Shown here in pieces: positions 1-64,000 of a DNA stretch of 64,000 nt. The notes below the pieces were generated by a model, which did not search any database, had not been told where the DNA came from, and saw only the letters and a program-made list of their open reading frames with translations. The stretch lies in contig NZ_UWNY01000002.1 of the NCBI RefSeq assembly GCF_900604285.1, forward strand, positions 345,818-409,817, read 5' to 3'. The position numbers were made by a program, and so were the translations under genes. Source of the stretch: Varibaculum vaginae (lineage in GTDB: Bacteria; Actinomycetota; Actinomycetes; Actinomycetales; Actinomycetaceae). Position 1 is the stretch's first letter, and each line of letters opens with the position of its first letter.

Positions 1-78
1 ATCGTGGATAATACCGCGCAATTGCATTTAGAGGAAGCTAAAAAAGCCCCGCTAACCTCGCTGTCTCGTGCCCGCTAG
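1..78 (+). CDS. 3' end of an unidentified gene
   Basis: Frame 1 is open from the first base of the window to a TAG at 76-78 and encodes a 25-residue tail ending in LSRAR. The tail is hydrophilic, with a Glu/Lys-rich helix-like stretch. The start and most of the protein lie outside the window, so I cannot assign a family. The following 139 bases hold no other convincing gene. The reading could also be a chance open frame. Confidence 0.4.
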   Translation: MVDNTAQLHLEEAKKAPLTSLSRAR

Positions 79-205
79 GGTACCTATCTTTTTCTGCCGG
101 AGCGAAAACTATCCTCAGGGTATTGATAGTGTCCCCCGCTGCGGGGAGTGCCTCACAAAAGGGCGCCTTCGGAAAGCCGATAGCTACCTGGAAAGGATGA
201 CCCCC

Positions 206-211
206 TAAACT
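206..211 (+). promoter_or_regulatory. -10 element, leaderless parE
   Basis: TAAACT matches the actinobacterial -10 consensus TANNNT and ends exactly six bases before the GTG at 218. Transcription starting about seven bases after the -10 would begin on the start codon, so no 5' leader and no ribosome binding site would be needed. No good -35 was found. Confidence 0.6.
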
Positions 212-217
212 AGGGGG

Positions 218-2344
218 GTGGCACTTAAGACGAAATCGGATTACACCGCCCGGCACCTGTCGGTACTAGAAGGGCTCGACGCAGTTCGCAAGCGTCCCGG
301 TATGTATATCGGATCCACCGACCACCGTGGGCTGATGCACTGCCTCTGGGAAATTATCGACAACTCGGTCGATGAGGCTCTGGAGGGCTATTGTGACCAG
401 ATTGAGGTCACTATCGGCGATGACCATTCGGTATCAGTTTCAGACAATGGTCGCGGTATCCCAGTAGATGAAGTCCCCGGGGTGGGGTTATCTGGGGTGG
501 AGGTCGTCTATACCAAGTTGCATGCGGGCGGAAAGTTCGGCACCGGCTCCTATGGGGCAGCGGGCGGCCTACATGGGGTGGGAGCCTCGGTAGTAAATGC
601 TCTTTCTGCCCGCCTAGATGTGCAGGTAGATCGGGGCGGGAAAACTTATCAAATGTCTTTTCTGCGCGGAGAACCGGGGGAATTTGATGACAGCAAATCC
701 CGTACCCCTACCTCGCCGTTTAAGCCCTTCACCAAAGAATCCAAACTAAAAGTGGTAGGGAAAGCCCCTCAGAAAAAGACCGGGACTCGGGTGCGTTTTT
801 GGGCTGATTTTCAGATTTTCCCCAAAAGTGCGTCCACCGGATTCTCTTGGGAACATCTACTAGAGCGGGCACGCCAAACCGCATTCTTAGTGCCGGGACT
901 AACCATTATTTGTCGCGATGAACGTCCTGATCAGCCCCTAGAAGAATCTTTCAAAGCCGAGGGCGGAACCGAAGACTTCGTAGATTTCCTCGCCCCCGAT
1001 CAAGCAATCGTAGACACCTGGTGTATCCGTGACCAGCGCACCTACAGTGAAACCGTACAACAGCTAGACCAGAAAACTGGACATTTACGTCCGGTTGAAG
1101 TGGAACGTACCTGCGATATTGATATTGCTCTGCGTTGGGGTAACGGTTATGAAACCGTCGAACGGTCTTTTGTGAATATCGTGGCTACCCCCATGGGAGG
1201 CACCCACATAATGGGTTTCGAAAACGCCTTGGTGCGGGTGCTGCGCAGCCAGATTGATAAAAATAAGAAATCGAAGCGCCTGAAGCTTAGCCAAAAAGAA
1301 GCCAAGATCAGAATCGAAAAAGAGGACGTGATGGCGGGGCTGACCGCGGTGGTGACTGTGCGGCTGCCTGAACCCCAATTCGAGGGACAGACTAAGGAAG
1401 TGTTAGGGACTCCCCAAGTGCGCCAGGCAGTCTCTAGTGCCGTCGCCAAATGGCTGGAAAAGAAGTTTTCTTCCTCGAAACGTGACGACAAACAGCAAGT
1501 ATTCTCCCTGATGGAAAAGGTAGTAGGGGAGATGCGGGCGCGAGTGAGTGCCCGCCATCAAAAAGAGATTTCTCGGCGGAAGAATGCTCTGGAAACCTCC
1601 TCACTGCCGGCAAAACTAGCAGATTGTCGCTCCAATAAAGTTGAGGATTGCGAATTATTTATTGTGGAGGGTGACTCGGCACTAGGCACCGCCAAACAGG
1701 CGCGCTCCGCAGATTTTCAGGCGCTACTGCCGATTCGTGGAAAAATTTTGAACACTCAAAAGGCATCGACATCCGATATGCTTTCTAACGCCGAATGCGC
1801 GGCGATTATTCAAGTTATTGGAGCAGGCTCGGGACGTAGTTTCGATCTGGATTCTGCCCGGTACGGCAAAGTAATTATGATGACCGATGCCGATGTTGAT
1901 GGCGCTCATATTCGCACCTTGCTGCTCACCTTGTTCTTCCGCTATATGCGTCCCCTAATCGCTGCCGGGAGGGTCTATGCGGCAGTCCCTCCGCTGCATC
2001 GGATTGAAATTCCCGCGCAAGGGCGGAAAAATAAAGAAATCATTTACACCTATTCCGAAGATGAGCTACATGAGCGCCTCCGTGCTCTGGCTAAAAGCGG
2101 ACGCAAATACAAAGAGCCTATTCAGCGTTATAAGGGTTTGGGAGAGATGGATGCCTCGCAGTTGGCAGAAACTACGATGCAGCGCGGAAAACGCACTCTG
2201 CGGCAAATAACTTTTGCCGACGAGGCCGCGTTACAGCAGGCCGAAAATATTTTCGAATTGCTGATGGGGTCGACGGTCGCTCCCCGCCGGGAGTTTATCG
2301 TGGCTGGTGCTGACCAGCTGGCAGCCGAACAAATAGATGCTTAG
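218..2344 (+). CDS. parE: DNA topoisomerase IV subunit B
   Basis: ATPase subunit of topoisomerase IV, which decatenates replicated chromosomes with ParC in the cytoplasm. The GHKL ATPase domain is N-terminal: N-box EIIDNSVDEAL around residue 45, DNGRGIP at 76-82 and the lid motif GGLHGVG at 116-122. The TOPRIM metal motifs follow, EGDSALG near residue 484 and DADVDGAH near 557, with PIRGKILN between them and the conserved QRYKGLGEM near the C-terminus. The length of 708 aa is typical of actinobacterial ParE. The start codon is GTG, and the product begins like other ParE proteins (YTARHLSVLEGLDAVRKRPG). A -10 six bases upstream suggests a leaderless mRNA. GyrB is the alternative name, but pairing with the nearby 859-aa ParC supports ParE. 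Confidence 0.93.
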   Translation: MALKTKSDYTARHLSVLEGLDAVRKRPGMYIGSTDHRGLMHCLWEIIDNSVDEALEGYCDQIEVTIGDDHSVSVSDNGRGIPVDEVPGVGLSGVEVVYTKLHAGGKFGTGSYGAAGGLHGVGASVVNALSARLDVQVDRGGKTYQMSFLRGEPGEFDDSKSRTPTSPFKPFTKESKLKVVGKAPQKKTGTRVRFWADFQIFPKSASTGFSWEHLLERARQTAFLVPGLTIICRDERPDQPLEESFKAEGGTEDFVDFLAPDQAIVDTWCIRDQRTYSETVQQLDQKTGHLRPVEVERTCDIDIALRWGNGYETVERSFVNIVATPMGGTHIMGFENALVRVLRSQIDKNKKSKRLKLSQKEAKIRIEKEDVMAGLTAVVTVRLPEPQFEGQTKEVLGTPQVRQAVSSAVAKWLEKKFSSSKRDDKQQVFSLMEKVVGEMRARVSARHQKEISRRKNALETSSLPAKLADCRSNKVEDCELFIVEGDSALGTAKQARSADFQALLPIRGKILNTQKASTSDMLSNAECAAIIQVIGAGSGRSFDLDSARYGKVIMMTDADVDGAHIRTLLLTLFFRYMRPLIAAGRVYAAVPPLHRIEIPAQGRKNKEIIYTYSEDELHERLRALAKSGRKYKEPIQRYKGLGEMDASQLAETTMQRGKRTLRQITFADEAALQQAENIFELLMGSTVAPRREFIVAGADQLAAEQIDA

Positions 2345-2372
2345 CGGTTTCAGTTTGCCGCTTTGCCCCCAT

Positions 2373-2378
2373 TAAGAT
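2373..2378 (+). promoter_or_regulatory. -10 element, leaderless acetyltransferase gene
   Basis: TAAGAT ends six bases before the ATG at 2385. No purine-rich ribosome binding site lies in that gap, so the downstream mRNA is likely leaderless. It lies in the 40-bp gap after parE and would give the acetyltransferase pair its own promoter. Confidence 0.6.
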
Positions 2379-2384
2379 AAAGAT

Positions 2385-3473
2385 ATGTCAACTCTGCGCG
2401 AACGGTTAGGAAGCCTACCAGCTGCCCCGGTACCCCCGGTTCATCTCGGGTTGTATTGGCGTCCTTCGCGTGAAACTGACTCCTGGAAAATCCGGGAACT
2501 GATTCATTTAACTGAACAGCATTCCCATCCTGCACGCCCCACTTCTGAGGGGGAAATTACTCGCTTAACCCAGGCGCTTAGCGATCCGGAACTGCAAGAT
2601 TGTTTGATTGGACTAGATTCGCGGGGAAATTTGGCGGCTTTTGGGTCGGTCACTTTGCAGCCGGATGAAAAAAACTATGCCCGCGCAGATCTCTTCGCAG
2701 TTACTGCCGAGCATTGGCGGGGACGTGGAATTGGTCGTGCTCTGCTGGCCTGGCAGGATGTACGTGCCCGGGAACTAATGTTGGGGTACTACGGAAAGGA
2801 TTATGACCGTCCTGCCCAAATCCGTAATGTGGTGGATGAGCGTGCCGGGGATCGGCGAAGGCTCTACGTGGCTGCTGGATTTTCAGCTCAGCGCACCATT
2901 AAGGTTTTTTCTCACCGCCTAGATTCTGCTGATATTGCTGTCTTGGAAACAAAAGTTCCCACCAAAGATGTGCGGGTTATATCTGCCCGCCGTCTCTCTC
3001 CCGATCAGTGGGAAGAGATTAAAGCCTTACACGTTGCCAATTCTGCTCGCCTATATGCTGATAAAGGGGATGCGTCGCGCTGGTGGGGGCGGGTGCTGTC
3101 AAACTTGGCTCCTGACTTGTCCTTTGTAGCTGTATCCATGAACTCTGGTCGGGTACTTGCCTATTGCCTGGTGGTTTATCGGGATCTATGTCAAAGTAGT
3201 TGCCTGGAAAGCGAGGGGGCATCCGAAGAAATAATTACCACAGTAGCGGTAGATATTTTTGGGGATGATCGCCGCAATGCAGATGAGCACGGTGTAGATT
3301 TTGCAGTATTAAAGCAGGTGCTTTCGCAGGTGCTCGTGGCTTGTGCGCGTTCAGGTTATGAACAGGTATTTGCCGAAGATAACTATCCAACACTGGGGGA
3401 TCTCTCTAAAGTATGTGGAGACTGCGGTTTTAAACTGGCGGGCGCACGCATGATTTATACGGTGGAACTGTAA
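2385..3473 (+). CDS. GNAT family N-acetyltransferase, two-domain
   Basis: Predicted acetyl-CoA-dependent N-acetyltransferase of 362 aa, about twice the length of a single GNAT fold. The acetyl-CoA loop WRGRGIGRALL is visible near residues 111-121 in the N-terminal half. The C-terminal half (about 190-362) looks like a second, more diverged GNAT domain ending in a GFKLAGARMIYTVEL-type strand. Substrate cannot be told from sequence. It is co-transcribed with the next gene, sharing one base in TAATG. The two proteins resemble each other in layout, suggesting an old tandem duplication. Confidence 0.8.
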   Translation: MSTLRERLGSLPAAPVPPVHLGLYWRPSRETDSWKIRELIHLTEQHSHPARPTSEGEITRLTQALSDPELQDCLIGLDSRGNLAAFGSVTLQPDEKNYARADLFAVTAEHWRGRGIGRALLAWQDVRARELMLGYYGKDYDRPAQIRNVVDERAGDRRRLYVAAGFSAQRTIKVFSHRLDSADIAVLETKVPTKDVRVISARRLSPDQWEEIKALHVANSARLYADKGDASRWWGRVLSNLAPDLSFVAVSMNSGRVLAYCLVVYRDLCQSSCLESEGASEEIITTVAVDIFGDDRRNADEHGVDFAVLKQVLSQVLVACARSGYEQVFAEDNYPTLGDLSKVCGDCGFKLAGARMIYTVEL

Positions 3474-4477
3474 TGAGCGGGCAGGAATGGTCGCTGCCAG
3501 AGGACACTGGAAAATATACCTGGCGTAATCTGGGGCCTGATAACGTGCCGGAAATGGGGAGCCTAATCCACCGGATTGAAGAATTTGACAATCCCCCCTT
3601 TAGAACCGCGATTTCTGAGGTTGAAGAGTTTTTTGCGGCACCGTCGCGCTGGCGCACCATTGGGGCTTTTGGCTCGGAAAATAACCTGGTTGCTTATGCT
3701 CAGGTTCGTCCGCGTCTGCTGGTGAACGAAGTGGTCTGCGAAGGTGGGGTGGATCCGCGTTATCGTGGCCAGGGATTAGGGCGAACCTCGATTGCTTGGC
3801 AGCGTGATCAGGCGCGTGCTCTCTTAGATCATGCTCGTCCTGGACGCGTCCTATTCTATGTGGAAGATATTGCCCCGGATGTCTCAGCGTTATTGCTGGA
3901 AGCCGGATATCAGCAAACTGCCTCTTTCGTGGATGTTTCCCGGGATTTGAATGATCCGATAAAACTACCGGAGCTGCCGTACCCCTTTCAAATTGTGGCC
4001 TGGAACCAGGAATTAGATGAAATGCTGCGGCATACTTTGAATCGGATTCTGCAAGATCGCAATCCCGATCCTGGATACAGCGCGGAAGATTGGGCTACTC
4101 GCCGGGGAGCTTTTACCCCAGATTGTTCTTTTGTGGCGTTAGATAAAACTACTGATCGTTCGCAGATTGCCGGTTTTGCGCTTTCTTCTATATATCGCCA
4201 AGACTGGAAAGCGGTGGGAAATCGCCAAGGTTATATTGACCTGCTGGGGTTATTGCCTGGGTGGGAAAATGCCGCCATCCTTCAGTCATTAATTGCTGCG
4301 GTATTGAAAGCATTTAATAAGCGGGGGTTCGCCACCACCGGAGCGCTCCTACCAGAGGCAGCTGATGCTTTTACCCGGCGTCTATTCTTGGAGGCCGGAT
4401 TTAAAGTTACCGGAACTTCAACCCAATATGCGATTGAGACTCCCGTATCTCTAACGGGCAATAACCACCTTGACTAG
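3473..4477 (+). CDS. GNAT family N-acetyltransferase, two-domain
   Basis: Second tandem double-GNAT protein, 334 aa. The N-terminal acetyl-CoA loop RYRGQGLGRTS lies near residues 97-107. The C-terminal half (about 175-330) has the GNAT-like pattern of an LGLLPG strand, then a long helix, then GFATTGALLPEA. Its ATG overlaps the stop of the upstream gene by one base, so the two are translationally coupled. It ends 36 bases before the convergent parC stop. The substrate is unknown. Paired double-GNAT proteins may work as a hetero-oligomer or on related substrates, but that is inference. Confidence 0.78.
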   Translation: MSGQEWSLPEDTGKYTWRNLGPDNVPEMGSLIHRIEEFDNPPFRTAISEVEEFFAAPSRWRTIGAFGSENNLVAYAQVRPRLLVNEVVCEGGVDPRYRGQGLGRTSIAWQRDQARALLDHARPGRVLFYVEDIAPDVSALLLEAGYQQTASFVDVSRDLNDPIKLPELPYPFQIVAWNQELDEMLRHTLNRILQDRNPDPGYSAEDWATRRGAFTPDCSFVALDKTTDRSQIAGFALSSIYRQDWKAVGNRQGYIDLLGLLPGWENAAILQSLIAAVLKAFNKRGFATTGALLPEAADAFTRRLFLEAGFKVTGTSTQYAIETPVSLTGNNHLD

Positions 4478-4513
4478 GGGCTCTGCTGATTCCTAGCCGA
4501 AGCAATAGCGTCC

Positions 4514-7093
4514 CTATCCTAGGTAATAAATCTGTCGCTTTAGCGTACTACCAGAAGCATCCCGCTTATCAGTTTGCTCAGGTAATGACAGGGGAGATCC
4601 ATCTTTGGTGAGGGCGCGTGGCGGGTTAGCGGTAATGGCCGCTAGGGACAGTCTACTTTCACCTTTTAGGAAGCGTTGACAGCGTACTCCCTGTCCGGCG
4701 CGTCCCTTCTGGGGGTATTGCAGCAAAGGAGTGACTTTCGCACTGGTCTGTCCGCTACCTGGTTCAGAAGAAGAAATACCAGCAACCGTTACTACCAGGG
4801 AAGACTCTAGGTTTTCAGCATCAACCAAAGCGGCCGCAATTATCTGATCCTCGGAGCCAAGTTTCATCCCACAAATTCCCTGACCAGAGCGGCCTTGAGG
4901 ACGTACCTTATCAGCCGGGGTGCGTAGCAGTTGCGCGGCCGAAGAAATCAGCACGAAAGTGCTGTCATCGCTGCCGCTGCCGGCTGCTACTACCTTGTCA
5001 CCAGCTTCCAAAGTGATTATCGGATAAGAATCTTGAGTAGCCAGCACCTGGGGACGAATCCGTTTAATTACCCCGTCTGCGGTTGCTGCCCACCAAATGG
5101 GTCCGTCCTCATCCAGGGGAACTAGTCCTATGACTTCCTCGCCCTCGTCTAGATTGAGCAGTCGCGAGATTGGGGGAGTACCCCGCAATGAGGGAGCTGC
5201 CGCCGAGCGCACCAACGCTGGTACTTCCAGGGCGGTGAGTTTATATAGCATTCCCCGGGAGCTAATTGCACCCACCTGGCCACGAGCGGTGGTGGGAGCA
5301 GTGGAAATAATCGTATCCCAAGGTTCACGCCCTCCCTCGGTAGTTAAAGGCTCGTGTCCAGCAAACCGTGCCACCAGGCCACCCGCCCCTAAAGTGACGG
5401 TTGCCGGCTCATCGGGAATCTCCAGCGGTGCATCTTGTTCTGCCGCCAACTGCGCGGCTCCTTCTTCCGCTAGCAGCAGCGTACGCCGCGAATCCGAACG
5501 TTTTTGCGCCACTTCCCGCAACTCGCTAACGACCAGCTCTTGGCGTTTTTCTCGGGAGGCAATTAATGCTTCCAACTCCGCGATTTCTTCGGTTAATCGG
5601 TCGCGTTCTGTCTCTAATTCCAGGCGAGAAAACTTAGTTAACCTGCGCAGTTGTAGGGATAAAATATGTTCAGATTGTACTTCATCTAAGTCGAAGGCCT
5701 CTATTAAGCGCGCTTTCGCTTGGGTGGCATCCTCGGAGGCACGAATAATCTGAATAACGTCATCAATATCGAGAACAGCGATTAGCAGTCCTTGCACCAA
5801 ATGCAAGCGTTCTTGTCGTTTGCGTAGGCGATACTGGCTGCGGCGCATCACGATTTCCATTCGGTGATCCAGGAACACCTGCAGCATTTCTTTTAAACCT
5901 AAGGTGCGCGGCTGTCCATTGACCAGAGCCACCGCGTTAATCCCGAAAGAATCCTCCATCGGGGTGTGCTTAAAGAGAGCGGCGCGCACAGCCTCGGGAT
6001 TAAAACCGGATTTCACCTCAATTACTAGACGCATATCGTGGTCTCGGTCTGTTAAGTTAGTGACCGCAGAAATGCCTTTTATCCTGCCCTTTTGAACCCC
6101 GTCTTTGATTTTTTCAATCACTTTTTCGGGGCCAATCATATAGGGTAGTTCGGTAACTACAATCCCCATTTTGCGGGCAGTAACCCGCTCAATCGAAGTT
6201 TTGGCGCGAGTGCGGAAGATTCCCCTTCCGGTTTCATAGGCTTGGCGAATACCATCCAAGCCCACAATGATTCCGCCTCCCGGCAAATCAGGACCGGGTA
6301 TAAAACGCATTAAATCTTCTACAGTGGCCTCGGGGTTTTCTAGCAGATGAATCGCTCCCGCCACCGTTTCCCCCAAGTTATGAGGAGGAATATAGGTCGC
6401 CATACCCACCGCAATCCCATTAGCGCCATTAACTAACAGGTTAGGGAACGCGCCCGGAAGCACCGCCGGCTGCATGAACTGATTATCGTAGTTAGGGACA
6501 AAATCTACTACGTCCTCATCTAGATTTGAGACCATATCTTGCGCAGCAGGAGCCATCCGCACTTCCGTATAGCGCGCCGCCGCCGGGCCGTCATCTAGGG
6601 AACCAAAGTTTCCGTGTCCATCCACCAGCGGCATTCGCAGATTAAAGTCTTGTGCCAGGCGCACAATTGCGTCATAGATAGCACTATCTCCGTGGGGGTG
6701 GAGCTTACCCATGACTTCCCCGACAACGCGTGAGCTTTTTACATGCCCTTTGTTCGGCCAAAGTCCCATTTCGCTCATCATATAGACGATGCGCCGTTGC
6801 ACCGGCTTGAGACCGTCTCGGGCATCCGGCAACGCACGCGCATAAATTACCGAATAGGCGTATTCCAGGAAGGAAGTGCGCATCTCTTCTGAGACGTCGA
6901 TATGGGTGATGTGTTCTTGGGGAATTTCATTTTCCGAAGGTCTCGGATTTTTCCTTTTGGGGCTCGCAGAAACCTTTACCGTGGCAGTACTTGCACCTTC
7001 GTTCATAGCTTTCGGTTGGTCGACTTCGCCACTAGCAGGAATAGCTGTAGAAAACAGGTCAGGCTGACGGGGTTCATTCGACTTTTTACTCAC
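4514..7093 (-). CDS. parC: DNA topoisomerase IV subunit A
   Basis: DNA breakage-reunion subunit partnering ParE. After a ~55-residue disordered lead, the winged-helix/tower domain shows [12 protein letters not shown] (99-110), [10 protein letters not shown] (132-141) and the catalytic tyrosine in [10 protein letters not shown] (Tyr175). The quinolone-determining positions hold Ser137 and Asp141, the residues usual in susceptible enzymes. A coiled coil lies around 460-540. The C-terminal beta-pinwheel repeats include [13 protein letters not shown] and GRAGQGVRC. Length 859 aa. The start is GTG with an AAGAAG Shine-Dalgarno sequence. It is convergent with the GNAT pair rather than directly following parE. 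A GyrA identity is possible but less likely given the ParE neighbour. Confidence 0.92.
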
Positions 7094-7160
7094 CTTCTTA
7101 TCAAAGCAAAAAACTTAGCTCTAGTCAGATTCGGCTCGCGGATATGAGAACATAAGAGGT

Positions 7161-8330
7161 ATGAGTCACCGGGAAAAAACATTGTCTGGAATGCGAATTT
7201 GGGATATTTTACCCACCGCTTTTGGGGCGCTTCATTGGCAGGAGGAGACTAAGTTTTCTTCAATATTTCGCCAACTAATGGGGGAAGGTAAGCGGCGGTT
7301 ATGCCTAGTGGCGATAGATGGTATGGGGCAGCAGTTGCTTATGTCTAGGCGGGGGCATATTCCTTTTATGCGTCCTTACCTGAAGCAGGCAGAGGACGCC
7401 TGGGGACAACCAGTTAGAACCTGCGTGCCTTCCACCACGGTGGCTGCTCTCTCTAGTCTGCATACGGGACTTTCCCCCGCCGAAACTGGGATGTTGGGAT
7501 ATCAGTGTTGGGATCCGGTGGCTAGACGTGTCCTCAACCTGATTACTTTTGAGGGTTTTAGCCGCTCGACGCGTTCCTGGAGTGACCAGCCCACTTATTT
7601 TACTCGTGCCCGTCAGCGAGATCTTAAAACCCAGGCATTGGTTCCTCCCGATTTTGTGGGCTCTAGACTTAGCGAAATTACTTTACGAGATGCCAGCCTT
7701 AAGATATCCACGGAACTTGCCCAGCGTTGTTCTCACGCCCTACAGGCCTTTAAGCAAGGTGCCGATTATGTTTATTTATACTGGTCGCAGCTTGATCACT
7801 GGGGGCATAATCACGGCTGGTCGCATCCCTTATGGTTGCAAGAATTAGAGACTGTTGACCGGGCATTATCTGAGTTACGTGCCCGGTTACCAAAAGATGT
7901 TGTCCTGGTGATAACCGCAGATCACGGGATGGTAAACGTTACTTCGGAAACCACTATAGATTTGGCTGCCTCTAAGCTTTCCTCCCAGGTAGCTACAGTT
8001 TCAGGGGAGCCGCGTGCCCTCCAGGTTCATCTTAAAGAGCAGTATCTAGGGGAGGAGCCTGCCGGCAATCGCACCCGAAATCTTCCTAAAGCTCAGGTGC
8101 TTGCTATGTGGAAAAAACTGGTTGCTGAACGTGGCCAGGTAATAGCAGACTACCGCCGGGTTTACGGGGAAATTTGCGATCCTAATCGCATCGGCGATTT
8201 CACTATTTTCGCAAAAGAAAACTACCAGTTCGTGGATTCCCGCTTTCAGAGCCACGGGGTTTTAAAAATGGTGGGGGTACATGGTTCTTTAACCAAGGCA
8301 GAGATGGAAATCCCCTTGATTATTGTCTAG
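7161..8330 (+). CDS. Alkaline-phosphatase superfamily phosphodiesterase
   Basis: Type I phosphodiesterase/nucleotide pyrophosphatase family member, 389 aa. The metal-binding and nucleophile pattern of the superfamily is present: LVAIDGMG near residue 50, the Thr nucleophile region PSTTVAALSSLHTG near 95-107, WSQLDHWGHNHGW near 213-225 and ITADHGM near 252-258. It probably hydrolyses a phosphodiester or pyrophosphate; the substrate is unknown. No signal peptide is seen, so it is likely cytoplasmic. It diverges from parC across 67 bp and converges with sepH. The ATG is preceded by AGAGG. Confidence 0.85.
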   Translation: MSHREKTLSGMRIWDILPTAFGALHWQEETKFSSIFRQLMGEGKRRLCLVAIDGMGQQLLMSRRGHIPFMRPYLKQAEDAWGQPVRTCVPSTTVAALSSLHTGLSPAETGMLGYQCWDPVARRVLNLITFEGFSRSTRSWSDQPTYFTRARQRDLKTQALVPPDFVGSRLSEITLRDASLKISTELAQRCSHALQAFKQGADYVYLYWSQLDHWGHNHGWSHPLWLQELETVDRALSELRARLPKDVVLVITADHGMVNVTSETTIDLAASKLSSQVATVSGEPRALQVHLKEQYLGEEPAGNRTRNLPKAQVLAMWKKLVAERGQVIADYRRVYGEICDPNRIGDFTIFAKENYQFVDSRFQSHGVLKMVGVHGSLTKAEMEIPLIIV

Positions 8331-8354
8331 AGAGAGCGTACCGCCGGTTTAGCG

Positions 8355-9575
8355 CTAGCGCGGTTTGGTTCCAAATACGATATCATCCCAGCTGGGAATG
8401 GATTTTCGTCCAGATCTGCGATGCTTGCCCTTGGATTTAGAAACGTTATCCCGCGAGGCAAGGACAGTTTTATCGTTGTCCTCAACATTTTCCATCCCGG
8501 GCAAGACTGGCGCACTGTTAATTTCTTCTCCAGCTGGAGGCGGGGGTGCTGGGCGAGAAGGGGGATCCGGTTCATTCGTACTGTCAATAGGGGTTCGTCG
8601 AGTCAAATCCAGATTTAGCGCTTCGGTTTCGGACAATGTACCGGTAAAGGTAGGTTCAGGGGAGTCCCAGATTTCGTCGGAAGAGTGCTCAGCTAACCCG
8701 GGGTGGTAAGGAGATTCAGAGGTAACCGGAATCCTGCTATCGGGTTTGCCATGTAAGGAAACTATTTCTGCCTGCTTTTTTAAGGTATCTTCCGGCAGGG
8801 AATCGCTGAACTTTCCCTCCTCAAAACTGGCAAGTTCTTCCAGCTCATCAGGGTCTTCCGTAAGTTGCATATCAGGAGTTGCGTCCCTTTTTCCTCGCGC
8901 AGCTGCCAGTGCATCTAAGAGCGCATCGGTACCGGTATCTGGCTTTTCCGGAGGGGTGGGTTGTGGTGAAGGAAGAGGGAAAAACTCTTCAAAACTAGAT
9001 ACTTTGGAGGCTGGTTGGGAAGATTCGGTTAGCCAGATAGCTTCTTGGTCAAGTGCACTAACCGTGGAGGCTCCTGGCTCCATATTCCAGCGAGCAGTAA
9101 GATCCCGGGCGTCCTGGGTGAAAGTCAGAATAATTTCCCAAGGGCCTTTCCCTCCGCGAACCGCGTCCCAACGCAGAGAATCTGCGGAAACTCCACGTGC
9201 TGCTAGACGGTCAATAACTAATTCACCCAAGTGAGGAGAATCTGATTCCCCTCCCACCTGGCAGGCTTGCGCCAAGTTTGCGGCGTGGCGACGCTCGGCC
9301 AAAATCGGGGTTGCATAGCGGCTTACCTTGTCTTCTGGAATCTCGAACTTGTCTGCGATTTCACTGATAGTGCTGCCAGCGCGTAATAGGGCTTGAATCT
9401 TGCGAGGTGGAACTGTTTTTTTAGGAGTTTGAATCGCCTCTAGATTGGGGCGCTCGGGACGTACAGCATCACGTAACTCCTGGGTAATTGCCAAGGCATA
9501 GCGGGTGCCTTCCTCGTCGTTGAGAATCAGCTGATTACCATCTGGGTGCAATCCCAACAGCTCTAGGTCTTTCAT
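8355..9575 (-). CDS. sepH: Cell division protein SepH
   Basis: SepH (DUF3071) is an actinobacterial FtsZ-binding protein that stimulates Z-ring assembly. The N-terminal signature MKDLELLGLHPDG is followed by a helix-turn-helix-like segment (about residues 55-90, with AGSTISEIADKFEIPEDKVSRY split across it). The remaining ~240 residues are acidic, proline-rich and probably disordered, ending in a basic KGKHRRSGRKS patch before the conserved-looking SIPSWDDIVFG tail. GGAGGAAT provides a strong ribosome binding site before the ATG. It diverges from the DUF4193 gene. Length 406 aa is in the normal range. Confidence 0.88.
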   Translation of the reverse strand: MKDLELLGLHPDGNQLILNDEEGTRYALAITQELRDAVRPERPNLEAIQTPKKTVPPRKIQALLRAGSTISEIADKFEIPEDKVSRYATPILAERRHAANLAQACQVGGESDSPHLGELVIDRLAARGVSADSLRWDAVRGGKGPWEIILTFTQDARDLTARWNMEPGASTVSALDQEAIWLTESSQPASKVSSFEEFFPLPSPQPTPPEKPDTGTDALLDALAAARGKRDATPDMQLTEDPDELEELASFEEGKFSDSLPEDTLKKQAEIVSLHGKPDSRIPVTSESPYHPGLAEHSSDEIWDSPEPTFTGTLSETEALNLDLTRRTPIDSTNEPDPPSRPAPPPPAGEEINSAPVLPGMENVEDNDKTVLASRDNVSKSKGKHRRSGRKSIPSWDDIVFGTKPR

Positions 9576-9743
9576 ATTCCTCCGTTCCCTTGCTTCGAGA
9601 TTGCCACGTTAGCGGTGAATTTTTGACTATTAGCCGCGGTGTGTCTGTCGTATCTAGCATTTTAGGGCTTGAAGTGTTAATATCCCCGCGTCTATTGTTT
9701 ATTTAACCGAAGACCAAATTATCGCTTTAAGAAGGGACGAACC

Positions 9744-10046
9744 GTGGCAACAGATTATGACGCCCCCCGTAAAAATGAAGAGGAAGTCGAACAGGATTCT
9801 CTAGAAGAGCTGAAGGCTCGTCGTGCGGAGGCCAGTGGATCCTCCGAAGTCGATGAGGACGAAAATGCAGCTGCAGAGGATTTTGAGCTTCCCGGAGCCG
9901 ATTTATCCGGTGAGGAACTTTCTGTTCAGGTGATTCCGGCACAAGATGATGAATTCACTTGCTCGGTTTGTTTCCTAGTTCAGCACCGCTCTCGCCTGGC
10001 GGGAGCAGTTGACGGCAAACCGGTTTGCCGCGACTGCGCCGAATAG
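9744..10046 (+). CDS. DUF4193 family zinc-ribbon-like protein
   Basis: Small acidic protein of 100 aa belonging to the actinobacterial DUF4193 family, whose function is unknown. It begins MATDYDAPRK, is followed by an acidic low-complexity centre, and closes with two CxxC knuckles (TCSVCF and VCRDCAE) that could bind zinc. The start is GTG, preceded by GAAGGGA. It is divergent from sepH over about 170 bp that must carry both promoters. In many actinobacteria this gene is followed by DUF3093 and dut; here DUF3710 follows within 10 bp. Confidence 0.85.
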   Translation: MATDYDAPRKNEEEVEQDSLEELKARRAEASGSSEVDEDENAAAEDFELPGADLSGEELSVQVIPAQDDEFTCSVCFLVQHRSRLAGAVDGKPVCRDCAE

Positions 10047-10049
10047 ATT
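10044..10049 (+). promoter_or_regulatory. -10 element, leaderless DUF3710 gene
   Basis: TAGATT overlaps the TAG stop of the preceding gene and ends six bases before the ATG at 10056. The six intervening bases contain no ribosome binding site. This suggests internal, leaderless transcription of the downstream run. Confidence 0.5.
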
Positions 10050-10055
10050 GGCGTT

Positions 10056-10787
10056 ATGAAATTCTTTCCTCCGCGTCGCAAACGCGTCCTTCAGAGTGAT
10101 TCCTCTCAGGAGGGGGCAGGCTTGCGTAATCCTAGTAGACTGGTTGAATCGTTCCCTGCTGTGGCATTTATCCCACAGGATCAGGCGGTTTCACCAGCGG
10201 ATAGATCCGCGGCGTCCAGCGAGGGATCCTCAGAAAAGCTCGGCCCTTATAACGAGGGGGAGTCTCCGGAAGGTAGTGAATTCCTGGATTTGGGAGCCAT
10301 TCGGGTTCCGCTGATTACCGGCTTGCAAATATTCCCGGTTCAAGATGAGCATGAGCATATTTTGGCAATCGAAATAGTGGCGGGAACTGCGCAAATGCAG
10401 CTTTCTGCTTTCGCGATGCAACGCTCGGGAGGACTTTGGGATCAGATTCGCGAAGAGCTGGCGGAACAGCTTAAGTCTCAGGAATATCAGATTTTCCCGC
10501 TACCAGGTCCTTTTGGGGAAGCTATCCTGGCGCGTCCGATTCCAGAAGGGAGATCGGCCGGAGAGGGGGCTTTGCCTCTGCTTTTATGGGGAGTTGAGGG
10601 GCAGCGTTGGCTGTTGCGGGTAATTGTGCGCGGCCTGGCTGCTGAAGATGAAAATAGTCGACAGCAGCTATTGGAAGTGTTGCATGGCCTAGAGGTGGTG
10701 CGTGGGACTGAGGCACGAGTTCCCGGTGAGCTATTGCCAATCGTGCTTCCTCAACAGGTGCGGGAACAACTGGAAGCAGGCGAGTAG
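10056..10787 (+). CDS. DUF3710 domain-containing protein
   Basis: Conserved actinobacterial protein of unknown function, 243 aa. The first 85 residues are variable and Ser/Glu-rich. The DUF3710 core follows, with LDLGAIRVPLI, then strands around EIVAGTAQMQLSAFA and helix WDQIREELAEQL, and the conserved GVEGQRWLLRVIVRG near residue 180. No membrane segment or catalytic motif is evident. It sits between DUF4193 and an OB-fold gene, in the order usual for actinobacteria except that dut is not found here. The stop overlaps the next GTG by one base. Confidence 0.83.
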   Translation: MKFFPPRRKRVLQSDSSQEGAGLRNPSRLVESFPAVAFIPQDQAVSPADRSAASSEGSSEKLGPYNEGESPEGSEFLDLGAIRVPLITGLQIFPVQDEHEHILAIEIVAGTAQMQLSAFAMQRSGGLWDQIREELAEQLKSQEYQIFPLPGPFGEAILARPIPEGRSAGEGALPLLLWGVEGQRWLLRVIVRGLAAEDENSRQQLLEVLHGLEVVRGTEARVPGELLPIVLPQQVREQLEAGE

Positions 10788-11143
10788 TGAATAGCGAGAT
10801 GGCCACCACCGGTGGGCAAGCGAGCAAAGTCATGCCAGCGACAAACGCTAAAGTTCCGGTAGCCTCTAAAGTCTGTGACGTAGCTGAGCGGCAAAAAGCC
10901 TCTCTATATGGGGTTTTACGTTCGGTTACTTTCCCGCCGCGTACCGCGGCGGGTTCTTTCACCGCTACCCTGTTTGACGGTACCGGTTCGATAGAAGTGC
11001 TTTGGCTAGGACGAAAAAGCGTTCCTGGCATTAAAGCCGGAATCCGCTTAGCGGTGCAGGGAATGGTTATTTCTCGTTCCAATGGACTGTGCGTCATTAA
11101 TCCAACTTTCCAGATTGAGCCGGTTATAGCTGATGAACATTAA
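10787..11143 (+). CDS. OB-fold nucleic-acid-binding protein
   Basis: A 118-aa protein with a single OB-fold resembling the RecG-wedge/DUF4388-like proteins that actinobacteria keep beside DUF3710. The core runs from GVLRSVTFPPR through FTATLFDGTGSIEVLWLGRKSVPGI to LAVQGMVISRSNGLCVINP. It probably binds single-stranded nucleic acid, but no experimental role is known to me. The first 25 residues are dispensable-looking. It starts at a GTG overlapping the upstream TAG and ends 11 bp inside the DUF3159 gene, so the three genes are coupled. Confidence 0.8.
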   Translation: MNSEMATTGGQASKVMPATNAKVPVASKVCDVAERQKASLYGVLRSVTFPPRTAAGSFTATLFDGTGSIEVLWLGRKSVPGIKAGIRLAVQGMVISRSNGLCVINPTFQIEPVIADEH

Positions 11144-11870
11144 TCCTTTAGAGGCGGCGGGCGTGGAATCGGATAATTCCAATGATTCCTCTTTACCGGG
11201 CAACAACTCGACAATTGCCTCGGGACAGGTTAGCGGATTGAGGGCACAAATTGGCTCGCAACATTTCTCCATCCGGGAGGCAATTGGCGGGCCTTGGGGG
11301 GCGTTAGAGGCTACCTTGCCCACCATCTTGGTGGTGGTAATCTATCCCCTTACCCAATCCTTGCTTGAGCCGGTGGTGCTGGCACTGACAGCGACCCTGA
11401 TTTTTGGGGTTATTCGCTTGCTACGCCACCAGAGTTTGCGGCAGGTGCTTGCTGGTCTGGCAGGTACCCTGATTAGTGTGTTTTGGGCTTGGCGCAGCGG
11501 GCAAGTCGAAAACTTTTTTGCCTTTGGTTTTTGGATAAACGGGGTTTATTCCGCGGTTTTGTTGCTAACTATCCTGGCTCGCCGGCCTGCAATCGGCTGG
11601 CTGTTAGCCGGAGCGATCGGCAAACTGGATGGTTGGCGTAAGAAAGATGCCAAGAATTTTTATAAACTTTCCAGGATTTGTACCTGGCTGTGGATAGGGC
11701 TTTTTACCCTGCGTCTAGCGGTGGAACTTCCGCTTTACTATGCGAATCTGTTGGTACCCCTAGGGGCGGCACGTCTAATCCTGGGCTTGCCCGCATTCGC
11801 CCTCATAGGCTATTTCAATTGGGTGTTAATGCGCGCTGAGACCAGCCGTCTACGCGTAGAAAATGCCTAA
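11133..11870 (+). CDS. DUF3159 integral membrane protein
   Basis: Actinobacterial DUF3159 protein, 245 aa, function unknown. After about 50 hydrophilic residues the conserved GGPWGALEATLPTI segment leads into five to six predicted transmembrane helices, including LVVVIYPLTQSLLEPVVLAL, VLAGLAGTLISVFWAW, VYSAVLLLTILA and a C-terminal pair ending in GYFNWVLMRAE. It overlaps the OB-fold gene by 11 bp and converges with the TrkA pair 13 bp away. Its position beside K+ regulators and an APC permease is conserved in this phylum and could hint at a membrane transport context, which is inference. Confidence 0.83.
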   Translation: MNINPLEAAGVESDNSNDSSLPGNNSTIASGQVSGLRAQIGSQHFSIREAIGGPWGALEATLPTILVVVIYPLTQSLLEPVVLALTATLIFGVIRLLRHQSLRQVLAGLAGTLISVFWAWRSGQVENFFAFGFWINGVYSAVLLLTILARRPAIGWLLAGAIGKLDGWRKKDAKNFYKLSRICTWLWIGLFTLRLAVELPLYYANLLVPLGAARLILGLPAFALIGYFNWVLMRAETSRLRVENA

Positions 11871-11882
11871 TCTGTGCCCTAG

Positions 11883-12584
11883 CTAGTCTTCTTGCGCGGG
11901 GTCGGTTACTTCTTCGGCAGGGGGAGCAAATAGTGCGCTTATTTGCTCTAAATCTTCCTTAGTTTCGGAACTAAACAGTATCAGCAGTTCGTCAAAGCCT
12001 TGTAGCAGAGTATCTGAGCGCGGAGAAAGTGGACGCGAATCACGCAATACCGCTGCTAGCACCACCGAGGGTGGCAGATTGAGGGCGGAGAGCGGCCTTC
12101 CGGTTAGAGGAGAATCCTCCGGTACTGTCAGGGAATACATATTGGTATCGGAAGTGTGGAAGCGGAATAGATGAACAGGAATCCCTACGGAAACTACTTC
12201 TTCTACCAGGGAAGTCATTACTCTGGGAGTTGACACTGCCACATCAACCCCCCAGGCATCATCAAATAGCCACTCGTTCTTCGCGTTATTAACTCGCGCC
12301 ACCGTTTTCGGTACCCCGAACTCAGTTTTCGCCAGCAGGCAAACTACCAAGTTAACTTTGTCATTGCCGGTAGCGCAGACCACTACGTCAGCTTGGCTAA
12401 TCTCGGCTTTTGAGAGAGTCTCCAAGGAACAGGCATCACCTAACACCCAATCTGCTTGGGGGATCGAGGCTACTTCCATCCGCGCAGAATGGTTATCAAT
12501 CAAGGTCACTTCATAACCATTAGTGACTAGTTCGCGGGCGATGGAGCGCCCCACGGAGCCGGCTCCGGCGATTACGATTCGCAT
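11883..12584 (-). CDS. TrkA-type K+ channel regulatory protein
   Basis: Cytosolic RCK/KTN regulator, 233 aa. The Rossmann nucleotide-binding motif GAGSVGRSIA starts at residue 7, with the acidic strand end LIDNH at about 30-34. A TrkA_C ligand-binding domain follows from about 140. It would gate a potassium transporter in response to NAD(H), ATP or a cyclic dinucleotide. It starts immediately after the stop of the upstream TrkA gene, whose last codons contain AGGAGG as its ribosome binding site. The pair resembles mycobacterial CeoC/CeoB. The acidic tail is variable. Confidence 0.87.
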   Translation of the reverse strand: MRIVIAGAGSVGRSIARELVTNGYEVTLIDNHSARMEVASIPQADWVLGDACSLETLSKAEISQADVVVCATGNDKVNLVVCLLAKTEFGVPKTVARVNNAKNEWLFDDAWGVDVAVSTPRVMTSLVEEVVSVGIPVHLFRFHTSDTNMYSLTVPEDSPLTGRPLSALNLPPSVVLAAVLRDSRPLSPRSDTLLQGFDELLILFSSETKEDLEQISALFAPPAEEVTDPAQED

Positions 12585-13250
12585 TTAAACCTCCTGTTTC
12601 GGGGGGCGTTTAAAAGCCCGTTCGATTTGCGTGGCCCGCTGGGAAGGAACGGTACAAATAAGCTCGTCGCCATCTTGAATTACCAAGGATGAAAGGTTGA
12701 AATAGGGTTCGCCATCGCGCCCAATATAGGCAACCTTAATATCTAGCAGTTTCTGCGTTTTTTGCAGGGACACTCCCACCCAATGCTCACTGGGGATAAT
12801 CCGCAGTACCTTCACTTGGTAAACGGAATCAGAGTAGGCTACCTGGGTATCATCCGGAAGCATCTGGCGCAGCATTTCTGATGCTGTCCAAGATACTGGG
12901 GAAGTAGTGTTGATTCCCAGTTTTCGATAAATTTCGGCGCGGCGAATATCGTAGATTCGGGCTACTACCCGGTCAATCCCAAAGGTTTCCCGGGCTATGC
13001 GTGCCGCCAAGATATTGGTGTTGTCGCCGTTAGAAATAGCCGCAAAAGCATAGGCCTCTTCGATGTTGGCGCGCTCTAATACTTCCCGGTCAAATCCCAT
13101 CCCGGAAACTTTTTGTCCGGTAAAGTTAGCGGGTAATTTTCGGAAGGCCTCGGGATTGGAATCAATAATGGCCACCGAGTGCCCCTGCTCATCTAGGGCT
13201 TGCGCGACTCGGGCGCCTACTCGTCCTGAGCCTAAAACTACGAAGTGCAT
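12585..13250 (-). CDS. TrkA-type K+ channel regulatory protein
   Basis: First gene of a two-gene TrkA operon, 221 aa. It carries the RCK fold with GSGRVGARVAQAL at residues 7-19, the acidic strand end IIDSNPEAF at 29-37, and a C-terminal TrkA_C domain (about 135-215) ending in a GDELICTVPS strand. Two separate single-RCK proteins can form a hetero-ring on a Trk/Ktr-type K+ transporter; no pore subunit is in the window except the distinct APC permease next door. A TACGCT -10 six bases before the ATG suggests a leaderless mRNA. Confidence 0.87.
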   Translation of the reverse strand: MHFVVLGSGRVGARVAQALDEQGHSVAIIDSNPEAFRKLPANFTGQKVSGMGFDREVLERANIEEAYAFAAISNGDNTNILAARIARETFGIDRVVARIYDIRRAEIYRKLGINTTSPVSWTASEMLRQMLPDDTQVAYSDSVYQVKVLRIIPSEHWVGVSLQKTQKLLDIKVAYIGRDGEPYFNLSSLVIQDGDELICTVPSQRATQIERAFKRPPKQEV

Positions 13251-13256
13251 GCAAGT

Positions 13257-13262
13257 AGCGTA
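13257..13262 (-). promoter_or_regulatory. -10 element, leaderless trkA pair
   Basis: On the minus strand TACGCT lies six bases upstream of the ATG at 13250, with ACTTGC between and no ribosome binding site. This matches the leaderless arrangement seen before other native genes here. Confidence 0.55.
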
Positions 13263-13340
13263 AACCTTTTTGCTGCTATTTTCAGCTTACTTTTAGCTTT
13301 GAAACTATCGATTTTAGCTAGATAGTGGGATGATCGGGAT

Positions 13341-15509
13341 GTGAAGGACGTGAAAGATCGCTTTGAGACCCCAGTTATTCGCGAACGTCATCGCTCGCGA
13401 ACCGGGTTGCCGAAACGCTATGCGCTGCCGGTTTTTGCCTCCAATGCGCTTTCTTCGGTTTCCTATGCTCCCGACCAAATCCTCTTGACTTTAGGGCTGG
13501 GAGGTATCGTTGCCTCCGGGATTTCCCTATGGGTGGGTGTAGCAGTTTTTGCGGTCATGACGGTGATAATTATTTCCTATCGTCAGGTGGTGCTGGCCTA
13601 TCCTCGGGGAGGCGGAGACTATGAGGTAGCACGGCAAAACTTAGGGCAAGCTGCGTCGCTGGTGACCGTGAGTGCCCTGCTTGTTGATTATTCGTTAACT
13701 ATCGCGGTGTCTACTTCGGTGTGTGCTAGCTATGTGGCAGCACTGTTCCCCGCACTGAGCCTTCATCAGGTGTGGGTGTCGTTAGTGGTAATCGCAGTAT
13801 TGACCTTGTTGAACCTGTCAGGATTGCGCGAGTCGGCACAGCTATTTGCTATTCCCGCCTACCTTTTCATGGCCGTAATTGCCGTCCTGGCTATTTTTGG
13901 CTTTGTCCAAGAAGCGCTCGGTTCCTTGGGGCAAGCGGACACTGCAGCTATGCAACTTTTACCCGCAGAGCCATATGAAGTTGGAATTACGGGTCTGGGG
14001 GGATTTTTACTGCTCTTGCGGGCGTTCTCGGGAGGGTGCGTAGCTTTGAGCGGGGTAGAAGGAATCAGTAACGGGGTACCTGCTTTTATGAAGCCACGTC
14101 CCAAAAATGCTCGAATAACGCTTGCTTTATTTGCAGTAATTAGCGCGGTAATGATGCTTTCAGTGCTACACCTGGCGAAAGTAACTGGGGTAAAAATTCC
14201 CGCTTTTGATTATCAATTATTGTCCGGTGATCGCTCACTGGCTGCCTATGAGGTTCCCCCGGTAATCGCGCAAATTGCACATACGGTATTCGCGGCTTAT
14301 CCTTTCATGGCCTATCTGGTGACTGCAGTAACTGCTGTTATCCTAGTATTTGCTGCTCATAGTGCTTTTAACTGGTTCTCACAATTGACTCAGGTGCTTT
14401 CTCGGGACGGGTTCTTACCACCGCAGATTTATCGGCGTTCCGATAGGCGTTCTTTATCGCCAGTTATTTGCATTCCGGCATTGATAGCGGCAATCTTGAT
14501 TACTTTGACGGGAGCAGAATCTCCTCGGCTAATCCAGATGTATATCGTAGGGGTTTTCATTTCTTTAACCCTGTCTCAAGCGGGCATGCTGCGATATTGG
14601 AACACGAAACTGCGGATGCACACTTTTAAAACCAATCGGAAAATATTACGACGACGGTGGGTAGTCAATGCGATTGGTTTTATCTTTACCGCTACTGTAC
14701 TGGTAGTGGTGACCGTTTCTCGGATTACGCAAGGCACGTGGGCTGCCTTGGTAATGATGATAGTAATGTTTGGATTGCTGCGAGCAATTGGGAAATACTA
14801 TAGAGCCACTGCCTCGCAGACCCGGGTAAGTGATTTTGCAACTGAACGCTTCCTGCCCTCTCGGGTGCAGAGCCTAGTGTTGGTATCGAGCCTGGACAAA
14901 CCTACTATGCGAGCCATTGCCTATGCGCGTGCCTGTCACCCGGCCTCGCTATCGCTAGTACATATAGAGATTGAACCTGATGACTTCGAACGTTTAAAGC
15001 AAAGTTGGATAAAGAGCGGGGTGGAAGTGCCGTTGACGGTTTTAGCTTCACCTTTCCGCGATATTACCGGGCCTTTGATTCAGCATGTGCGGTCGGTGCG
15101 TCATCGCTCGCCCCGGGATCTAGTAATAGTTTATATTCCCTGCTATTTGGCTAAACATCCGTGGCAAAAATTCTTGCATAACCGTTCTGTTTACCGCATT
15201 CGTCGCCAGTTGCGAGAGCTACCAGGGGTGTTGGTGGTACTGGTGCCGTGGAATTTCTCTCATAGCCAGGCGCGTGCTGATCGTCTGGCGGGGATAGAAC
15301 CGCTGCGCCCTCCCGAAGAATATCGCAGTTCAAATCAGATTTTCAGAGGAAGATCTCAAGATATAACGCGAGGTGCTTTTATAGGTGAAGATGCTCATCT
15401 TCCCTGGTTTGATAACGTCCATGGTGGCTGGGGGATTGACCCGCCCTCGTTAGGGGAGAAAACTCAAAGTAAAGAAGAGATTCAACCCGATTTTTCCTCT
15501 GATTTTTAA
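13341..15509 (+). CDS. APC superfamily permease with C-terminal soluble domain
   Basis: Amino acid-polyamine-organocation type transporter, 722 aa. About twelve hydrophobic segments lie between residues 25 and 490; the first carries FASNALSSVSYAPDQILL, typical of this actinobacterial subfamily, and YPRGGGDYEVAR follows helix 2. From about 520 to 640 a soluble UspA-like region appears. Substrate may be amino acids or potassium (KUP-like proteins share this layout); the divergent TrkA pair makes K+ plausible but unproven. The start is GTG, with a weak GATGAT -10 at 13329-13334, again six bases upstream. No ribosome binding site is present. Confidence 0.83.
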   Translation: MKDVKDRFETPVIRERHRSRTGLPKRYALPVFASNALSSVSYAPDQILLTLGLGGIVASGISLWVGVAVFAVMTVIIISYRQVVLAYPRGGGDYEVARQNLGQAASLVTVSALLVDYSLTIAVSTSVCASYVAALFPALSLHQVWVSLVVIAVLTLLNLSGLRESAQLFAIPAYLFMAVIAVLAIFGFVQEALGSLGQADTAAMQLLPAEPYEVGITGLGGFLLLLRAFSGGCVALSGVEGISNGVPAFMKPRPKNARITLALFAVISAVMMLSVLHLAKVTGVKIPAFDYQLLSGDRSLAAYEVPPVIAQIAHTVFAAYPFMAYLVTAVTAVILVFAAHSAFNWFSQLTQVLSRDGFLPPQIYRRSDRRSLSPVICIPALIAAILITLTGAESPRLIQMYIVGVFISLTLSQAGMLRYWNTKLRMHTFKTNRKILRRRWVVNAIGFIFTATVLVVVTVSRITQGTWAALVMMIVMFGLLRAIGKYYRATASQTRVSDFATERFLPSRVQSLVLVSSLDKPTMRAIAYARACHPASLSLVHIEIEPDDFERLKQSWIKSGVEVPLTVLASPFRDITGPLIQHVRSVRHRSPRDLVIVYIPCYLAKHPWQKFLHNRSVYRIRRQLRELPGVLVVLVPWNFSHSQARADRLAGIEPLRPPEEYRSSNQIFRGRSQDITRGAFIGEDAHLPWFDNVHGGWGIDPPSLGEKTQSKEEIQPDFSSDF

Positions 15510-15526
15510 ATATCGAGAAGTAATTG

Positions 15527-16996
15527 ATGAGCGAAGTTTTATTGAAACTATTGCGTCCCGTCCACGGCGGTTACTGTCTGGCACATCGGGATGGTCAAAC
15601 CTATATGGTGCGTTTCGGGCTGCCGGGGGAACAGGTAAAAGCCGTCCCGGTTGCTAAAAAAGGCAAAGTTATTTTTGCCGAAGTCAGCGAAGTTCTTCAG
15701 GCTTCTGAGCAACGGCAAGTACCGGTGTGGGCTCTGGGTGGCCCGGCAGGAACTGGCGGGGCAGATCTTTGCCACGTGAAGCTGGCGTTCCAACGCACCT
15801 GGAAAGCGCAGGTGTTGGCGGATTGTCTGCGGCGCCTGGGAGGAGAGGACGTTTACGCGCAAGCGTTGACTGCTAGTGGGGGCGAGCTGCGCTGTGAGGG
15901 TGTAAACGCTGCGCACGCGGGCACGGGTCATCGGTGCAGAGATTCAGCTACAGGTGCCACCTGCGGTGAGGGTACGGATAACGCTAGCAGCGACGATGGT
16001 TTAGGTTACCGTTTGCGCGCTGATTTTGAGATTAGTACTGCCAAGCATCTGGCGATGACTAAGTTCCGCGGGGAAGAACTGGTAGAGATTACTAGTTTTC
16101 CCCTGGCGGATCCGATGATTAGTGACTCGTCTTTATTTAGCAACCCCGACAGCTGGAGCAAAGTTTTAAAGCCGGGAGGGCGGATTCGTACTTGGGCGAG
16201 CGCTGATGGGCTGCGGGTATGGAATGGGCACGCCCTCTTTGACGAATCGGCTCATCCGGTCGCAGAAAGGAATGTGCGTTTAACGGTTCCCGGTTTCGGA
16301 GACTACCTGGTGGCTCCGAGTGGTTTCTGGCAGGCGCATCGCCAAGCGGCACAGGTTTTGTGTGAGCAGGTAATAGCAGCAGCTACTAGTGCCCGCGTAA
16401 TGAATAGAGACGCACTTTCGCCTTCAGGTAAGGGCGTAAGAAATGGTGGATCCGGTGAGTTTGTCGATAGCAACGAGGCGAGCGGGAGTATCAAGACTAT
16501 CGGGAGTAATGACCGTCTGCTGATACCAGGTAACCGGCGCTGGGAAGAAATCCTGGAACTGTACTCAGGTGCCGGGCTGTTTTCGCGTCCTCTAGCCAAG
16601 ATTTTGGACAGGGGAGGACGGCTATCTACTTTGGAGGGGTCGAAGCCGGCAGTAAAAATGGCGCGCAAGAATCTTTCTGGAGCGCCTGGGCACCTGCAGA
16701 TCCACGCTGGGCGGGTAGATGCCCGGGCGCTCGCGGATTATGCCGACAAGATGAAGGCACCACCCCTAGTGGTAATGGATCCTCCACGCAGCGGCGCGGG
16801 ACAAAAAGTGATGGCAGCGCTGGCAAGCCTAGAGCCAGAGCGGATTATTTACGTCGCCTGCGATCCGGCAGCCCTAGCCCGCGACCTAAAAGTTGCCGTA
16901 TCCCACGGCTACCAGATTGCGTCCTTACAGGCCTACGACCTCTTCCCCCACACCCACCACGTCGAGTGTGTTGTATTGATGTCAAAAGTGGATTAG
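15527..16996 (+). CDS. RumA/TrmA-like RNA (uracil-5-)-methyltransferase with TRAM domain
   Basis: SAM-dependent RNA uridine C5-methyltransferase, 489 aa. The N-terminal TRAM-like RNA-binding segment (about 1-60) is followed by the catalytic fold: SAM loop ELYSGAGLFS near residue 345, MDPPRSGAG near 419-427 and the catalytic cysteine in VACDPAAL near 445, closing with HTHHVECVVLM. Two poorly conserved inserts (about 120-160 and 285-335, Ser/Gly-rich) lengthen the protein. The ATG at 15527 is chosen over the TTG three bases earlier because GAGAAG sits six bases before it. Its 3' end is duplicated 1,576 bp downstream and is the left edge of the accessory island. Confidence 0.87.
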   Translation: MSEVLLKLLRPVHGGYCLAHRDGQTYMVRFGLPGEQVKAVPVAKKGKVIFAEVSEVLQASEQRQVPVWALGGPAGTGGADLCHVKLAFQRTWKAQVLADCLRRLGGEDVYAQALTASGGELRCEGVNAAHAGTGHRCRDSATGATCGEGTDNASSDDGLGYRLRADFEISTAKHLAMTKFRGEELVEITSFPLADPMISDSSLFSNPDSWSKVLKPGGRIRTWASADGLRVWNGHALFDESAHPVAERNVRLTVPGFGDYLVAPSGFWQAHRQAAQVLCEQVIAAATSARVMNRDALSPSGKGVRNGGSGEFVDSNEASGSIKTIGSNDRLLIPGNRRWEEILELYSGAGLFSRPLAKILDRGGRLSTLEGSKPAVKMARKNLSGAPGHLQIHAGRVDARALADYADKMKAPPLVVMDPPRSGAGQKVMAALASLEPERIIYVACDPAALARDLKVAVSHGYQIASLQAYDLFPHTHHVECVVLMSKVD

Positions 16997-17058
16997 CAGC
17001 TGTTGTTGCGCGCTTGGATCCTTGCGCTTGTCGATTCTGATATGCGCTTGGCAACAAA
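16957..17058 (+). repeat. att-like direct repeat, copy A (3' end of methyltransferase gene)
   Basis: Roughly 100-bp sequence covering the last 40 bases of the RumA-like gene and 60 bases beyond. It begins CCACGTCGAG and recurs at 18533-18634. The stretch 16996-17058 is identical to 18572-18634 over 63 bases. The upstream part, 16967-16995, differs at about nine positions. The codons here, for HVECVV, correspond to the rum/rumA 3'-end site into which streptococcal ICEs and phages are known to integrate. Confidence 0.75.
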
Positions 17059-17316
17059 TGCGTTGTTACAGGCGTTTTAGGGTTCTCTCCATTCCAGATT
17101 GATTACAATAAACTAGATCAATATATTTACGAGAAAGCTTGGAATAAGGTGGCGGATTTGCTAAAGAAATACGCCGAGAAAGAGTTTAAGAAAAAAGCAG
17201 GAGATGTTGTTCTGAAGCAGATTATCAAATCTACTCCTGCGGGTTTTGCAGCTTGGCTAGGCGTCTACGTGGTCGGATGCGCAGCTAAAGAAGCTTGGCA
17301 CTGGTGGAGAGGTTAA
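17041..17316 (+). pseudogene. Small ORF fragment, amphipathic peptide
   Basis: An open frame from after the TGA at 17038-17040 to the TAA at 17314-17316. The coding-looking part starts near 17098 and reads as a Lys/Glu-rich amphipathic helix (KVADLLKKYAEKEFKKK), then a hydrophobic segment (STPAGFAAWLGVYVVGC), then a Trp-rich end WHWWRG. No ATG exists in frame; GTG at 17149 is the first possible start. The upstream part coincides with repeat copy A, so the original 5' end was probably lost at the junction. Its size and shape recall class II bacteriocin precursors, a weak inference. It lies five bases before the next small ORF. Confidence 0.35.
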
Positions 17317-17321
17317 GGATA

Positions 17322-17501
17322 ATGGACAAGGTCGTTCGTTTTTGCCGTGAAGTGGCGATATTCGGCTTGACGGTTGCCTTAATCGCGATGCTGATTGCCT
17401 TAATATGGGATGGCACACTTGCTATTAGAATTGGTTTTACCTCTTTTGTTGTTGGTGTCACAGTGATCTCGCTTAAGACTGTCCTTCGAAAGACTGATTG
17501 A
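17322..17501 (+). CDS. Small two-helix membrane protein
   Basis: A 59-aa protein with two hydrophobic helices, IFGLTVALIAMLIALIW (about 12-28) and IGFTSFVVGVTVISL (about 37-51), and a basic end VLRKTD. The ATG at 17322 is preceded by AAGGA, which overlaps the end of the preceding small ORF. A TTG at 17295 would add nine residues but lacks a ribosome binding site. No family is recognised. Such proteins next to an amphipathic peptide ORF can act as immunity partners or holin-like proteins, but nothing here proves it. The 178 bases between it and the transposase remnant show no gene. Confidence 0.45.
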   Translation: MDKVVRFCREVAIFGLTVALIAMLIALIWDGTLAIRIGFTSFVVGVTVISLKTVLRKTD

Positions 17502-17679
17502 ATTTTGTTTGGTTCAAGTCAATAGTTGAATATCTCACGTTGGGTGGCTATTACTGATCTCTGTCAGTAACAGTCACTTCTTTTTATGAATCTTAAAGTC
17601 AGGCTCAATGTCCGTCCTGTTTAGCCGGTGATTAGTTAGGGTAATCGGCCAAAAAGTGTGTCTATTGGTCGGCGTGTCG

Positions 17680-18528
17680 TTAACGCATAGTCCCTTTTCT
17701 GATTGAAATATCTGGATGATAGTCAGCTTTATATAAGTCAAATTCAGTGTCTAAATGAGCTGGTCCAATTGGATTATCATCAATAATAATTTTTTTAGTT
17801 TTTGGTTTAAAACATTCAGAAGTTATAAATTGTTTAGAATTTGAAGGATTTTCACTATTGAAGTAACACCACCATTCTATAGCTCTACGCATGTGATCTT
17901 CAGATAATCCTTTATGAACACTTACCAATTTCTTTATCTGTGAATTTATGCAACCTTCTAAAGTATTCGTAGTACTAGGAATAGGAACACTCGTTTTCTC
18001 TAATAGTAAAGGATCAAGAAAAGTAAACAGAGTACCATTTTTAACTTGTCTAGCAAGCAGATTATAAGCTTTTCTTGCAGTCTGATGTGTATACCACCAT
18101 TGTTGATTACTTCTTACCCAAGAAGGAATATTTTCTTCAGAAACATTCCTACGGAACGTTTTTTGGTTAAGCCGATCTTTCCACTGGTTATAAGATTTCT
18201 GTAGTAAATTAACCCATAAATCAGATTCTTTCAACGTTCTGATTTTGACTAACTTTTTAGCTAAACCCCACAAAGCCTTATGTGATTGCAGCCTAGGTTT
18301 GCTTGTAGTTAATACGCGTATATTACGTTTAATATGTACTAAACAGCGTTGTACTCGAGTCTCTGGCCAAACTTGTTTAATAGCGCTCAACGCGCCAGCG
18401 TTCCCGTCAGTAATAACAACAGTAGGAGGTAATAAATTATTAAGTAAACTCTTATATGTTTCAGTATTTTCTCTATTGCACCATTGCAAAGCAATAACTT
18501 TACCCTTGCTTACAGCGGTTAATAAACA
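17680..18528 (-). pseudogene. 5'-truncated MULE/IS256-type transposase (IS1249-like)
   Basis: Remnant of a DDE transposase of the MULE/IS256 group. Visible motifs are VITDGNAGALSAI (second Asp), RCLVHIKRN (the C-x2-H motif) and TNTLEGCINSQIKKL followed by HKGLSEDHMRRAIEWW (Glu region). The reading frame can be followed upstream through LTAVSKGKVIALQWC to 18528, where a stop and repeat copy B begin; about 100 N-terminal residues with the first catalytic Asp are missing. It cannot be active. Codon use is strongly AT-rich, unlike the flanking chromosome. Terminal inverted repeats were not resolved. Confidence 0.8.
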
Positions 18529-18532
18529 CTAC

Positions 18533-18634
18533 CCACGTCGAGACTATAGTATTGATGTCAAAGCTGGATTGGCAGCTGTTGTTGCGCGCTTGGATCCTTG
18601 CGCTTGTCGATTCTGATATGCGCTTGGCAACAAA
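18533..18634 (+). repeat. att-like direct repeat, copy B
   Basis: Second copy of the methyltransferase 3' end, offset 1,576 bp from copy A and in the same orientation. In the frame of the gene it would read HVETIVLMSKLD, a sensible alternative RumA C-terminus, so it looks like an imported allele and not a simple duplication. It cuts off the 5' end of the transposase remnant. Sequence after 18634 differs from that after copy A. Confidence 0.72.
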
Positions 18635-18845
18635 CGTATGTTTCTGTTGCCTTATCCCGTACGTTCGTTGTTGGGGATTGGCATGAATGAGAGCAGAGCA
18701 ATGAGGTGGATATCGGTCTTCGGTGCGTTGTGTTGTATGGCTCGTGCACCTTGGATTTTGTACGTTCTCTGGTAGTTTTATATAAAATTCTTTTGAAACA
18801 GCTATTTTCACATAAGTATGTGCGCGTGTGCTAAGAAAATGCCAT

Positions 18846-18860
18846 GTTACGATTCGTAAC
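18846..18860. promoter_or_regulatory. 15-bp perfect palindrome upstream of XRE gene
   Basis: GTTACGA-T-TCGTAAC is a perfect inverted repeat with a one-base centre. It lies about 145 bp before the XRE regulator, in the otherwise gene-free stretch 18640-19001. It is a candidate operator for that regulator or another repressor. Confidence 0.4.
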
Positions 18861-19001
18861 GCTTGTGTTCTCGTTCGTTCCTTTTCTATTCATATGTTGC
18901 TCGTTAGCCTGTAATTACGCAGTGCGATTATTAATTGCATTACGAGCAAAACAAATAATCGTTAAGAACGAAAACTTATGGCCAATGAAAGGAGTTATAC
19001 G

Positions 19002-19634
19002 ATGTTGTTAAGAGAAAAAATCAGAAATGCGCGCGTGGAAGCGGGTTTAACTCAGGAAGAACTTGCTGAAATGATTATGGTTTCTCGTTCTGCGGTAGCT
19101 AAGTGGGAAGGTGGGCGCGGTCTGCCGGATGTTGCAAATTTGAAGGTGATTGCGGATGCGCTGGGTGTTACTGTCGACTATTTGTTGGATAAAGACAATG
19201 CTATTGATTTGTCAATCATTAAGAAGCCTATTGATTTAGCGAAGTATGGTCTTAATGCAAAATTGGGTGTTCGTAAGAAAATCAAGATGAAGGAACAAAT
19301 TATTCGCGATGAATATGCAGATGCTGAAATTATTATGCTCACGGTGACGAAGTTTATTCCAAATTCGTCTGAAAAGTTTATGGATAATTTTATCGGGTGG
19401 ATTACTACTTTGTTTGGTGGTATTCCTTTCTTTGATACGTTTGCATTCGGTAAAGCGGTAGAGAGTATTGGCAGTGAACAGTATTACTTGGTGAATAAAA
19501 AAGAAAAGCAATTTTTTGTGCTGGTAACGGATGAGCATATTATTAGCAGAATGATGCGATTAAAGTTCACCGATAAGAAGATGCGTATTGGGGATAAGGA
19601 ATTTACACAAGTTGGTAAGTTGTGTGATAAGTAA
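19002..19634 (+). CDS. XRE family transcriptional regulator
   Basis: DNA-binding regulator of 210 aa. The N-terminal Cro/C1-type helix-turn-helix (about residues 3-60) contains LTQEELAEMIMVSRSAVAKWE, followed by LGVTVDYLLD, the usual end of the domain. The C-terminal ~130 residues form an uncharacterised domain with IIMLTVTKFI and FFVLVTDEHI strands, possibly a ligand sensor. The ATG at 19002 has AAAGGAG eight bases upstream; an ATG at 18978 would lie before this site and is less likely. AT-rich codon use and a Firmicute-like ribosome binding site indicate transfer. It stands alone, with no adjacent operon partner. Confidence 0.85.
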   Translation: MLLREKIRNARVEAGLTQEELAEMIMVSRSAVAKWEGGRGLPDVANLKVIADALGVTVDYLLDKDNAIDLSIIKKPIDLAKYGLNAKLGVRKKIKMKEQIIRDEYADAEIIMLTVTKFIPNSSEKFMDNFIGWITTLFGGIPFFDTFAFGKAVESIGSEQYYLVNKKEKQFFVLVTDEHIISRMMRLKFTDKKMRIGDKEFTQVGKLCDK

Positions 19635-20045
19635 GAACCGGTAGTTGGTTGGGAATTGGTCAGAAGAATGTGGTTTTCAGTTTTGATTTCCATATTCTCC
19701 TGATTTTTATTTTCCGCGTTCTGTACATGCTTTTAGTGTTTTTACGTGACAGTTGATCATAAGAAATGAAATTCGACTTTTACACACATATAAAAATGCA
19801 TATTCTTTACATCTAGCTAGTCTACTGAAAATATTCGACCTATGCGTCAAAAAAGTTCATTGGCACCAAGTCGTGATATTGACCATATAAAACGTTACAT
19901 TGGGCTTTTAGAAAGATATGTCATATATTGTCGAATGTTCATTATTTGTTGTTGGTAATATTTTCGATGTTTCTGCCTGCATAAAGATACGAAAGTGTGC
20001 ACTCGAAAAAGGACTGACGTACTAGGAGTTCTCTCCACTCATTGT

Positions 20046-20262
20046 GAGTGTGTTGCTTTGCTATCGCGTACGTAATGGGTGGTGCGTTTTACTCATGTAA
20101 CGCAGGGGTTTTCTGAGGGCAGGTTAAAAAGTTTGGTAGGCGGCGGCTTAGGATGATTCCCGGCGGCTTTTTTACGTGAGGTTTTTCTGTATGAGGAAAC
20201 ATAGCAACGATTTAAGGTCGAGTGCGCAGGATTTTAGCGTTAAAAGGTGCACCCACTTTGCA
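20046..20262. repeat. Island repeat, copy 1
   Basis: A ~215-bp non-coding repeat starting GAGTGTGTTGCTTTGC and containing GGCGGCGGCTTAGGATGATT and AGCAACGATTTAAGGTCGAG. It aligns with 22578-22792 almost throughout and, more weakly, with 23653-23855. It precedes the broken MBL-fold gene by about 100 bp. No open frame is conserved between copies. Confidence 0.75.
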
Positions 20263-20280
20263 CCCACCCTGCGAAGTGGG
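20252..20280. terminator. Hairpin at end of repeat copy 1
   Basis: Arms CCCACTT and AAGTGGG pair over a 15-base loop and are followed by GGTTTATAAT. The weak T-run makes terminator function uncertain. Confidence 0.3.
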
Positions 20281-20361
20281 GGTTTATAATTCTTCATACT
20301 GAATTATTCTTTGCTTTTTTGAAATAATGGTGTTTAAAAAAGGAGACTTAAAATTATCAGA

Positions 20362-20748
20362 TTGTTATATCTTTTCGATGATAAGATAAAGCCTCTTACC
20401 ATGCGGGGTAAATATTATTGTAAGCCGGAAGAAACAGGTGTGCTACAAGAAGGACTAATCTGCATCCGAGAATATGATGTAAATTTTTGGTTTTATCCTA
20501 AAAATGGAAAAACGGTTGCATTTGACAGCGGTCATATTAACTATAAGGGTATTGACGAGGAATTTCAGAAAATAGATATTATGCCGGAAAACATTAAGCA
20601 CTTGTTTTTAACGCGTTTTGATACCGATCATGCGGGCGGCATTGATAAAAGCGGGCGCAATATGTTTCCAAATGCCAAAGTTTATATGGGCGAGGAAGAA
20701 AACAAGTACTTTGTAAGCGCGCAAACTTCATCAGCCGACTTTCAATGA
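20362..20748 (+). pseudogene. Truncated MBL-fold metallohydrolase
   Basis: N-terminal half of a metallo-beta-lactamase-fold hydrolase. The first metal motif reads LTRFDTDHAGG where relatives have LTHxDxDHxGG, so the first histidine is replaced by Arg. The frame stops after VYMGEEENKYF, well before the other metal ligands. At the 5' end AAGGAG is followed by CTT AAA ATT ATC AGA, as if an original ATG start had been lost; the listed TTG start at 20362 is too far from it. The gene is almost certainly dead. The next gene begins 86 bp later. Confidence 0.7.
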
Positions 20749-20834
20749 AGAATGCCGACCGGGGAAGAAGACGATGATCATGCGTCTGCGTCTATCAAAA
20801 CTGTAAAGCCTTCATAGTCAAAGGAGTAAATAAA

Positions 20835-21773
20835 ATGAGTTTGAATTATAAACTTGCGTCAGGAATAGTGAGACTATTAAATGTCAAAAAAATGTTTTTA
20901 AAGAACAAAGAAGAAATGCTTGAGTATGCAAAGGGAGAAAATGCAAAAGAAGTATTCAATTTAGAAAAGGCACTGAAGAGGGCAAAGAGAAAAAAGTATT
21001 ATCTTTACGACAGAGATGTTATGGGATACAGGCTGATTTTATATCAAAAAAATAAGAGTCTGTCTCATGCGGCGGTTCTCTATCTCTTCGGCGGAGGAAT
21101 GATTACACAACCGAATAAGTTGGATTTTCCTTTGGCAGAAAGAATCATGGAAAAGACGGGAAAAGATGTTTGGTTTTTATTTTATCCTCTTTGTTCGGAG
21201 GATGTAAAGGTTGATAAAACCTATGAAGTTTGTTTCGAAACCTATAAGTTAATGACGGAAACTTATAAGGCAGAAAATATCAGCGTCCTTGGATTCTCGT
21301 CGGGTGCGTGCCTATCTATCGGAATTTTTTTACATAATAATGCTTTAGGTAGACCTCTTAAAATGCCCGGCAAAATTATTTCAGTTTCTCCGGGCGGAAT
21401 TCCCGATGTAAGTCTTGACAAAAATAAGGGAATATGGGAGAGGTTAAACGAACTTAATCATAGAGACATAATGATTGAACCTACATATATTAAAACTGCA
21501 AGAGAAATTTTAAAGGGAGATGAAGATTTACCGGAATATATGTTAGACGGAACGGTAGGAGATTTTACCGACTTTCCGAAAGCATATTTTTATTACGGCG
21601 AAAATGAATGCCTCTACGCCTTTGCGGGAGAATTTAGAAAAGCCATGGAAAAATACCATGCCCCCTATGAAATCGTTGTTGGTAAGGGAATGTGTCACTG
21701 CTATCCTATGGCGAGGTTTTTTAGAGAGGGAAGAGAGGCGCAGGATCAAATTGTTGAATTATTGAAATCGTAA
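20835..21773 (+). CDS. Alpha/beta hydrolase (HSL/acetyl-esterase-like)
   Basis: Predicted esterase of 312 aa. The oxyanion-hole region is LYLFGGGM near residue 80, the nucleophile elbow GFSSGA near 156 (Ser at the centre), an acidic residue lies in YYGENECLY near 257, and the catalytic-His region GMCHCYP is near 288. These positions fit the hormone-sensitive-lipase branch. No signal peptide is seen, so a cytoplasmic esterase of unknown substrate is likely. The ATG has AAAGGAG at a good distance. AT-rich, Lys-rich composition resembles Firmicutes. It is the only clearly intact enzyme gene of the island. Confidence 0.82.
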   Translation: MSLNYKLASGIVRLLNVKKMFLKNKEEMLEYAKGENAKEVFNLEKALKRAKRKKYYLYDRDVMGYRLILYQKNKSLSHAAVLYLFGGGMITQPNKLDFPLAERIMEKTGKDVWFLFYPLCSEDVKVDKTYEVCFETYKLMTETYKAENISVLGFSSGACLSIGIFLHNNALGRPLKMPGKIISVSPGGIPDVSLDKNKGIWERLNELNHRDIMIEPTYIKTAREILKGDEDLPEYMLDGTVGDFTDFPKAYFYYGENECLYAFAGEFRKAMEKYHAPYEIVVGKGMCHCYPMARFFREGREAQDQIVELLKS

Positions 21774-21919
21774 TCTAAAGATGAAGAAGAGGAATTTGGA
21801 AATGCGAGAAGTCGGAGTTCTTATTTATAGAAGGATAACTCAAGACAAATCGCCTGTTATGGATAATATGTCATCGGTGGAACGTGTGAAAAGAAGAGAT
21901 TTGAAAATCTAACCTTGTA

Positions 21920-22386
21920 ATTGAAACCGTCATTTTATGCTCTGCATTTTTTGCGCTCTGTTTTTTGGGGTACCGGCACGGACGAGAAAAATTTGAGAAA
22001 TTACATGTCCTATCCTGACGAAATTCAAAAGCAAATCAAAGAGATTGAAGAGTATCAGGTAAATATAAGGAAACAGGCAGATTCGCCGCATGAATCGCGA
22101 ATTTGTACTGTTTAGCGTTTTGTTTTAATTTTTGGAATTGTAATCATTCAGACGAACTTTATGCATAACTTTCTATGCTTGCTGATTTTAGGTGAGACGT
22201 TAAGTGCTTTTGGCCTTTTCGTTATTGATCTACTATGGTGGAGAAACGCAAAGAGGATTAGGTTATTAAAAATACCGCAAAAGGAACTCTACCAAAATCC
22301 TAAAAGCACATTGAAGCTTTTTTAAGAGCGCTGGTTTTGTATTTTTTGTCGCTGTGCTTGACGGATATCTATTGACTCTATTTTGA
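21920..22386 (+). pseudogene. Broken paralogue of the 23874 membrane-protein gene
   Basis: Translated in three frames, this stretch matches the whole intact protein encoded at 23874-24353. The pieces are IETVILCSAFFALCFLG, then GTGTDEKNLRNYMSYPDE, then LCLLILGETLSAFGLFVIDLLWW and KIPQKELYQNPK, ending in LTLF. At least two frameshifts (near 21968 and 22310) and an in-frame TAG near 22113 interrupt it. The start codon also seems lost. It follows the hydrolase gene by about 150 bp. Confidence 0.75.
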
Positions 22387-22902
22387 CCAACAACCATTGT
22401 GAGAGTGATTTATGGATATCATACGAGCCGCTCTGGTCAGAATGACAATAGCTGTAATCTTTGATATTTGACCTCCACCATTATACGACATTCTCTTTGC
22501 CGGCTTCGATCCGGCAACGATAGTTAAGGCTCTTTTCTTGATGCTGGGTTATCATCGGGGTAGTCTTGATACATTTTGAGTCTGTTGCTTTGCTATCGCG
22601 TTCGTAATCTGTGCTGCATTTTTATTCATGCAGCGCAGGGGTTTTCCGAGGGCAGGGTAAAAAGTTTGTAGGCGGCGGCTTAGGATGATTCCCGGCGGGT
22701 TTTTTAAGTGCGGTTTTGCTGTATGCGGAAACTAGCAACGATTTAAGGTCGAGTGCGCAGTATTTTAGCGTTAAAAGATGCCCCCTTTGCATACAAGTTT
22801 TCAGGTTGGAAATGAGTTTTAGGCTTATTATCCTGGTGCGAAATTGGTGGTATGTTAGTTGAATAATTAGGGTAGGCGACTCATTAACAAGGTGGTGCTC
22901 AA
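22387..22902. other. 516-bp gene-free stretch in the island
   Basis: No coding frame is supported on either strand. It contains repeat copy 2 (22578-22792). Just before the next gene, AAGGTGG could serve as a ribosome binding site. Confidence 0.5.
22578..22792. repeat. Island repeat, copy 2
   Basis: Second copy of the ~215-bp repeat. The central block, from GGCGGCGGCTTAGGATGATT to AGTGCGCAG, is nearly identical to copy 1, with short indels elsewhere. It ends about 110 bp before the DUF4097-like gene, mirroring the distance between copy 1 and its downstream gene. Confidence 0.75.
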
Positions 22903-23505
22903 GTGGCAAATATTAGCAAATTTGTGGCAAAAACGAGAGATATTAGCTTAACTGTTAGAAGAGCTGATTCTTTTAACATTAGCTATATTAATTGTGAAAA
23001 AGATATATTTGAGATAGAAGAAAATCAAGACGGAATAAAACTTGTTCAAACAGAAAAGGTTTCGGCTTTTTACTGGTTTAGGTGGCTAGTTAAAGGCAAT
23101 CCAGAAGTCATTGTTACGTTGCCTGAGAATGTTGATGTTTGTGAGATTGAAGCTGAGTCTAATCAAGTATTAGTAACAGATATTAAAGCTAACAAGATTT
23201 ATGCAGAAGTTCATAATGGCAAGGTGGAAGTAAGCAATGTTCAGGCGGATGATGTTTTTCTGAAGTGTCTTAATGGTTCCGCTGTGGCGCATAATGTTAA
23301 GGCGGTTGCTTCTTGTATGGTGGATACGTTAAATGGCACGAGTGTTTTAGAAGGCGAAATTACCAAGGATGCCTGTCTTGAAGTAGTTTGTGAGAATGGT
23401 ATTACCGAGGTTTCTGATAAGAATAAGCTCAATCTTGGGTGCAAAACAGATGGATATATTCACTATGCTGTGCATTGCTTGAATGGAAAAGCTGTAGTGC
23501 AGTAA
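22903..23505 (+). CDS. DUF4097-like beta-strand repeat protein
   Basis: A 200-aa protein with short repeated beta strands separated by turns (IEAESNQVLVTDIKAN, IYAEVHNGKVEVSNVQAD, LKCLNGSAVAHNVKA), the pattern of DUF4097 putative adhesin/beta-helix proteins. No signal peptide, membrane segment or anchoring motif is visible, so it may be intracellular. The start is GTG, preceded by AAGGTGG. Homologues in Firmicutes often sit with PspC or LiaF-like stress proteins, but none is nearby. AT-rich composition is shared with the island. Confidence 0.65.
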   Translation: MANISKFVAKTRDISLTVRRADSFNISYINCEKDIFEIEENQDGIKLVQTEKVSAFYWFRWLVKGNPEVIVTLPENVDVCEIEAESNQVLVTDIKANKIYAEVHNGKVEVSNVQADDVFLKCLNGSAVAHNVKAVASCMVDTLNGTSVLEGEITKDACLEVVCENGITEVSDKNKLNLGCKTDGYIHYAVHCLNGKAVVQ

Positions 23506-23652
23506 TAAGATTGAGGCGTTTTCCTAAAAAGATATTAAGTCAAATCAAACCTTGTAGCGATAGCTTTTCCTATCGTTAAAATGTGCACCCAATATCCATG
23601 CTGTGTATCCAAAAAGTGGAGACGTATTACCTGAGCTCTTAATTAATTTTTT

Positions 23653-23855
23653 GAGTGTGTTGTTTTCTTACCATGTGCGTAATGGGAGGTTTATTTTTCT
23701 CATGGATTGCAGGGGATTCCCGGGAGTACCGTTAAATGTTTAATCCGTGGCGGTCAATACGGGCTTACTCGCAGTTTCTGAAGCCAGTTTTATTGTTGGT
23801 GGAAACAATCAACGCTATAAACTGACTCGTGCAGGTATGTTTACTTAGTCTGCTT
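23653..23855. repeat. Island repeat, copy 3 (diverged)
   Basis: Weaker third copy. Matching blocks are TTGAGTGTGTTG, GCGTAATGGG, TGCAGGGGATTCCCGGGAG against GCAGGGGTTTTCTGAGGG, GTTAAATGTTT, and GGAAACAATCAACG against GGAAACATAGCAACG. It ends about 20 bp before the membrane-protein gene. It fills most of the gap 23506-23873, which has no gene. Confidence 0.5.
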
Positions 23856-23873
23856 CGGTGGTAGGGGACGCGT

Positions 23874-24353
23874 ATGCTTTTTATCGAAACGGTTATTTTG
23901 TGTGTGGTGTTCTTTGGGGTCTGCTACTTAGGGACTGGCACGGATCAGAAAAATTTAAAATATTACAGTTCCTATCCGGATAAAGTTCAAAACCGCATCC
24001 AAGAGATTGCCGAGTATCGCGGAAAGTTTAAGGAAACAGGGAAAGTTCGTATCTGGGTAGCAAATTTTATCGTATTTACCCTCTTATTTTTGCTTTTGGG
24101 AATCCCTATTCGCCAGGAAAACTTCGCTTATAACTTTATATGTTTGCTGATTCTGGGGCAGACCTTAAATGTTTTCGACCTGCTCGTCATTGATCTGCTG
24201 TGGTGGAGGAATAGCGAGCGGATAAGATTATCGAAAATACCGCAAAAAGAGCTTTATAGAGATCCGAAAAAGCATATCGAGGCATTTATAAGAGCGCTGT
24301 TGCTCTACTTTTTCGTGGCGCTAGTTGACGGATGTCTATTAACTTTATTTTGA
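23874..24353 (+). CDS. Uncharacterised membrane protein (intact paralogue)
   Basis: A 159-aa protein with about four hydrophobic helices: near residues 2-20, 58-76 (IVFTLLFLLLGIPI), 84-104 (FICLLILGQTLNVFDLLVI) and 140-158 (LLLYFFVALVDGCLLTLF). A conserved cytoplasmic-type segment GTGTDQKNLKYYSSYPDK follows the first helix. I do not recognise the family. A decayed copy lies 1.5 kb upstream, and both are near copies of the island repeat. No clear ribosome binding site precedes the ATG (TAGGGGACGCGT is nearest). Function unknown. Confidence 0.65.
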   Translation: MLFIETVILCVVFFGVCYLGTGTDQKNLKYYSSYPDKVQNRIQEIAEYRGKFKETGKVRIWVANFIVFTLLFLLLGIPIRQENFAYNFICLLILGQTLNVFDLLVIDLLWWRNSERIRLSKIPQKELYRDPKKHIEAFIRALLLYFFVALVDGCLLTLF

Positions 24354-24547
24354 CGAATAACTGTCAGAAGTGTTTTCTCTGGATGGGGAGTGAAAGCTGC
24401 TGACGTCCTTACAATCGCACGTGTCGAGGGAGTGTCCGCTAGTTTTGAAAGGTTTCATCCAATTAACAAATCTGTGTGCTGGTTGCAGTGGAAGAGGTAT
24501 TTATAGCAAAACACGAAAAATGGTGAGCAGCCGCATAGTTACCTAAG

Positions 24548-24576
24548 TTGATAACAGTTCTCATTACTGTTAAGTT
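24548..24576 (+). promoter_or_regulatory. znu promoter with palindromic operator
   Basis: TTGATA (24548-24553), a 17-base spacer and TAAGTT (24571-24576) form a good -35/-10 pair. A perfect inverted repeat, TAACAGT (24552-24558) and ACTGTTA (24566-24572), overlaps both elements. Read on the minus strand, GTAATGAGAACTGTTATC matches a classical Fur-family box at 13 of 18 positions by my hand alignment. It is a probable Zur-type zinc repression site controlling znuA onward. Confidence 0.62.
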
Positions 24577-24627
24577 TTTTGAACGAAACAAGTAATTTGC
24601 TGAGCGAAACTCAAAACGGTTAGGAAA

Positions 24628-25578
24628 ATGGTGCATAAAAATAGCTTGAAATCTCTTCTGGCATCGCTGATTGCTGCCCTGTTGGTGTTTTCCATAGCAG
24701 GGTGCACTACTCGCGCCCAGGGAGGGGTAAATGCGAAAAATGCTGGAGAAACAAATAAACCCCTGGTCTATGCGACTTTCTTCCCTGTGGCTGATCTGAC
24801 CAGCAGGATAGTCGGCGACAAGATGGAAGTTAAAACCGTTATTAAAGGCTCCCAGGAGCCTCACGACTTTGAACTACAAACCAGCGATCGTGCTGAACTC
24901 TCAAAAGCCGATCTAATCATTTATAACGGTGCCGGAATGGAAGGTTTTATCGATGACCTCCGCGAGAGTCTCGGAGGAGATAGTAAATTCCTAGATCTAT
25001 CGCAGGGGCTAACCCTATTAAGAAATAAGGATGCAGCCCGCACCGATACCACCGCAGTTAACCCCCATACTTGGCTCAGCGTTAAAAATGCCCAGGCAGA
25101 GCTGAAAACAATCTGTGAAAAAGTTAGTGCTATAGATCCTGAAAATGCTAGCTATTACCGCGAAAATCTGGAAAAATCCCAACAAAAATTCCGGGTGCTA
25201 GACAAAAAATTTGCCCGGGAAATCGCTAAAGTTCCCGCTGACAAACGTTATTTCGTTGCCTCCCATGCAGCTTTTAACTATTTGGCAGATGACTATGGAC
25301 TCAAACAGGTGGCTGTCACCGGGATTTCTCCCGAGGACGAACCTTCGGCTAACCAATTGGCTACCATTGCTGATTTCGTGAAGAAACATCAGATCAGCAC
25401 GATTTTTTTTGAGGGGAAAGCCACTCCGAAGGTTGCGGAAACTCTAGCGCGCACTACCGGAGCTAAAACTGGCACCCTCTACACCATGGAGCACTTAACC
25501 AAGGAGGAAGCAGCGCTGGGGTATCTAGGTTTGATGGAGAAAAACCTAACTAACTTGATGGAATCCTTCGGTGAATAA
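24628..25578 (+). CDS. znuA: Zinc ABC transporter substrate-binding lipoprotein
   Basis: Metal-binding lipoprotein of the cluster A-I family, 316 aa. The signal peptide ends in the lipobox FSIAGC with lipidated Cys26. Likely zinc ligands are His79 (EPHDFELQ), His147 (NPHTWLS), His213 (ASHAAF) and an acidic residue near 288 (LYTMEHL). There is no long His-rich loop. The gene starts a four-gene operon behind a palindrome-controlled promoter, and the next GTG overlaps its end by eight bases. Zinc is favoured over manganese because of the three histidines and the Pht partner gene. Confidence 0.88.
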   Translation: MVHKNSLKSLLASLIAALLVFSIAGCTTRAQGGVNAKNAGETNKPLVYATFFPVADLTSRIVGDKMEVKTVIKGSQEPHDFELQTSDRAELSKADLIIYNGAGMEGFIDDLRESLGGDSKFLDLSQGLTLLRNKDAARTDTTAVNPHTWLSVKNAQAELKTICEKVSAIDPENASYYRENLEKSQQKFRVLDKKFAREIAKVPADKRYFVASHAAFNYLADDYGLKQVAVTGISPEDEPSANQLATIADFVKKHQISTIFFEGKATPKVAETLARTTGAKTGTLYTMEHLTKEEAALGYLGLMEKNLTNLMESFGE

Positions 25579-26236
25579 GATTCTGGAAGTAAATAAAGTA
25601 GCCTTTGCTTACGCAGATGAACTGGTGCTGCAGTCAGTGGATTTATCCCTTACTGCCGGAAAGTTTGTGGCGGTAAGTGGCGATAATGGGGCAGGAAAAT
25701 CCACCCTGATGAATCTAATCCTAGGCAATTTGCGTCCCTCGCAAGGAGAAATTCGTCTTTTCGGAGACCTGGGAAGCTTAGACAACCACTATCGGGACCT
25801 CGCCTATCTGTCCCAAAATGCGGTAAGTGGCTACCGTAACTTTCCTACCACCGTGGCGGAGCTGGTGCGGATCCATCTGGCACATCTGAAAAGAAAAAGC
25901 GAAGTTTCCAGCCTGCTGGACACTGTGGGGTTAAGCGGGGTACGTAACCATCGCTTGCGTGAGCTGTCCGGTGGGCAGCTGCAGCGAGTGGGAGTCTTAC
26001 TGGCGCTCATTAAGCAGGCGCGTCTGATTCTCTTGGATGAACCTACAGGTGGTATTGATCAAAAATTTTCGCTCGATCTTTACCACCTATTGCGTGAGCA
26101 ATGTGACCAGGGGAAATCGGTTTTGATGGTTACTCATCAATTGGCAGAGGTATCTCCGTTCTTAGATAGTGCTTATCGCTTGTCCGCAGGAAAAATCTTT
26201 TCTCTTAAACTGGAAGAAAATGAGGCCGGCCGATGA
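25571..26236 (+). CDS. znuC: Zinc ABC transporter ATP-binding protein
   Basis: ATPase of the metal importer, 221 aa. Walker A GDNGAGKST is near residues 37-45, the signature LSGGQLQRVG near 135, Walker B LILLDEP near 153-159, and the switch His in VTHQ near 190. It is somewhat short, ending soon after the switch region, which is common in this family. The GTG start overlaps znuA, and the end overlaps the permease by four bases (ATGA), so the subunits are coupled. Confidence 0.9.
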   Translation: MNKILEVNKVAFAYADELVLQSVDLSLTAGKFVAVSGDNGAGKSTLMNLILGNLRPSQGEIRLFGDLGSLDNHYRDLAYLSQNAVSGYRNFPTTVAELVRIHLAHLKRKSEVSSLLDTVGLSGVRNHRLRELSGGQLQRVGVLLALIKQARLILLDEPTGGIDQKFSLDLYHLLREQCDQGKSVLMVTHQLAEVSPFLDSAYRLSAGKIFSLKLEENEAGR

Positions 26237-27024
26237 GCCTATTTGCTTATGATTTCATGCAACGTGCCTTCCTGGTAGGAACGGTACTGGCAGTAATTTT
26301 GCCGCTGATCGGCTTGCCGATTGTGCTTAAACGTCTGTCGATGATGGGGGATACGCTATCGCATTCCTCGTTGGCAGGAGTGGCTGCTGGACTGGCTTTT
26401 GGTTTTAACCCATTATTGGGGTCGGTTATCGCCTGCGTAGTTGCTGCTCTTTGCGTGGAGGCGGTGCGGGTGCGTTTGCGAGCCTATCAAGAAATTTCTA
26501 CGGTTATCGTGTTAGCAGCCTCGATCGGTCTCGCCGGGATTTTTACCAGTTTTTCCGGTGGTTCCACGGCCATCACTACCTATCTATTTGGTTCTATCGT
26601 TACTCTAAGTGACCTGGAGCTATATCTGGTGTTAGGGGTGGGGGTAATCGTGGCGGTGGTCTACGCTGCTATGTATCGCCGTCTTTTTTTGACCCTATTT
26701 GATTCCCCGGCGGCCAAGCTATTAGGGATTGATATTCGTATCCTCAATTTTGTGTTCGCGCTGTTGGTGGCACTGGCAGTGTCGGTGGCGGCAAAAACTA
26801 TTGGGTCATTAATAGTTTCCTCGATCCTGGTTATCCCCTCGATTGCTGCTATGCAGTTCGCGCGTACTTATCGTGGCACGCTAATGCTGTCAGTAATCAT
26901 GTCTTTATTTTTTGTTTACACGGGGCTGGCGATCTCGTTTTATCAAAACCTGCGCCCCGGCGCGGTAATCGTCCTCATATCGGTATTTGGGCTGCTGGCA
27001 GCCTTGGTCTTTCGGAAAAAATAA
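26233..27024 (+). CDS. znuB: Zinc ABC transporter permease
   Basis: Integral membrane subunit of the ABC-3 family, 263 aa, with about eight helices. Characteristic are IVLKRLSMMGDTLSHSSLAG near residue 30-50, the gating and ATPase-contact region, and LLGIDIRILNFVFALLVALAVS near 160-180. It forms the pore with the upstream ATPase. ATGA overlap with that gene and a 9-bp gap to the Pht gene mark one operon. Confidence 0.9.
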   Translation: MSLFAYDFMQRAFLVGTVLAVILPLIGLPIVLKRLSMMGDTLSHSSLAGVAAGLAFGFNPLLGSVIACVVAALCVEAVRVRLRAYQEISTVIVLAASIGLAGIFTSFSGGSTAITTYLFGSIVTLSDLELYLVLGVGVIVAVVYAAMYRRLFLTLFDSPAAKLLGIDIRILNFVFALLVALAVSVAAKTIGSLIVSSILVIPSIAAMQFARTYRGTLMLSVIMSLFFVYTGLAISFYQNLRPGAVIVLISVFGLLAALVFRKK

Positions 27025-27033
27025 GGAGAAAAC

Positions 27034-28416
27034 ATGGCCAAAACTAAGCTAATGGTAGGGGCGGGGGTAGCTGCCGCTCTACTGCTGACCTCTAGTGCGC
27101 TGGCATTTGGAGGTGTTTTTGATAACGGTGAGGACGTCCTTGGCGGATCGGGGAAGATAGCCTCTTCTGCCGGGAAAGTGGCGGCTCGTCCTCAAGATAC
27201 TAAGTTCAAACTAGATGAAACCACTCAGGTTTTGTTGGACGGAGAAGTAGCCAGCGACGAAATCGTGAAAGTAATAAAACACGGTGATCACTGGCATGTC
27301 TTTACTAAAGACGGGCGTGAAATTATTACCTACACCGACCCCACCAAGGCCAGGAGTGCTGGACAACTGCGTAGTACCGCGAAAGTGCTTTCTGCGGGAC
27401 AATTGGGGCAGGTAGCATCGCATGGGGTAATAAAAATTTTAAAACATGGCGACCATTATCATATTTATACTGCTGACGGTCAGGAGTTTGTCACCTACTC
27501 GAATCCCAGCGCCCTTTACCCCGGGATCGCCATTGGTACTTATACCGGCAGCCACGGGGGTGGAGTAATTAGCGTCCCCAGCTACCAGCCGTGGCGTCCG
27601 CAGGTAAGCCCCGCGGGTGGTCAAACCATTCCTTGGCAAGCTCCGGGAGGGGGGACTAAGCCGCGTCCGAGTGTGAAACCGGTTCCTGGTGCAGGATTAT
27701 CGCTGGTGCAGGTGGTTTCTCTGCAGCAGCTCGCCAAGTTGCCGATTGTGAAAATTTTGCAGCATGCGGATCACTATCATGCCTATACTCAGGCAGGTGT
27801 GGAATATATAACCTACGAAAATCCCGCTAAAGTTTTTCCGCAAATAAAGATAGGACAGTACTCTGGCTCGCATGGCGGGAATGGGGAGGCGCCGAAGCCG
27901 AAACCTGATAACCAACCTGGACAGCAAAAACCTGATGACTCCGAACGCGTCGTAAAAATTCAACGCCATGGAGACCATTGGCATCTACATTTTGCTGATG
28001 GCCATGAAGGAATCAGCTATACCGATCCTTCTGAGCTGTATCCAGATATCGAAATCACCGAATACGAAGAAGAGAAACCGCATGACACTACTGAGGTTCA
28101 AGAAGACGAAAAGTTTACCTACGACCAGGTGGAAGCGAAACTAATAGTCCCCTTGGAGTACATCACCTACGGAAACGTAACTCATGCCACCCGCTTTGAC
28201 CAGGAAAATCAGCGTTTCGTGATTCCTCATTACGATCACTATCACTACATGACCTTGGATACGATTATCCAGTTCGCCCGCGGAGGTAAGGATAATATGT
28301 TCCACGGTTACAGTGCCCGGCAGGTAGTAGCTACTTTGAAGTATCTGGTTTTGCATCCAGAGGCGCGACCCAAAGGGGAAAACGGTTGGGGAAGTGCTGC
28401 GGACGTTGCCCCCTAA
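27034..28416 (+). CDS. Secreted five-triad histidine protein (Pht-like)
   Basis: Predicted secreted zinc-scavenging protein, 460 aa, like streptococcal Pht proteins that deliver zinc to AdcA/ZnuA. A Sec signal (hydrophobic 6-24, cleavage near ALAF) precedes five HxxHxH triads: His83/86/88, 138/141/143, 244/247/249, 312/315/317 and 399/402/404. The first four sit in repeats of the form HGDHWHVF-DG-ITY-DP. Linkers are Pro/Gly-rich. There is no lipobox or LPXTG anchor, so attachment is unclear. GGAG precedes the ATG 9 bp after the permease. Co-transcription with znu strongly supports a zinc role. Confidence 0.85.
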   Translation: MAKTKLMVGAGVAAALLLTSSALAFGGVFDNGEDVLGGSGKIASSAGKVAARPQDTKFKLDETTQVLLDGEVASDEIVKVIKHGDHWHVFTKDGREIITYTDPTKARSAGQLRSTAKVLSAGQLGQVASHGVIKILKHGDHYHIYTADGQEFVTYSNPSALYPGIAIGTYTGSHGGGVISVPSYQPWRPQVSPAGGQTIPWQAPGGGTKPRPSVKPVPGAGLSLVQVVSLQQLAKLPIVKILQHADHYHAYTQAGVEYITYENPAKVFPQIKIGQYSGSHGGNGEAPKPKPDNQPGQQKPDDSERVVKIQRHGDHWHLHFADGHEGISYTDPSELYPDIEITEYEEEKPHDTTEVQEDEKFTYDQVEAKLIVPLEYITYGNVTHATRFDQENQRFVIPHYDHYHYMTLDTIIQFARGGKDNMFHGYSARQVVATLKYLVLHPEARPKGENGWGSAADVAP

Positions 28417-28511
28417 AAAGTTCTAGGAATGTTTGGCAGAAGGTAACGAAAAAGAAAATTAAGTAAGGAAATTCTTTTATAAATCCCCGGATTCTGGGTA
28501 AAGAATCTTAT

Positions 28512-28554
28512 GTGCGGGCTGAGGAAGGGTGATGTCCTTTTCCTCAGTCCGCAC
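28512..28554 (+). terminator. Strong stem-loop downstream of zinc operon
   Basis: A 15-bp stem (28512-28526 with 28540-28554, one G-T pair) encloses a 13-base loop, between the Pht gene and acnA. No long T-run follows, so it could be a terminator for the zinc operon or a structured leader of the acnA mRNA. The rest of the 290-bp gap holds no gene. Confidence 0.55.
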
Positions 28555-28706
28555 TCCTGTATTTGCAGATAACAAGGGTTTTAGCTCTGTTGAGCCTCAT
28601 TTTTATTTGCTGAAGAAAAGTAAAACTTTGGGGTACTGGCATTTGGGTGGTTCCCAAAGTATCTTGATATCAACAGAAAATATTTTTACTTCCGGCGGGA
28701 GGCGCA

Positions 28707-31409
28707 ATGAGTTTAAACAGCTTCGGGGCGCAGGCACAACTAAGTGTTGGCGGTAAGAGCTATAAAATCTACGACCTAAAAGCGGTGCCGGGGATCGAAA
28801 AATTGCCCTACTCTTTAAAAGTCCTGGCAGAAAACCTACTGCGCAACGAGGATGGGGAGAACATCACCAAAGAGCAGATCGCGCAGCTAGCAAATTGGGA
28901 TCCTGCTGCCCAGCCTAGCCAGGAAATTCAGTACAGTCCGGCGCGAGTCTTGATGCAAGACTTCACCGGTGTTCCCTGTGTGGTCGACCTGGCGACTATG
29001 CGTGACGCGGTGGTGAAGCTAGGAAAAGACCCTGACCTGATTAACCCGCAGGTACCGGCGGAGATGGTTATTGACCATTCGGTTCAAATTGACGTTTTCG
29101 GATCAAAAGATGCCGTTGAGAAAAACATGGATATCGAGTATCAGCGCAACCAGGAACGCTACCAGTTCCTACGCTGGGGGCAGGGCGCCTTCGAAAACTT
29201 CCGGGTAGTACCCCCGGGGACCGGAATCGTGCACCAGGTAAACATCGAATACTTGGCGCGGGTAGTTTTCGCCGATGAGGACGAGGATGGCGCGCTGGCG
29301 TACCCCGATACCTTGGTAGGTACCGACTCTCATACCACCATGGTTAACGGCCTCGGTGTCCTCGGCTGGGGAGTAGGCGGAATCGAGGCTGAAGCGGCCA
29401 TGCTCGGCCAGCCAGTATCGATGCTGATTCCACGAGTAGTGGGCTTCAAGCTGACTGGGGAAATCGCGCCCGGCGCCACCGCTACCGATGTAGTCCTGAC
29501 CATCACCCAGATGCTGCGTGACCACGGGGTAGTCGGTAAGTTTGTAGAGTTCTATGGCGAGGGCGTGGGAGCAGTTCCTCTGGCCAACCGCGCCACTATC
29601 GGCAATATGTCTCCCGAGTTCGGCTCGACCGCCGCCATCTTCCCGATCGATGACGTCACCATTGACTACCTGCACCTGACCGGACGCAGCGAAGAATCCT
29701 GTGCCCTCGTGCGGGAATATGCTAAGCGGCAAGGACTGTGGCATGATCCGGATCACGAGGCACGTTACAGCGAATATCTGGAACTGGATCTGTCCACCGT
29801 AGTGCCGTCGATTGCTGGTCCGAAGCGTCCCCAAGACCGCATCGAGCTGGCAATGGCCAAAGATTCTTTCAAGAAGATTCTGCCCGACTATGTGGCGGGC
29901 GATAATACTATTGATCCGAAACTGATGCGTCCTACCCGCCCTACCCAGGTGAAACTGGATAGCGGGGAAGAAGTAGTGATGGATCATGGCAATGTAGTGA
30001 TTGCCTCCATTACTTCCTGCACTAACACCTCAAACCCCTCGGTGATGATGGCGGCTGGTTTACTCGCCAAGAACGCTGCCGAAAAGGGTCTCAAACCCAA
30101 ACCATGGGTTAAAACTTCGCTGGCTCCCGGCTCTCAGGTAGTGCGTGACTACTACGAAAAGGCGGGTCTGATGCCTTATTTGTCGCAGTTAGGCTTCGAT
30201 ATTGTTGGATACGGCTGCGCCACCTGTATTGGAAACTCCGGTCCGCTGCCTCCGGAAGTTCACAACACGGTAGCGGAGGCGGACTTGACCGTCGTGTCAG
30301 TGCTTTCTGGTAACCGCAACTTTGAGGGGCGAATTAACCCAGATGTAAAGATGAACTACTTAGCATCCCCGCCGCTAGTGATTTCCTACGCGCTGGCCGG
30401 GACAATGGATTTTGATTTCGAAACCGAGGCGCTGGGTACAGATAACCGCGGGAATCCCGTTTATCTGCGTGATATTTGGCCAGCTGCCGATGAAGTAGAA
30501 AAAGTCATGGGGCAAGCCATTGACCGTGAAATGTATCTGCAGGATTACCAAAATGTATTCGCCGGTGATCATCGTTGGCAGTCGCTGCAGGTTTCCGATT
30601 CACCCACTTTTGCCTGGGATGCGGCCTCCACTTATGTACGCCGGGCTCCTTTCTTTGCGGGAATGCCGGAAAGCCCAGATCCGGTACAAGATATTTCCGG
30701 AGCCCGGGTGCTGTTGAAACTAGGGGATTCGGTAACCACCGATCATATATCCCCGGCGGGTGCGTTTGCTGCTAAGACTCCGGCGGGACAGTATCTCAGC
30801 TCCCACGGCGTGGAACGGCGTAACTTCAACTCTTACGGTTCGCGGCGAGGTAACCACGAAGTGATGATGCGCGGTACCTTCGCAAATATTCGTATCCGTA
30901 ACCAGCTACTCGACAACGTTGAGGGCGGTTTCACCAAGGACTTCACCAAAGCTGACGCCCCAGTGGTGCCGGTTTACGATGCCTCAGTGTCCTACGCCCA
31001 GGCCGGGGTGCCACTGGTAGTACTAGGCGGCAAGGAGTACGGTACCGGGTCCTCGCGTGACTGGGCTGCTAAAGGAACTCTGCTGCTGGGCGTAAAAGCG
31101 GTTATCGCTCGTTCCTTCGAACGTATCCACCGCTCCAACCTGATCGGGATGGGGATTCTCCCGCTGCAGTTCCCCGAAGGCGAAAGCGCCGATTCCCTAG
31201 GGCTCGACGGGACTGAAACGTTCGACATCAGCGGTATTACGCAGCTGAATGAGGGAGTAACTCCGCAGACCATGAAGGTGAAAGCGACCAAGACCGATGG
31301 CTCCACCGTAGAGTTCGACGCCACCGTGCGGATCGACACTCCCGGTGAAGCTCAGTACTACCGCCACGGTGGGATCCTGCAGTACGTACTGCGCAACCTA
31401 GTTGCTTAG
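28707..31409 (+). CDS. acnA: Aconitate hydratase
   Basis: Aconitase converting citrate to isocitrate in the cytoplasm, 900 aa, AcnA/IRP1 type. The [4Fe-4S] ligands are Cys near 437 in [11 protein letters not shown] and two cysteines in [10 protein letters not shown] near 503 and 506. Substrate-binding segments include [19 protein letters not shown] near 210 and the swivel-domain [17 protein letters not shown] near 775. GGGAGG precedes the ATG. The enzyme depends on the Suf machinery encoded 17 kb downstream. It is monocistronic, with a stem-loop upstream and palindromic repeats downstream. Confidence 0.95.
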
Positions 31410-31427
31410 TTAATCGCTAGAAACTCG

Positions 31428-31605
31428 GCAGCCAGCCCACAGTATCCGGGGAGGCAAAAGCGCTCGGGGGACCCGGTGATTCTTGCAAGATATAAGACAA
31501 GGGCAAAATAGGAAACCATCTGGAGGAGAACGTATCCGATTCTGAAGGTAACGATTTATGTCCTGTCCCCTCTCGCATCTTTTACCGTGCCCAGAGTTTT
31601 GCTGC
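31428..31605. repeat. Palindromic repeat unit 1 after acnA
   Basis: Left arm CCGGGGAGGCAAAAG (31446-31460) continues as CGCTCGGGGG. The right arm, TCCCCTCTCGCATCTTTTACC, ends near 31592. The centre holds about 100 bases of unrelated sequence. The outer flanks (CAGCCCACAGTATCC and GAGTTTTGCTGC) also match unit 2, so the unit is larger than the palindrome. Confidence 0.6.
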
Positions 31606-31651
31606 TATAGCGGATTTCATCACAGCGAATAATGTGTAAATCGCTATAAGT

Positions 31652-31768
31652 AGGTAGCAAGCCCATATTGTCCGGGGCGGCAAAAGCGCTCGGGGGATCC
31701 CGGTGAGCCTTGCTTCGCTCGGCTCAAGCCCCCTCTCGCATCTTTTGCCACCCCGGATTTTGCTGCCC
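31652..31768. repeat. Palindromic repeat unit 2 after acnA
   Basis: Compact copy. CCGGGGCGGCAAAAG (31672-31686) pairs with CTTTTGCCACCCCGG (31742-31756) with one mismatch. A nested TGAGCC/GGCTCA pair (31704-31709, 31721-31726) forms the tip, so the unit can fold into one long hairpin. The two units together occupy most of the 399-bp gap between acnA and the ClC gene, which contains no coding frame that I can support. Confidence 0.65.
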
Positions 31769-31808
31769 CGGATCTTCGTTTGGTGCCGTATTTCTGAGAG
31801 TCACATCG

Positions 31809-33608
31809 TTAGCGGTGGCGGTAATCGGTCCAGCGTTTGCGGATGCGTTTGCCCAGGGAATCGCCCAGATCGCGTTGGCTAAGCGCGCGGGTTTGCTGAC
31901 GATATAGCTTGACGATCAAGTCGCGTCCTCGTACATAACCCAAGACCTTTTGGGAGCGTCCCACTACCGGCAGGTTCGAAAGTGAGGACTCTGCCAGCTC
32001 CCTGAGGACCTGACTAGGGAGCTCTTTGGGAGTGCAAAATGCGGCGACCAAAGAGATCTGCGCCAAGGGAGTATCCGCGCCGCGTTTGTCTATCTCTTCC
32101 CCTAGCAGTAGGGCGCTTACGGAGCCGAGGAAAGCTCCGGATGAATCTACCACCGCTAAGGAAGTTTCTTCCGAGGTTTCCAGGGCTTTCTCGGCTTCTC
32201 CCAAAGTAATATCTGCGCTTAAAACATGCGGGGGCTGATGCATTAAATCTGCGGCCGTGCTGCGTCCCAATAAAGTAGCTGACACCGGGTCAGATAGCCG
32301 GTCACCGCGGCGGTGCAGCTTTTGAGTATAAATAGTCGAACGGGTCATAAATAGGGAAATCCCGGTAGCAATCGCTACCGCCAACATCATCGGAAGGATT
32401 AGAGAATATTGCCTAGTCATCTCGATAATAATAAACACCGCAGTTAGGGGAGCGCGGGATGCTGCCGCGAAAGCCGCGCCCATCCCGATTACTCCATAAA
32501 TGGCGGTTGAAGAAGCCGACCAGGGCTGAACTAGCTCTCCCACGGCCATGCCTGCGCAGGCTCCCACAAAGAGGGTGGGGCCAAAGACTCCGCCGGCTCC
32601 CCCCATAGAAATCGTGAAAGCGGCACTCAAGGCACGCCCTAAAAGTAATGCAAGAATCATCCAGACTGGGAAATCACCTGAAAGTACCCGCAGCTGCACG
32701 CTTTCCCCAGTGCCGTATAGCAGTGGAAAACAGTAGAGAAAAATCCCCAACAATACTGAACCCGCGATGGGGCGAAACCAGGCTTTCCAGTGGTATACCC
32801 GGTCGATGCCGTCCCAAACCAGGTAGATAAGTTTAGAAAACCCGATTCCCGCCAGCGTTGCCACCAAAGCAGCCAGGGCTACCAGCAGGTAATCGGTGTG
32901 GGAAAACAGGTCAAGAGATTGGCTGAGAGGCACGCTGGCACGATCAGGGAGAAACTGTTGAGAAACCAGAGAAGCCGATACCGAGGCAAACACAATGAAA
33001 ACAAAGTCTTCGGCGCTGAGGGTACCGAGTACTAATTCGACTGCGAAACAGGCTCCCGCCAGGGGAGCGTTAAAAGTAGCGGCAATCCCGGCGGCAGCCC
33101 CGCAAGCACACAGGAACATTAAGCGTTGTTTGCTGAGTCCCAGGCGCATCCCTATCCAAGAAGAAATCGCGGCTCCTATCATTACGATTGGACCTTCGCG
33201 CCCAGCGTTTCCTCCTCCTCCCAAAGTTAGAGAGGACGCAAAAAGTTTTACTAGGGCGTTGCGTCCGGGAATCCTTCCACCTTTGCGACGAACGGCGAAC
33301 ATTACTTCCGGGACGGCATGCCCGCGAGAACCAGGGGTGAAATATTCAACTACCGGTGCATAAAGCAAAGCAGAAAGCACTGGAACTGCAATGATAAACG
33401 CTGGTGCTAAACCGAAGAATCCGTGGGGGGCGCCTGCGTGAGCAGGATAGTCGGTATAACCGGTTACCAAATAACTCCAGCTCTCAATTAAATAGTAAAA
33501 ACCTACCGAAACTAGGCCAACTAGCGCCCCGGTAGCGATGGAAAGAGCAGTCAGACCAGCTCGTGAGCTCGTAAAGGAGCCGGTAAACCCTGACCTCTTA
33601 TTACCCAT
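31809..33608 (-). CDS. ClC-type chloride/proton antiporter with CBS domains
   Basis: ClC family membrane protein, 599 aa: about ten to twelve helices to residue 440, then a CBS domain pair (about 460-580). Selectivity motifs are GSRGHAVPE near 95, GREGPIVMIGA with the gating glutamate near 140, and GGVFGPTLF near 345. The proton-path glutamate position is kept in CFAVEL, so H+/Cl- exchange is more likely than a passive channel. The CBS pair may bind adenine nucleotides. It diverges from dxs, and a near-consensus CAAACT lies six bases before its ATG. The C-terminus is basic. Confidence 0.87.
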   Translation of the reverse strand: MGNKRSGFTGSFTSSRAGLTALSIATGALVGLVSVGFYYLIESWSYLVTGYTDYPAHAGAPHGFFGLAPAFIIAVPVLSALLYAPVVEYFTPGSRGHAVPEVMFAVRRKGGRIPGRNALVKLFASSLTLGGGGNAGREGPIVMIGAAISSWIGMRLGLSKQRLMFLCACGAAAGIAATFNAPLAGACFAVELVLGTLSAEDFVFIVFASVSASLVSQQFLPDRASVPLSQSLDLFSHTDYLLVALAALVATLAGIGFSKLIYLVWDGIDRVYHWKAWFRPIAGSVLLGIFLYCFPLLYGTGESVQLRVLSGDFPVWMILALLLGRALSAAFTISMGGAGGVFGPTLFVGACAGMAVGELVQPWSASSTAIYGVIGMGAAFAAASRAPLTAVFIIIEMTRQYSLILPMMLAVAIATGISLFMTRSTIYTQKLHRRGDRLSDPVSATLLGRSTAADLMHQPPHVLSADITLGEAEKALETSEETSLAVVDSSGAFLGSVSALLLGEEIDKRGADTPLAQISLVAAFCTPKELPSQVLRELAESSLSNLPVVGRSQKVLGYVRGRDLIVKLYRQQTRALSQRDLGDSLGKRIRKRWTDYRHR

Positions 33609-33692
33609 GGCTTTAGTTTGACGCCCTGAGGGTCGCTAATGCAAATAACCGCCGATAAATCCGTCTTCGCCCTTAAAAAATCAAAATATGAC

Positions 33693-33698
33693 TAAACT
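33693..33698 (+). promoter_or_regulatory. -10 element, leaderless dxs
   Basis: TAAACT ends six bases before the GTG at 33705, identical in sequence and spacing to the parE promoter. No ribosome binding site lies between. Confidence 0.6.
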
Positions 33699-33704
33699 GG
33701 CTGG

Positions 33705-35576
33705 GTGGTGAGAATTCTGGATCGGATAGATAACCCGGCAGATTTGAAAAATCTTTCCAGCTTGGAACTGAGTAAGCTGGCCGGTGAAATCCGGGCATTC
33801 CTAGTTGAGAATGTGGCGAAAACCGGTGGACATATGGGCCCCAACCTGGGGGTAGTGGAACTAACTATCGCGCTGCATCGCATGTTTTCTTCCCCCAGTG
33901 ACACCATTATTTTTGATACCGGACACCAAGCCTACGTCCACAAGATTCTGACAGGACGCAAAAATTTTGCCCATCTGCGCACAGCGCAGGGACTTTCAGG
34001 TTATCCTTCCCGTACAGAATCCGTACATGATGTGGTAGAAAACTCCCATGCTTCAACTGCGCTGTCTTGGGCACAGGGAATCGCGGAAGCCAAAGCCCTA
34101 AAAGGTGACCGTTCCTATACGGTGGCAGTAATCGGTGATGGCGCCATGACCGGGGGAATGAGCTGGGAAGCGCTAAACAATATTTCTGAACGTCCCGATC
34201 TGCGTCTGATTATTGTGGTCAACGATAACGGGCGCTCCTATGAACCTACTATCGGGGGACTTGCCCATCACCTAGATGCCCTGCGAACCTCTCCTGCCTA
34301 TGAACGCGCCTTGCGATGGGGAAAACAACACTTAAAATCTCGCGGCAAACCGGGGGAACTCACCTATGAAGCGTTGCATGGGATCAAACGAGGGATGGCC
34401 GATATGGTTTCTCCCGAGCAAGTAATGTTTTCTGACCTGGGAATTAAATATACCGGCCCGGTTAACGGACATGACATTGTGGCCACCGAGTTTGTGCTTG
34501 CCCGGGCGAAAGAATTCTCCGGACCAATAATTGTGCATGCCATCACGGAAAAAGGGCGCGGATATACTCCGGCAGAACAACATGATGCCGATCATTTCCA
34601 TACCGTAGGGCCAATCCATCCCGAAACCGGGCTGCCGGTGAAGAAAGAACGTTTTGGCTGGACAGCGGTATTTGCTGAAGAGATCGTACAATTGGCTAAG
34701 CGCAACCCCAAGATTGTGGGAATATCGGCAGCAATGATGGAACCGGTTGGGTTAAAGCCGCTGCGAACCCAATTTCCACACCGAGTATTCGATGTTGGAA
34801 TCGCCGAGCAACATGCGATGACTATGGCTGCCGGGTTATCTTTTGCTGGCTGTCATCCAGTGCTTGCCCTCTATGCCACCTTCCTAAACCGCGCCTTCGA
34901 CCAGCTGTTAATGGATGCTGCCTTGCATAAGCAGGGAATAACTGTGGTTTTAGATCGTGCGGGTATTACTGGAGCTGATGGTGCCAGTCATAACGGGATG
35001 TGGGATTTGGCTATCGCGGCCATGATCCCGGGAATCAGAGTGGCCGCGCCTCGTGATGGGCGAACTTTACGCAAACTTCTGGGACAGGCGGTTTCAATCG
35101 AGGATGGCCCGACCATAGTGCGTTACCCCAAGGGGAGTGTGCCGCAAGATATTGAAGCGGAAACAAACATAGATGGTCTTGATGTTTTATTCCAGCACTC
35201 GGGTCAAGGTAAAAGCATTCTAGTGTTAGCAGTGGGAGCTATGGCGGGACAGGCAATCGTGTTGTCAAAAGAGCTTGCCGGGCGGGGGCACACGGTTAAA
35301 TGCCTAGATCCTGGCTGGGTAATCCCCATTTCTGCCGCCCTCGTAACGCAGGTGGCTGCCGCTGATTTGACTATCACTATCGAGGACGGGGAAGTTACCA
35401 ATGGAGTGGGGGCGCTGTTGCGCACTACCTGCGCCAGTAATAACTGTTTCACCCCGATTAAATCCTTTGGGATTCCCCGTGCTTTCCTGCCCACGGATTC
35501 TCGTGATCATCTGCTAGAAGATTCTGGGATGACAACGTCAACAATGTTAGATGAACTTGCGCCGCTGATTGACTAA
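33705..35576 (+). CDS. dxs: 1-deoxy-D-xylulose-5-phosphate synthase
   Basis: Thiamine-diphosphate enzyme joining pyruvate and glyceraldehyde 3-phosphate, the first step of the MEP isoprenoid pathway that supplies undecaprenyl and menaquinone side chains. Length 623 aa. Key segments: FDTGHQAYVHKILTGR near 65-80, the ThDP motif GDGAMTGGMSWEALNN near 145-160, the catalytic-Glu region DVGIAEQHAMTMAAG near 365, and a C-terminal transketolase domain with YPKGSVP. Start at the first of two adjacent GTGs because of the -10 spacing. In actinobacteria dxs often follows acnA or the RumA-like gene; here the island, zinc operon and ClC gene intervene. Confidence 0.94.
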   Translation: MVRILDRIDNPADLKNLSSLELSKLAGEIRAFLVENVAKTGGHMGPNLGVVELTIALHRMFSSPSDTIIFDTGHQAYVHKILTGRKNFAHLRTAQGLSGYPSRTESVHDVVENSHASTALSWAQGIAEAKALKGDRSYTVAVIGDGAMTGGMSWEALNNISERPDLRLIIVVNDNGRSYEPTIGGLAHHLDALRTSPAYERALRWGKQHLKSRGKPGELTYEALHGIKRGMADMVSPEQVMFSDLGIKYTGPVNGHDIVATEFVLARAKEFSGPIIVHAITEKGRGYTPAEQHDADHFHTVGPIHPETGLPVKKERFGWTAVFAEEIVQLAKRNPKIVGISAAMMEPVGLKPLRTQFPHRVFDVGIAEQHAMTMAAGLSFAGCHPVLALYATFLNRAFDQLLMDAALHKQGITVVLDRAGITGADGASHNGMWDLAIAAMIPGIRVAAPRDGRTLRKLLGQAVSIEDGPTIVRYPKGSVPQDIEAETNIDGLDVLFQHSGQGKSILVLAVGAMAGQAIVLSKELAGRGHTVKCLDPGWVIPISAALVTQVAAADLTITIEDGEVTNGVGALLRTTCASNNCFTPIKSFGIPRAFLPTDSRDHLLEDSGMTTSTMLDELAPLID

Positions 35577-35780
35577 ATATTCATGGGGGCATAGCTGGCG
35601 TAGTGGCGACTAGTTTTCAACCGCACTAGTGAGAAAAGACGCGACTTTTTTAAAATCTACCTTTGCGGCCAGTAATAGTTGCGAAATAGTGAGGATAGAC
35701 AACCTATGCAGGCAGCTTTACCGTTGCCTTTACGTTTAGAATAGAAGGCAGCAGACTAACGAACAGATAAGGATCTAGAG

Positions 35781-38252
35781 TTGAGTAATTTTAATCAGCA
35801 AGGCGGCAGACGCGAACCCCAATGGCGCAAGCGACGTTCTGAGTCGAGCAGCGGGGGGAATTTCTCTAATCAACGCGACCACTCTAACTCTAGAGGTCAG
35901 CGGCAGGGCGATTGGGATGGTTATCGCGGGCATGGAAAATCCGAGGACGGATACCGTAAAAATAACCGCTCAGGTGGCAAAGGACGGGATTGGAGAGGTG
36001 CTGGTTCCCGCAATGAGCGCAATAACCGTCGCGGATCCTACCGTGAAGACCAAGGATCCTATCGGGGACAACGCGAAGATAGGCGTGGGGATTGGCGTGA
36101 AAATTACGATGATCGCCGGGAATATCGCGGTAACGGAGAGCGCTTAGGGCGCTCATCCTTGGGCCGCGGAGAACGCGGAGGAAACCGGGGATTTAATCGG
36201 GGAGGAAACCGGTTTGATCGCGATAAACGTCGTGACAACCGGCGTGATGATCGCCGGGAGCGGGAATCGCAAGCGCCTCGGGAGGGTAAACATTCCTATG
36301 GGGTGCACGACTCTAGATACCGTGCAAAACAGTGGCGTCACGACAATGAACCTCAAATACCTGTGGGGGTAAAAGCCTCTGATCTTGATAGGGAATCTCG
36401 GGCGGCTTTATCTTCCCTAGATCCAAATAACGCGGAAATAGTGGCTCGTCACCTGGTAATGGCAGGATCTTTATTGGATGTGGATGCCGAGGAGGCCTAT
36501 TTACATGCCAAGGCGGCAGTTAGTCGCGCAGGGAGGATCGGAGTAGTTCGCGAAGCTGCTGCCCTCGCCGCCTATGGGTGCGGGAAATATAGCGAAGCCC
36601 TGCGGGAGGTGCGAGCTGCCCGCCGTCTTACTGGAACCGATGGTTTGCGAGCTATCGAGGCTGACTGCGAGCGAGCCCTCGGAAAACCCGAAAAATCCCT
36701 AGAGATTATCGCCGAAACCGACACCTCTGACTTTGATTTATCTGACTTGGTGGAACTGGTGATAGTACAGGCGGGAGCCCGTCATGATCTAGGTGAATCA
36801 GATGCGGCACTTCTGCTAATCGATCAATTCTTAGAAAAACAGCCACTGGAAGATCCGGTGATGTTAGCGCGAATCCTTTCCTATAAGACCGATTTGTTGC
36901 GTGAACTCGGTAAAGATGAAGAAGCGGACAAAGTCGCTGCGGAAACCCCGGATATTCCGGACACGGTGGCCATTGTAGACCTGGAGGAAGTCCTCGAAGC
37001 TGACAACCCCTATGTTCCTTCTGACCTTCATGGTAGTCGTAAACCGCTCGTCGAAACTGCCGATGCGTTATTAATCGATTTAGACGGGGTGTGCTATGCC
37101 GGTAGCCGTGATATTCCCAACGCTGCTGCCGGTTTATCCGCAGCGCGCGAGAGTGGAATCAAATTTCAGTTCCTAACCAATAATGCTTCCCGCACTCCCG
37201 AAGAGGTAGTGGAAAAACTTAAAGGACATGGAATTGTCGCCAATCCGGCAGAGGTAATGACTGCGGCTATAGACACGGTGGAGATTCTCGCGCAAAAGAT
37301 TGAGCCAGCATCAAAAGTTCTGGTAATTGGAACGCAGGCGCTCGTCGACACGGTTTCAAATGCCGGATTTGAAGTGGTGAGCAAGGCCAGTGAACATCCG
37401 GTGGCGGTTATTCAAGGCTACGGTCCGGAAGTTGGCTGGCGGCAGCTTTCAGAAGCTGCCTATGCGATTAACGATGGCGCTTTGTTCATGGCTACTAACC
37501 TAGACGCTACTTTGCCTACCGAGCATGGTTTTGCCCTGGGGAACGGTTCTCTGGTAGCGGCGGTAGAGCATGCCACAGGACAAAAGCCGTTCGCAGGTGG
37601 AAAACCATTTGCCGGGATTTACCGGAAGGCTGCTGCTCATGCGGGGGCAACTAAACCTCTGGCAGTAGGCGATCGCCTCGATACGGATATTGCCGGGGCA
37701 GTGGCTGCCGATATGCTCTGCATGCATGTCCTCACCGGAGTATCCGATGCTAAAGCGGTAGCACTCGCCTATCCCGAGCGACGTCCCTCGTATCTGGGAT
37801 TGGATCTCACTGACTTAATGCGAGTACATCCCGGCCCGGTTCATCAACCTACCGGAGCCTGGACCAGTGGAGAATCGGCGGCTTTCCTGGTTGCCGAAGA
37901 TGGGCGAGTGATGCGTGATGAGGAACCGGTGGATAACGGTCAGGTGCTTAGCCTAGAGGATTATCGTGCTCTGGTGGCAGCGGTTTGGGATGCCCGTGAT
38001 CGAGGTGTGTTCGTGCATCTACCAGATTTGGAGGTAGTACGCGAGTTGGAAACCTCAGCCTCCAATTCCTCGAAGGATGACAGTGGAATTGCCGAGGAAG
38101 AACCGCAAGACTTGGTTGCGCCCAGTATGACACCAACTCCTAGCGATGGGGAGCCGGCAGCTGAGACGATAAGCGAAGAGGGAGCAGCTAGCGAAGCTCC
38201 GCAACCAGAGGCATTCCTTTCCAACGAGGGTGACACTGAAGATGCAGAATAA
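35781..38252 (+). CDS. RGG-rich / TPR-like / HAD-IIA phosphatase fusion
   Basis: An 823-aa multidomain protein. Residues 1-185 are an Arg/Gly/Asn/Asp-rich disordered region with many RGG, RDDRR and NRGGN motifs. Residues about 190-410 form helical TPR-like repeats. A HAD-IIA (NagD-like) phosphatase follows at about 430-690: motif I LLIDLDGVCYAG, motif II FLTNNASRTP, Lys in GGKPFAG, motif IV VGDRLDTDIAGA. The last 80 residues are acidic and Ser/Glu-rich. Start is TTG with AAGGA. It heads the tlyA-nadK-recN-steA run. The RGG arm suggests RNA binding; the phosphatase substrate is unknown. Confidence 0.85.
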   Translation: MSNFNQQGGRREPQWRKRRSESSSGGNFSNQRDHSNSRGQRQGDWDGYRGHGKSEDGYRKNNRSGGKGRDWRGAGSRNERNNRRGSYREDQGSYRGQREDRRGDWRENYDDRREYRGNGERLGRSSLGRGERGGNRGFNRGGNRFDRDKRRDNRRDDRRERESQAPREGKHSYGVHDSRYRAKQWRHDNEPQIPVGVKASDLDRESRAALSSLDPNNAEIVARHLVMAGSLLDVDAEEAYLHAKAAVSRAGRIGVVREAAALAAYGCGKYSEALREVRAARRLTGTDGLRAIEADCERALGKPEKSLEIIAETDTSDFDLSDLVELVIVQAGARHDLGESDAALLLIDQFLEKQPLEDPVMLARILSYKTDLLRELGKDEEADKVAAETPDIPDTVAIVDLEEVLEADNPYVPSDLHGSRKPLVETADALLIDLDGVCYAGSRDIPNAAAGLSAARESGIKFQFLTNNASRTPEEVVEKLKGHGIVANPAEVMTAAIDTVEILAQKIEPASKVLVIGTQALVDTVSNAGFEVVSKASEHPVAVIQGYGPEVGWRQLSEAAYAINDGALFMATNLDATLPTEHGFALGNGSLVAAVEHATGQKPFAGGKPFAGIYRKAAAHAGATKPLAVGDRLDTDIAGAVAADMLCMHVLTGVSDAKAVALAYPERRPSYLGLDLTDLMRVHPGPVHQPTGAWTSGESAAFLVAEDGRVMRDEEPVDNGQVLSLEDYRALVAAVWDARDRGVFVHLPDLEVVRELETSASNSSKDDSGIAEEEPQDLVAPSMTPTPSDGEPAAETISEEGAASEAPQPEAFLSNEGDTEDAE

Positions 38253-38439
38253 CCTGCAGGATTCTCCGGAAGATCTTGAGCTAACGGCGCGAAAATCTGA
38301 TATCGACCAGTTAATTGCCAGTTGGCCCTCGGACGGGAAGAGCGTCTACCCGCAGGTTACTTTAAGTGATATAGAGGTCGTCGCTAGTAAACTGTCCGCT
38401 ACCCTGGATTCGCTGGATGCGCAGGTAGAAAGGAAATAG
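38242..38439 (+). CDS. Small conserved-position protein
   Basis: A 65-aa hydrophilic protein that begins inside the last 11 bases of the HAD gene and ends two bases before tlyA. It reads as two short helices, LELTARKSDIDQLIASW and LSDIEVVASKLSATLDSL, with no cysteines or membrane segment. I do not recognise it. ATG at 38242 is preferred; a GTG at 38230 directly follows GAGGG and is too close to it. Tight packing between two real genes supports it being expressed. Confidence 0.6.
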   Translation: MQNNLQDSPEDLELTARKSDIDQLIASWPSDGKSVYPQVTLSDIEVVASKLSATLDSLDAQVERK

Positions 38440-38441
38440 CT

Positions 38442-39308
38442 GTGGGGAGACTGCGGCGGCTAGATCGCGAACTGGTGCGTAGGCATCTAGCAACTTCTCG
38501 CGCTCATGCCACCCGGTTGATAACTGCTGGGAGAGTCAGTGTGGATGGTCGGGTAATGCCCAAGCCTGCTTCCCAGATAGATCCAGCGCAAGCGGTAGTG
38601 GTAACCAAAACCTCGGATGTGGAATACGCTTCCCGTGGTGGATATAAGCTGGCGGGCGCCCTCGATATCCTAGGGAAGGATGCCCCCGTTGTAAAAGGTA
38701 AACGTTGCCTAGATGCTGGCGCTTCCACCGGCGGATTTACTGATGTTTTATTGCGGCAGGGAGCTGCCTCAGTAATCGCGGTAGATGTGGGGTATGGTCA
38801 GCTACGTTGGAGCTTGCAGCAAGACCCACGTGTGGAAGTCCACGACCGCACCAATATTCGTTACCTTGATCCACAAACAATCGGGGAACCTGCCCAGCTG
38901 GTGGTAGGGGATTTATCTTTTATCTCCTTAAAGCTGGTCATTCCTGCCCTGGTACGGGCATCTACCGTTGACGCCGAATATTTACTGATGGTTAAGCCCC
39001 AATTTGAGATTGGACGTGAACATTTGGGATCTGGGGGAGTAGTACGCGACCCGGAAGACCATTTCCACACAGTGTTCGGAGTAATCGCGGCTGCGAAAGA
39101 AAACGGGTTAGGATTACAGAAAGTGGCAGCCTCACCGCTACCCGGTCCGGCAGGAAATGTTGAATACTTTGTATATCTAGTGCGCGGGGCAAAGATGCCG
39201 GCAGAGGAGGCAGTCGAACAGATGCTAAGAGAGGCGATTGCGGCAGGACCAGCGGGGAGAAAGCAAAGCGAGAGAACCGAGCAAGCAGAGGGAGAAACTC
39301 ATGGGTGA
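38442..39308 (+). CDS. tlyA: TlyA family rRNA 2'-O-methyltransferase
   Basis: 288-aa SAM-dependent methyltransferase of the TlyA/hemolysin A family, which in mycobacteria 2'-O-methylates 16S and 23S rRNA and confers capreomycin sensitivity. An S4 RNA-binding domain (about 4-65, RRHLATSRAHATRLI) is followed by SAM motif DAGASTGGFTDVLL near 90-103, catalytic-Lys region at the start of the fold (SRGGYKLAGAL), and KPQFEIGRE near 185. GTG start with AAGGAAA. Overlaps nadK by eight bases. Confidence 0.9.
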   Translation: MGRLRRLDRELVRRHLATSRAHATRLITAGRVSVDGRVMPKPASQIDPAQAVVVTKTSDVEYASRGGYKLAGALDILGKDAPVVKGKRCLDAGASTGGFTDVLLRQGAASVIAVDVGYGQLRWSLQQDPRVEVHDRTNIRYLDPQTIGEPAQLVVGDLSFISLKLVIPALVRASTVDAEYLLMVKPQFEIGREHLGSGGVVRDPEDHFHTVFGVIAAAKENGLGLQKVAASPLPGPAGNVEYFVYLVRGAKMPAEEAVEQMLREAIAAGPAGRKQSERTEQAEGETHG

Positions 39309-40134
39309 GCGGCGGGTAATGGTAATCCGGCACCTTTCACGTCCCGATTTAGATAAAGCCGCTGATAATATGGCTTGTGAGCTGCGAAATCATGGAATAA
39401 TCCCAGTAGATGAGAAATATTCCGGTGCGGTGGAAATTGTAATTGCTTTAGGCGGGGATGGAACCCTACTGGGAGCTGCCCGCTATGCTCGCGCCCAAGC
39501 AGTACCGCTAATTGGAATCAACCTGGGACACACCGGTTTCTTAACCGAAGTTGAACCCGATAAAATCTCGGAAGTTATTAATCATATTGTGGCTGGTTCC
39601 TATACTGTGCAATCCCGGATGACGGTAGATGTGACGGTTACTTTACCTGATGGCAGTGAAATCAGCGATTGGGCGCTTAATGAGGCTGCTATTTTATCCA
39701 CTGATCGCGCTCACCCATCTCATCTGGGGTTAGGGATTGATCAACGTGGCATTACCACCTATGGGGCCGATGGTTTGATTGTGGCGACCCCAACTGGCTC
39801 TACTGCCTATAACTTTTCTGCCGGTGGACCGATTGTGTGGCCAGATGTTGAGGCGATAGTGGTTTCCCCATTGGGTGCGCACGCCTTGTTTACGCGTCCG
39901 CTAGTGGTATCCCCGGAATCTACGATGGAGATCTCGATACTACCCGATCAACGTACCCCTATGGAGCTGTGGCTAGATGGGCTGCGCTGTCACCAAGTAC
40001 CGCCGGGATCTTCAATGCGGGCTACCAAAGGCAAAGCACCGGTACTGTTAGCCCGGATTTTAGACACTCCCTTCTCTGGGAGGCTGGTACATAAGTTCCA
40101 GTTGCCGGTTAAGGGGTGGCGTTCGCTGGGATAA
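39301..40134 (+). CDS. nadK: NAD kinase
   Basis: Phosphorylates NAD to NADP, using ATP or polyphosphate in actinobacteria. Length 277 aa from the ATG at 39301, which has GGGAG upstream; the open frame extends further 5' but only inside tlyA. Motifs: GGDGTLLGAAR near residues 50-60, GHTGFLTE near 77-84, the second nucleotide-binding segment NEAAILS near 122, and TPTGSTAYNFSAGGP near 164-178. Three bases separate its stop from the recN start. Confidence 0.93.
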   Translation: MGERRVMVIRHLSRPDLDKAADNMACELRNHGIIPVDEKYSGAVEIVIALGGDGTLLGAARYARAQAVPLIGINLGHTGFLTEVEPDKISEVINHIVAGSYTVQSRMTVDVTVTLPDGSEISDWALNEAAILSTDRAHPSHLGLGIDQRGITTYGADGLIVATPTGSTAYNFSAGGPIVWPDVEAIVVSPLGAHALFTRPLVVSPESTMEISILPDQRTPMELWLDGLRCHQVPPGSSMRATKGKAPVLLARILDTPFSGRLVHKFQLPVKGWRSLG

Positions 40135-40137
40135 ATC

Positions 40138-41823
40138 ATGATTGATCAGCTGTCTATCACGAATTTGGGGGTAATCCCTGAAGCGAGACTGAATTTTTCC
40201 CCGGGTTTAACTGTGCTTACCGGGGAAACCGGGGCGGGGAAAACCATGGTGCTTTCCTCGATAGGGCTGCTTCTGGGGCAAAAAGCCGATTCTGCCTTGG
40301 TGCGACACGGGGAAAAGGAACTGGCAGTAGAGGGAATTTTTATTAGCAAGCCTTCCTCGCCCGCTGCCGCAGCCGTTATAGATGCCGGCGGGATAGTCGA
40401 GGACGGTGAAATTATTTTGGCGCGTACCGTTCCTTTCCAGGGGCGCTCGCGTTGTCATGGGGGAGGGCGCACTATTCCCAGTGCGGTACTAACCAGGATT
40501 GGAACCGAGCTAGTTACTGTGCATGGCCAGTCTGAACAGCTCAGTCTGCGTACTTCCGGGCGGCAGCTGACCTTGTTGGACTCCTTCGGAACTGCCTCCC
40601 ATTTAGCGCTAGTTAAACAGTTCCGAGAAAAATATCTTGCTTGGCGAGATCTAGGGATGCAGCTAGAGCAGTGGGAAAATCAGACTCAGGCGCGAGAGCA
40701 GGAAGTTTCCCGCCTGAGTGAAGGGGTAGCCTTGCTCGAAAAGTTGCAGCCTCAGACCGGTGAGGAAGACCAGCTGCTGCGTAAGATCGAACGCCTAGGG
40801 AATGTAGAGGATTTACGAGAAGCAGCCCAACAGGCTCATAGCTATCTATCCAGCGACTCCTTGGGCGATGGCAACGATGCATCTTCCCTGGTGAGCGCGG
40901 CCGTGCAGTCTTTAGAAAAAGGTGCGCAAAACGATGAAGAATTGGGAGAACTGGCGCAGGGTCTGCGGGATGCCTCCTCGATTATTTTGGATATTGCTGC
41001 TGAGACCGGGACCTATCTGGCAAACTTGGAGGCTGATCCGGCAGATTTGGAACGCAGCCAACGCCGCCTAGCGGAGCTGCGCCATGCCTATCGCCCATAC
41101 GCAGAAGATTTAGATAGCTGGCATACCTGGGCTGAGAAGGCGCGAGAGAAAATCGCGTTACTTTCTGGACCTCAAAATCAGGGGCAGCAGGTAAAGGAAG
41201 ACTTAGAGCATGTTCGGGTGGAAATGGAAATCTTAGGGGGAAAGCTCACGGAAGCCCGCCATGTCCTCGCCGCAGACTTAAAAAAGAAGGTTGCGGGAGA
41301 GCTTAGGGGTCTGCAAATGCCAGATGCCGGCTTTGAAATCCAGGTAGATACTTTGGAGGAACCCACCGCAAATGGATACGACCAGGTGACTTTTGGTTTA
41401 CGGCTTGGTGAGGATGCGCCGGTACGCTCTCTGGCACAAGGAGCCTCCGGGGGTGAACTATCGCGGATTATGTTGGCGATAGAAGTCAGTCTAGCTACTC
41501 GCGATTTATCAGAAGGCACTCATACTTTTATTTTTGATGAGGTGGATGCAGGAATCGGGGGACAAACCGCGCTGGCAGTAGGCCAGCGTTTGGCACGATT
41601 AGCTAAGCATGCGCAAGTAATAGTGGTAACTCACCTTCCGCAAGTGGCAGCGTGGGCAGATAAACAATTGGTGGTAAGCAAGCAGGCCAATAAAGCGCAG
41701 GTCAATGAAGTTGCAGGTGGTGAGCGAGAGCGAGAGATCGCGCGGATGTTATCAGGCAAAGCTGAATCACAATCTGCCCTTGACCATGCTCGGGAGCTGA
41801 TTGCAGCCTGCTGCGTGGGGTAA
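40138..41823 (+). CDS. recN: DNA repair protein RecN
   Basis: SMC-like ATPase acting in double-strand break repair, 561 aa. N-terminal Walker A GETGAGKTMVL (residues 30-40), a coiled-coil centre (about 155-360), and the C-terminal lobe with signature ASGGELSRIML near 440, Walker B FIFDEVDAGIGG near 463 and the switch VTHLPQVA near 500. The gene sits in the conserved actinobacterial order tlyA-nadK-recN-steA. Its TAA stop forms part of the TANNNT element of steA. Confidence 0.94.
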   Translation: MIDQLSITNLGVIPEARLNFSPGLTVLTGETGAGKTMVLSSIGLLLGQKADSALVRHGEKELAVEGIFISKPSSPAAAAVIDAGGIVEDGEIILARTVPFQGRSRCHGGGRTIPSAVLTRIGTELVTVHGQSEQLSLRTSGRQLTLLDSFGTASHLALVKQFREKYLAWRDLGMQLEQWENQTQAREQEVSRLSEGVALLEKLQPQTGEEDQLLRKIERLGNVEDLREAAQQAHSYLSSDSLGDGNDASSLVSAAVQSLEKGAQNDEELGELAQGLRDASSIILDIAAETGTYLANLEADPADLERSQRRLAELRHAYRPYAEDLDSWHTWAEKAREKIALLSGPQNQGQQVKEDLEHVRVEMEILGGKLTEARHVLAADLKKKVAGELRGLQMPDAGFEIQVDTLEEPTANGYDQVTFGLRLGEDAPVRSLAQGASGGELSRIMLAIEVSLATRDLSEGTHTFIFDEVDAGIGGQTALAVGQRLARLAKHAQVIVVTHLPQVAAWADKQLVVSKQANKAQVNEVAGGEREREIARMLSGKAESQSALDHARELIAACCVG

Positions 41824-41826
41824 TGT
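41821..41826 (+). promoter_or_regulatory. -10 element, leaderless steA
   Basis: TAATGT overlaps the recN stop codon and ends six bases before the steA GTG at 41833. No ribosome binding site is present in GGATTC between them, so an internal leaderless transcript is likely. Confidence 0.5.
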
Positions 41827-41832
41827 GGATTC

Positions 41833-43029
41833 GTGAGACTTTTTAAACGCCGTAAAGCAAACGCAGTGGTACCAGCCTCTAGCAGCCGGGTGCGCGTAGA
41901 TAAGAAAACTAAGCATCTCACCCAGCGCCTGCAATCCGGCGAAATCGCAGTTATTAACCACGCTGATATAGACCGGATAGCAGCAGAAACGCTAGTGGCT
42001 GCGGGGCCGAGTGCGGTACTGAATGCTGCTAAATCAACCACCGGACGTTACCCAAATATGGGTCCCTCCATTATTGTGGATGCCGGAATTACCTTGATTG
42101 ATGATCTAGGTGCCGGGATTATGAACCTGAAAGAAGGTAGTCGGGTAACGGTTGAGGGTAACAAAGTCCAGCAAGATGGCCAGGTTCTCGCCGAGGGCGT
42201 TTTGCAGACTCCCGCTACTATTGCATCTGACCTGGAAGAGGCACGCAAAGGAGTATCTACTCAGATAGAAGCATTCGCGGCCAACACTATGGAGTATTTG
42301 CGCCGCGAACGGGATTTGCTGTTAGACGGAGTGGGTGTACCCAAGGTTCAAACTAAATTCGCTGGTAAGCACGCCCTCATTGTGGTGCGTGGTTACCATT
42401 ATCAAGAAGATCTCCGTTCTCTGCGTCCTTATATTCGTGAATACAAACCAGTCTTGGTGGGGGTAGACGGAGGAGCCGATGCCATCTTGGAACAGGGATA
42501 CACCCCCGACATGATTATCGGAGATATGGATTCTGTCTCTGACCAGGCTTTACGTTGTGGAGCCGAAATTGTGGTTCATGCTTACCGTAATGGTAAAGCT
42601 CCCGGCACTGAACGGCTTAAACGAGAGGGGATTCCCTACGTACTTTTCCCAGCTACCGGCACTTCCGAGGATGTTGCGATGCTGCTGGCTGATGATAAGG
42701 ATGCCGAAATGATTGTGGCGCTGGGAACTCACGCCACTTTGGTGGAGTTTTTAGATAAAGGGCGCTCGGGGATGGCCTCCACTTTCTTAACCCGATTGCG
42801 AGTGGGTTCCAAATTGGTGGACGCTAAAGGGGTTTCCCAACTCTACCAGCCGCGGGTATCTACCTGGCAGACTCTGCTACTCGCCCTAGTATGTGTAGGG
42901 GCAATAGCAGTGTCCCTGGCAGTGACACCGGTGGGGCAAACTTTTTATGGAATTTCCGGTATTTATCTAAATGATTTGATTGACTTTTTCCGACAATTAT
43001 TCGGAGTTGCTCCTTCACTAAAGGGCTAA
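41833..43029 (+). CDS. steA: Cytokinetic-ring protein SteA
   Basis: Putative division protein of 398 aa. In Corynebacterium SteA and the membrane partner SteB localise to midcell and affect daughter-cell separation. A central domain resembles thiamin pyrophosphokinase folds: VGVDGGADAILEQG near 215 and MIIGDMDSVSD near 232-242. A single transmembrane helix near 345-365 (LLLALVCVGAIAVSLAV) is followed by a short extracytoplasmic tail. It is directly followed by the SteB-like gene 16 bp away. Confidence 0.83.
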   Translation: MRLFKRRKANAVVPASSSRVRVDKKTKHLTQRLQSGEIAVINHADIDRIAAETLVAAGPSAVLNAAKSTTGRYPNMGPSIIVDAGITLIDDLGAGIMNLKEGSRVTVEGNKVQQDGQVLAEGVLQTPATIASDLEEARKGVSTQIEAFAANTMEYLRRERDLLLDGVGVPKVQTKFAGKHALIVVRGYHYQEDLRSLRPYIREYKPVLVGVDGGADAILEQGYTPDMIIGDMDSVSDQALRCGAEIVVHAYRNGKAPGTERLKREGIPYVLFPATGTSEDVAMLLADDKDAEMIVALGTHATLVEFLDKGRSGMASTFLTRLRVGSKLVDAKGVSQLYQPRVSTWQTLLLALVCVGAIAVSLAVTPVGQTFYGISGIYLNDLIDFFRQLFGVAPSLKG

Positions 43030-43045
43030 CTAAGGCAGGAGAAAA

Positions 43046-43969
43046 ATGATTGATTTTCGCTATCACTTAGTATCGTTGATGGCCGTACTGGTCGCCCTAA
43101 CAATGGGGGTGGTGTTAGGCGCCGGTCCTTTGCAAGGCAAGATTTCTGATACCCTCACCGGGCAGGTATCACAGTTGTCTAAACAGCAGGCAGAATTACG
43201 CGAAACCAATGAAGAACTGGTAAAACAGGCTAATAGTAACGGTGAATATATCGGAGTTTTGGGAAGGAAACTAACTCCCGGGACTATGACTGATAAAAAA
43301 GTTGCGGTTATTAGGATGCCCGGAGTTAAGGACGAAGTTATGACCGGACTTAACACCCAGATTAAGGTGGCGGGAGCTGCAATAACCAATACTGTTACTG
43401 TAAAAGATGCCTGGTTTAGTGAAGACTCCAAATCTTACCGCGATAGCTTGGCGTCTACTTTGGCCAGCAAACTGGGCGATAAGGTCGACGCTAAAGTTTC
43501 TACGCAGCGGGTGCTATCAACCGCCCTTGCTGCTGGTTTAACCAGCGATGATACAGAGGTTCAGGCACTGGTAGCTAATCTTTCGGCAGGTGACGTACCT
43601 CTGGTTAAAGCCTCGACTGTTACTGATCCCGCTGAGTTCATCCTGGTAGTTAGCCCAGATAGCAACGAAAAGGACACTAAGGACTCCGTCTTGAAGCTGG
43701 ATTTAGAGTTCGTAAAAGGCATTGATACGGTCTTGCCCAAAGGGACAGTGATTGTGGGCAGCGCCAAAGAAGAGAACAGCTACCTCACCCAGATTCGCGC
43801 CGAAAAATTGGCAGTTAGCACGGTTGATGGAGTGGGCTCGGTAATGAGCAAAGTCTCTACTCCCTTCGCGCTTTTGGCTGATCAAGCAGGGACCAATCAG
43901 GCATATGGTACGCAGCAGTATGCGACGCAACTGATTCCGCCGGTACCTACTCCCGCGAAGGAGGGCTAG
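43046..43969 (+). CDS. SteB / MctB-like membrane protein
   Basis: 307-aa single-pass protein of the family annotated as copper transporter MctB (DUF3186). The start MIDFRYHLVSLMAVLVALTMG contains the N-terminal membrane helix. A coiled coil follows (about 35-70, VSQLSKQQAELRETNEELVKQ split at 20 residues), then an extracytoplasmic alpha/beta domain. Next to steA the better reading is SteB, the outer partner of the cell-separation complex; the copper name comes from mycobacterial work. GGAG precedes the ATG. Two bases separate it from the next gene. Confidence 0.8.
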   Translation: MIDFRYHLVSLMAVLVALTMGVVLGAGPLQGKISDTLTGQVSQLSKQQAELRETNEELVKQANSNGEYIGVLGRKLTPGTMTDKKVAVIRMPGVKDEVMTGLNTQIKVAGAAITNTVTVKDAWFSEDSKSYRDSLASTLASKLGDKVDAKVSTQRVLSTALAAGLTSDDTEVQALVANLSAGDVPLVKASTVTDPAEFILVVSPDSNEKDTKDSVLKLDLEFVKGIDTVLPKGTVIVGSAKEENSYLTQIRAEKLAVSTVDGVGSVMSKVSTPFALLADQAGTNQAYGTQQYATQLIPPVPTPAKEG

Positions 43970-43971
43970 CC

Positions 43972-44883
43972 ATGTCCCGAGCAATCCAAGGGGCGCTAGT
44001 CTCAGGAGCGGGGTATTTAGCGGCCAGGAAGTATCTGCGGCGGCATCTTTCTTCTCGGGATTATCAGCGTTATCAGCGGCAAAACTTTCATGGGGAAACC
44101 GTGAGCCTGACCGGAGGGATAAAAGTAGCTGCCTCCTGCCTGGCATCTGGACTGTTGCTAGTGGGTAATCCCGCTGCCCAAATGGGGGCGATGTTGCCGG
44201 TAGCTGCGGGTGCCTCCCTCGGATATTTAGATGACACAAGAGCCGAAACTCCTGTTCACCAGGATAAAAAACTCGGCGGCTCACCGGATAAGAACCTAAA
44301 TAAACCATCACTTTCAGGAGATAAAACTGACAAACCGGTTGTTGCTAAAGGGTTTCATGGGCATCTGCAGGCCTTAGCGGAGGGCGAAGTTACTACTGGT
44401 ACCCTCAAAATTGTGGGGATTGGAACTGGGGCTGCGCTGGGAGCTATCGGGATTGGGCGTTCGAAAGGAAGCGGGCTGGCCGCCTGGGTGCTAGATACGG
44501 TTCTTATTGCAGGAAGTGCCAATCTTGCAAACCTTTTTGACCTGCGTCCTGGGCGCTGTTTGAAACTGGCAGTCTTGCTCGCATTGCCGCTTACTAACTC
44601 AAAGAGGGTGGAAGCTAGTTTAGCGGGCGGAGCCTTGGCTACCAGTCTGCTAGCTTTACCAGCTGATCTTGGGGAGCGGGAAATGTTAGGGGATACCGGG
44701 GCTAATGCGCTGGGGGCATTGCTAGGAAGTGCCTGGGCGCAAAAGACCGGTATAGTCGGAAAACTGCTGGGTGTCCTGGGAATTGTAGGGCTTACCCTAG
44801 CCAGCGAAAAAATATCGTTTTCACAGGTAATCACGAATACGCCGGGTCTGCGGGCTATCGATAATTTAGGGCGTCGGAGTTGA
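43972..44883 (+). CDS. MraY/WecA-superfamily-like membrane protein
   Basis: 303-aa membrane protein that actinobacteria keep beside steB and murJ. It keeps DLRPGRCLKLAVLLAL near 187-202 and LGDTGANALGALLGSAW near 240-256, motifs resembling the aspartate-containing loops of polyprenyl-phosphate sugar transferases such as MraY. It lacks the full ten-helix layout and the DDxxD pair, so it may be a derived or regulatory member. A ~50-residue polar insert lies at about 85-130. It overlaps the murJ-like gene by four bases. Function unproven. Confidence 0.62.
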   Translation: MSRAIQGALVSGAGYLAARKYLRRHLSSRDYQRYQRQNFHGETVSLTGGIKVAASCLASGLLLVGNPAAQMGAMLPVAAGASLGYLDDTRAETPVHQDKKLGGSPDKNLNKPSLSGDKTDKPVVAKGFHGHLQALAEGEVTTGTLKIVGIGTGAALGAIGIGRSKGSGLAAWVLDTVLIAGSANLANLFDLRPGRCLKLAVLLALPLTNSKRVEASLAGGALATSLLALPADLGEREMLGDTGANALGALLGSAWAQKTGIVGKLLGVLGIVGLTLASEKISFSQVITNTPGLRAIDNLGRRS

Positions 44884-46544
44884 AAAAAGCGGGCTTAAGT
44901 AATCGGTTACCTGCCTTGGCTTCGGCTGTCGGGCTGATTTCTATTCTGACCTTACTATCCCGAATTTTTGGTTTTGGACGTTGGCTCACCCAATCAGCTT
45001 GGGTGGGCACTGGCGCCTTCGCGAATGCCTATTCCACCGCTAATCAGCTGCCTACTGTACTGTTCGAGGTGGTAGCTGGGGGAGCGCTGGCGGGAGTGAC
45101 CATCCCTATTTTAGCTGGTCCTATCGCTGATAGAATACAGGATGAGGTTCAGCGGGTTTCATCCGCGCTAATTACCTGGGCGTTACTTCTTCTCACCCCT
45201 GTAGGGCTCGCAGTATTTTTATTGGCTCCTGGGATTGGGCAGGTGATGCCCTGTCCTCAGGGGGTGGATCCGCAGCAGCAAGCCCACTTGATCAGTGTTT
45301 TTTTACAGATGTTTGCCCTGCAGGTTCCGCTTTACGGGTTGTGTGTAGTGGGCACCGGCATCTTGCAAGCGCATGAAAAATTTTTGTTACCCGCTCTCGG
45401 TCCGCTATTAAATTCCCTGGTGGTAATTGCTACCTACGCGGTCTTTGGTTACCTTACTCCCTCGGTTTCCGATCCTGCCCAGGTGGCGCATAACGCCATT
45501 TTGATTCTGGGGTGGGGGACTACTGCTGGGGTAGCAGCGATGAGCTTGCCCCTGTTTATCCCTATCTATCGTTTAGGGATTCGCTGGCATCCCACTTTGC
45601 AATTAGGGGAAGGGCGCGGTCGCCAGGCGCTGCAGCTGGCAGGAGCAGGAGTAGGTTCTCTAATTGCCCAACAGTTCTCGGTGTTAGTAATCATTTTGGT
45701 AACCCGTGCTTATGGCGCAGAAGGTTCATTGCCTATTTATCAGTATTCTCAATCGGTATATATGTTGCCCTATGCGGTACTAGCAGTGCCAATCGCTACT
45801 GCAATGTTTCCGCGGCTGTCTAGTCTGCTGCATCGGGGCGGGAAAGCAGCCTTTAATCCCGAATGCGCGGCCTCGACCCGGCTGGTAACCGTGGTAGGAA
45901 TGCTGGGATCAGCGTTCTTGGGTGCCTTGGCGCTTCCAGTCACTGATATTTTCACTCGTATCAATCCGGTACCGGGGATGCTCTGGGCCTTGGTGGCGAT
46001 GGCGCCGGGAATCGTCGGATACGGGTTGGTCTATCATGTTTCGCGGGTGCTTTATGCGTTAGGAGGTGCCCGCCAAGCGGTGATTGCTGCCTCTGCCGGA
46101 TGGGTAACCGTCGCTGCTTTCTCCTGGGGATTGGGAGCCACCCTTCCGGAACTATTTTCCAACCGGGCAGATGGAATCCTCTTAGCCCTGGGAATCGCGC
46201 AATCGGTAGGGATGAGTGTAGGGGCGCTGGGATTGTTGATTGGTTTGCGCCAATTGGCAGGACGACAGGCAGTTAGCGGACTCGCGTTCTCCGCCTTGAA
46301 AGCCGCGTTTTTGGCGTTGGTATCCGGAATAGCAGGCTGGTTTGTCTCCGGATATTTTATGGGCTTGTGGCCGAGCGTGATTGGTACTTTTGCTGCGGCC
46401 ACGATTGCCGGGGTGGTGAGCGCCGCGATTATGAGTCCCCTATTGGTACAGGAAATTCGTCAACAAAAGCGAGGCGCGGCTCCCACGGCTGATTTTACTG
46501 GGGGAGAGGACGCGGCAAACCATCCGGGTAACCTCGTCGATTAA
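44880..46544 (+). CDS. murJ: MurJ-like lipid II flippase
   Basis: MVF/MOP-superfamily membrane protein, 554 aa with about 14 helices, predicted to flip lipid II across the membrane for peptidoglycan synthesis. The conserved first-helix region reads LISILTLLSRIFGFGR near 18-33, followed by FANAYSTANQLPTVLFEVVAGGAL. A charged central cavity helix and PYAVLAVPIATAMFPRLSSL near 300 fit the family. The start is TTG overlapping the upstream stop. No kinase-like C-terminal domain, unlike mycobacterial MviN. A separate chromosomal murJ elsewhere cannot be excluded. Confidence 0.85.
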   Translation: MKKAGLSNRLPALASAVGLISILTLLSRIFGFGRWLTQSAWVGTGAFANAYSTANQLPTVLFEVVAGGALAGVTIPILAGPIADRIQDEVQRVSSALITWALLLLTPVGLAVFLLAPGIGQVMPCPQGVDPQQQAHLISVFLQMFALQVPLYGLCVVGTGILQAHEKFLLPALGPLLNSLVVIATYAVFGYLTPSVSDPAQVAHNAILILGWGTTAGVAAMSLPLFIPIYRLGIRWHPTLQLGEGRGRQALQLAGAGVGSLIAQQFSVLVIILVTRAYGAEGSLPIYQYSQSVYMLPYAVLAVPIATAMFPRLSSLLHRGGKAAFNPECAASTRLVTVVGMLGSAFLGALALPVTDIFTRINPVPGMLWALVAMAPGIVGYGLVYHVSRVLYALGGARQAVIAASAGWVTVAAFSWGLGATLPELFSNRADGILLALGIAQSVGMSVGALGLLIGLRQLAGRQAVSGLAFSALKAAFLALVSGIAGWFVSGYFMGLWPSVIGTFAAATIAGVVSAAIMSPLLVQEIRQQKRGAAPTADFTGGEDAANHPGNLVD

Positions 46545-46576
46545 CTACCATAATGACAAAGTCCTAAAGGAGAACC

Positions 46577-47245
46577 ATGGAACTACGCGATGAGAAATAC
46601 AGTTTCCCAGTAGAAGATCACCAGCTTATCTACCAGGGAAAAGTGTTTGATTTCGTTACCGATAGCGTGCGCCTCCATAGGGATGAGGAGGTCGTCCAGC
46701 GTGACTATCTTTCCCATCCGGGAGCTGTGGCGATTGCGGCCGTGCGTCCGGTAGCCGGGGCGGATTCCTCCTCCCGGGAGATCTCAGATTGGGAAATCTT
46801 ATTGGTACGCCAATACCGGCACCCGGTGCGGGCCTTCCTGTGGGAGATACCTGCCGGACTTTTAGATCACCAAGGAGAAGATCGTTTGGGAGCTGCCAAA
46901 CGGGAACTTTGGGAAGAAGCTAACTTAACTGCAGAAAACTGGAAGGTGCTGGTTGATTTCTTTACTTCTCCGGGAAGTAGCAGCGAACATTTGCGAGTTT
47001 ATCTAGCGCGTAAAGTTTCCTCTGCCAGCGGCAAGTGTTTTGAGGCTAGTGAAGAAGAACGCGATATGATAACCGCCTGGTTTTCTTTGGAGCAGGCGCG
47101 CGATGCCTTGCTGGCAGGGAAGATACATAATCCTTCGGCGATGGCTGCCATCTTATCGGTGATTGAATCTTTACGTAAAGGATGGCGGGGACTGCGGGAT
47201 GTGGATGTGCCCTTTGCTCCCGATCCTTTGGAAGAGAACCGCTAA
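46577..47245 (+). CDS. NUDIX hydrolase, ADP-ribose pyrophosphatase type
   Basis: 222-aa Nudix protein likely cleaving ADP-ribose to AMP and ribose 5-phosphate. The Nudix box reads AGLLDHQGED, then LGAAKRELWEEANL, at about residues 92-117, with the ADPRase-type Pro upstream (EIPAG) and downstream TSPGSSSEHLRVYLARK. AAAGGAG lies before the ATG. It is the last gene of the steA-murJ run and is followed by about 190 bp that carry the suf promoter. Confidence 0.87.
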   Translation: MELRDEKYSFPVEDHQLIYQGKVFDFVTDSVRLHRDEEVVQRDYLSHPGAVAIAAVRPVAGADSSSREISDWEILLVRQYRHPVRAFLWEIPAGLLDHQGEDRLGAAKRELWEEANLTAENWKVLVDFFTSPGSSSEHLRVYLARKVSSASGKCFEASEEERDMITAWFSLEQARDALLAGKIHNPSAMAAILSVIESLRKGWRGLRDVDVPFAPDPLEENR

Positions 47246-47379
47246 GGGAAAATCTGCTAGACGCGAACACTCCTCGGGAAAAGTTGTCTCTTCGATACGC
47301 GCTTACTGCTGTTCATCTCCTCAACTCCCCCTGTATCACCCGCCACACTTGCTTGCTATCTGCTATTTTTGAAAGGAAG

Positions 47380-47414
47380 TTGTTACTAAAATGCGCTAGA
47401 CTTAATAAGGTCTA
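47380..47414 (+). promoter_or_regulatory. Candidate suf promoter and SufR operator
   Basis: TTGTTA (47380-47385), a 17-base gap and TAATAA (47403-47408) could be -35/-10. The imperfect palindrome TAGACTT-AATA-AGGTCTA (47397-47414, one mismatch in seven) covers the -10. It lies 19 bp before sufR, consistent with an autoregulated repressor site. Confidence 0.45.
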
Positions 47415-47433
47415 TTTTTTGAGGAGGGGAAAC

Positions 47434-48126
47434 GTGAGCGATACGGAGCCGACTCGGCAAACAGTTTTGGACTTGATTGTCGAAAAAGGACCGGTTACCG
47501 CTGCCCACTTGGCAAAAATCCTCCGGTTGACCACGGCCGCTGTTCGACGACATATCACTGCTTTAGAGTCTGGGCAGATGATTACGGTGTATGAACCCGT
47601 TTCCCAAGCTAAACGGGGTAGAGGGCGACCGGCTCGTCACTATATTGCAACGGGGAAGGGTCGTGAAGGCCTCAGTGAAGATTACTCCAAGCTAGCTAGT
47701 CGGGCACTTGGGTTCATAGAGCAGGTCGCCGGGCCAGGAGGGATTGACACTTTCGCAGCCGCCCATTCCCGCGATATTGAGCGTAGATATGCTCCGCTTA
47801 TCAGAGAAGCCGGCTCCGATCCTAAAGCTCGCGCCCGTGCCCTCGCCGATGCTTTAACTGCTGATGGCTATGCCGCGACGGTGCGGGAAGTGGGCAACGG
47901 TGGTTTCGCAGTGCAGCTATGTCAAGGGAATTGCCCGGTTCAGGAGGTAGCCGGCGAATTTCCACAGCTGTGTGAAGCTGAAACCCAAGCCTTTTCACGT
48001 CTTTTAAATGTCCATGTTCAAAGGCTGGCAACTTTGGCGGATGGCGAACATGTCTGCACCACCTCGGTGCCAATAGGTTTGCCTAACCCCAAAATTCCCC
48101 GTAAGCCGGTAAACATGGCAGAGTAG
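47434..48126 (+). CDS. sufR: Fe-S-responsive repressor SufR
   Basis: 230-aa winged-helix regulator at the head of the suf operon. The N-terminal HTH (about 8-55) contains [21 protein letters not shown], split here as a DeoR/ArsR-like fold. The C-terminal half carries cysteines 163, 167 and 180 ([15 protein letters not shown]), plus 208, which match the cluster ligands of SufR, so it should sense Fe-S status and repress the operon when the cluster is present. GTG at 47434 has GAGGAGGGGA just upstream; the frame is open to 47182, but that part reads as non-coding sequence. Confidence 0.87.
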
Positions 48127-48163
48127 GGCAGGAAGTAACAACAAAAGAGGGACAATAACACAA

Positions 48164-49618
48164 ATGACATCATCACCACCGGTGATTGCCACAAAAGAGC
48201 AGAAAGAGGCTGCTGACCAGCAGGTTATCGACTCAATTGGCACTCAATACGAGTATGGATGGCACGACTCAGATGCGGCGGGAGAAAGAGCTAAACGCGG
48301 TCTCGACGAGGACGTAGTGCGTTTTATCTCTGCCGAGAAAAACGAGCCCGAATGGATGCTTAAGCGCCGGTTGAAAGCACTGAAAATCTTTGAACGTAAA
48401 CCCATGCCCAACTGGGGACCGGATTTATCAGATCTGGATATGGATCAGATCAAATATTTCGTGCGTTCTACTGACAAAGTGGCTGACTCCTGGGAAGATT
48501 TGCCCGAGGACATCAAGAAAACCTATGACCGGTTGGGGATTCCGGAAGCGGAGCGCGAAAGCCTGGTTTCCGGGGTAGCCGCGCAGTATGAATCGGAAGT
48601 AGTCTACAACCAAATTCGTGGTGACCTGGAAAAACAAGGGGTGGTGTTTTTAGATACCGACACTGCCTTACGTGAACACGAAGACCTTTTCAAACGGTTC
48701 TTCGGCAAAGCGGTACCAGCTGGGGATAATAAGTTCGCCGCCTTAAATACTGCGGTGTGGTCGGGGGGATCTTTTATCTACGTCCCCAAAGGGGTGCAGG
48801 TGGAAATTCCGCTGCAGGCCTATTTCCGAATTAACACCGAAAACATGGGACAGTTTGAACGCACCCTGATTATCGCCGACGAGGGATCCTACGTTCACTA
48901 CGTAGAAGGCTGTACCGCGCCAATCTATAAATCTGATTCATTACACTCTGCAATTGTAGAGATTTTCTGCCTTAAAGATGCTCGGGTGCGCTATACCACC
49001 ATTCAAAACTGGTCTACGAACGTCTATAACCTGGTTACCCAGCGGGCAATCTGCGAAGAAGGGGCCACTATGGAATGGGTAGATGGCAATATGGGGTCAA
49101 AAACTAATATGAAATACCCCTCGGTCTATTTGACTGGCAAGAACGCTCGTGGAGAGGCTCTGTCAGTTGCTTTCTCAGGTGAAGGGCAGAATCAGGATAC
49201 CGGGGCAAAAATGCTACACCTGGCGCCTAATACCTCGTCTTCGATTGTTTCAAAATCTATTTCGCGGAACGGAGGGCGTTCTTCCTACCGGGGACTGGTA
49301 CAAATTGCTCCCGAAGCTAAACATTCCAAGGCCTCGGTAGTATGTGATGCGTTACTAGTGGATCAGATTTCTCGGACTGATACCTATCCTTACGTGGATA
49401 TTCAAACCGATGACGTAGAGATGGGACACGAGGCTACAGTGTCTAAAGTTAGTGCTGATCAGCTATTTTATCTGCAGAGCCGGGGGCTGAGTGAAACTGA
49501 AGCCATGGCGATGATCGTGCGCGGATTTATCGAACCCATTGCGCGCGAACTGCCCATGGAATACGCCTTGGAGCTTAATCGCTTGATTGAACTACAGATG
49601 GAAGGATCGGTGGGGTAA
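48164..49618 (+). CDS. sufB: Fe-S cluster assembly scaffold SufB
   Basis: Core scaffold subunit of the SufBCD complex, 484 aa. The right-handed beta-helix core carries segments such as [18 protein letters not shown] near 430 and the conserved EGCTAPIY motif near 245; [18 protein letters not shown] closes the protein. Fe-S clusters are built on SufB with sulfur delivered by SufS/SufU. The ATG follows AGAGGGA at about 12 bases. Its stop overlaps the sufD ATG by one base. Confidence 0.94.
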
Positions 49619-50799
49619 TGGCCGAGATGGAAAAGCAAGCGGGTCATAAGGTAGTCGCGGCTCCCTCCCGGGCAGATCGCCCCACTTCGTTTAACCTTGC
49701 TGATATTTCTCTGCCTACCGGACGTGAGGAAGATTGGCGATTCACTCCCCTTGAGCGGATAAATATGCTGCTCACAGAAAATTTAGAGGGGGTGTCTCCC
49801 CGGGTTGAGGTTGCTGGACGGGTTCTAAGAAAGGATAACCGGATTAATCTGGGCACGTCCTCCTATGTGGAAATAGCTGCTGACAGTGATATTCACGGAA
49901 AAGTAGGAGCGCCGGGAGATCGCGCTGCCGTCGTTGAATGGAATAATCACCACGACCTGGTAAACGTAGTGATCGCGGAGCGGCTTAGCGAACCAGTGCG
50001 TATCAAGGTGATTGGGGAAAGTTCAGAGCCAGCTGCCCAGCACATATGTGTAGATGTGAAACCGGATGCTAAAGCATTGGTGATCCTGGAGCATACCGGG
50101 GATGCTCAGCTGAACCAGGGAATTGAAATAGATGTGGAAGCTGGGGCGCAGCTTGAATTTGTTTCTATTCAGGAATGGGATCGGAAAGCAGTTCACGCCA
50201 GTAATCACCGCATGAGTGTGGAAAAAGACGCGAAGCTGAAGCACATCGCTATTACGCTGGGTGGCGACCTGGTGCGGATTTGTCCTGATATTGATCTGGA
50301 TAAACCGGGCGGGGAAGTAGAACTTCTCGGTGTTTATTTCACGGACACTTTGCAACATCATGAACATCGCTTATTCGTTAACCACAGTGCAGCAAACTGT
50401 CGCTCGGACGTGCACTACAAAGGGGCGCTCCAGGGACAGCAGGCGCACGCGGTTTGGATTGGCGACGTACTGATTGGCAAGCAGGCTTTCAATACTGATT
50501 CCTATGAGCAAAACCGCAATCTAGTGTTAAATGAGGGCGCCAAAGCAGATTCGGTACCCAACCTAGAGATTGAAAATGGGGATATTGCGGGAGCCGGTCA
50601 TGCCTCCGCCACGGGACGCTTCGATGAAGAGCAACTGTTCTACTTGCTGTCTCGGGGTATCCCTGAAGATATTGCCCGCAAAATGGTAGTTCACGGTTTT
50701 TTTGCAGAGGTAATTCGCCAGATTGGGATTGATGAAATTGAAGACCATCTTTTAGCAGCGGTTGACGCCCGGCTAGAAAAAGGCCCAGATCCGCTATGA
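49618..50799 (+). CDS. sufD: Fe-S cluster assembly protein SufD
   Basis: Partner of SufB, 393 aa, with the same beta-helix core but a distinct N-terminal helical domain (about 1-110, containing REEDWRFTPLERI). The conserved His in VHYKGAL and the FDEEQLFYLLSRG segment near the C-terminus identify it. It starts at TAATG shared with sufB and overlaps the Rieske gene by four bases, so the order B-D-Rieske-C is strictly coupled. Confidence 0.93.
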   Translation: MAEMEKQAGHKVVAAPSRADRPTSFNLADISLPTGREEDWRFTPLERINMLLTENLEGVSPRVEVAGRVLRKDNRINLGTSSYVEIAADSDIHGKVGAPGDRAAVVEWNNHHDLVNVVIAERLSEPVRIKVIGESSEPAAQHICVDVKPDAKALVILEHTGDAQLNQGIEIDVEAGAQLEFVSIQEWDRKAVHASNHRMSVEKDAKLKHIAITLGGDLVRICPDIDLDKPGGEVELLGVYFTDTLQHHEHRLFVNHSAANCRSDVHYKGALQGQQAHAVWIGDVLIGKQAFNTDSYEQNRNLVLNEGAKADSVPNLEIENGDIAGAGHASATGRFDEEQLFYLLSRGIPEDIARKMVVHGFFAEVIRQIGIDEIEDHLLAAVDARLEKGPDPL

Positions 50800-51140
50800 G
50801 CCTAGAAAAAGTTTGCGAGGTCAGCGCACTGGATCCCGCGCAGGCAATGCGCGCCGAAGTTACCGGTGAGCGGGGGGATAAAATCCCGATTGCGGTGGTG
50901 CGCGATGAAGATGGCGGATGGCATGCAATCGATGCCTTCTGCACTCATGGAGACGTAGCTCTAGACGAAGGTGATGTGGAAGGATGCGCAATCGAATGTT
51001 GGGGGCACGGCGCTCAATTCGATCTAAACACTGGGAAGCCGACTATGCCGGCCACCGAACCAGTTAACTGTTATCAGCTTGAAATCAAAGGGCAGGCGGT
51101 TTATGTTGACGCCTGCAGCCGCAGTAAAGGAAATGAGTAA
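50796..51140 (+). CDS. Rieske-type ferredoxin in suf operon
   Basis: 114-aa Rieske [2Fe-2S] protein with ligands Cys49/His51 (FCTHGD) and Cys68/His71 (ECWGHGAQFD). This non-heme ferredoxin regularly lies between sufD and sufC in actinobacteria and may supply electrons for cluster assembly or repair; direct evidence for that role is lacking. It overlaps sufD by four bases and its stop directly precedes the sufC ATG. Confidence 0.88.
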   Translation: MSLEKVCEVSALDPAQAMRAEVTGERGDKIPIAVVRDEDGGWHAIDAFCTHGDVALDEGDVEGCAIECWGHGAQFDLNTGKPTMPATEPVNCYQLEIKGQAVYVDACSRSKGNE

Positions 51141-51887
51141 ATGGGGAAACTAGAAGTTAAAGACCTGAAAGTTTCAGTAGAAACTCCCGAAGGGGTAAAA
51201 CAGATTCTAAAGGGTACTTCTCTAACGGTGAATTCGGGGGAAAAACACGCGATCATGGGACCGAATGGTTCGGGTAAATCTACCCTGGCCTATTCGATTG
51301 CTGGTCACCCCGGTTACCATATCGAGGGTGGGGAAGTACTGCTAGACGGGGTAAATATCCTGGAATCTTCTCCCGATGATCGGGCTCGTGCCGGCCTGTT
51401 CCTGGCGATGCAATACCCGGTAGAGGTTCCCGGGGTTACCGTATCTAATTTCTTGCGTACTGCCCGGACTGCGGTTGATGGTCAGGCGCCTCCGGTTCGT
51501 ACCTGGGTTAAAGAACTTAAAGCCTCTATGGAAGATCTGCGGGTGGATCCGCAGTTCGCTAACCGCGATCTCAATGCCGGGTTTTCGGGTGGGGAAAAGA
51601 AACGTTTAGAGATTTTACAAATGCAGATTCTGCACCCGAAGTTCGCCATCCTGGATGAAACTGATTCTGGCTTGGATATTGATGCTTTGCGTACTGTTTC
51701 TGCCGGGGTTAACCATGCTCATGAAAAACTGGGGTGCGGACTGCTGGTAATCACACACTATTCCCGAATCTTGAACTACATTAAGCCTGACGTTGTACAC
51801 GTATTCGCCAATGGACGGATCGTGGATTCGGGAGGCAGTGAATTGGCGGACAAACTGGAGGAAAGCGGGTACGACTCCTACCTGTAG
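51141..51887 (+). CDS. sufC: Fe-S assembly ATPase SufC
   Basis: ABC-type ATPase of the SufBCD scaffold, 248 aa. Walker [10 protein letters not shown] near residues 38-46, the family hallmark [13 protein letters not shown] near 90, signature [12 protein letters not shown] near 147, Walker [15 protein letters not shown] near 168 (Glu-Thr instead of Glu-Pro, normal for SufC), and switch ITHYSR near 200. GGAAATGAG at the preceding stop serves as its ribosome binding region. Confidence 0.94.
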
Positions 51888-51932
51888 GGGCAGTTTTCCC
51901 AGGAAGTTTTGGGGTTTTGAGAGGAAGAGCTA

Positions 51933-53201
51933 TTGGATTCGCCATTTTCCGAGAGGGAGCTAACGCGCCTACGCGCTGATTTTCCGATTCTTTCCCGTGT
52001 CGGACGGGGAGGGAAACCGATTGTTTATTTAGACGCCGCGGCCACCTCTCAAAAACCACGTTGCGTTATTGATGCTGAAAGCTCCTTTTATGAGAAATCT
52101 AATGGGGCAGTCCACCGGGGTACGCATTTGCTGGCTGACGAGTCTAGCCAGTATTTTGAGGACGCGCGCTTAAAGCTCGCCACTTTCATCGGGGCATCAC
52201 CGGAAGAAATTGTGTGGACCAAGAACGCGACTGAGGCGCTAAACCTGGTGGCTTACGCCCTATCTAATCCGGGGATTTCTGGCGGGGCTCCGCTCATTGG
52301 TAAGGGCGATCGGGTAGTCACTACCCGGGCTGAGCATCACGCCAACCTGGTTCCCTGGCAATTGCTCGCCCAGCGCACCGGGTGCGAGTTCGCCTATCTG
52401 GATCTAGATCCCGCGGGGCGGATTGACCTGGAAACCCTGGATGCGATTACCCCCAACACCAAGATAGTGGCGATAACTCACGCCTCTAACGTTTCTGGGG
52501 CGATTACCAATATTGCTCCTATTATCAGGGCGGCTCACTCGGTGGGAGCTTGGGTAGTACTTGACACCTGCCAATCTAGTGCCCACCTGCCGCTAGATAT
52601 TAAAGCTATAGACGCAGATTTTGCTTGCTTCTCCGGACATAAAATGGCTGGGCCTACCGGTATTGGAGCCTTGTATGGTCGTCGGGAATTATTAGAGCAA
52701 CTGCCGCCTTGCTTGGCCGGCGGTTCCATGATTGCCGATGTCACCATGGAAAAAACTACTTTCCAACCCTGTCCAGAGCGATTCGAAGCCGGTTCGCAGC
52801 CGGTCGCCCAGATTCATGGCTGGGCGGTGGCACTAGATTACCTACAGGAAGTGGGTATGGAACGGATCCATCGGCATGAACAGGCTTTGACGCAATACCT
52901 ACTAGCAGGCTTGGCCACCGTGAAAGGTCTGCGGGTGCTCGGACCGGATGATTACCGGGAGCGGGTAGGACTGGTGGCTTTTGATTTTGCGGGGATCCAT
53001 CCCCACGACGTTGGTCAGGTACTAGATGCCGAGGACGTGGCGATTAGGGTGGGGCATCACTGTGCTCTTCCACTGCATGCCCATTATGGTTTGCGGGCAT
53101 CTTGCCGGGCATCGCTATCCCTGACTTCTTCACGTGACGATATCGACCGCCTAGTTGAAGGGTTAGAAGTAGTGCGTGGTTTCTTTTTGAGGGGGAAGTA
53201 A
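51933..53201 (+). CDS. sufS: Cysteine desulfurase SufS
   Basis: PLP-dependent group II cysteine desulfurase, 422 aa. PLP lysine in SGHKMAGPTG near 235; His stacking residue in TRAEHHANLVPW near 135; catalytic Cys in RVGHHCALPLH near 374. It removes sulfur from cysteine and passes it to SufU. The TTG start at 51933 has GAGAGGAAGAG upstream and a gap of 45 bp from sufC, the largest inside the operon. Its stop overlaps the sufU ATG. Confidence 0.93.
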   Translation: MDSPFSERELTRLRADFPILSRVGRGGKPIVYLDAAATSQKPRCVIDAESSFYEKSNGAVHRGTHLLADESSQYFEDARLKLATFIGASPEEIVWTKNATEALNLVAYALSNPGISGGAPLIGKGDRVVTTRAEHHANLVPWQLLAQRTGCEFAYLDLDPAGRIDLETLDAITPNTKIVAITHASNVSGAITNIAPIIRAAHSVGAWVVLDTCQSSAHLPLDIKAIDADFACFSGHKMAGPTGIGALYGRRELLEQLPPCLAGGSMIADVTMEKTTFQPCPERFEAGSQPVAQIHGWAVALDYLQEVGMERIHRHEQALTQYLLAGLATVKGLRVLGPDDYRERVGLVAFDFAGIHPHDVGQVLDAEDVAIRVGHHCALPLHAHYGLRASCRASLSLTSSRDDIDRLVEGLEVVRGFFLRGK

Positions 53202-53662
53202 TGGTTTCAGCTATTGACCAGCTATATCAGCAGGTGATTATGGATCATGCCGCGGAAAAGCATGGTAGCGGTCAGGTGGACAGTTCGGACACCTCCTCCT
53301 ATCAAGTTAATCCCACCTGCGGTGATGAGGTAACTTTAGATGTGGAGTTGAAAGGGGATAAACTCACCCACTTGGCTTGGCAAGGGCAAGGATGTTCTAT
53401 CTCTCAGGCTTCCCTGTCGATGATGAATGATCTAGTGGCGGGAAAATCTTTGGCAGAAATTGAACAGCTGTGGCATGATTTTGACCAAATGATGCATTCG
53501 CGGGGGCAAGAAGTTCCCGATGAGGTACTCGATCCTCTGGAAGATGCGGCCAGCCTACAGGGAACCTCCAAGTTTCCCAATCGGGTAAAATGTGCCCTGT
53601 TAGGGTGGATGGCACTGAGAGAATCAATCGCCAAAACGCAAGCGAGGCAAGAAAATGAGTGA
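53201..53662 (+). CDS. sufU: Sulfur transfer protein SufU
   Basis: 153-aa IscU-like protein that carries persulfide from SufS to the scaffold using a zinc site. The expected ligands are visible: Cys and Asp in NPTCGDEV near 38-41, Cys in GQGCSIS near 63-66, and Cys in NRVKCALLGW near 128. The start overlaps the sufS stop and the end overlaps sufT by eight bases. Confidence 0.92.
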   Translation: MVSAIDQLYQQVIMDHAAEKHGSGQVDSSDTSSYQVNPTCGDEVTLDVELKGDKLTHLAWQGQGCSISQASLSMMNDLVAGKSLAEIEQLWHDFDQMMHSRGQEVPDEVLDPLEDAASLQGTSKFPNRVKCALLGWMALRESIAKTQARQENE

Positions 53663-54209
53663 AGAACGTCCCTGGGAAAATACTGCTGAGGTGCCCCAGC
53701 GCTTTCAGGAAGTGGCAGCTGGTAATGAAAATGCCGGTCCTTATCAACCTTCGAAGGTACATAATCATGCCGCAGGTTCCCGGGATTCACGCCCGCATAA
53801 TGCAGCACTAAACGCTGATTCCCCGCAGGAGAACCGGGAAAAACGGCCAGCTACCCAAACCTTTTCTGAACCTTCCTCAGCGCTTACCCCCTCGGAAACG
53901 CAAGTGACTAAAGAGGACGTATTCGAAGCTCTAAAGGATGTTATCGACCCGGAATTGGGAATTAACATTGTGGATTTGGGGTTGGTCTATGGGGTAGAAA
54001 TCCAAGCTGACGGAATAGTAACTCTAGAGATGACGCTGACTTCCGCAGCTTGCCCGCTCACCGATATGTTGGAAGAACAAACTCGCTGGGTATTGAGCTC
54101 TATGGCGACCAGTGTAGCTATTAACTGGGTGTGGATGCCGCCCTGGGGACCGGATCGGATTACAGAGGAAGGGCGCGAACAACTACGGGCTCTGGGCTTT
54201 AACGTTTAA
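53655..54209 (+). CDS. sufT: SufT / MIP18-like Fe-S maturation protein
   Basis: 184-aa protein with a DUF59 (MIP18) domain from about residue 85: VFEALKDVIDPELGINIVDLGLVYGV, split here, then TSAACPLTDMLEEQ with the conserved Cys, and WMPPWGPDRITEEGREQLRALGF. These proteins help mature Fe-S targets. The first ~80 residues are an unusual Ser/Asn/Glu-rich disordered extension not needed by the family. It is the last gene of the suf operon. Confidence 0.88.
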   Translation: MSEERPWENTAEVPQRFQEVAAGNENAGPYQPSKVHNHAAGSRDSRPHNAALNADSPQENREKRPATQTFSEPSSALTPSETQVTKEDVFEALKDVIDPELGINIVDLGLVYGVEIQADGIVTLEMTLTSAACPLTDMLEEQTRWVLSSMATSVAINWVWMPPWGPDRITEEGREQLRALGFNV

Positions 54210-54214
54210 TGGGA

Positions 54215-54220
54215 TAAAAT
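54215..54220 (+). promoter_or_regulatory. -10 element of arcA
   Basis: TAAAAT, 32 bases before the arcA ATG. With AAGGGG at 54241-54246 this gives a conventional leadered mRNA. No clear -35 or ArgR/Crp-type operator is seen. Confidence 0.45.
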
Positions 54221-54252
54221 AGACTTGCAGAAAAGCTAGCAAGGGGAAAACC

Positions 54253-55482
54253 ATGGTGCGGGGAGTCTGGTCAGAGGTTGGGAAACTTAAAAAGGTTTTG
54301 GTACACCGCCCTGGAAAAGAACTTGACCGCCTGACTCCCTCTAATCGTGAAGATTTACTGTTTGACGATATTTTGTGGCTAGAGAAGGCACGGGAAGATC
54401 ACGATAATTTCAGTGCTACCCTTACTTCTCAAGGTGCCGAGGTGGTGTACCTACAAGATCTTTTAGCCGAGACTTTGGATTTGGAATCGGCGCGAAAATG
54501 GCTACTGGAACGCACTATTGATGAGCGTTATTTTGGGGTGGCACTTAGCGCTCCACTGAAAGAATATTTGCTGGGGCAAGATAGCAATACTCTAGCTAAA
54601 ATTTTTATTGGGGGACTTACCCGAGCCGAAATCGAAAAAGAGCTAGGGGCAGTTGCTTCGGCAGTTTTGGCACGTGTAGGCGAAGAGGACTTAATCTTGG
54701 ATTCTCTGCCTAACCACCTATTTACCCGGGACACTTCCGCCTGGATCGGAAAGGGAGTAATGGTCTCGGCTATGAAAAAGAATGCACGCCGCCGTGAAAC
54801 CCTGAACCTGCAGGCTATCTACCAGTTTCACCCGGAATTCAGCGACAATGTTACCCAGTTTGGTGCCGGGATGGCTGATAGTCCGGCAGCTTGCGAGGGT
54901 GGAGACGTGGAAATACTGTCTCCAACTTCGGTGCTGGTAGGGATGGGGGAACGCACCAGCCCAGCCGGTTTTGAACGCTTGGCGGCTCGTCTTTTAATGG
55001 ATTCGTCCTCATCCGTAGAAATGGTTACCGGCCTGATCATGCCGATGGTGCGTGCGCAAATGCATCTAGATACCGTACTAACCATGATAAACCGGGATAC
55101 CTTCTATAAATACAAGAATTTGGGGATGCTGCCCAGCGTTATCGCTCGCCGGAACGCGGAAGGGCAGATTACCTGGCGCCACTATCCCGCAGAACAAATG
55201 CATCAGGTCTTGGCACAGGCCAGCGGGGTAACATCGGTAAATATCCTGCAGACTCCGCAAACGGATAGTGGAGCCGAACGGGGACAGTGGAATGACGCCT
55301 GTAATCTGCTGGCACTGCGAGAAAACGTGGTCACTTCCTATGATCGTAACTGGCAGACCATTGATTACTTACGTTCGCAAGGAATCAAGGTTCTCGAAGT
55401 TCCCAGTGCGGAACTGGGGCGCGGGCGCGGCGGGCCCCGGTGTATGACTTGTCCCCTCGAGCGCGAGGCTATCGGAAACTAG
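54253..55482 (+). CDS. arcA: Arginine deiminase
   Basis: Hydrolyses arginine to citrulline and ammonia, 409 aa. Catalytic and binding motifs: LFTRDTSAWIG near 156-166, EGGDVEIL near 216-223, MHLDTVLTMI near 274-283 and the nucleophile Cys397 in RCMTCPLERE near the C-terminus. It yields ammonia for acid resistance and, with the next gene, carbamoyl phosphate for ATP. ATG with AAGGGG. The gap to the next gene is 50 bp, so they are probably one operon. Confidence 0.94.
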   Translation: MVRGVWSEVGKLKKVLVHRPGKELDRLTPSNREDLLFDDILWLEKAREDHDNFSATLTSQGAEVVYLQDLLAETLDLESARKWLLERTIDERYFGVALSAPLKEYLLGQDSNTLAKIFIGGLTRAEIEKELGAVASAVLARVGEEDLILDSLPNHLFTRDTSAWIGKGVMVSAMKKNARRRETLNLQAIYQFHPEFSDNVTQFGAGMADSPAACEGGDVEILSPTSVLVGMGERTSPAGFERLAARLLMDSSSSVEMVTGLIMPMVRAQMHLDTVLTMINRDTFYKYKNLGMLPSVIARRNAEGQITWRHYPAEQMHQVLAQASGVTSVNILQTPQTDSGAERGQWNDACNLLALRENVVTSYDRNWQTIDYLRSQGIKVLEVPSAELGRGRGGPRCMTCPLEREAIGN

Positions 55483-55532
55483 CTTTAAACCCCGGTGAGG
55501 CAGGGGAAAGAAATAAAAAGAAAGGTTAAACT

Positions 55533-56531
55533 GTGGCATTACTATCTGGTCGCCATTTTCTTAAGGAACTCGATTTCACCGCCGAAGAGTGGCGGTACCT
55601 ACTGGATTTGGCGGCGCAGTTAAAAGCAGCCAAATACGCTGGAACTGAACAGCCTTATCTAAAAGGGAAAAATATTGCCCTGATTTTTGAAAAAACTTCT
55701 ACTCGCACTCGCTGTTCTTTTGAAGTAGCTGCCTATGATCAGGGCGCACACGTAACCTTTTTAGACCCGGTCGCCTCTCAGATTGGGCATAAGGAATCTA
55801 TGGCGGACACCGCGCAAGTACTGGGACGTTTCTATGACGGGATTGAGTTCCGAGGACGTCGTCAAGAGGATGTAGAGACTTTGGCGCGTCTGTCTGGGGT
55901 GCCGGTTTGGAATGGACTCACTGACGAGTGGCATCCCACTCAAATGCTTTGCGACCAGCTAACTATGATGGAGCATTCTGGGCGAGACTTGCGCGATATT
56001 TCTTTTGCTTACCTGGGTGATGCCCGCAATAACATGTCGAATTCGCTACTGATTTCCGGGGCGATGATGGGTATGGATGTGCGGATTATCGGACCGAAAC
56101 AGCTGTGGAATGAACAGTGCTGGATTGATAAAGCTCATGAAATTGCGGCTCAGACCGGCGCAAAAATCACCCATACCGATGACTCGGCTGCCGGGGTCAA
56201 AGACGCCGACTTCTTGTATACCGATGTTTGGGTCTCGATGGGAGAGCCGAAAGAAGTCTGGGACGAGCGGATTAAGCTGCTATTGCCCTATCAGGTGAAT
56301 GCGCAGCTAATGGAGGCAGCGGGACCGCAGGCAAAATTCTTGCACTGCTTGCCGGCTTTCCATGACCGTGCCACTACTGTGGGAGAGGATATCTACCAAA
56401 AGACTGGTTTAGATGCCCTGGAAGTGACCGATGAGGTGTTCCGGGGGGAACGCTCAATTGTGTTTGATCAAGCAGAAAACCGCATGCACACTATTAAAGC
56501 GGTGATGGTGGCCACTTTAGGTAATCTGTAG
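55533..56531 (+). CDS. arcB: Ornithine carbamoyltransferase (likely catabolic)
   Basis: 332-aa carbamoyltransferase. Carbamoyl-phosphate motif [12 protein letters not shown] near 51-62, [14 protein letters not shown] near 130-143 and the ornithine/catalytic Cys in LHCLPAFHD near 270. Directly after arcA it most likely runs phosphorolysis of citrulline in the deiminase pathway; sequence alone does not separate this from biosynthetic ArgF. GTG start with AGAAAGG. No carbamate kinase or arginine/ornithine antiporter gene follows. Confidence 0.9.
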
Positions 56532-56592
56532 GTAAAGAAATTCGTAAAGAATCTCACTAGCTTGCCGTAGCGGTACCGAGAAAAAATTCTTG

Positions 56593-56598
56593 TAGTCT
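56593..56598 (+). promoter_or_regulatory. -10 element, leaderless murT-like gene
   Basis: TAGTCT ends six bases before the ATG at 56605 with TTAACC between. No ribosome binding site is present. Confidence 0.55.
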
Positions 56599-56604
56599 TT
56601 AACC

Positions 56605-57900
56605 ATGAATTTTGGATTGAAAGGATATATAGCAGTTACTGCTGGGAAAATTGCCGCTCTTACCTCCCGTACCCTGGGGAAAGGCTCTGGGGGAATGATC
56701 GGGGGGCGAGTGGCACAAAAAATTTGTCCCGATATTATGAGCCGACTGGCTGCCGGGAAAAAGGTAGCTTTGGTTACCGGCACTAATGGGAAATCTACCA
56801 CTACAAAAATGCTAGTGAATGCCCTGCAACAGACAGGTAAATCAGTGGCAACCAATCGTGGCGGCGACAATATGGAAAATGGGGTAATCGCCGCGATGAT
56901 GGATAATATTTCGGCTCCCTACGTGGTTTTAGAAGTTGATGAAATGCATGTTCCGCTGGTGGCAGCGGAAGTAAAACCTCAGGTGTTGTTGTATCTGAAT
57001 CTTTCTCGTGACCAGCTAGATCGGGTGGGTGCGGTCGGACACGTGGAAGAACGTTTAAGGCAGGCAGTAGCAATCAGCCCGCAGGCTACGGTAGTAGCTA
57101 ATTGTGATGATCCGATGGTTACTTCAGCAGCCTGGGACGGGAAAGAAAAGGTGTGGGTGAGTGTCGGTACTCGTTGGATTGACGACTCCCTGGTCTGCCC
57201 ACGTTCGGGTAAAGAAATTAAACGCGAGGGCGAGGACTGGTTTTCTACTGGCGAACCGACTTTCCGCCGCCCGCAGCCGGCTTGGAGCTACCAGGTAGAG
57301 GAATCAGGTTTTGGCGCGGGCGAAGCAGTAATGGCGGGTAGCGCTATGGAAGTTTCTGCGCCACAAGGTAAGCAATCGGTAGTGGTTAATCTACCGGGAA
57401 TGGTAAACCGGGGTAATGCACTCATGGCTTTGGCGGCAGCAAACGTGTTGGGAGCGCCGCTTGCAGCTGCCGCCCAGGGGATTCCTCTAGTTACTGAAGT
57501 TGCGGGACGCTATGCCTCCTGCCAGGTGGGGCAGGTTAAAGGACATTTGCTTTTGGCCAAGAACCCCGCTGGATGGCGAGAAGCCCTAACCATGCGTCAC
57601 ACCGGGGCAGCGGGAGCGATTTTAGCGGTCAATGCCCGTATCGGTGATGGAACCGACCCCTCTTGGGTGGAAGATATTGATTTCACGCCCCTTTGCGATA
57701 CCCCGAAGGTTATTGTGTCCGGAGAATGTGCCGACAAGGTGCAAGCATGTTTGGAAAAGCAAGGGATAGCCTGCGAAGTTGAAAATAACGCCTACCGTGC
57801 TATCAGTCTGTTTGGTAGCGGGGAAATCGATATTTTAGCTAACTACACGGCATTCCAGGATTTGCGGGCAGAACTAGAGTCTAAAGGGCAGATTAAATAA
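56605..57900 (+). CDS. MurT-like Mur ligase (GatD-less, zinc ribbon degraded)
   Basis: 431-aa Mur-ligase-family protein with the MurT layout. ATP loop TGTNGKSTTTKML at 58-70, TNRGGDNMENG at 83-93, and a C-terminal DUF1727 domain (about 310-425) with LAVNARIGDGTDPSWVEDIDF, keeping the aspartate associated with GatD coupling. MurT with GatD amidates the D-Glu of lipid II. Here the Cys4 zinc ribbon is mostly lost: CPRSGKEI keeps Cys198 but has Ser201, and the second knuckle reads WFSTGEP. GatD, normally adjacent, is absent; a strong terminator follows directly. Confidence 0.82.
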   Translation: MNFGLKGYIAVTAGKIAALTSRTLGKGSGGMIGGRVAQKICPDIMSRLAAGKKVALVTGTNGKSTTTKMLVNALQQTGKSVATNRGGDNMENGVIAAMMDNISAPYVVLEVDEMHVPLVAAEVKPQVLLYLNLSRDQLDRVGAVGHVEERLRQAVAISPQATVVANCDDPMVTSAAWDGKEKVWVSVGTRWIDDSLVCPRSGKEIKREGEDWFSTGEPTFRRPQPAWSYQVEESGFGAGEAVMAGSAMEVSAPQGKQSVVVNLPGMVNRGNALMALAAANVLGAPLAAAAQGIPLVTEVAGRYASCQVGQVKGHLLLAKNPAGWREALTMRHTGAAGAILAVNARIGDGTDPSWVEDIDFTPLCDTPKVIVSGECADKVQACLEKQGIACEVENNAYRAISLFGSGEIDILANYTAFQDLRAELESKGQIK

Positions 57901-57918
57901 GTAGCTGATAAGCGATGT

Positions 57919-57953
57919 AGAGGGGGCGGGTAGCTCAGCTACCCGCCCCCTCT
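57919..57953. terminator. Bidirectional terminator, perfect 17-bp inverted repeat
   Basis: AGAGGGGGCGGGTAGCT (57919-57935) pairs perfectly with 57937-57953 around a single central base. It lies between the stops of the convergent murT-like and HAD genes and ends transcription from both sides. Confidence 0.85.
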
Positions 57954-57971
57954 GTATACAAAGAATCAGTT

Positions 57972-58760
57972 TTAAAGTAGCGGAAGTAAATCCCCGATTC
58001 CCTCAAACACAGCCTTGGGGCGATAGGGGAACTTCTGAATATCCTCGCGGGAAGTTGAGCCGGATAATACCAGGTAGGAGTCCATACCGCTTTCTACCCC
58101 CGCATGAATATCAGTATCCATGCGGTCACCTACCATCGCCGCATCCTCGGAGTGAGCTCCCAGTTTATTAAGTCCAGCGCGGAACATAACCGGATTGGGT
58201 TTACCTACGAAATAAGGTTTACGTCCGGTGGCCTTAGTAATCATGGCAGCCACCGATCCTACCGCAGGCAGAGTGCCGTCCTCGGAAGGACCGGTGGTGT
58301 CGGGGTTAGTACAAATAAACTTAGCCCCCTGTTCGATTAGACGGATTGCCTTGGTAATATTTACAAAATCATAGAAGCGGGTTTCTCCCAAGACTACGAA
58401 TTCGGGGTTACTTTCGGTCATCACATATCCGGTTTCATGAATCGCGGTGGTCAAACCGGCTTCCCCGATAACAAACGCGGTGGAGTTAGGCGACTGGCTG
58501 CTTAAAAAGTCGGCGGTAGCGTTAGCGGAAGTCCAGATGCGTTCCTCGGGAACTTCCAGTCCAGAGGCTTTTAACCGCGCCGCAAGGTCACGGTTAGTGA
58601 AAATAGAGTTATTGGTGAGTACTAAGAACGGAATATTCTTGTTTTTTAGAGTTTCGATAAACTCGTGTGCGCCCGGCAGTGCTAGGGATTCGTGTACTAG
58701 CACCCCGTCCATATCGGTCATCCAGGCTTTAGGTTTACGCAAATTATTGATATCGCTCAT
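57972..58760 (-). CDS. HAD-IIA family phosphatase (NagD-like)
   Basis: 262-aa HAD hydrolase. Motif I MTDMDGVLV at 15-23, motif II LVLTNNSIF near 47-55, Lys in VGKPNPVMF near 180 and motif IV MVGDRMDTDIHAG near 202-214. The length fits a single-domain NagD-type phosphatase with a C2b cap. It resembles the phosphatase domain inside the 823-aa fusion protein at 35781. Substrate unknown; sugar phosphates or nucleoside monophosphates are typical. Convergent with the murT-like gene. Confidence 0.88.
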   Translation of the reverse strand: MSDINNLRKPKAWMTDMDGVLVHESLALPGAHEFIETLKNKNIPFLVLTNNSIFTNRDLAARLKASGLEVPEERIWTSANATADFLSSQSPNSTAFVIGEAGLTTAIHETGYVMTESNPEFVVLGETRFYDFVNITKAIRLIEQGAKFICTNPDTTGPSEDGTLPAVGSVAAMITKATGRKPYFVGKPNPVMFRAGLNKLGAHSEDAAMVGDRMDTDIHAGVESGMDSYLVLSGSTSREDIQKFPYRPKAVFEGIGDLLPLL

Positions 58761-58766
58761 GCCTCT

Positions 58767-58772
58767 ATCCTA
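58767..58772 (-). promoter_or_regulatory. -10 element, leaderless HAD gene
   Basis: On the minus strand TAGGAT is followed by AGAGGC and the ATG at 58760. The six-base spacing indicates a leaderless mRNA, although AGAGG could also act weakly as a ribosome binding site. Confidence 0.55.
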
Positions 58773-59256
58773 ATGGACGATAGCTAGCATTGCTTGCCTT
58801 TAAAGTCCTGCTAGTCGCATATTTCGCCAGTGTAGGCAAGTGAGAATCGCCTTAACTTATTTATGCCTTAATCCCCAGCCTCGAGATTTTGCATAATGTG
58901 GGTATTTATTTCTGATAAACATACTCGTCCGTGAGCATAGATGAAACGGTGTCGTCTTTTACTACGCGACGGTTGCGGGCACGCTTCCGGTTCTCATAAC
59001 TTTTGATTATGCGGAAGATTTAGCGAGCGTAAACTAGATGGCAGGAGGCAAGCCCCACCGTAAGGGAGGATCGGAAAAGTCTGGTTCGAGAGCAGGGAAT
59101 TGACCGGCACTATTTGGCTTGCTGATCCAAAAATGCGGTAGGGTAGCCCCGGCAGACCGAGTATTTGTGGTGGCATTTTGTGGCAGGGGAAAATAAAGCT
59201 GCAATCGTTTGTCCCGCTTGAGTGGTATTTAGAGACTGGAAGGAGTAATCCACACC
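58773..59256 (+). other. 484-bp region upstream of the ABC-F gene
   Basis: No family-recognisable gene. A bulged hairpin combines CTTCCG (58984-58989), CATAA (58995-58999), TTATG (59007-59011) and CGGAAG (59012-59017). A 21-codon ORF follows, from ATG 59038 to the TGA near 59103 (begins MAGGKPHRKGGSEK), basic and Gly-rich, without a clear ribosome binding site. The arrangement could be a regulated leader, but this is inference. Confidence 0.35.
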
Positions 59257-60921
59257 GTGATTAATGCGCAAGATTTAGAAGTGCGGATCGGGCAGCGGCT
59301 CTTGGTTTCCCGCACTAATTTGCGTATCGATAAAGGGATGCGGATCGGCCTAGTTGGGCGCAATGGCGCTGGGAAAACCACTACTATGCGCTTAATTGCG
59401 GCACTAGTGGCTCTCGGTAAACATCGCTCCAGCGGCTCTCTTAGCGAGGACGAAGCCCAAGAATTAATCGACAATATCGATTTTCAAGGCAAAGTTACTT
59501 CCTCCGGGTCAGTAGGGTATCTATCACAAGACCCGGCGGTCGGGGTAAAACAAAAGGACGGAATCTCCCGGATTATGGCGGTACGGGATTTGGATCGCAC
59601 TTTGCGAGCCATCGAGAACGCCCAAGAAAAAATGTCCACCACCAGTGGGGAAACCCAGGCGAAGGCGATAGAAAGATATGCCCGCCTAGATGAAGAATTC
59701 ACCCGCCTAGGCGGTTATGCTGCCCGCTCGGAAGCTATGCAGATTGCCCATAACCTGGGGCTAGAGCAAGGCGCGCTCACGCAGCCACTGGCAACCCTTT
59801 CCGGAGGGCAGCGCCGCCGGGTAGAATTGGCGCGGGTACTGTTTTCCCAGCCAGACGTACTGCTTTTAGATGAGCCCACGAACCACTTAGACCATGACTC
59901 CATCATTTGGCTCCGTGATTTCCTGCGTACCTATGCCGGCGGTTTCGTAATGGTAACGCACTCTACAGCGCTGCTAAAAGACACCGTAAACCAGGTGTGG
60001 TACCTGGATGCCTCCCGGTCGGTCATCGATCAATACAAACTGGGGTGGGATGCCTACCTGAAGCAGCGCGCCCAAGATGAGGCGCGGCGGCGTAGGGAGC
60101 GCCAAAACGCTTTAGCGAAAGCGCAGGCATTGCGCGAGCAAGGCGAAAAAATGCGGGCAAAAGCCACTAAGGCCGTCGCGGCGCAACAAATGCTGCGCCG
60201 AGCTGAAGAACTGATCAAAGAAGCCGGGAGTGAAACCAAAACCGAAAAAGTTGCCCGCCTGCGCTTTCCTACTCCGCTAGCTTGCGGAAAGGTTCCGCTG
60301 AATGCGCGCGGTCTCGCGAAATCCTATGGCAGCCTAGAGGTATTTTCTGGCCTAGATTTATCAATAGACCGTGGCAGCAAAGTGGTAGTTTTAGGGGAAA
60401 ACGGAGCCGGTAAAACCACACTGCTACGAGTCTTAAACGGGATTGAACCGGCAGACGCGGGGGAAGTCGTTCCCGGTCACGGTCTCAAGCTGGGCTACTA
60501 TGCCCAAGAGCATGAAACCTTGGATCCTGCCCGAACGGTTTACGAAAATATGACTGCGGCAGCTCCCGACCTGGATGAAACCCACGTGCGCAACATCCTG
60601 GGACAGTTCCTATTTTCTGGGGAGGATGCTTTTAAACCCGCCAGCGTGCTGTCAGGGGGAGAAAAAACCCGGCTAGCTTTAGCAACCTTGGTAGTAAGCG
60701 GCGCCAATGTGCTGCTGCTAGATGAACCTACCAATAACCTGGATCCGGCGTCTCGGGAAGAAATTTTGCACGCCCTCGACCAATACGAGGGGGCAGTAGT
60801 GCTGGTGACACACGATCCGGGGGCTGTGCAGGCGCTGAATCCGCAACGGGTGTTGCTGCTGCCCGATGGGGACGAAGATTTGTGGAGCGATGACTACCTA
60901 GATTTAGTCGAGCTGACGTAG
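59257..60921 (+). CDS. ABC-F family ATPase
   Basis: Soluble tandem-ABC protein of 554 aa acting on ribosomes, not a transporter. First cassette: GRNGAGKTT near 33, LSGGQRRRVELA near 180, LLLDEPTNHLD near 205. A charged linker (about 265-330, many Arg/Lys/Glu) follows, then the second cassette: GENGAGKTT near 386, LSGGEKTRLALA near 467, LLLDEPTNNLD near 487. There is no membrane segment. GTG with GGAAGGAG upstream. It may be a housekeeping translation factor or an antibiotic-resistance ABC-F; sequence features here do not decide. Confidence 0.9.
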   Translation: MINAQDLEVRIGQRLLVSRTNLRIDKGMRIGLVGRNGAGKTTTMRLIAALVALGKHRSSGSLSEDEAQELIDNIDFQGKVTSSGSVGYLSQDPAVGVKQKDGISRIMAVRDLDRTLRAIENAQEKMSTTSGETQAKAIERYARLDEEFTRLGGYAARSEAMQIAHNLGLEQGALTQPLATLSGGQRRRVELARVLFSQPDVLLLDEPTNHLDHDSIIWLRDFLRTYAGGFVMVTHSTALLKDTVNQVWYLDASRSVIDQYKLGWDAYLKQRAQDEARRRRERQNALAKAQALREQGEKMRAKATKAVAAQQMLRRAEELIKEAGSETKTEKVARLRFPTPLACGKVPLNARGLAKSYGSLEVFSGLDLSIDRGSKVVVLGENGAGKTTLLRVLNGIEPADAGEVVPGHGLKLGYYAQEHETLDPARTVYENMTAAAPDLDETHVRNILGQFLFSGEDAFKPASVLSGGEKTRLALATLVVSGANVLLLDEPTNNLDPASREEILHALDQYEGAVVLVTHDPGAVQALNPQRVLLLPDGDEDLWSDDYLDLVELT

Positions 60922-60973
60922 CTAGGTGCCGGCCTTACTCGCAACTTTGCGGGGGCTAGCGAATAATCCGGGG

Positions 60974-61201
60974 CTAATCCAAAGTTGCCGTATCGACCTC
61001 GCTAAAAGGCACTACCTTAGTGGGAAAAGAGCGATAAGCCAGGTACTGCTGTAAAAACTCGGTATGTTCATCGCAGGTCAGCCAGGTTTTATGTACGGGG
61101 CGGGGAATCTTAGGGTTACGCCACAGTACCGCTTTGGTTGCCGGGTTTTCGCATCCGCGTGCCGAACAGATGTTATCTTCTGGTCCTCTAGCTAAAGCCA
61201 T
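60974..61201 (-). CDS. Small predicted zinc-binding protein
   Basis: 75-aa protein with Cys12 and Cys17 (ICSARGC) and Cys43/His46 (LTCDEHTEFL), a plausible zinc site. It continues with a helix QQYLAYRSFP and an acidic tail. Proteins of this type accompany ABC-F or sixA genes in actinobacteria; no function is known to me. AAGGAGAGGT directly upstream of the ATG is an excellent ribosome binding site. It is convergent with the ABC-F gene and divergent from sixA, with 51 bp between. Confidence 0.72.
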   Translation of the reverse strand: MALARGPEDNICSARGCENPATKAVLWRNPKIPRPVHKTWLTCDEHTEFLQQYLAYRSFPTKVVPFSEVDTATLD

Positions 61202-61240
61202 ACCTCTCCTTGTCTTTAGTTTTCATTCTAGAGGCATAGC

Positions 61241-61246
61241 TAGGAT
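61241..61246 (+). promoter_or_regulatory. -10 element, leaderless sixA-like gene
   Basis: TAGGAT, then AGAGCT, then ATG at 61253, the same -10 hexamer and spacing as the HAD gene on the other strand. Confidence 0.6.
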
Positions 61247-61252
61247 AGAGCT

Positions 61253-61741
61253 ATGAGCTACGTATTAACGCTGGTGCGCCACGCGCAGGCTGGTTATGGC
61301 CGAGGTGACCACGGCCGTCCTTTGACCTCAGCGGGGGTGCGGCAGGCGCGGGAGTTGGGGGCGCTATTAGTTAAAGAGGGTGTAGAGGTCGAGCTGATAT
61401 TGCATTCTACGGCGGCACGCGCCACTCAAACTGCTCAGCAGCTTGGGCGGGCTTACCCGGATGCGCAGCTACTGGCAGAGGACGAGCTATACCATTGCTC
61501 TCCGGAGCAGTTACTGCGGCTAGTAAGCGAGTACGCTCCTGTCGGCGGTAACGCCATTTTGGTAGTGGGGCATGAGCCGATTATTTCTATGACTGCCCAG
61601 CTTTTGGCTCCGAAAAACGCTGGCCTTCCTTATGGGGTGTCCACCGCTACCGCTATTGCTTTTAAAGTTCCAGGTTTTAATGCTCTTAGCGGTGGTAGTG
61701 GGAAACTAACAGGGGTTTTCCATGCCCCGCTGCGCGCCTAA
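61253..61741 (+). CDS. SixA-like phosphohistidine phosphatase
   Basis: 162-aa histidine-phosphatase-superfamily protein. The catalytic His lies in LVRHAQAGYG near residues 7-16; Arg in STAARATQTAQ near 52-62 and the second His in VVGHEPIISM near 105-114 complete the active site. SixA in E. coli dephosphorylates phosphohistidine in phosphotransfer proteins; the target here is unknown. It converges with glgC, separated by 182 bp. Confidence 0.87.
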   Translation: MSYVLTLVRHAQAGYGRGDHGRPLTSAGVRQARELGALLVKEGVEVELILHSTAARATQTAQQLGRAYPDAQLLAEDELYHCSPEQLLRLVSEYAPVGGNAILVVGHEPIISMTAQLLAPKNAGLPYGVSTATAIAFKVPGFNALSGGSGKLTGVFHAPLRA

Positions 61742-61875
61742 GATCTGCGCGTGGGCGGTTTCCATCGTCTAAAGTTTTCACACGTGCCACTATGCGCCTA
61801 AGATCTGCACTTTCCTGCTATTCCCGGACAGTGGAGCCGGATTAGGGAGCGGGCATTGGTTCTAGGAAATACCTA

Positions 61876-61901
61876 GGGAGAACTTCAGAGGAAGTGCTCC
61901 C
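61876..61901. terminator. Hairpin between sixA-like gene and glgC
   Basis: GGGAGAACTTC (61876-61886) pairs with GAAGTGCTCCC (61891-61901) with one mismatch and a four-base loop. It is placed between two convergent stops, so it probably works in both directions, although T-runs are short. Confidence 0.6.
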
Positions 61902-61923
61902 CGGCAACTTTGAGAGTAGTTGC

Positions 61924-63159
61924 TTACTGATCGACGATAGTTCCTTTGGGAACTACAGTGATACCGCCTTCGGAAACTGTAAAGCCCCGTTCGCGGTCTT
62001 TATCGTGATCAACGCCGATTTTAACCCCTTCAGCTACGCGCACATTCTTATCCAAGATGGCATTATGAATCACTGCAGAGCGTTCCACATCGACCCCATT
62101 CATCAACACCGAGCCATCGACAGAGGAGAAGGAGTGCAGATGTACCATCGGGGAAAGCATAGATCGTTCCACCCTAGCCCCCGAAATGATTACCCCCGGA
62201 GAGACAATCGAATCCAGAGCAACACCGCGGCGGCTTTCGTCATTAAAAGTGCTCTTCGCGGGAGGTAGCCAGGCATCTAGTTTCGTGTAGGTTGGCCAGT
62301 CAAAATTATAGAGGTTGAATACTGGGGATACCGACAGTAAGTCCAGGTGAGCCTCGTAGAAAGCATCAATGGTACCCACATCCCGCCAATAGTCACGGTC
62401 GCGGTCAGTGGCTCCCGGAACTTCATTTTCGATGAAGTCATAGCAGTTAACCCCACCGTGTTTTACGAAGTAAGGTACTAAATCTCCGCCCATATCATGC
62501 TTAGAATCTTCATTATTGGCGTCCGCTTGCAGAGCGGCTATCAAATCCTTGGTAGTGAACACGTAGTTACCCATCGAGGCCAAGAATTTGCCAGGATCAT
62601 CGGGAAGTCCCTCACAGGTTTCTGGCTTTTCGATGAAACGATTGATGGTTCCGCCGGTTTGATCAATTACCCCGAAAGCACTGGAAAGCTCAATTGGTTG
62701 CCGAATCCCGGCAACTGTGCAGGGTAATCCGGATTTAATATGGTCAGCTACCATTTGGGAAAAATCCATGCGATAGATATTGTCTGCCCCGATTATCAAG
62801 ATGTAGTCGGGATTTTCATCACGTACAATGTTGAGCGATTGGTAGACCGCATCTGCACTGCCCAAGTACCAGTGTTTACCGCGCCGCTGTTGGGCGGGAA
62901 CGGGAGCTATATAGTTGCCCAGCAAGTCTGACATTCGCCAGGTGGTTGCCAAATGGCGATCCAGAGAATGGGATTTGTACTGGGTTAGTACCACCGAGCG
63001 GAGATAGCCCGAGTTGACCACATTAGAAAGTGCAAAATCAATCAGGCGATAAGTTCCCCCAAAGGGAACAGCAGGTTTTGCGCGATCTAAAGTAAGTGGC
63101 ATCAGGCGTTTGCCTTCGCCGCCGGCCAGAATCATTGCTAGTACATTATTTTTTCCCAT
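61924..63159 (-). CDS. glgC: Glucose-1-phosphate adenylyltransferase
   Basis: Makes ADP-glucose for glycogen and related alpha-glucans, 411 aa. The N-terminal nucleotidyltransferase domain has [12 protein letters not shown] near 11-22 followed by [10 protein letters not shown]; the sugar-phosphate site includes [11 protein letters not shown] near 98-108. A left-handed beta-helix occupies the C-terminal third. The ATG at 63159 (MGKNNVLAM) is preferred over the TTG at 63216 because TATGCT lies exactly six bases upstream. Divergent from glgA/glgM. Confidence 0.92.
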
Positions 63160-63165
63160 AAGACC

Positions 63166-63171
63166 AGCATA
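63166..63171 (-). promoter_or_regulatory. -10 element, leaderless glgC
   Basis: TATGCT, then GGTCTT, then ATG at 63159 on the minus strand. This decides the glgC start, since no ribosome binding site is present for either candidate start. Confidence 0.6.
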
Positions 63172-63346
63172 GGTGAGTAGTGAGGTACGGCGTGGGGTTT
63201 TGGATTTATTAACCAAAGCGGATTTTTAAAGCCGATGCAGAGCAGTAGCTGCCGGAAAGAATCTCGTTTCTACCCCGTGTCTCATTGATTCCACTAATCT
63301 GATTAATATCAGCAAATTTAAGGGCCGTCTAGGAAAGGATCCCCAA

Positions 63347-64000
63347 ATGCGTGTTGATCTGTTAAGTCGCGAATATCCACCCCATGTTTATGGTGGTGCG
63401 GGTGTCCATGTCACCGAGTTAGCTAAGGTATTAGCGGAAAGAATCGAGGTGGGGGTGCATTGCTTCGATGGTTCGCGCTCAGATAGTGGCGACAAAATTT
63501 GGGTTAAGGGATACGAGTATTGCGCCGAACAAAAGGGAGCAAATGCCGCCCTGCGTACCCTGGGGATTGACCTGCAGATGGCGCAGTATTGTGATCAGGC
63601 AGATTTAGTGCATTCTCACACTTGGTATGCCAATATGGCTGGACACTGGGCAAAGAAACTTTATGAAGTCCCGCATGTGGTTACCGCTCACTCTCTAGAA
63701 CCGCTGCGTCCTTGGAAACGGGAACAATTAGGGGGTGGGTATAACCTGTCATCCTGGGCAGAAGAAACCGCCTACTTAGCGGCTGATGCGGTAATAGGAG
63801 TTTCTTATGGGATGAAGAACGATATTCTACGAGCCTATCCGCAGATAGATCCAGATAAAGTTCATGTTATCCATAACGGTCTGGATTTAACTGATTGGGC
63901 GCTACCTACCGACCGGCAAGCGGTCGCTCAAACTATGGCCAAATTCAATATCAACCCGGATATTCCGACTGTGGTTTTTGTTGGTCGGATAACCCGACAA
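63347..64000 (+). CDS. Glycogen synthase / maltose-1-phosphate synthase, 5' part
   Basis: N-terminal 218 codons of a GT-B glycosyltransferase cut by the window end. It starts MRVDLLSREYPPHVYGGAG, with the glycine-rich GGAGVHVTEL loop that binds nucleotide sugar, LVHSHTWYANMAGHW near 85-100 and the interdomain VIHNGLD segment near 176. Divergently paired with glgC, it matches the actinobacterial protein called GlgA, shown in mycobacteria to be the maltose-1-phosphate synthase GlgM. AGGAAAGGA precedes the ATG, and TAATAT at 63304-63309 is a possible -10. Confidence 0.88.
   Translation, partial: MRVDLLSREYPPHVYGGAGVHVTELAKVLAERIEVGVHCFDGSRSDSGDKIWVKGYEYCAEQKGANAALRTLGIDLQMAQYCDQADLVHSHTWYANMAGHWAKKLYEVPHVVTAHSLEPLRPWKREQLGGGYNLSSWAEETAYLAADAVIGVSYGMKNDILRAYPQIDPDKVHVIHNGLDLTDWALPTDRQAVAQTMAKFNINPDIPTVVFVGRITRQ

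Follow-up and report, generated by a model that had tools for sequence, protein, structure and literature searches.

In streptococci, ICEs with a single serine integrase insert at rumA, while integrase triplets have been reported at mutT, traG, and hsdM, not rumA (PMC4701971). CIMEs, also described in streptococci, are decayed elements arranged in tandem at the 3′ end of a single gene (PMC7563491). On the phage side, the closest described system is vB_Gva_AB1 (hereafter AB1), a temperate Gardnerella phage obtained by induction of a clinical strain (PMC7996455); a narrow literature search found no publication linking Gardnerella, a prophage, and rumA. Here, we analyze a 64,000-nucleotide stretch of Varibaculum vaginae (the window; genome G000, contig 5, positions 345818-409817), which we compared with relatives that include Varibaculum cambriense. 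We conclude that its rumA-znuA region is, with high probability, a graveyard of elements, namely AB1-related phages together with one or more others, that integrated site-specifically, one after another, at the rumA 3′ end.

The 3′ end of rumA is the integration target. The gene (positions 15524-16996, + strand) encodes a 490-residue RumA/TrmA-type RNA (uracil-5-)methyltransferase ending in ...FPHTHHVECVVLMSKVD*, as supported by a PF05958 match (E 2e-16) and by synteny in relatives. Between it and znuA lie 7.5 kb of AT-rich DNA containing at least five tandem att-like sites, designated A (16958), B (18534), C (~20036), D (~22573), and E (~23645). From 16958 to ~24545, a stretch referred to below as the island, the GC content is 37-43%, versus ~48-57% in the surroundings. 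The content of the island is different in each relative, while both flanks are syntenic. Its right edge, on the znuA side, is at 24542-24545, where synteny with G001, G002, and G005 resumes. A preliminary description of this DNA had suggested looking in relatives for the empty site; none was found among those compared, all of which have at least 1.25 kb between rumA and the znuA side. Elsewhere in the window, pieces of the intergenic stretch 31441-31765 match relatives at more than one place and represent a repeated element.

The same description had reported that 16957-17058 recurs in the same orientation at 18533-18634, with 63 identical bases, and this repeat is real. The two copies form a same-strand direct repeat matching at 95 of 102 bases; all seven mismatches fall within the first 39 bases, and the final 63 are an exact run, after which identity breaks off abruptly. 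By comparison, 100 shuffles of 15525-24600 gave exact repeats of 15 bases at most, and a whole-genome search with copy A found copy B with E = 1.9e-38. The repeat had been equated with the 3′ end of the methyltransferase gene. The gene end is indeed included, but rumA stops at 16996 and 62 of the 102 bases are therefore downstream of it. Nor does copy B encode another legitimate RumA end, as had been proposed, since its TAG stop codon is mutated to TGG and the frame stays open (HVETIVLMSKLDWQLLL...); the counterpart of copy B in the sister species G004 retains TAG. Two copies in the same orientation could in principle result if recombination, homologous or illegitimate, had simply duplicated the rumA 3′ end in tandem. 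However, A and B have unrelated left flanks, homology running from the core onward, the B copy is present without A in G004, and phages bear the same site. Tandem duplication, to which we attach almost no probability, was therefore rejected.

The repeat is part of a larger series. A repeat finder identified three more related blocks of ~230 bp at 20025, 22557, and 23632, whose fronts are GAGTGTGTTGCTTTGCTATCG or similar, a decayed rumA end resembling one in G001. The earlier idea of tandem att remnants left by serial integration thus has the support of relatives and phages, but its two sites were too few, at least five being present. We built HMMs for the left arm, the right arm, and the core from viral sites, and took as null the best score in 200 shuffled islands (4.2 bits for the right arm, 11.1 for the left arm, and 10.9 for the core). 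Site A (16958-17058, +) joins the body of rumA to a core, CACGTCGAG...GTATTGATGTCAAAA, and a right arm that we call type X. Site B (18534-18634, +) has a core and a type-X right arm behind a transposase remnant. Both cores match the rumA 3′ end present in related phages (30.5 bits for A and 28.5 bits for B); those of C, D, and E are degenerate. A phage left and/or right arm is found beside the core at C, D, and E but not at A and B. An additional site at the left-arm-like GTTCTCTC near 17081 received no support from the HMM and was discarded.

Between A and B, the segment 17059-18533 contains two small ORFs (frame 17041-17313, and 17322-17501) and the C-terminal part of an IS256/IS1249-type (Mutator) transposase (17680-18489, − strand), which matches PF00872 from profile position 227 of 379, with 34% amino acid identity to IS1249. 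The N terminus of the transposase is gone, the remnant breaking off at or near the B core. When sought in 59 genomes, this segment was found in its own genome only and was missing from the 58 others. Site B is followed by an HTH regulator gene (18978-19634, +; 218 residues; PF01381), within a module common to G004 up to ~19735.

Site C (19990-20311, +) is composed of a type-1 left arm (19990-20035; 19.2 bits), a degenerate core (~20036-20075), and a phage right arm (20092-20311; 99.5 bits, E 8e-30). Its module contains a truncated metallo-β-lactamase-fold-like ORF (20338-20748, +), with a weak PF00753 match (E 0.003) under the cut-off for that family, and an α/β hydrolase gene (20835-21773, +; PF07859, E 2e-11). 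In site D (22479-22798, +), a type-3 left arm (22479-22572) precedes a degenerate core and a phage right arm (22636-22798; 49.2 bits). This left arm is 85% identical to viral contig L109 over 94 bp and 80% identical, over 88 bp, to that of a B-like site in G004. The DUF4097 gene of module D (22903-23505, +) encodes a protein with 60-62% identity to the product of the gene right of attP in seven viral loci (six contigs), and 82% to that of L120. Site E (23529-23819, +) has a type-1 left arm (23529-23643), a degenerate core (~23645-23680), and a decayed phage right arm (23709-23819; 22.0 bits). The left arm of E scores 11.6 bits, barely over the null, but is 80% identical over 117 bp to a left arm in G004. 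At the right edge is a gene for a 159-residue membrane-protein-like product (23874-24353, +), which also occurs in G004 and G003 and has a decayed copy at 22116-22322. As already noted in the preliminary description, no integrase or recombinase is left: the island has no trace of the phage recombinases and no serine recombinase beside any site. For this reason, we class the island as a remnant rather than an intact prophage.

When the island was compared with phage records, the single match was AB1. The rumA 3′ end of this phage, CACGTCGAGAGTGTCGTATTGATGTCAAAGGCTGATTAG (L051:7904-7942), is 87% identical to A over 39 bp, lies 120 bp past ORF52, and continues into a right arm of the kind seen at C and D. 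AB1 encodes three serine recombinases, ORF47, ORF49, and ORF51, and its rumA-type core is downstream of all three. In the AB1 record, NN stands exactly at the start of a second right-arm copy (L051 ~5978), which is perhaps an assembly join across a repeated att. A pattern scan of viral contigs for the core gave 16 stretches in 13 contigs, and the phage arms are common to 11 viral (IMG/VR) contigs, most of which have the order LSR (large serine recombinase), ORF48, LSR, ~210 bp, core, right arm, and DUF4097. The left arm in most of these contigs is type 1, ending in ...GGAGTTCTCTCAATC directly before CACGTCGAG, and the right arm is uniform. A second left arm (type 2), ending in CTAA(C/T)AATCT, is found in AB1, L100, and the Streptococcus phage Javan105, and a third (type 3) in L109. 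Contig L114 presents a real attL, with an integrated left end within a different RumA gene. The window thus has in common with AB1 and its relatives the rumA 3′ end as an attP-like core, the right arm (at C and D), the DUF4097 gene, which in the relatives is right of attP, and the type-1 left arm (at C and E). In contrast to these phages, it retains arms and cargo only, without recombinase or phage structural genes, and the cargo protein is 60-82% identical.

Javan105, an S. constellatus prophage, carries a core (CATGTTGAGTGTGTTGTATTGATGTCAAAAGT; L118:4015) nearly identical to that of site A. It shares the ORF51/ORF52 pair with AB1, the homologues having about 71% amino acid identity, but it differs from the window in its type-2 left arm, its cargo, and its host, which is from another phylum. 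The earlier statement that the rumA 3′ end serves as an integration site in streptococci agrees with the published ICEs (PMC4701971) and with the attP-like site of Javan105.

Other searches gave little. No plasmid matched the island, and the phage attP, compared with 297 genomes of the class, was found in the window's own genome only. The HTH protein of module B has no match in viral contigs, and in phage records only its HTH domain matches. In genomes of the family, AB1 ORF51 has one decayed match (G121), in a 3.4-kb locus without a RumA match or att core. Contig 4 of G000 (L081) contains a prophage with a serine recombinase pair adjoining type I restriction genes; this pair, just 40% identical to ORF49 and part of a prophage with no rumA-type att, was rejected.

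The preliminary description had also proposed searching relatives for a recombinase-bearing element at the same site; G004 holds one in decayed form. In G004, rumA passes through the core into a phage right arm (E 5e-78), followed by a DUF4097 gene whose protein is 98.5% identical to a viral one. At 3.2-3.8 kb downstream are the broken C terminus of a recombinase (3.2-3.6 kb; 90% identical to AB1 ORF49), a type-1 left arm (E 4e-17), and a second core, which is ~207 bp past the recombinase C terminus, a spacing as in the phages. This locus consists of the attL and attR of a decayed prophage. Inside the prophage stretch, a site with the second left arm is present at L011o:4062 (L011o is L011 reversed). 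Site 8445 combines the third left arm with the type-X right arm, followed by the HTH module; the 1.2 kb starting at site B of the window are 97.5% identical to this part of G004. Two genes in L011 (reversed, 3005-3974) encode proteins 98.5-99% identical to viral contigs, which points to a phage recently shared between this genus and the hosts of those contigs.

Across these loci, the arms change partners at the CACGTCGAG end of the core. Since three kinds of left arm and the chromosomal rumA itself meet this same end, the junctions look like products of site-specific recombination at or just after CACGTCGAG. Such arm swapping might also reflect an integron-style cassette platform, in which phage recombinases would move single-gene att-bounded modules in trans. 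The modules do hold one gene and measure about 1-2.5 kb, left and right arms have recombined among sites, and the order of the HTH and DUF4097 modules differs between the window and G004. However, decay of whole phages accounts for the same pattern, a scrap of recombinase is retained in G004, and we observed neither free nor newly moved single modules, so we consider the platform improbable. We give just as little credence to the idea of a living docking array at the Varibaculum rumA 3′ end, in which phage recombinases would pass single-gene cassettes from one tandem att site to another and which shared phages would link to Gardnerella and streptococci.

A more serious rival, which concerns A and B and not C-E, is that these two sites come from a conjugative or mobilizable element at the same target (an ICE/IME remnant, or CIME). 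The type-X right arm was searched for in viral contigs and not found, being seen only in the window genome and G004. In G003, the rumA frame encodes 560 residues and continues (L052 reversed, ~1855-2184) into a C-terminal extension of ~80 residues unlike the phage arms, a free-standing relative of which starts at G004 L011o:4065; the likely source of this extension is an inserted element of another kind. Because streptococcal ICEs with a single serine integrase have been reported to target rumA (PMC4701971), and because of this other C-terminal extension, the founding element of A and B is possibly an ICE or IME. Yet no conjugation gene was seen in the A-B segment, and the left arm that accompanies the type-X arm in G004 is type 3, a kind also present in viral contig L109. 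We therefore regard a conjugative or mobilizable origin of A and B as plausible, if somewhat short of probable. The streptococcal rumA ICEs resemble the present system in target gene, serine integrase, and changed RumA C terminus. They differ in having a single serine integrase with the att inside its gene, whereas the phage attP here is ~210 bp past the end of ORF49, outside the recombinase pair. Longer second copies of the rumA 3′ end also occur downstream of rumA in G001 (L014 reversed, 2641-2860; 60 bp of the gene) and G003 (L052 reversed, ~4640-4800; about 130 bp). They are not of the phage arm type, and an AB1-type attP would not produce them.

Serial integration, our preferred reading, probably proceeded as follows. 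AB1-related temperate phages, and at least one other type of element, carry a copy of the final ~40 bp of rumA, which acts as attP and adjoins serine recombinase genes. Recombination in the His-Val-Glu codons, at or just after CACGTCGAG, would insert the element, whose own copy would give rumA a new 3′ end, so that the gene would remain intact. Later elements would each land in an already existing site. The element bodies would afterwards be deleted, so that att sites and individual cargo genes would remain one behind the other: site A; site B, followed by the HTH module; site C, by the hydrolase module; site D, by the DUF4097 module; and site E at the right edge. The recombination was presumably performed by AB1-type serine recombinases, which are taken as the enzymes because they adjoin attP. 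The order of the integration events is conjectural, and deletion is the presumed route of decay; we infer the loss of phage bodies from G004. Several observations speak against serial integration by such phages: the type-X arm was not found in viral contigs, the A-B identity ends after 63 bp, cores C-E are decayed, the relatives compared have no empty site, the left arm of E scores near the HMM null, and G001 and G003 have long rumA copies.

Like CIMEs and tandem composite islands (PMC7563491), the array strings together decayed att-bounded modules, of about 1-13 kb, at the 3′ end of a single gene; five att-like sites are kept, and a recombinase was not found. However, CIMEs derive from ICEs or IMEs, and in the window at least three sites, C-E, bear phage arms. 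The rumA-znuA array shows the CIME pattern in an actinomycete, with phages as its main source, and as such is a well-documented case of a known phenomenon. What was a puzzling repeat now documents how phages integrated repeatedly at a single gene. It points to a group of phages with paired serine recombinases whose apparent target is the rumA 3′ end, a matching site being present in a streptococcal prophage. This site and these recombinases are candidate integration tools, and candidates for tracing how DUF4097, HTH, and other cargo genes move between hosts of the Gardnerella and Varibaculum types.
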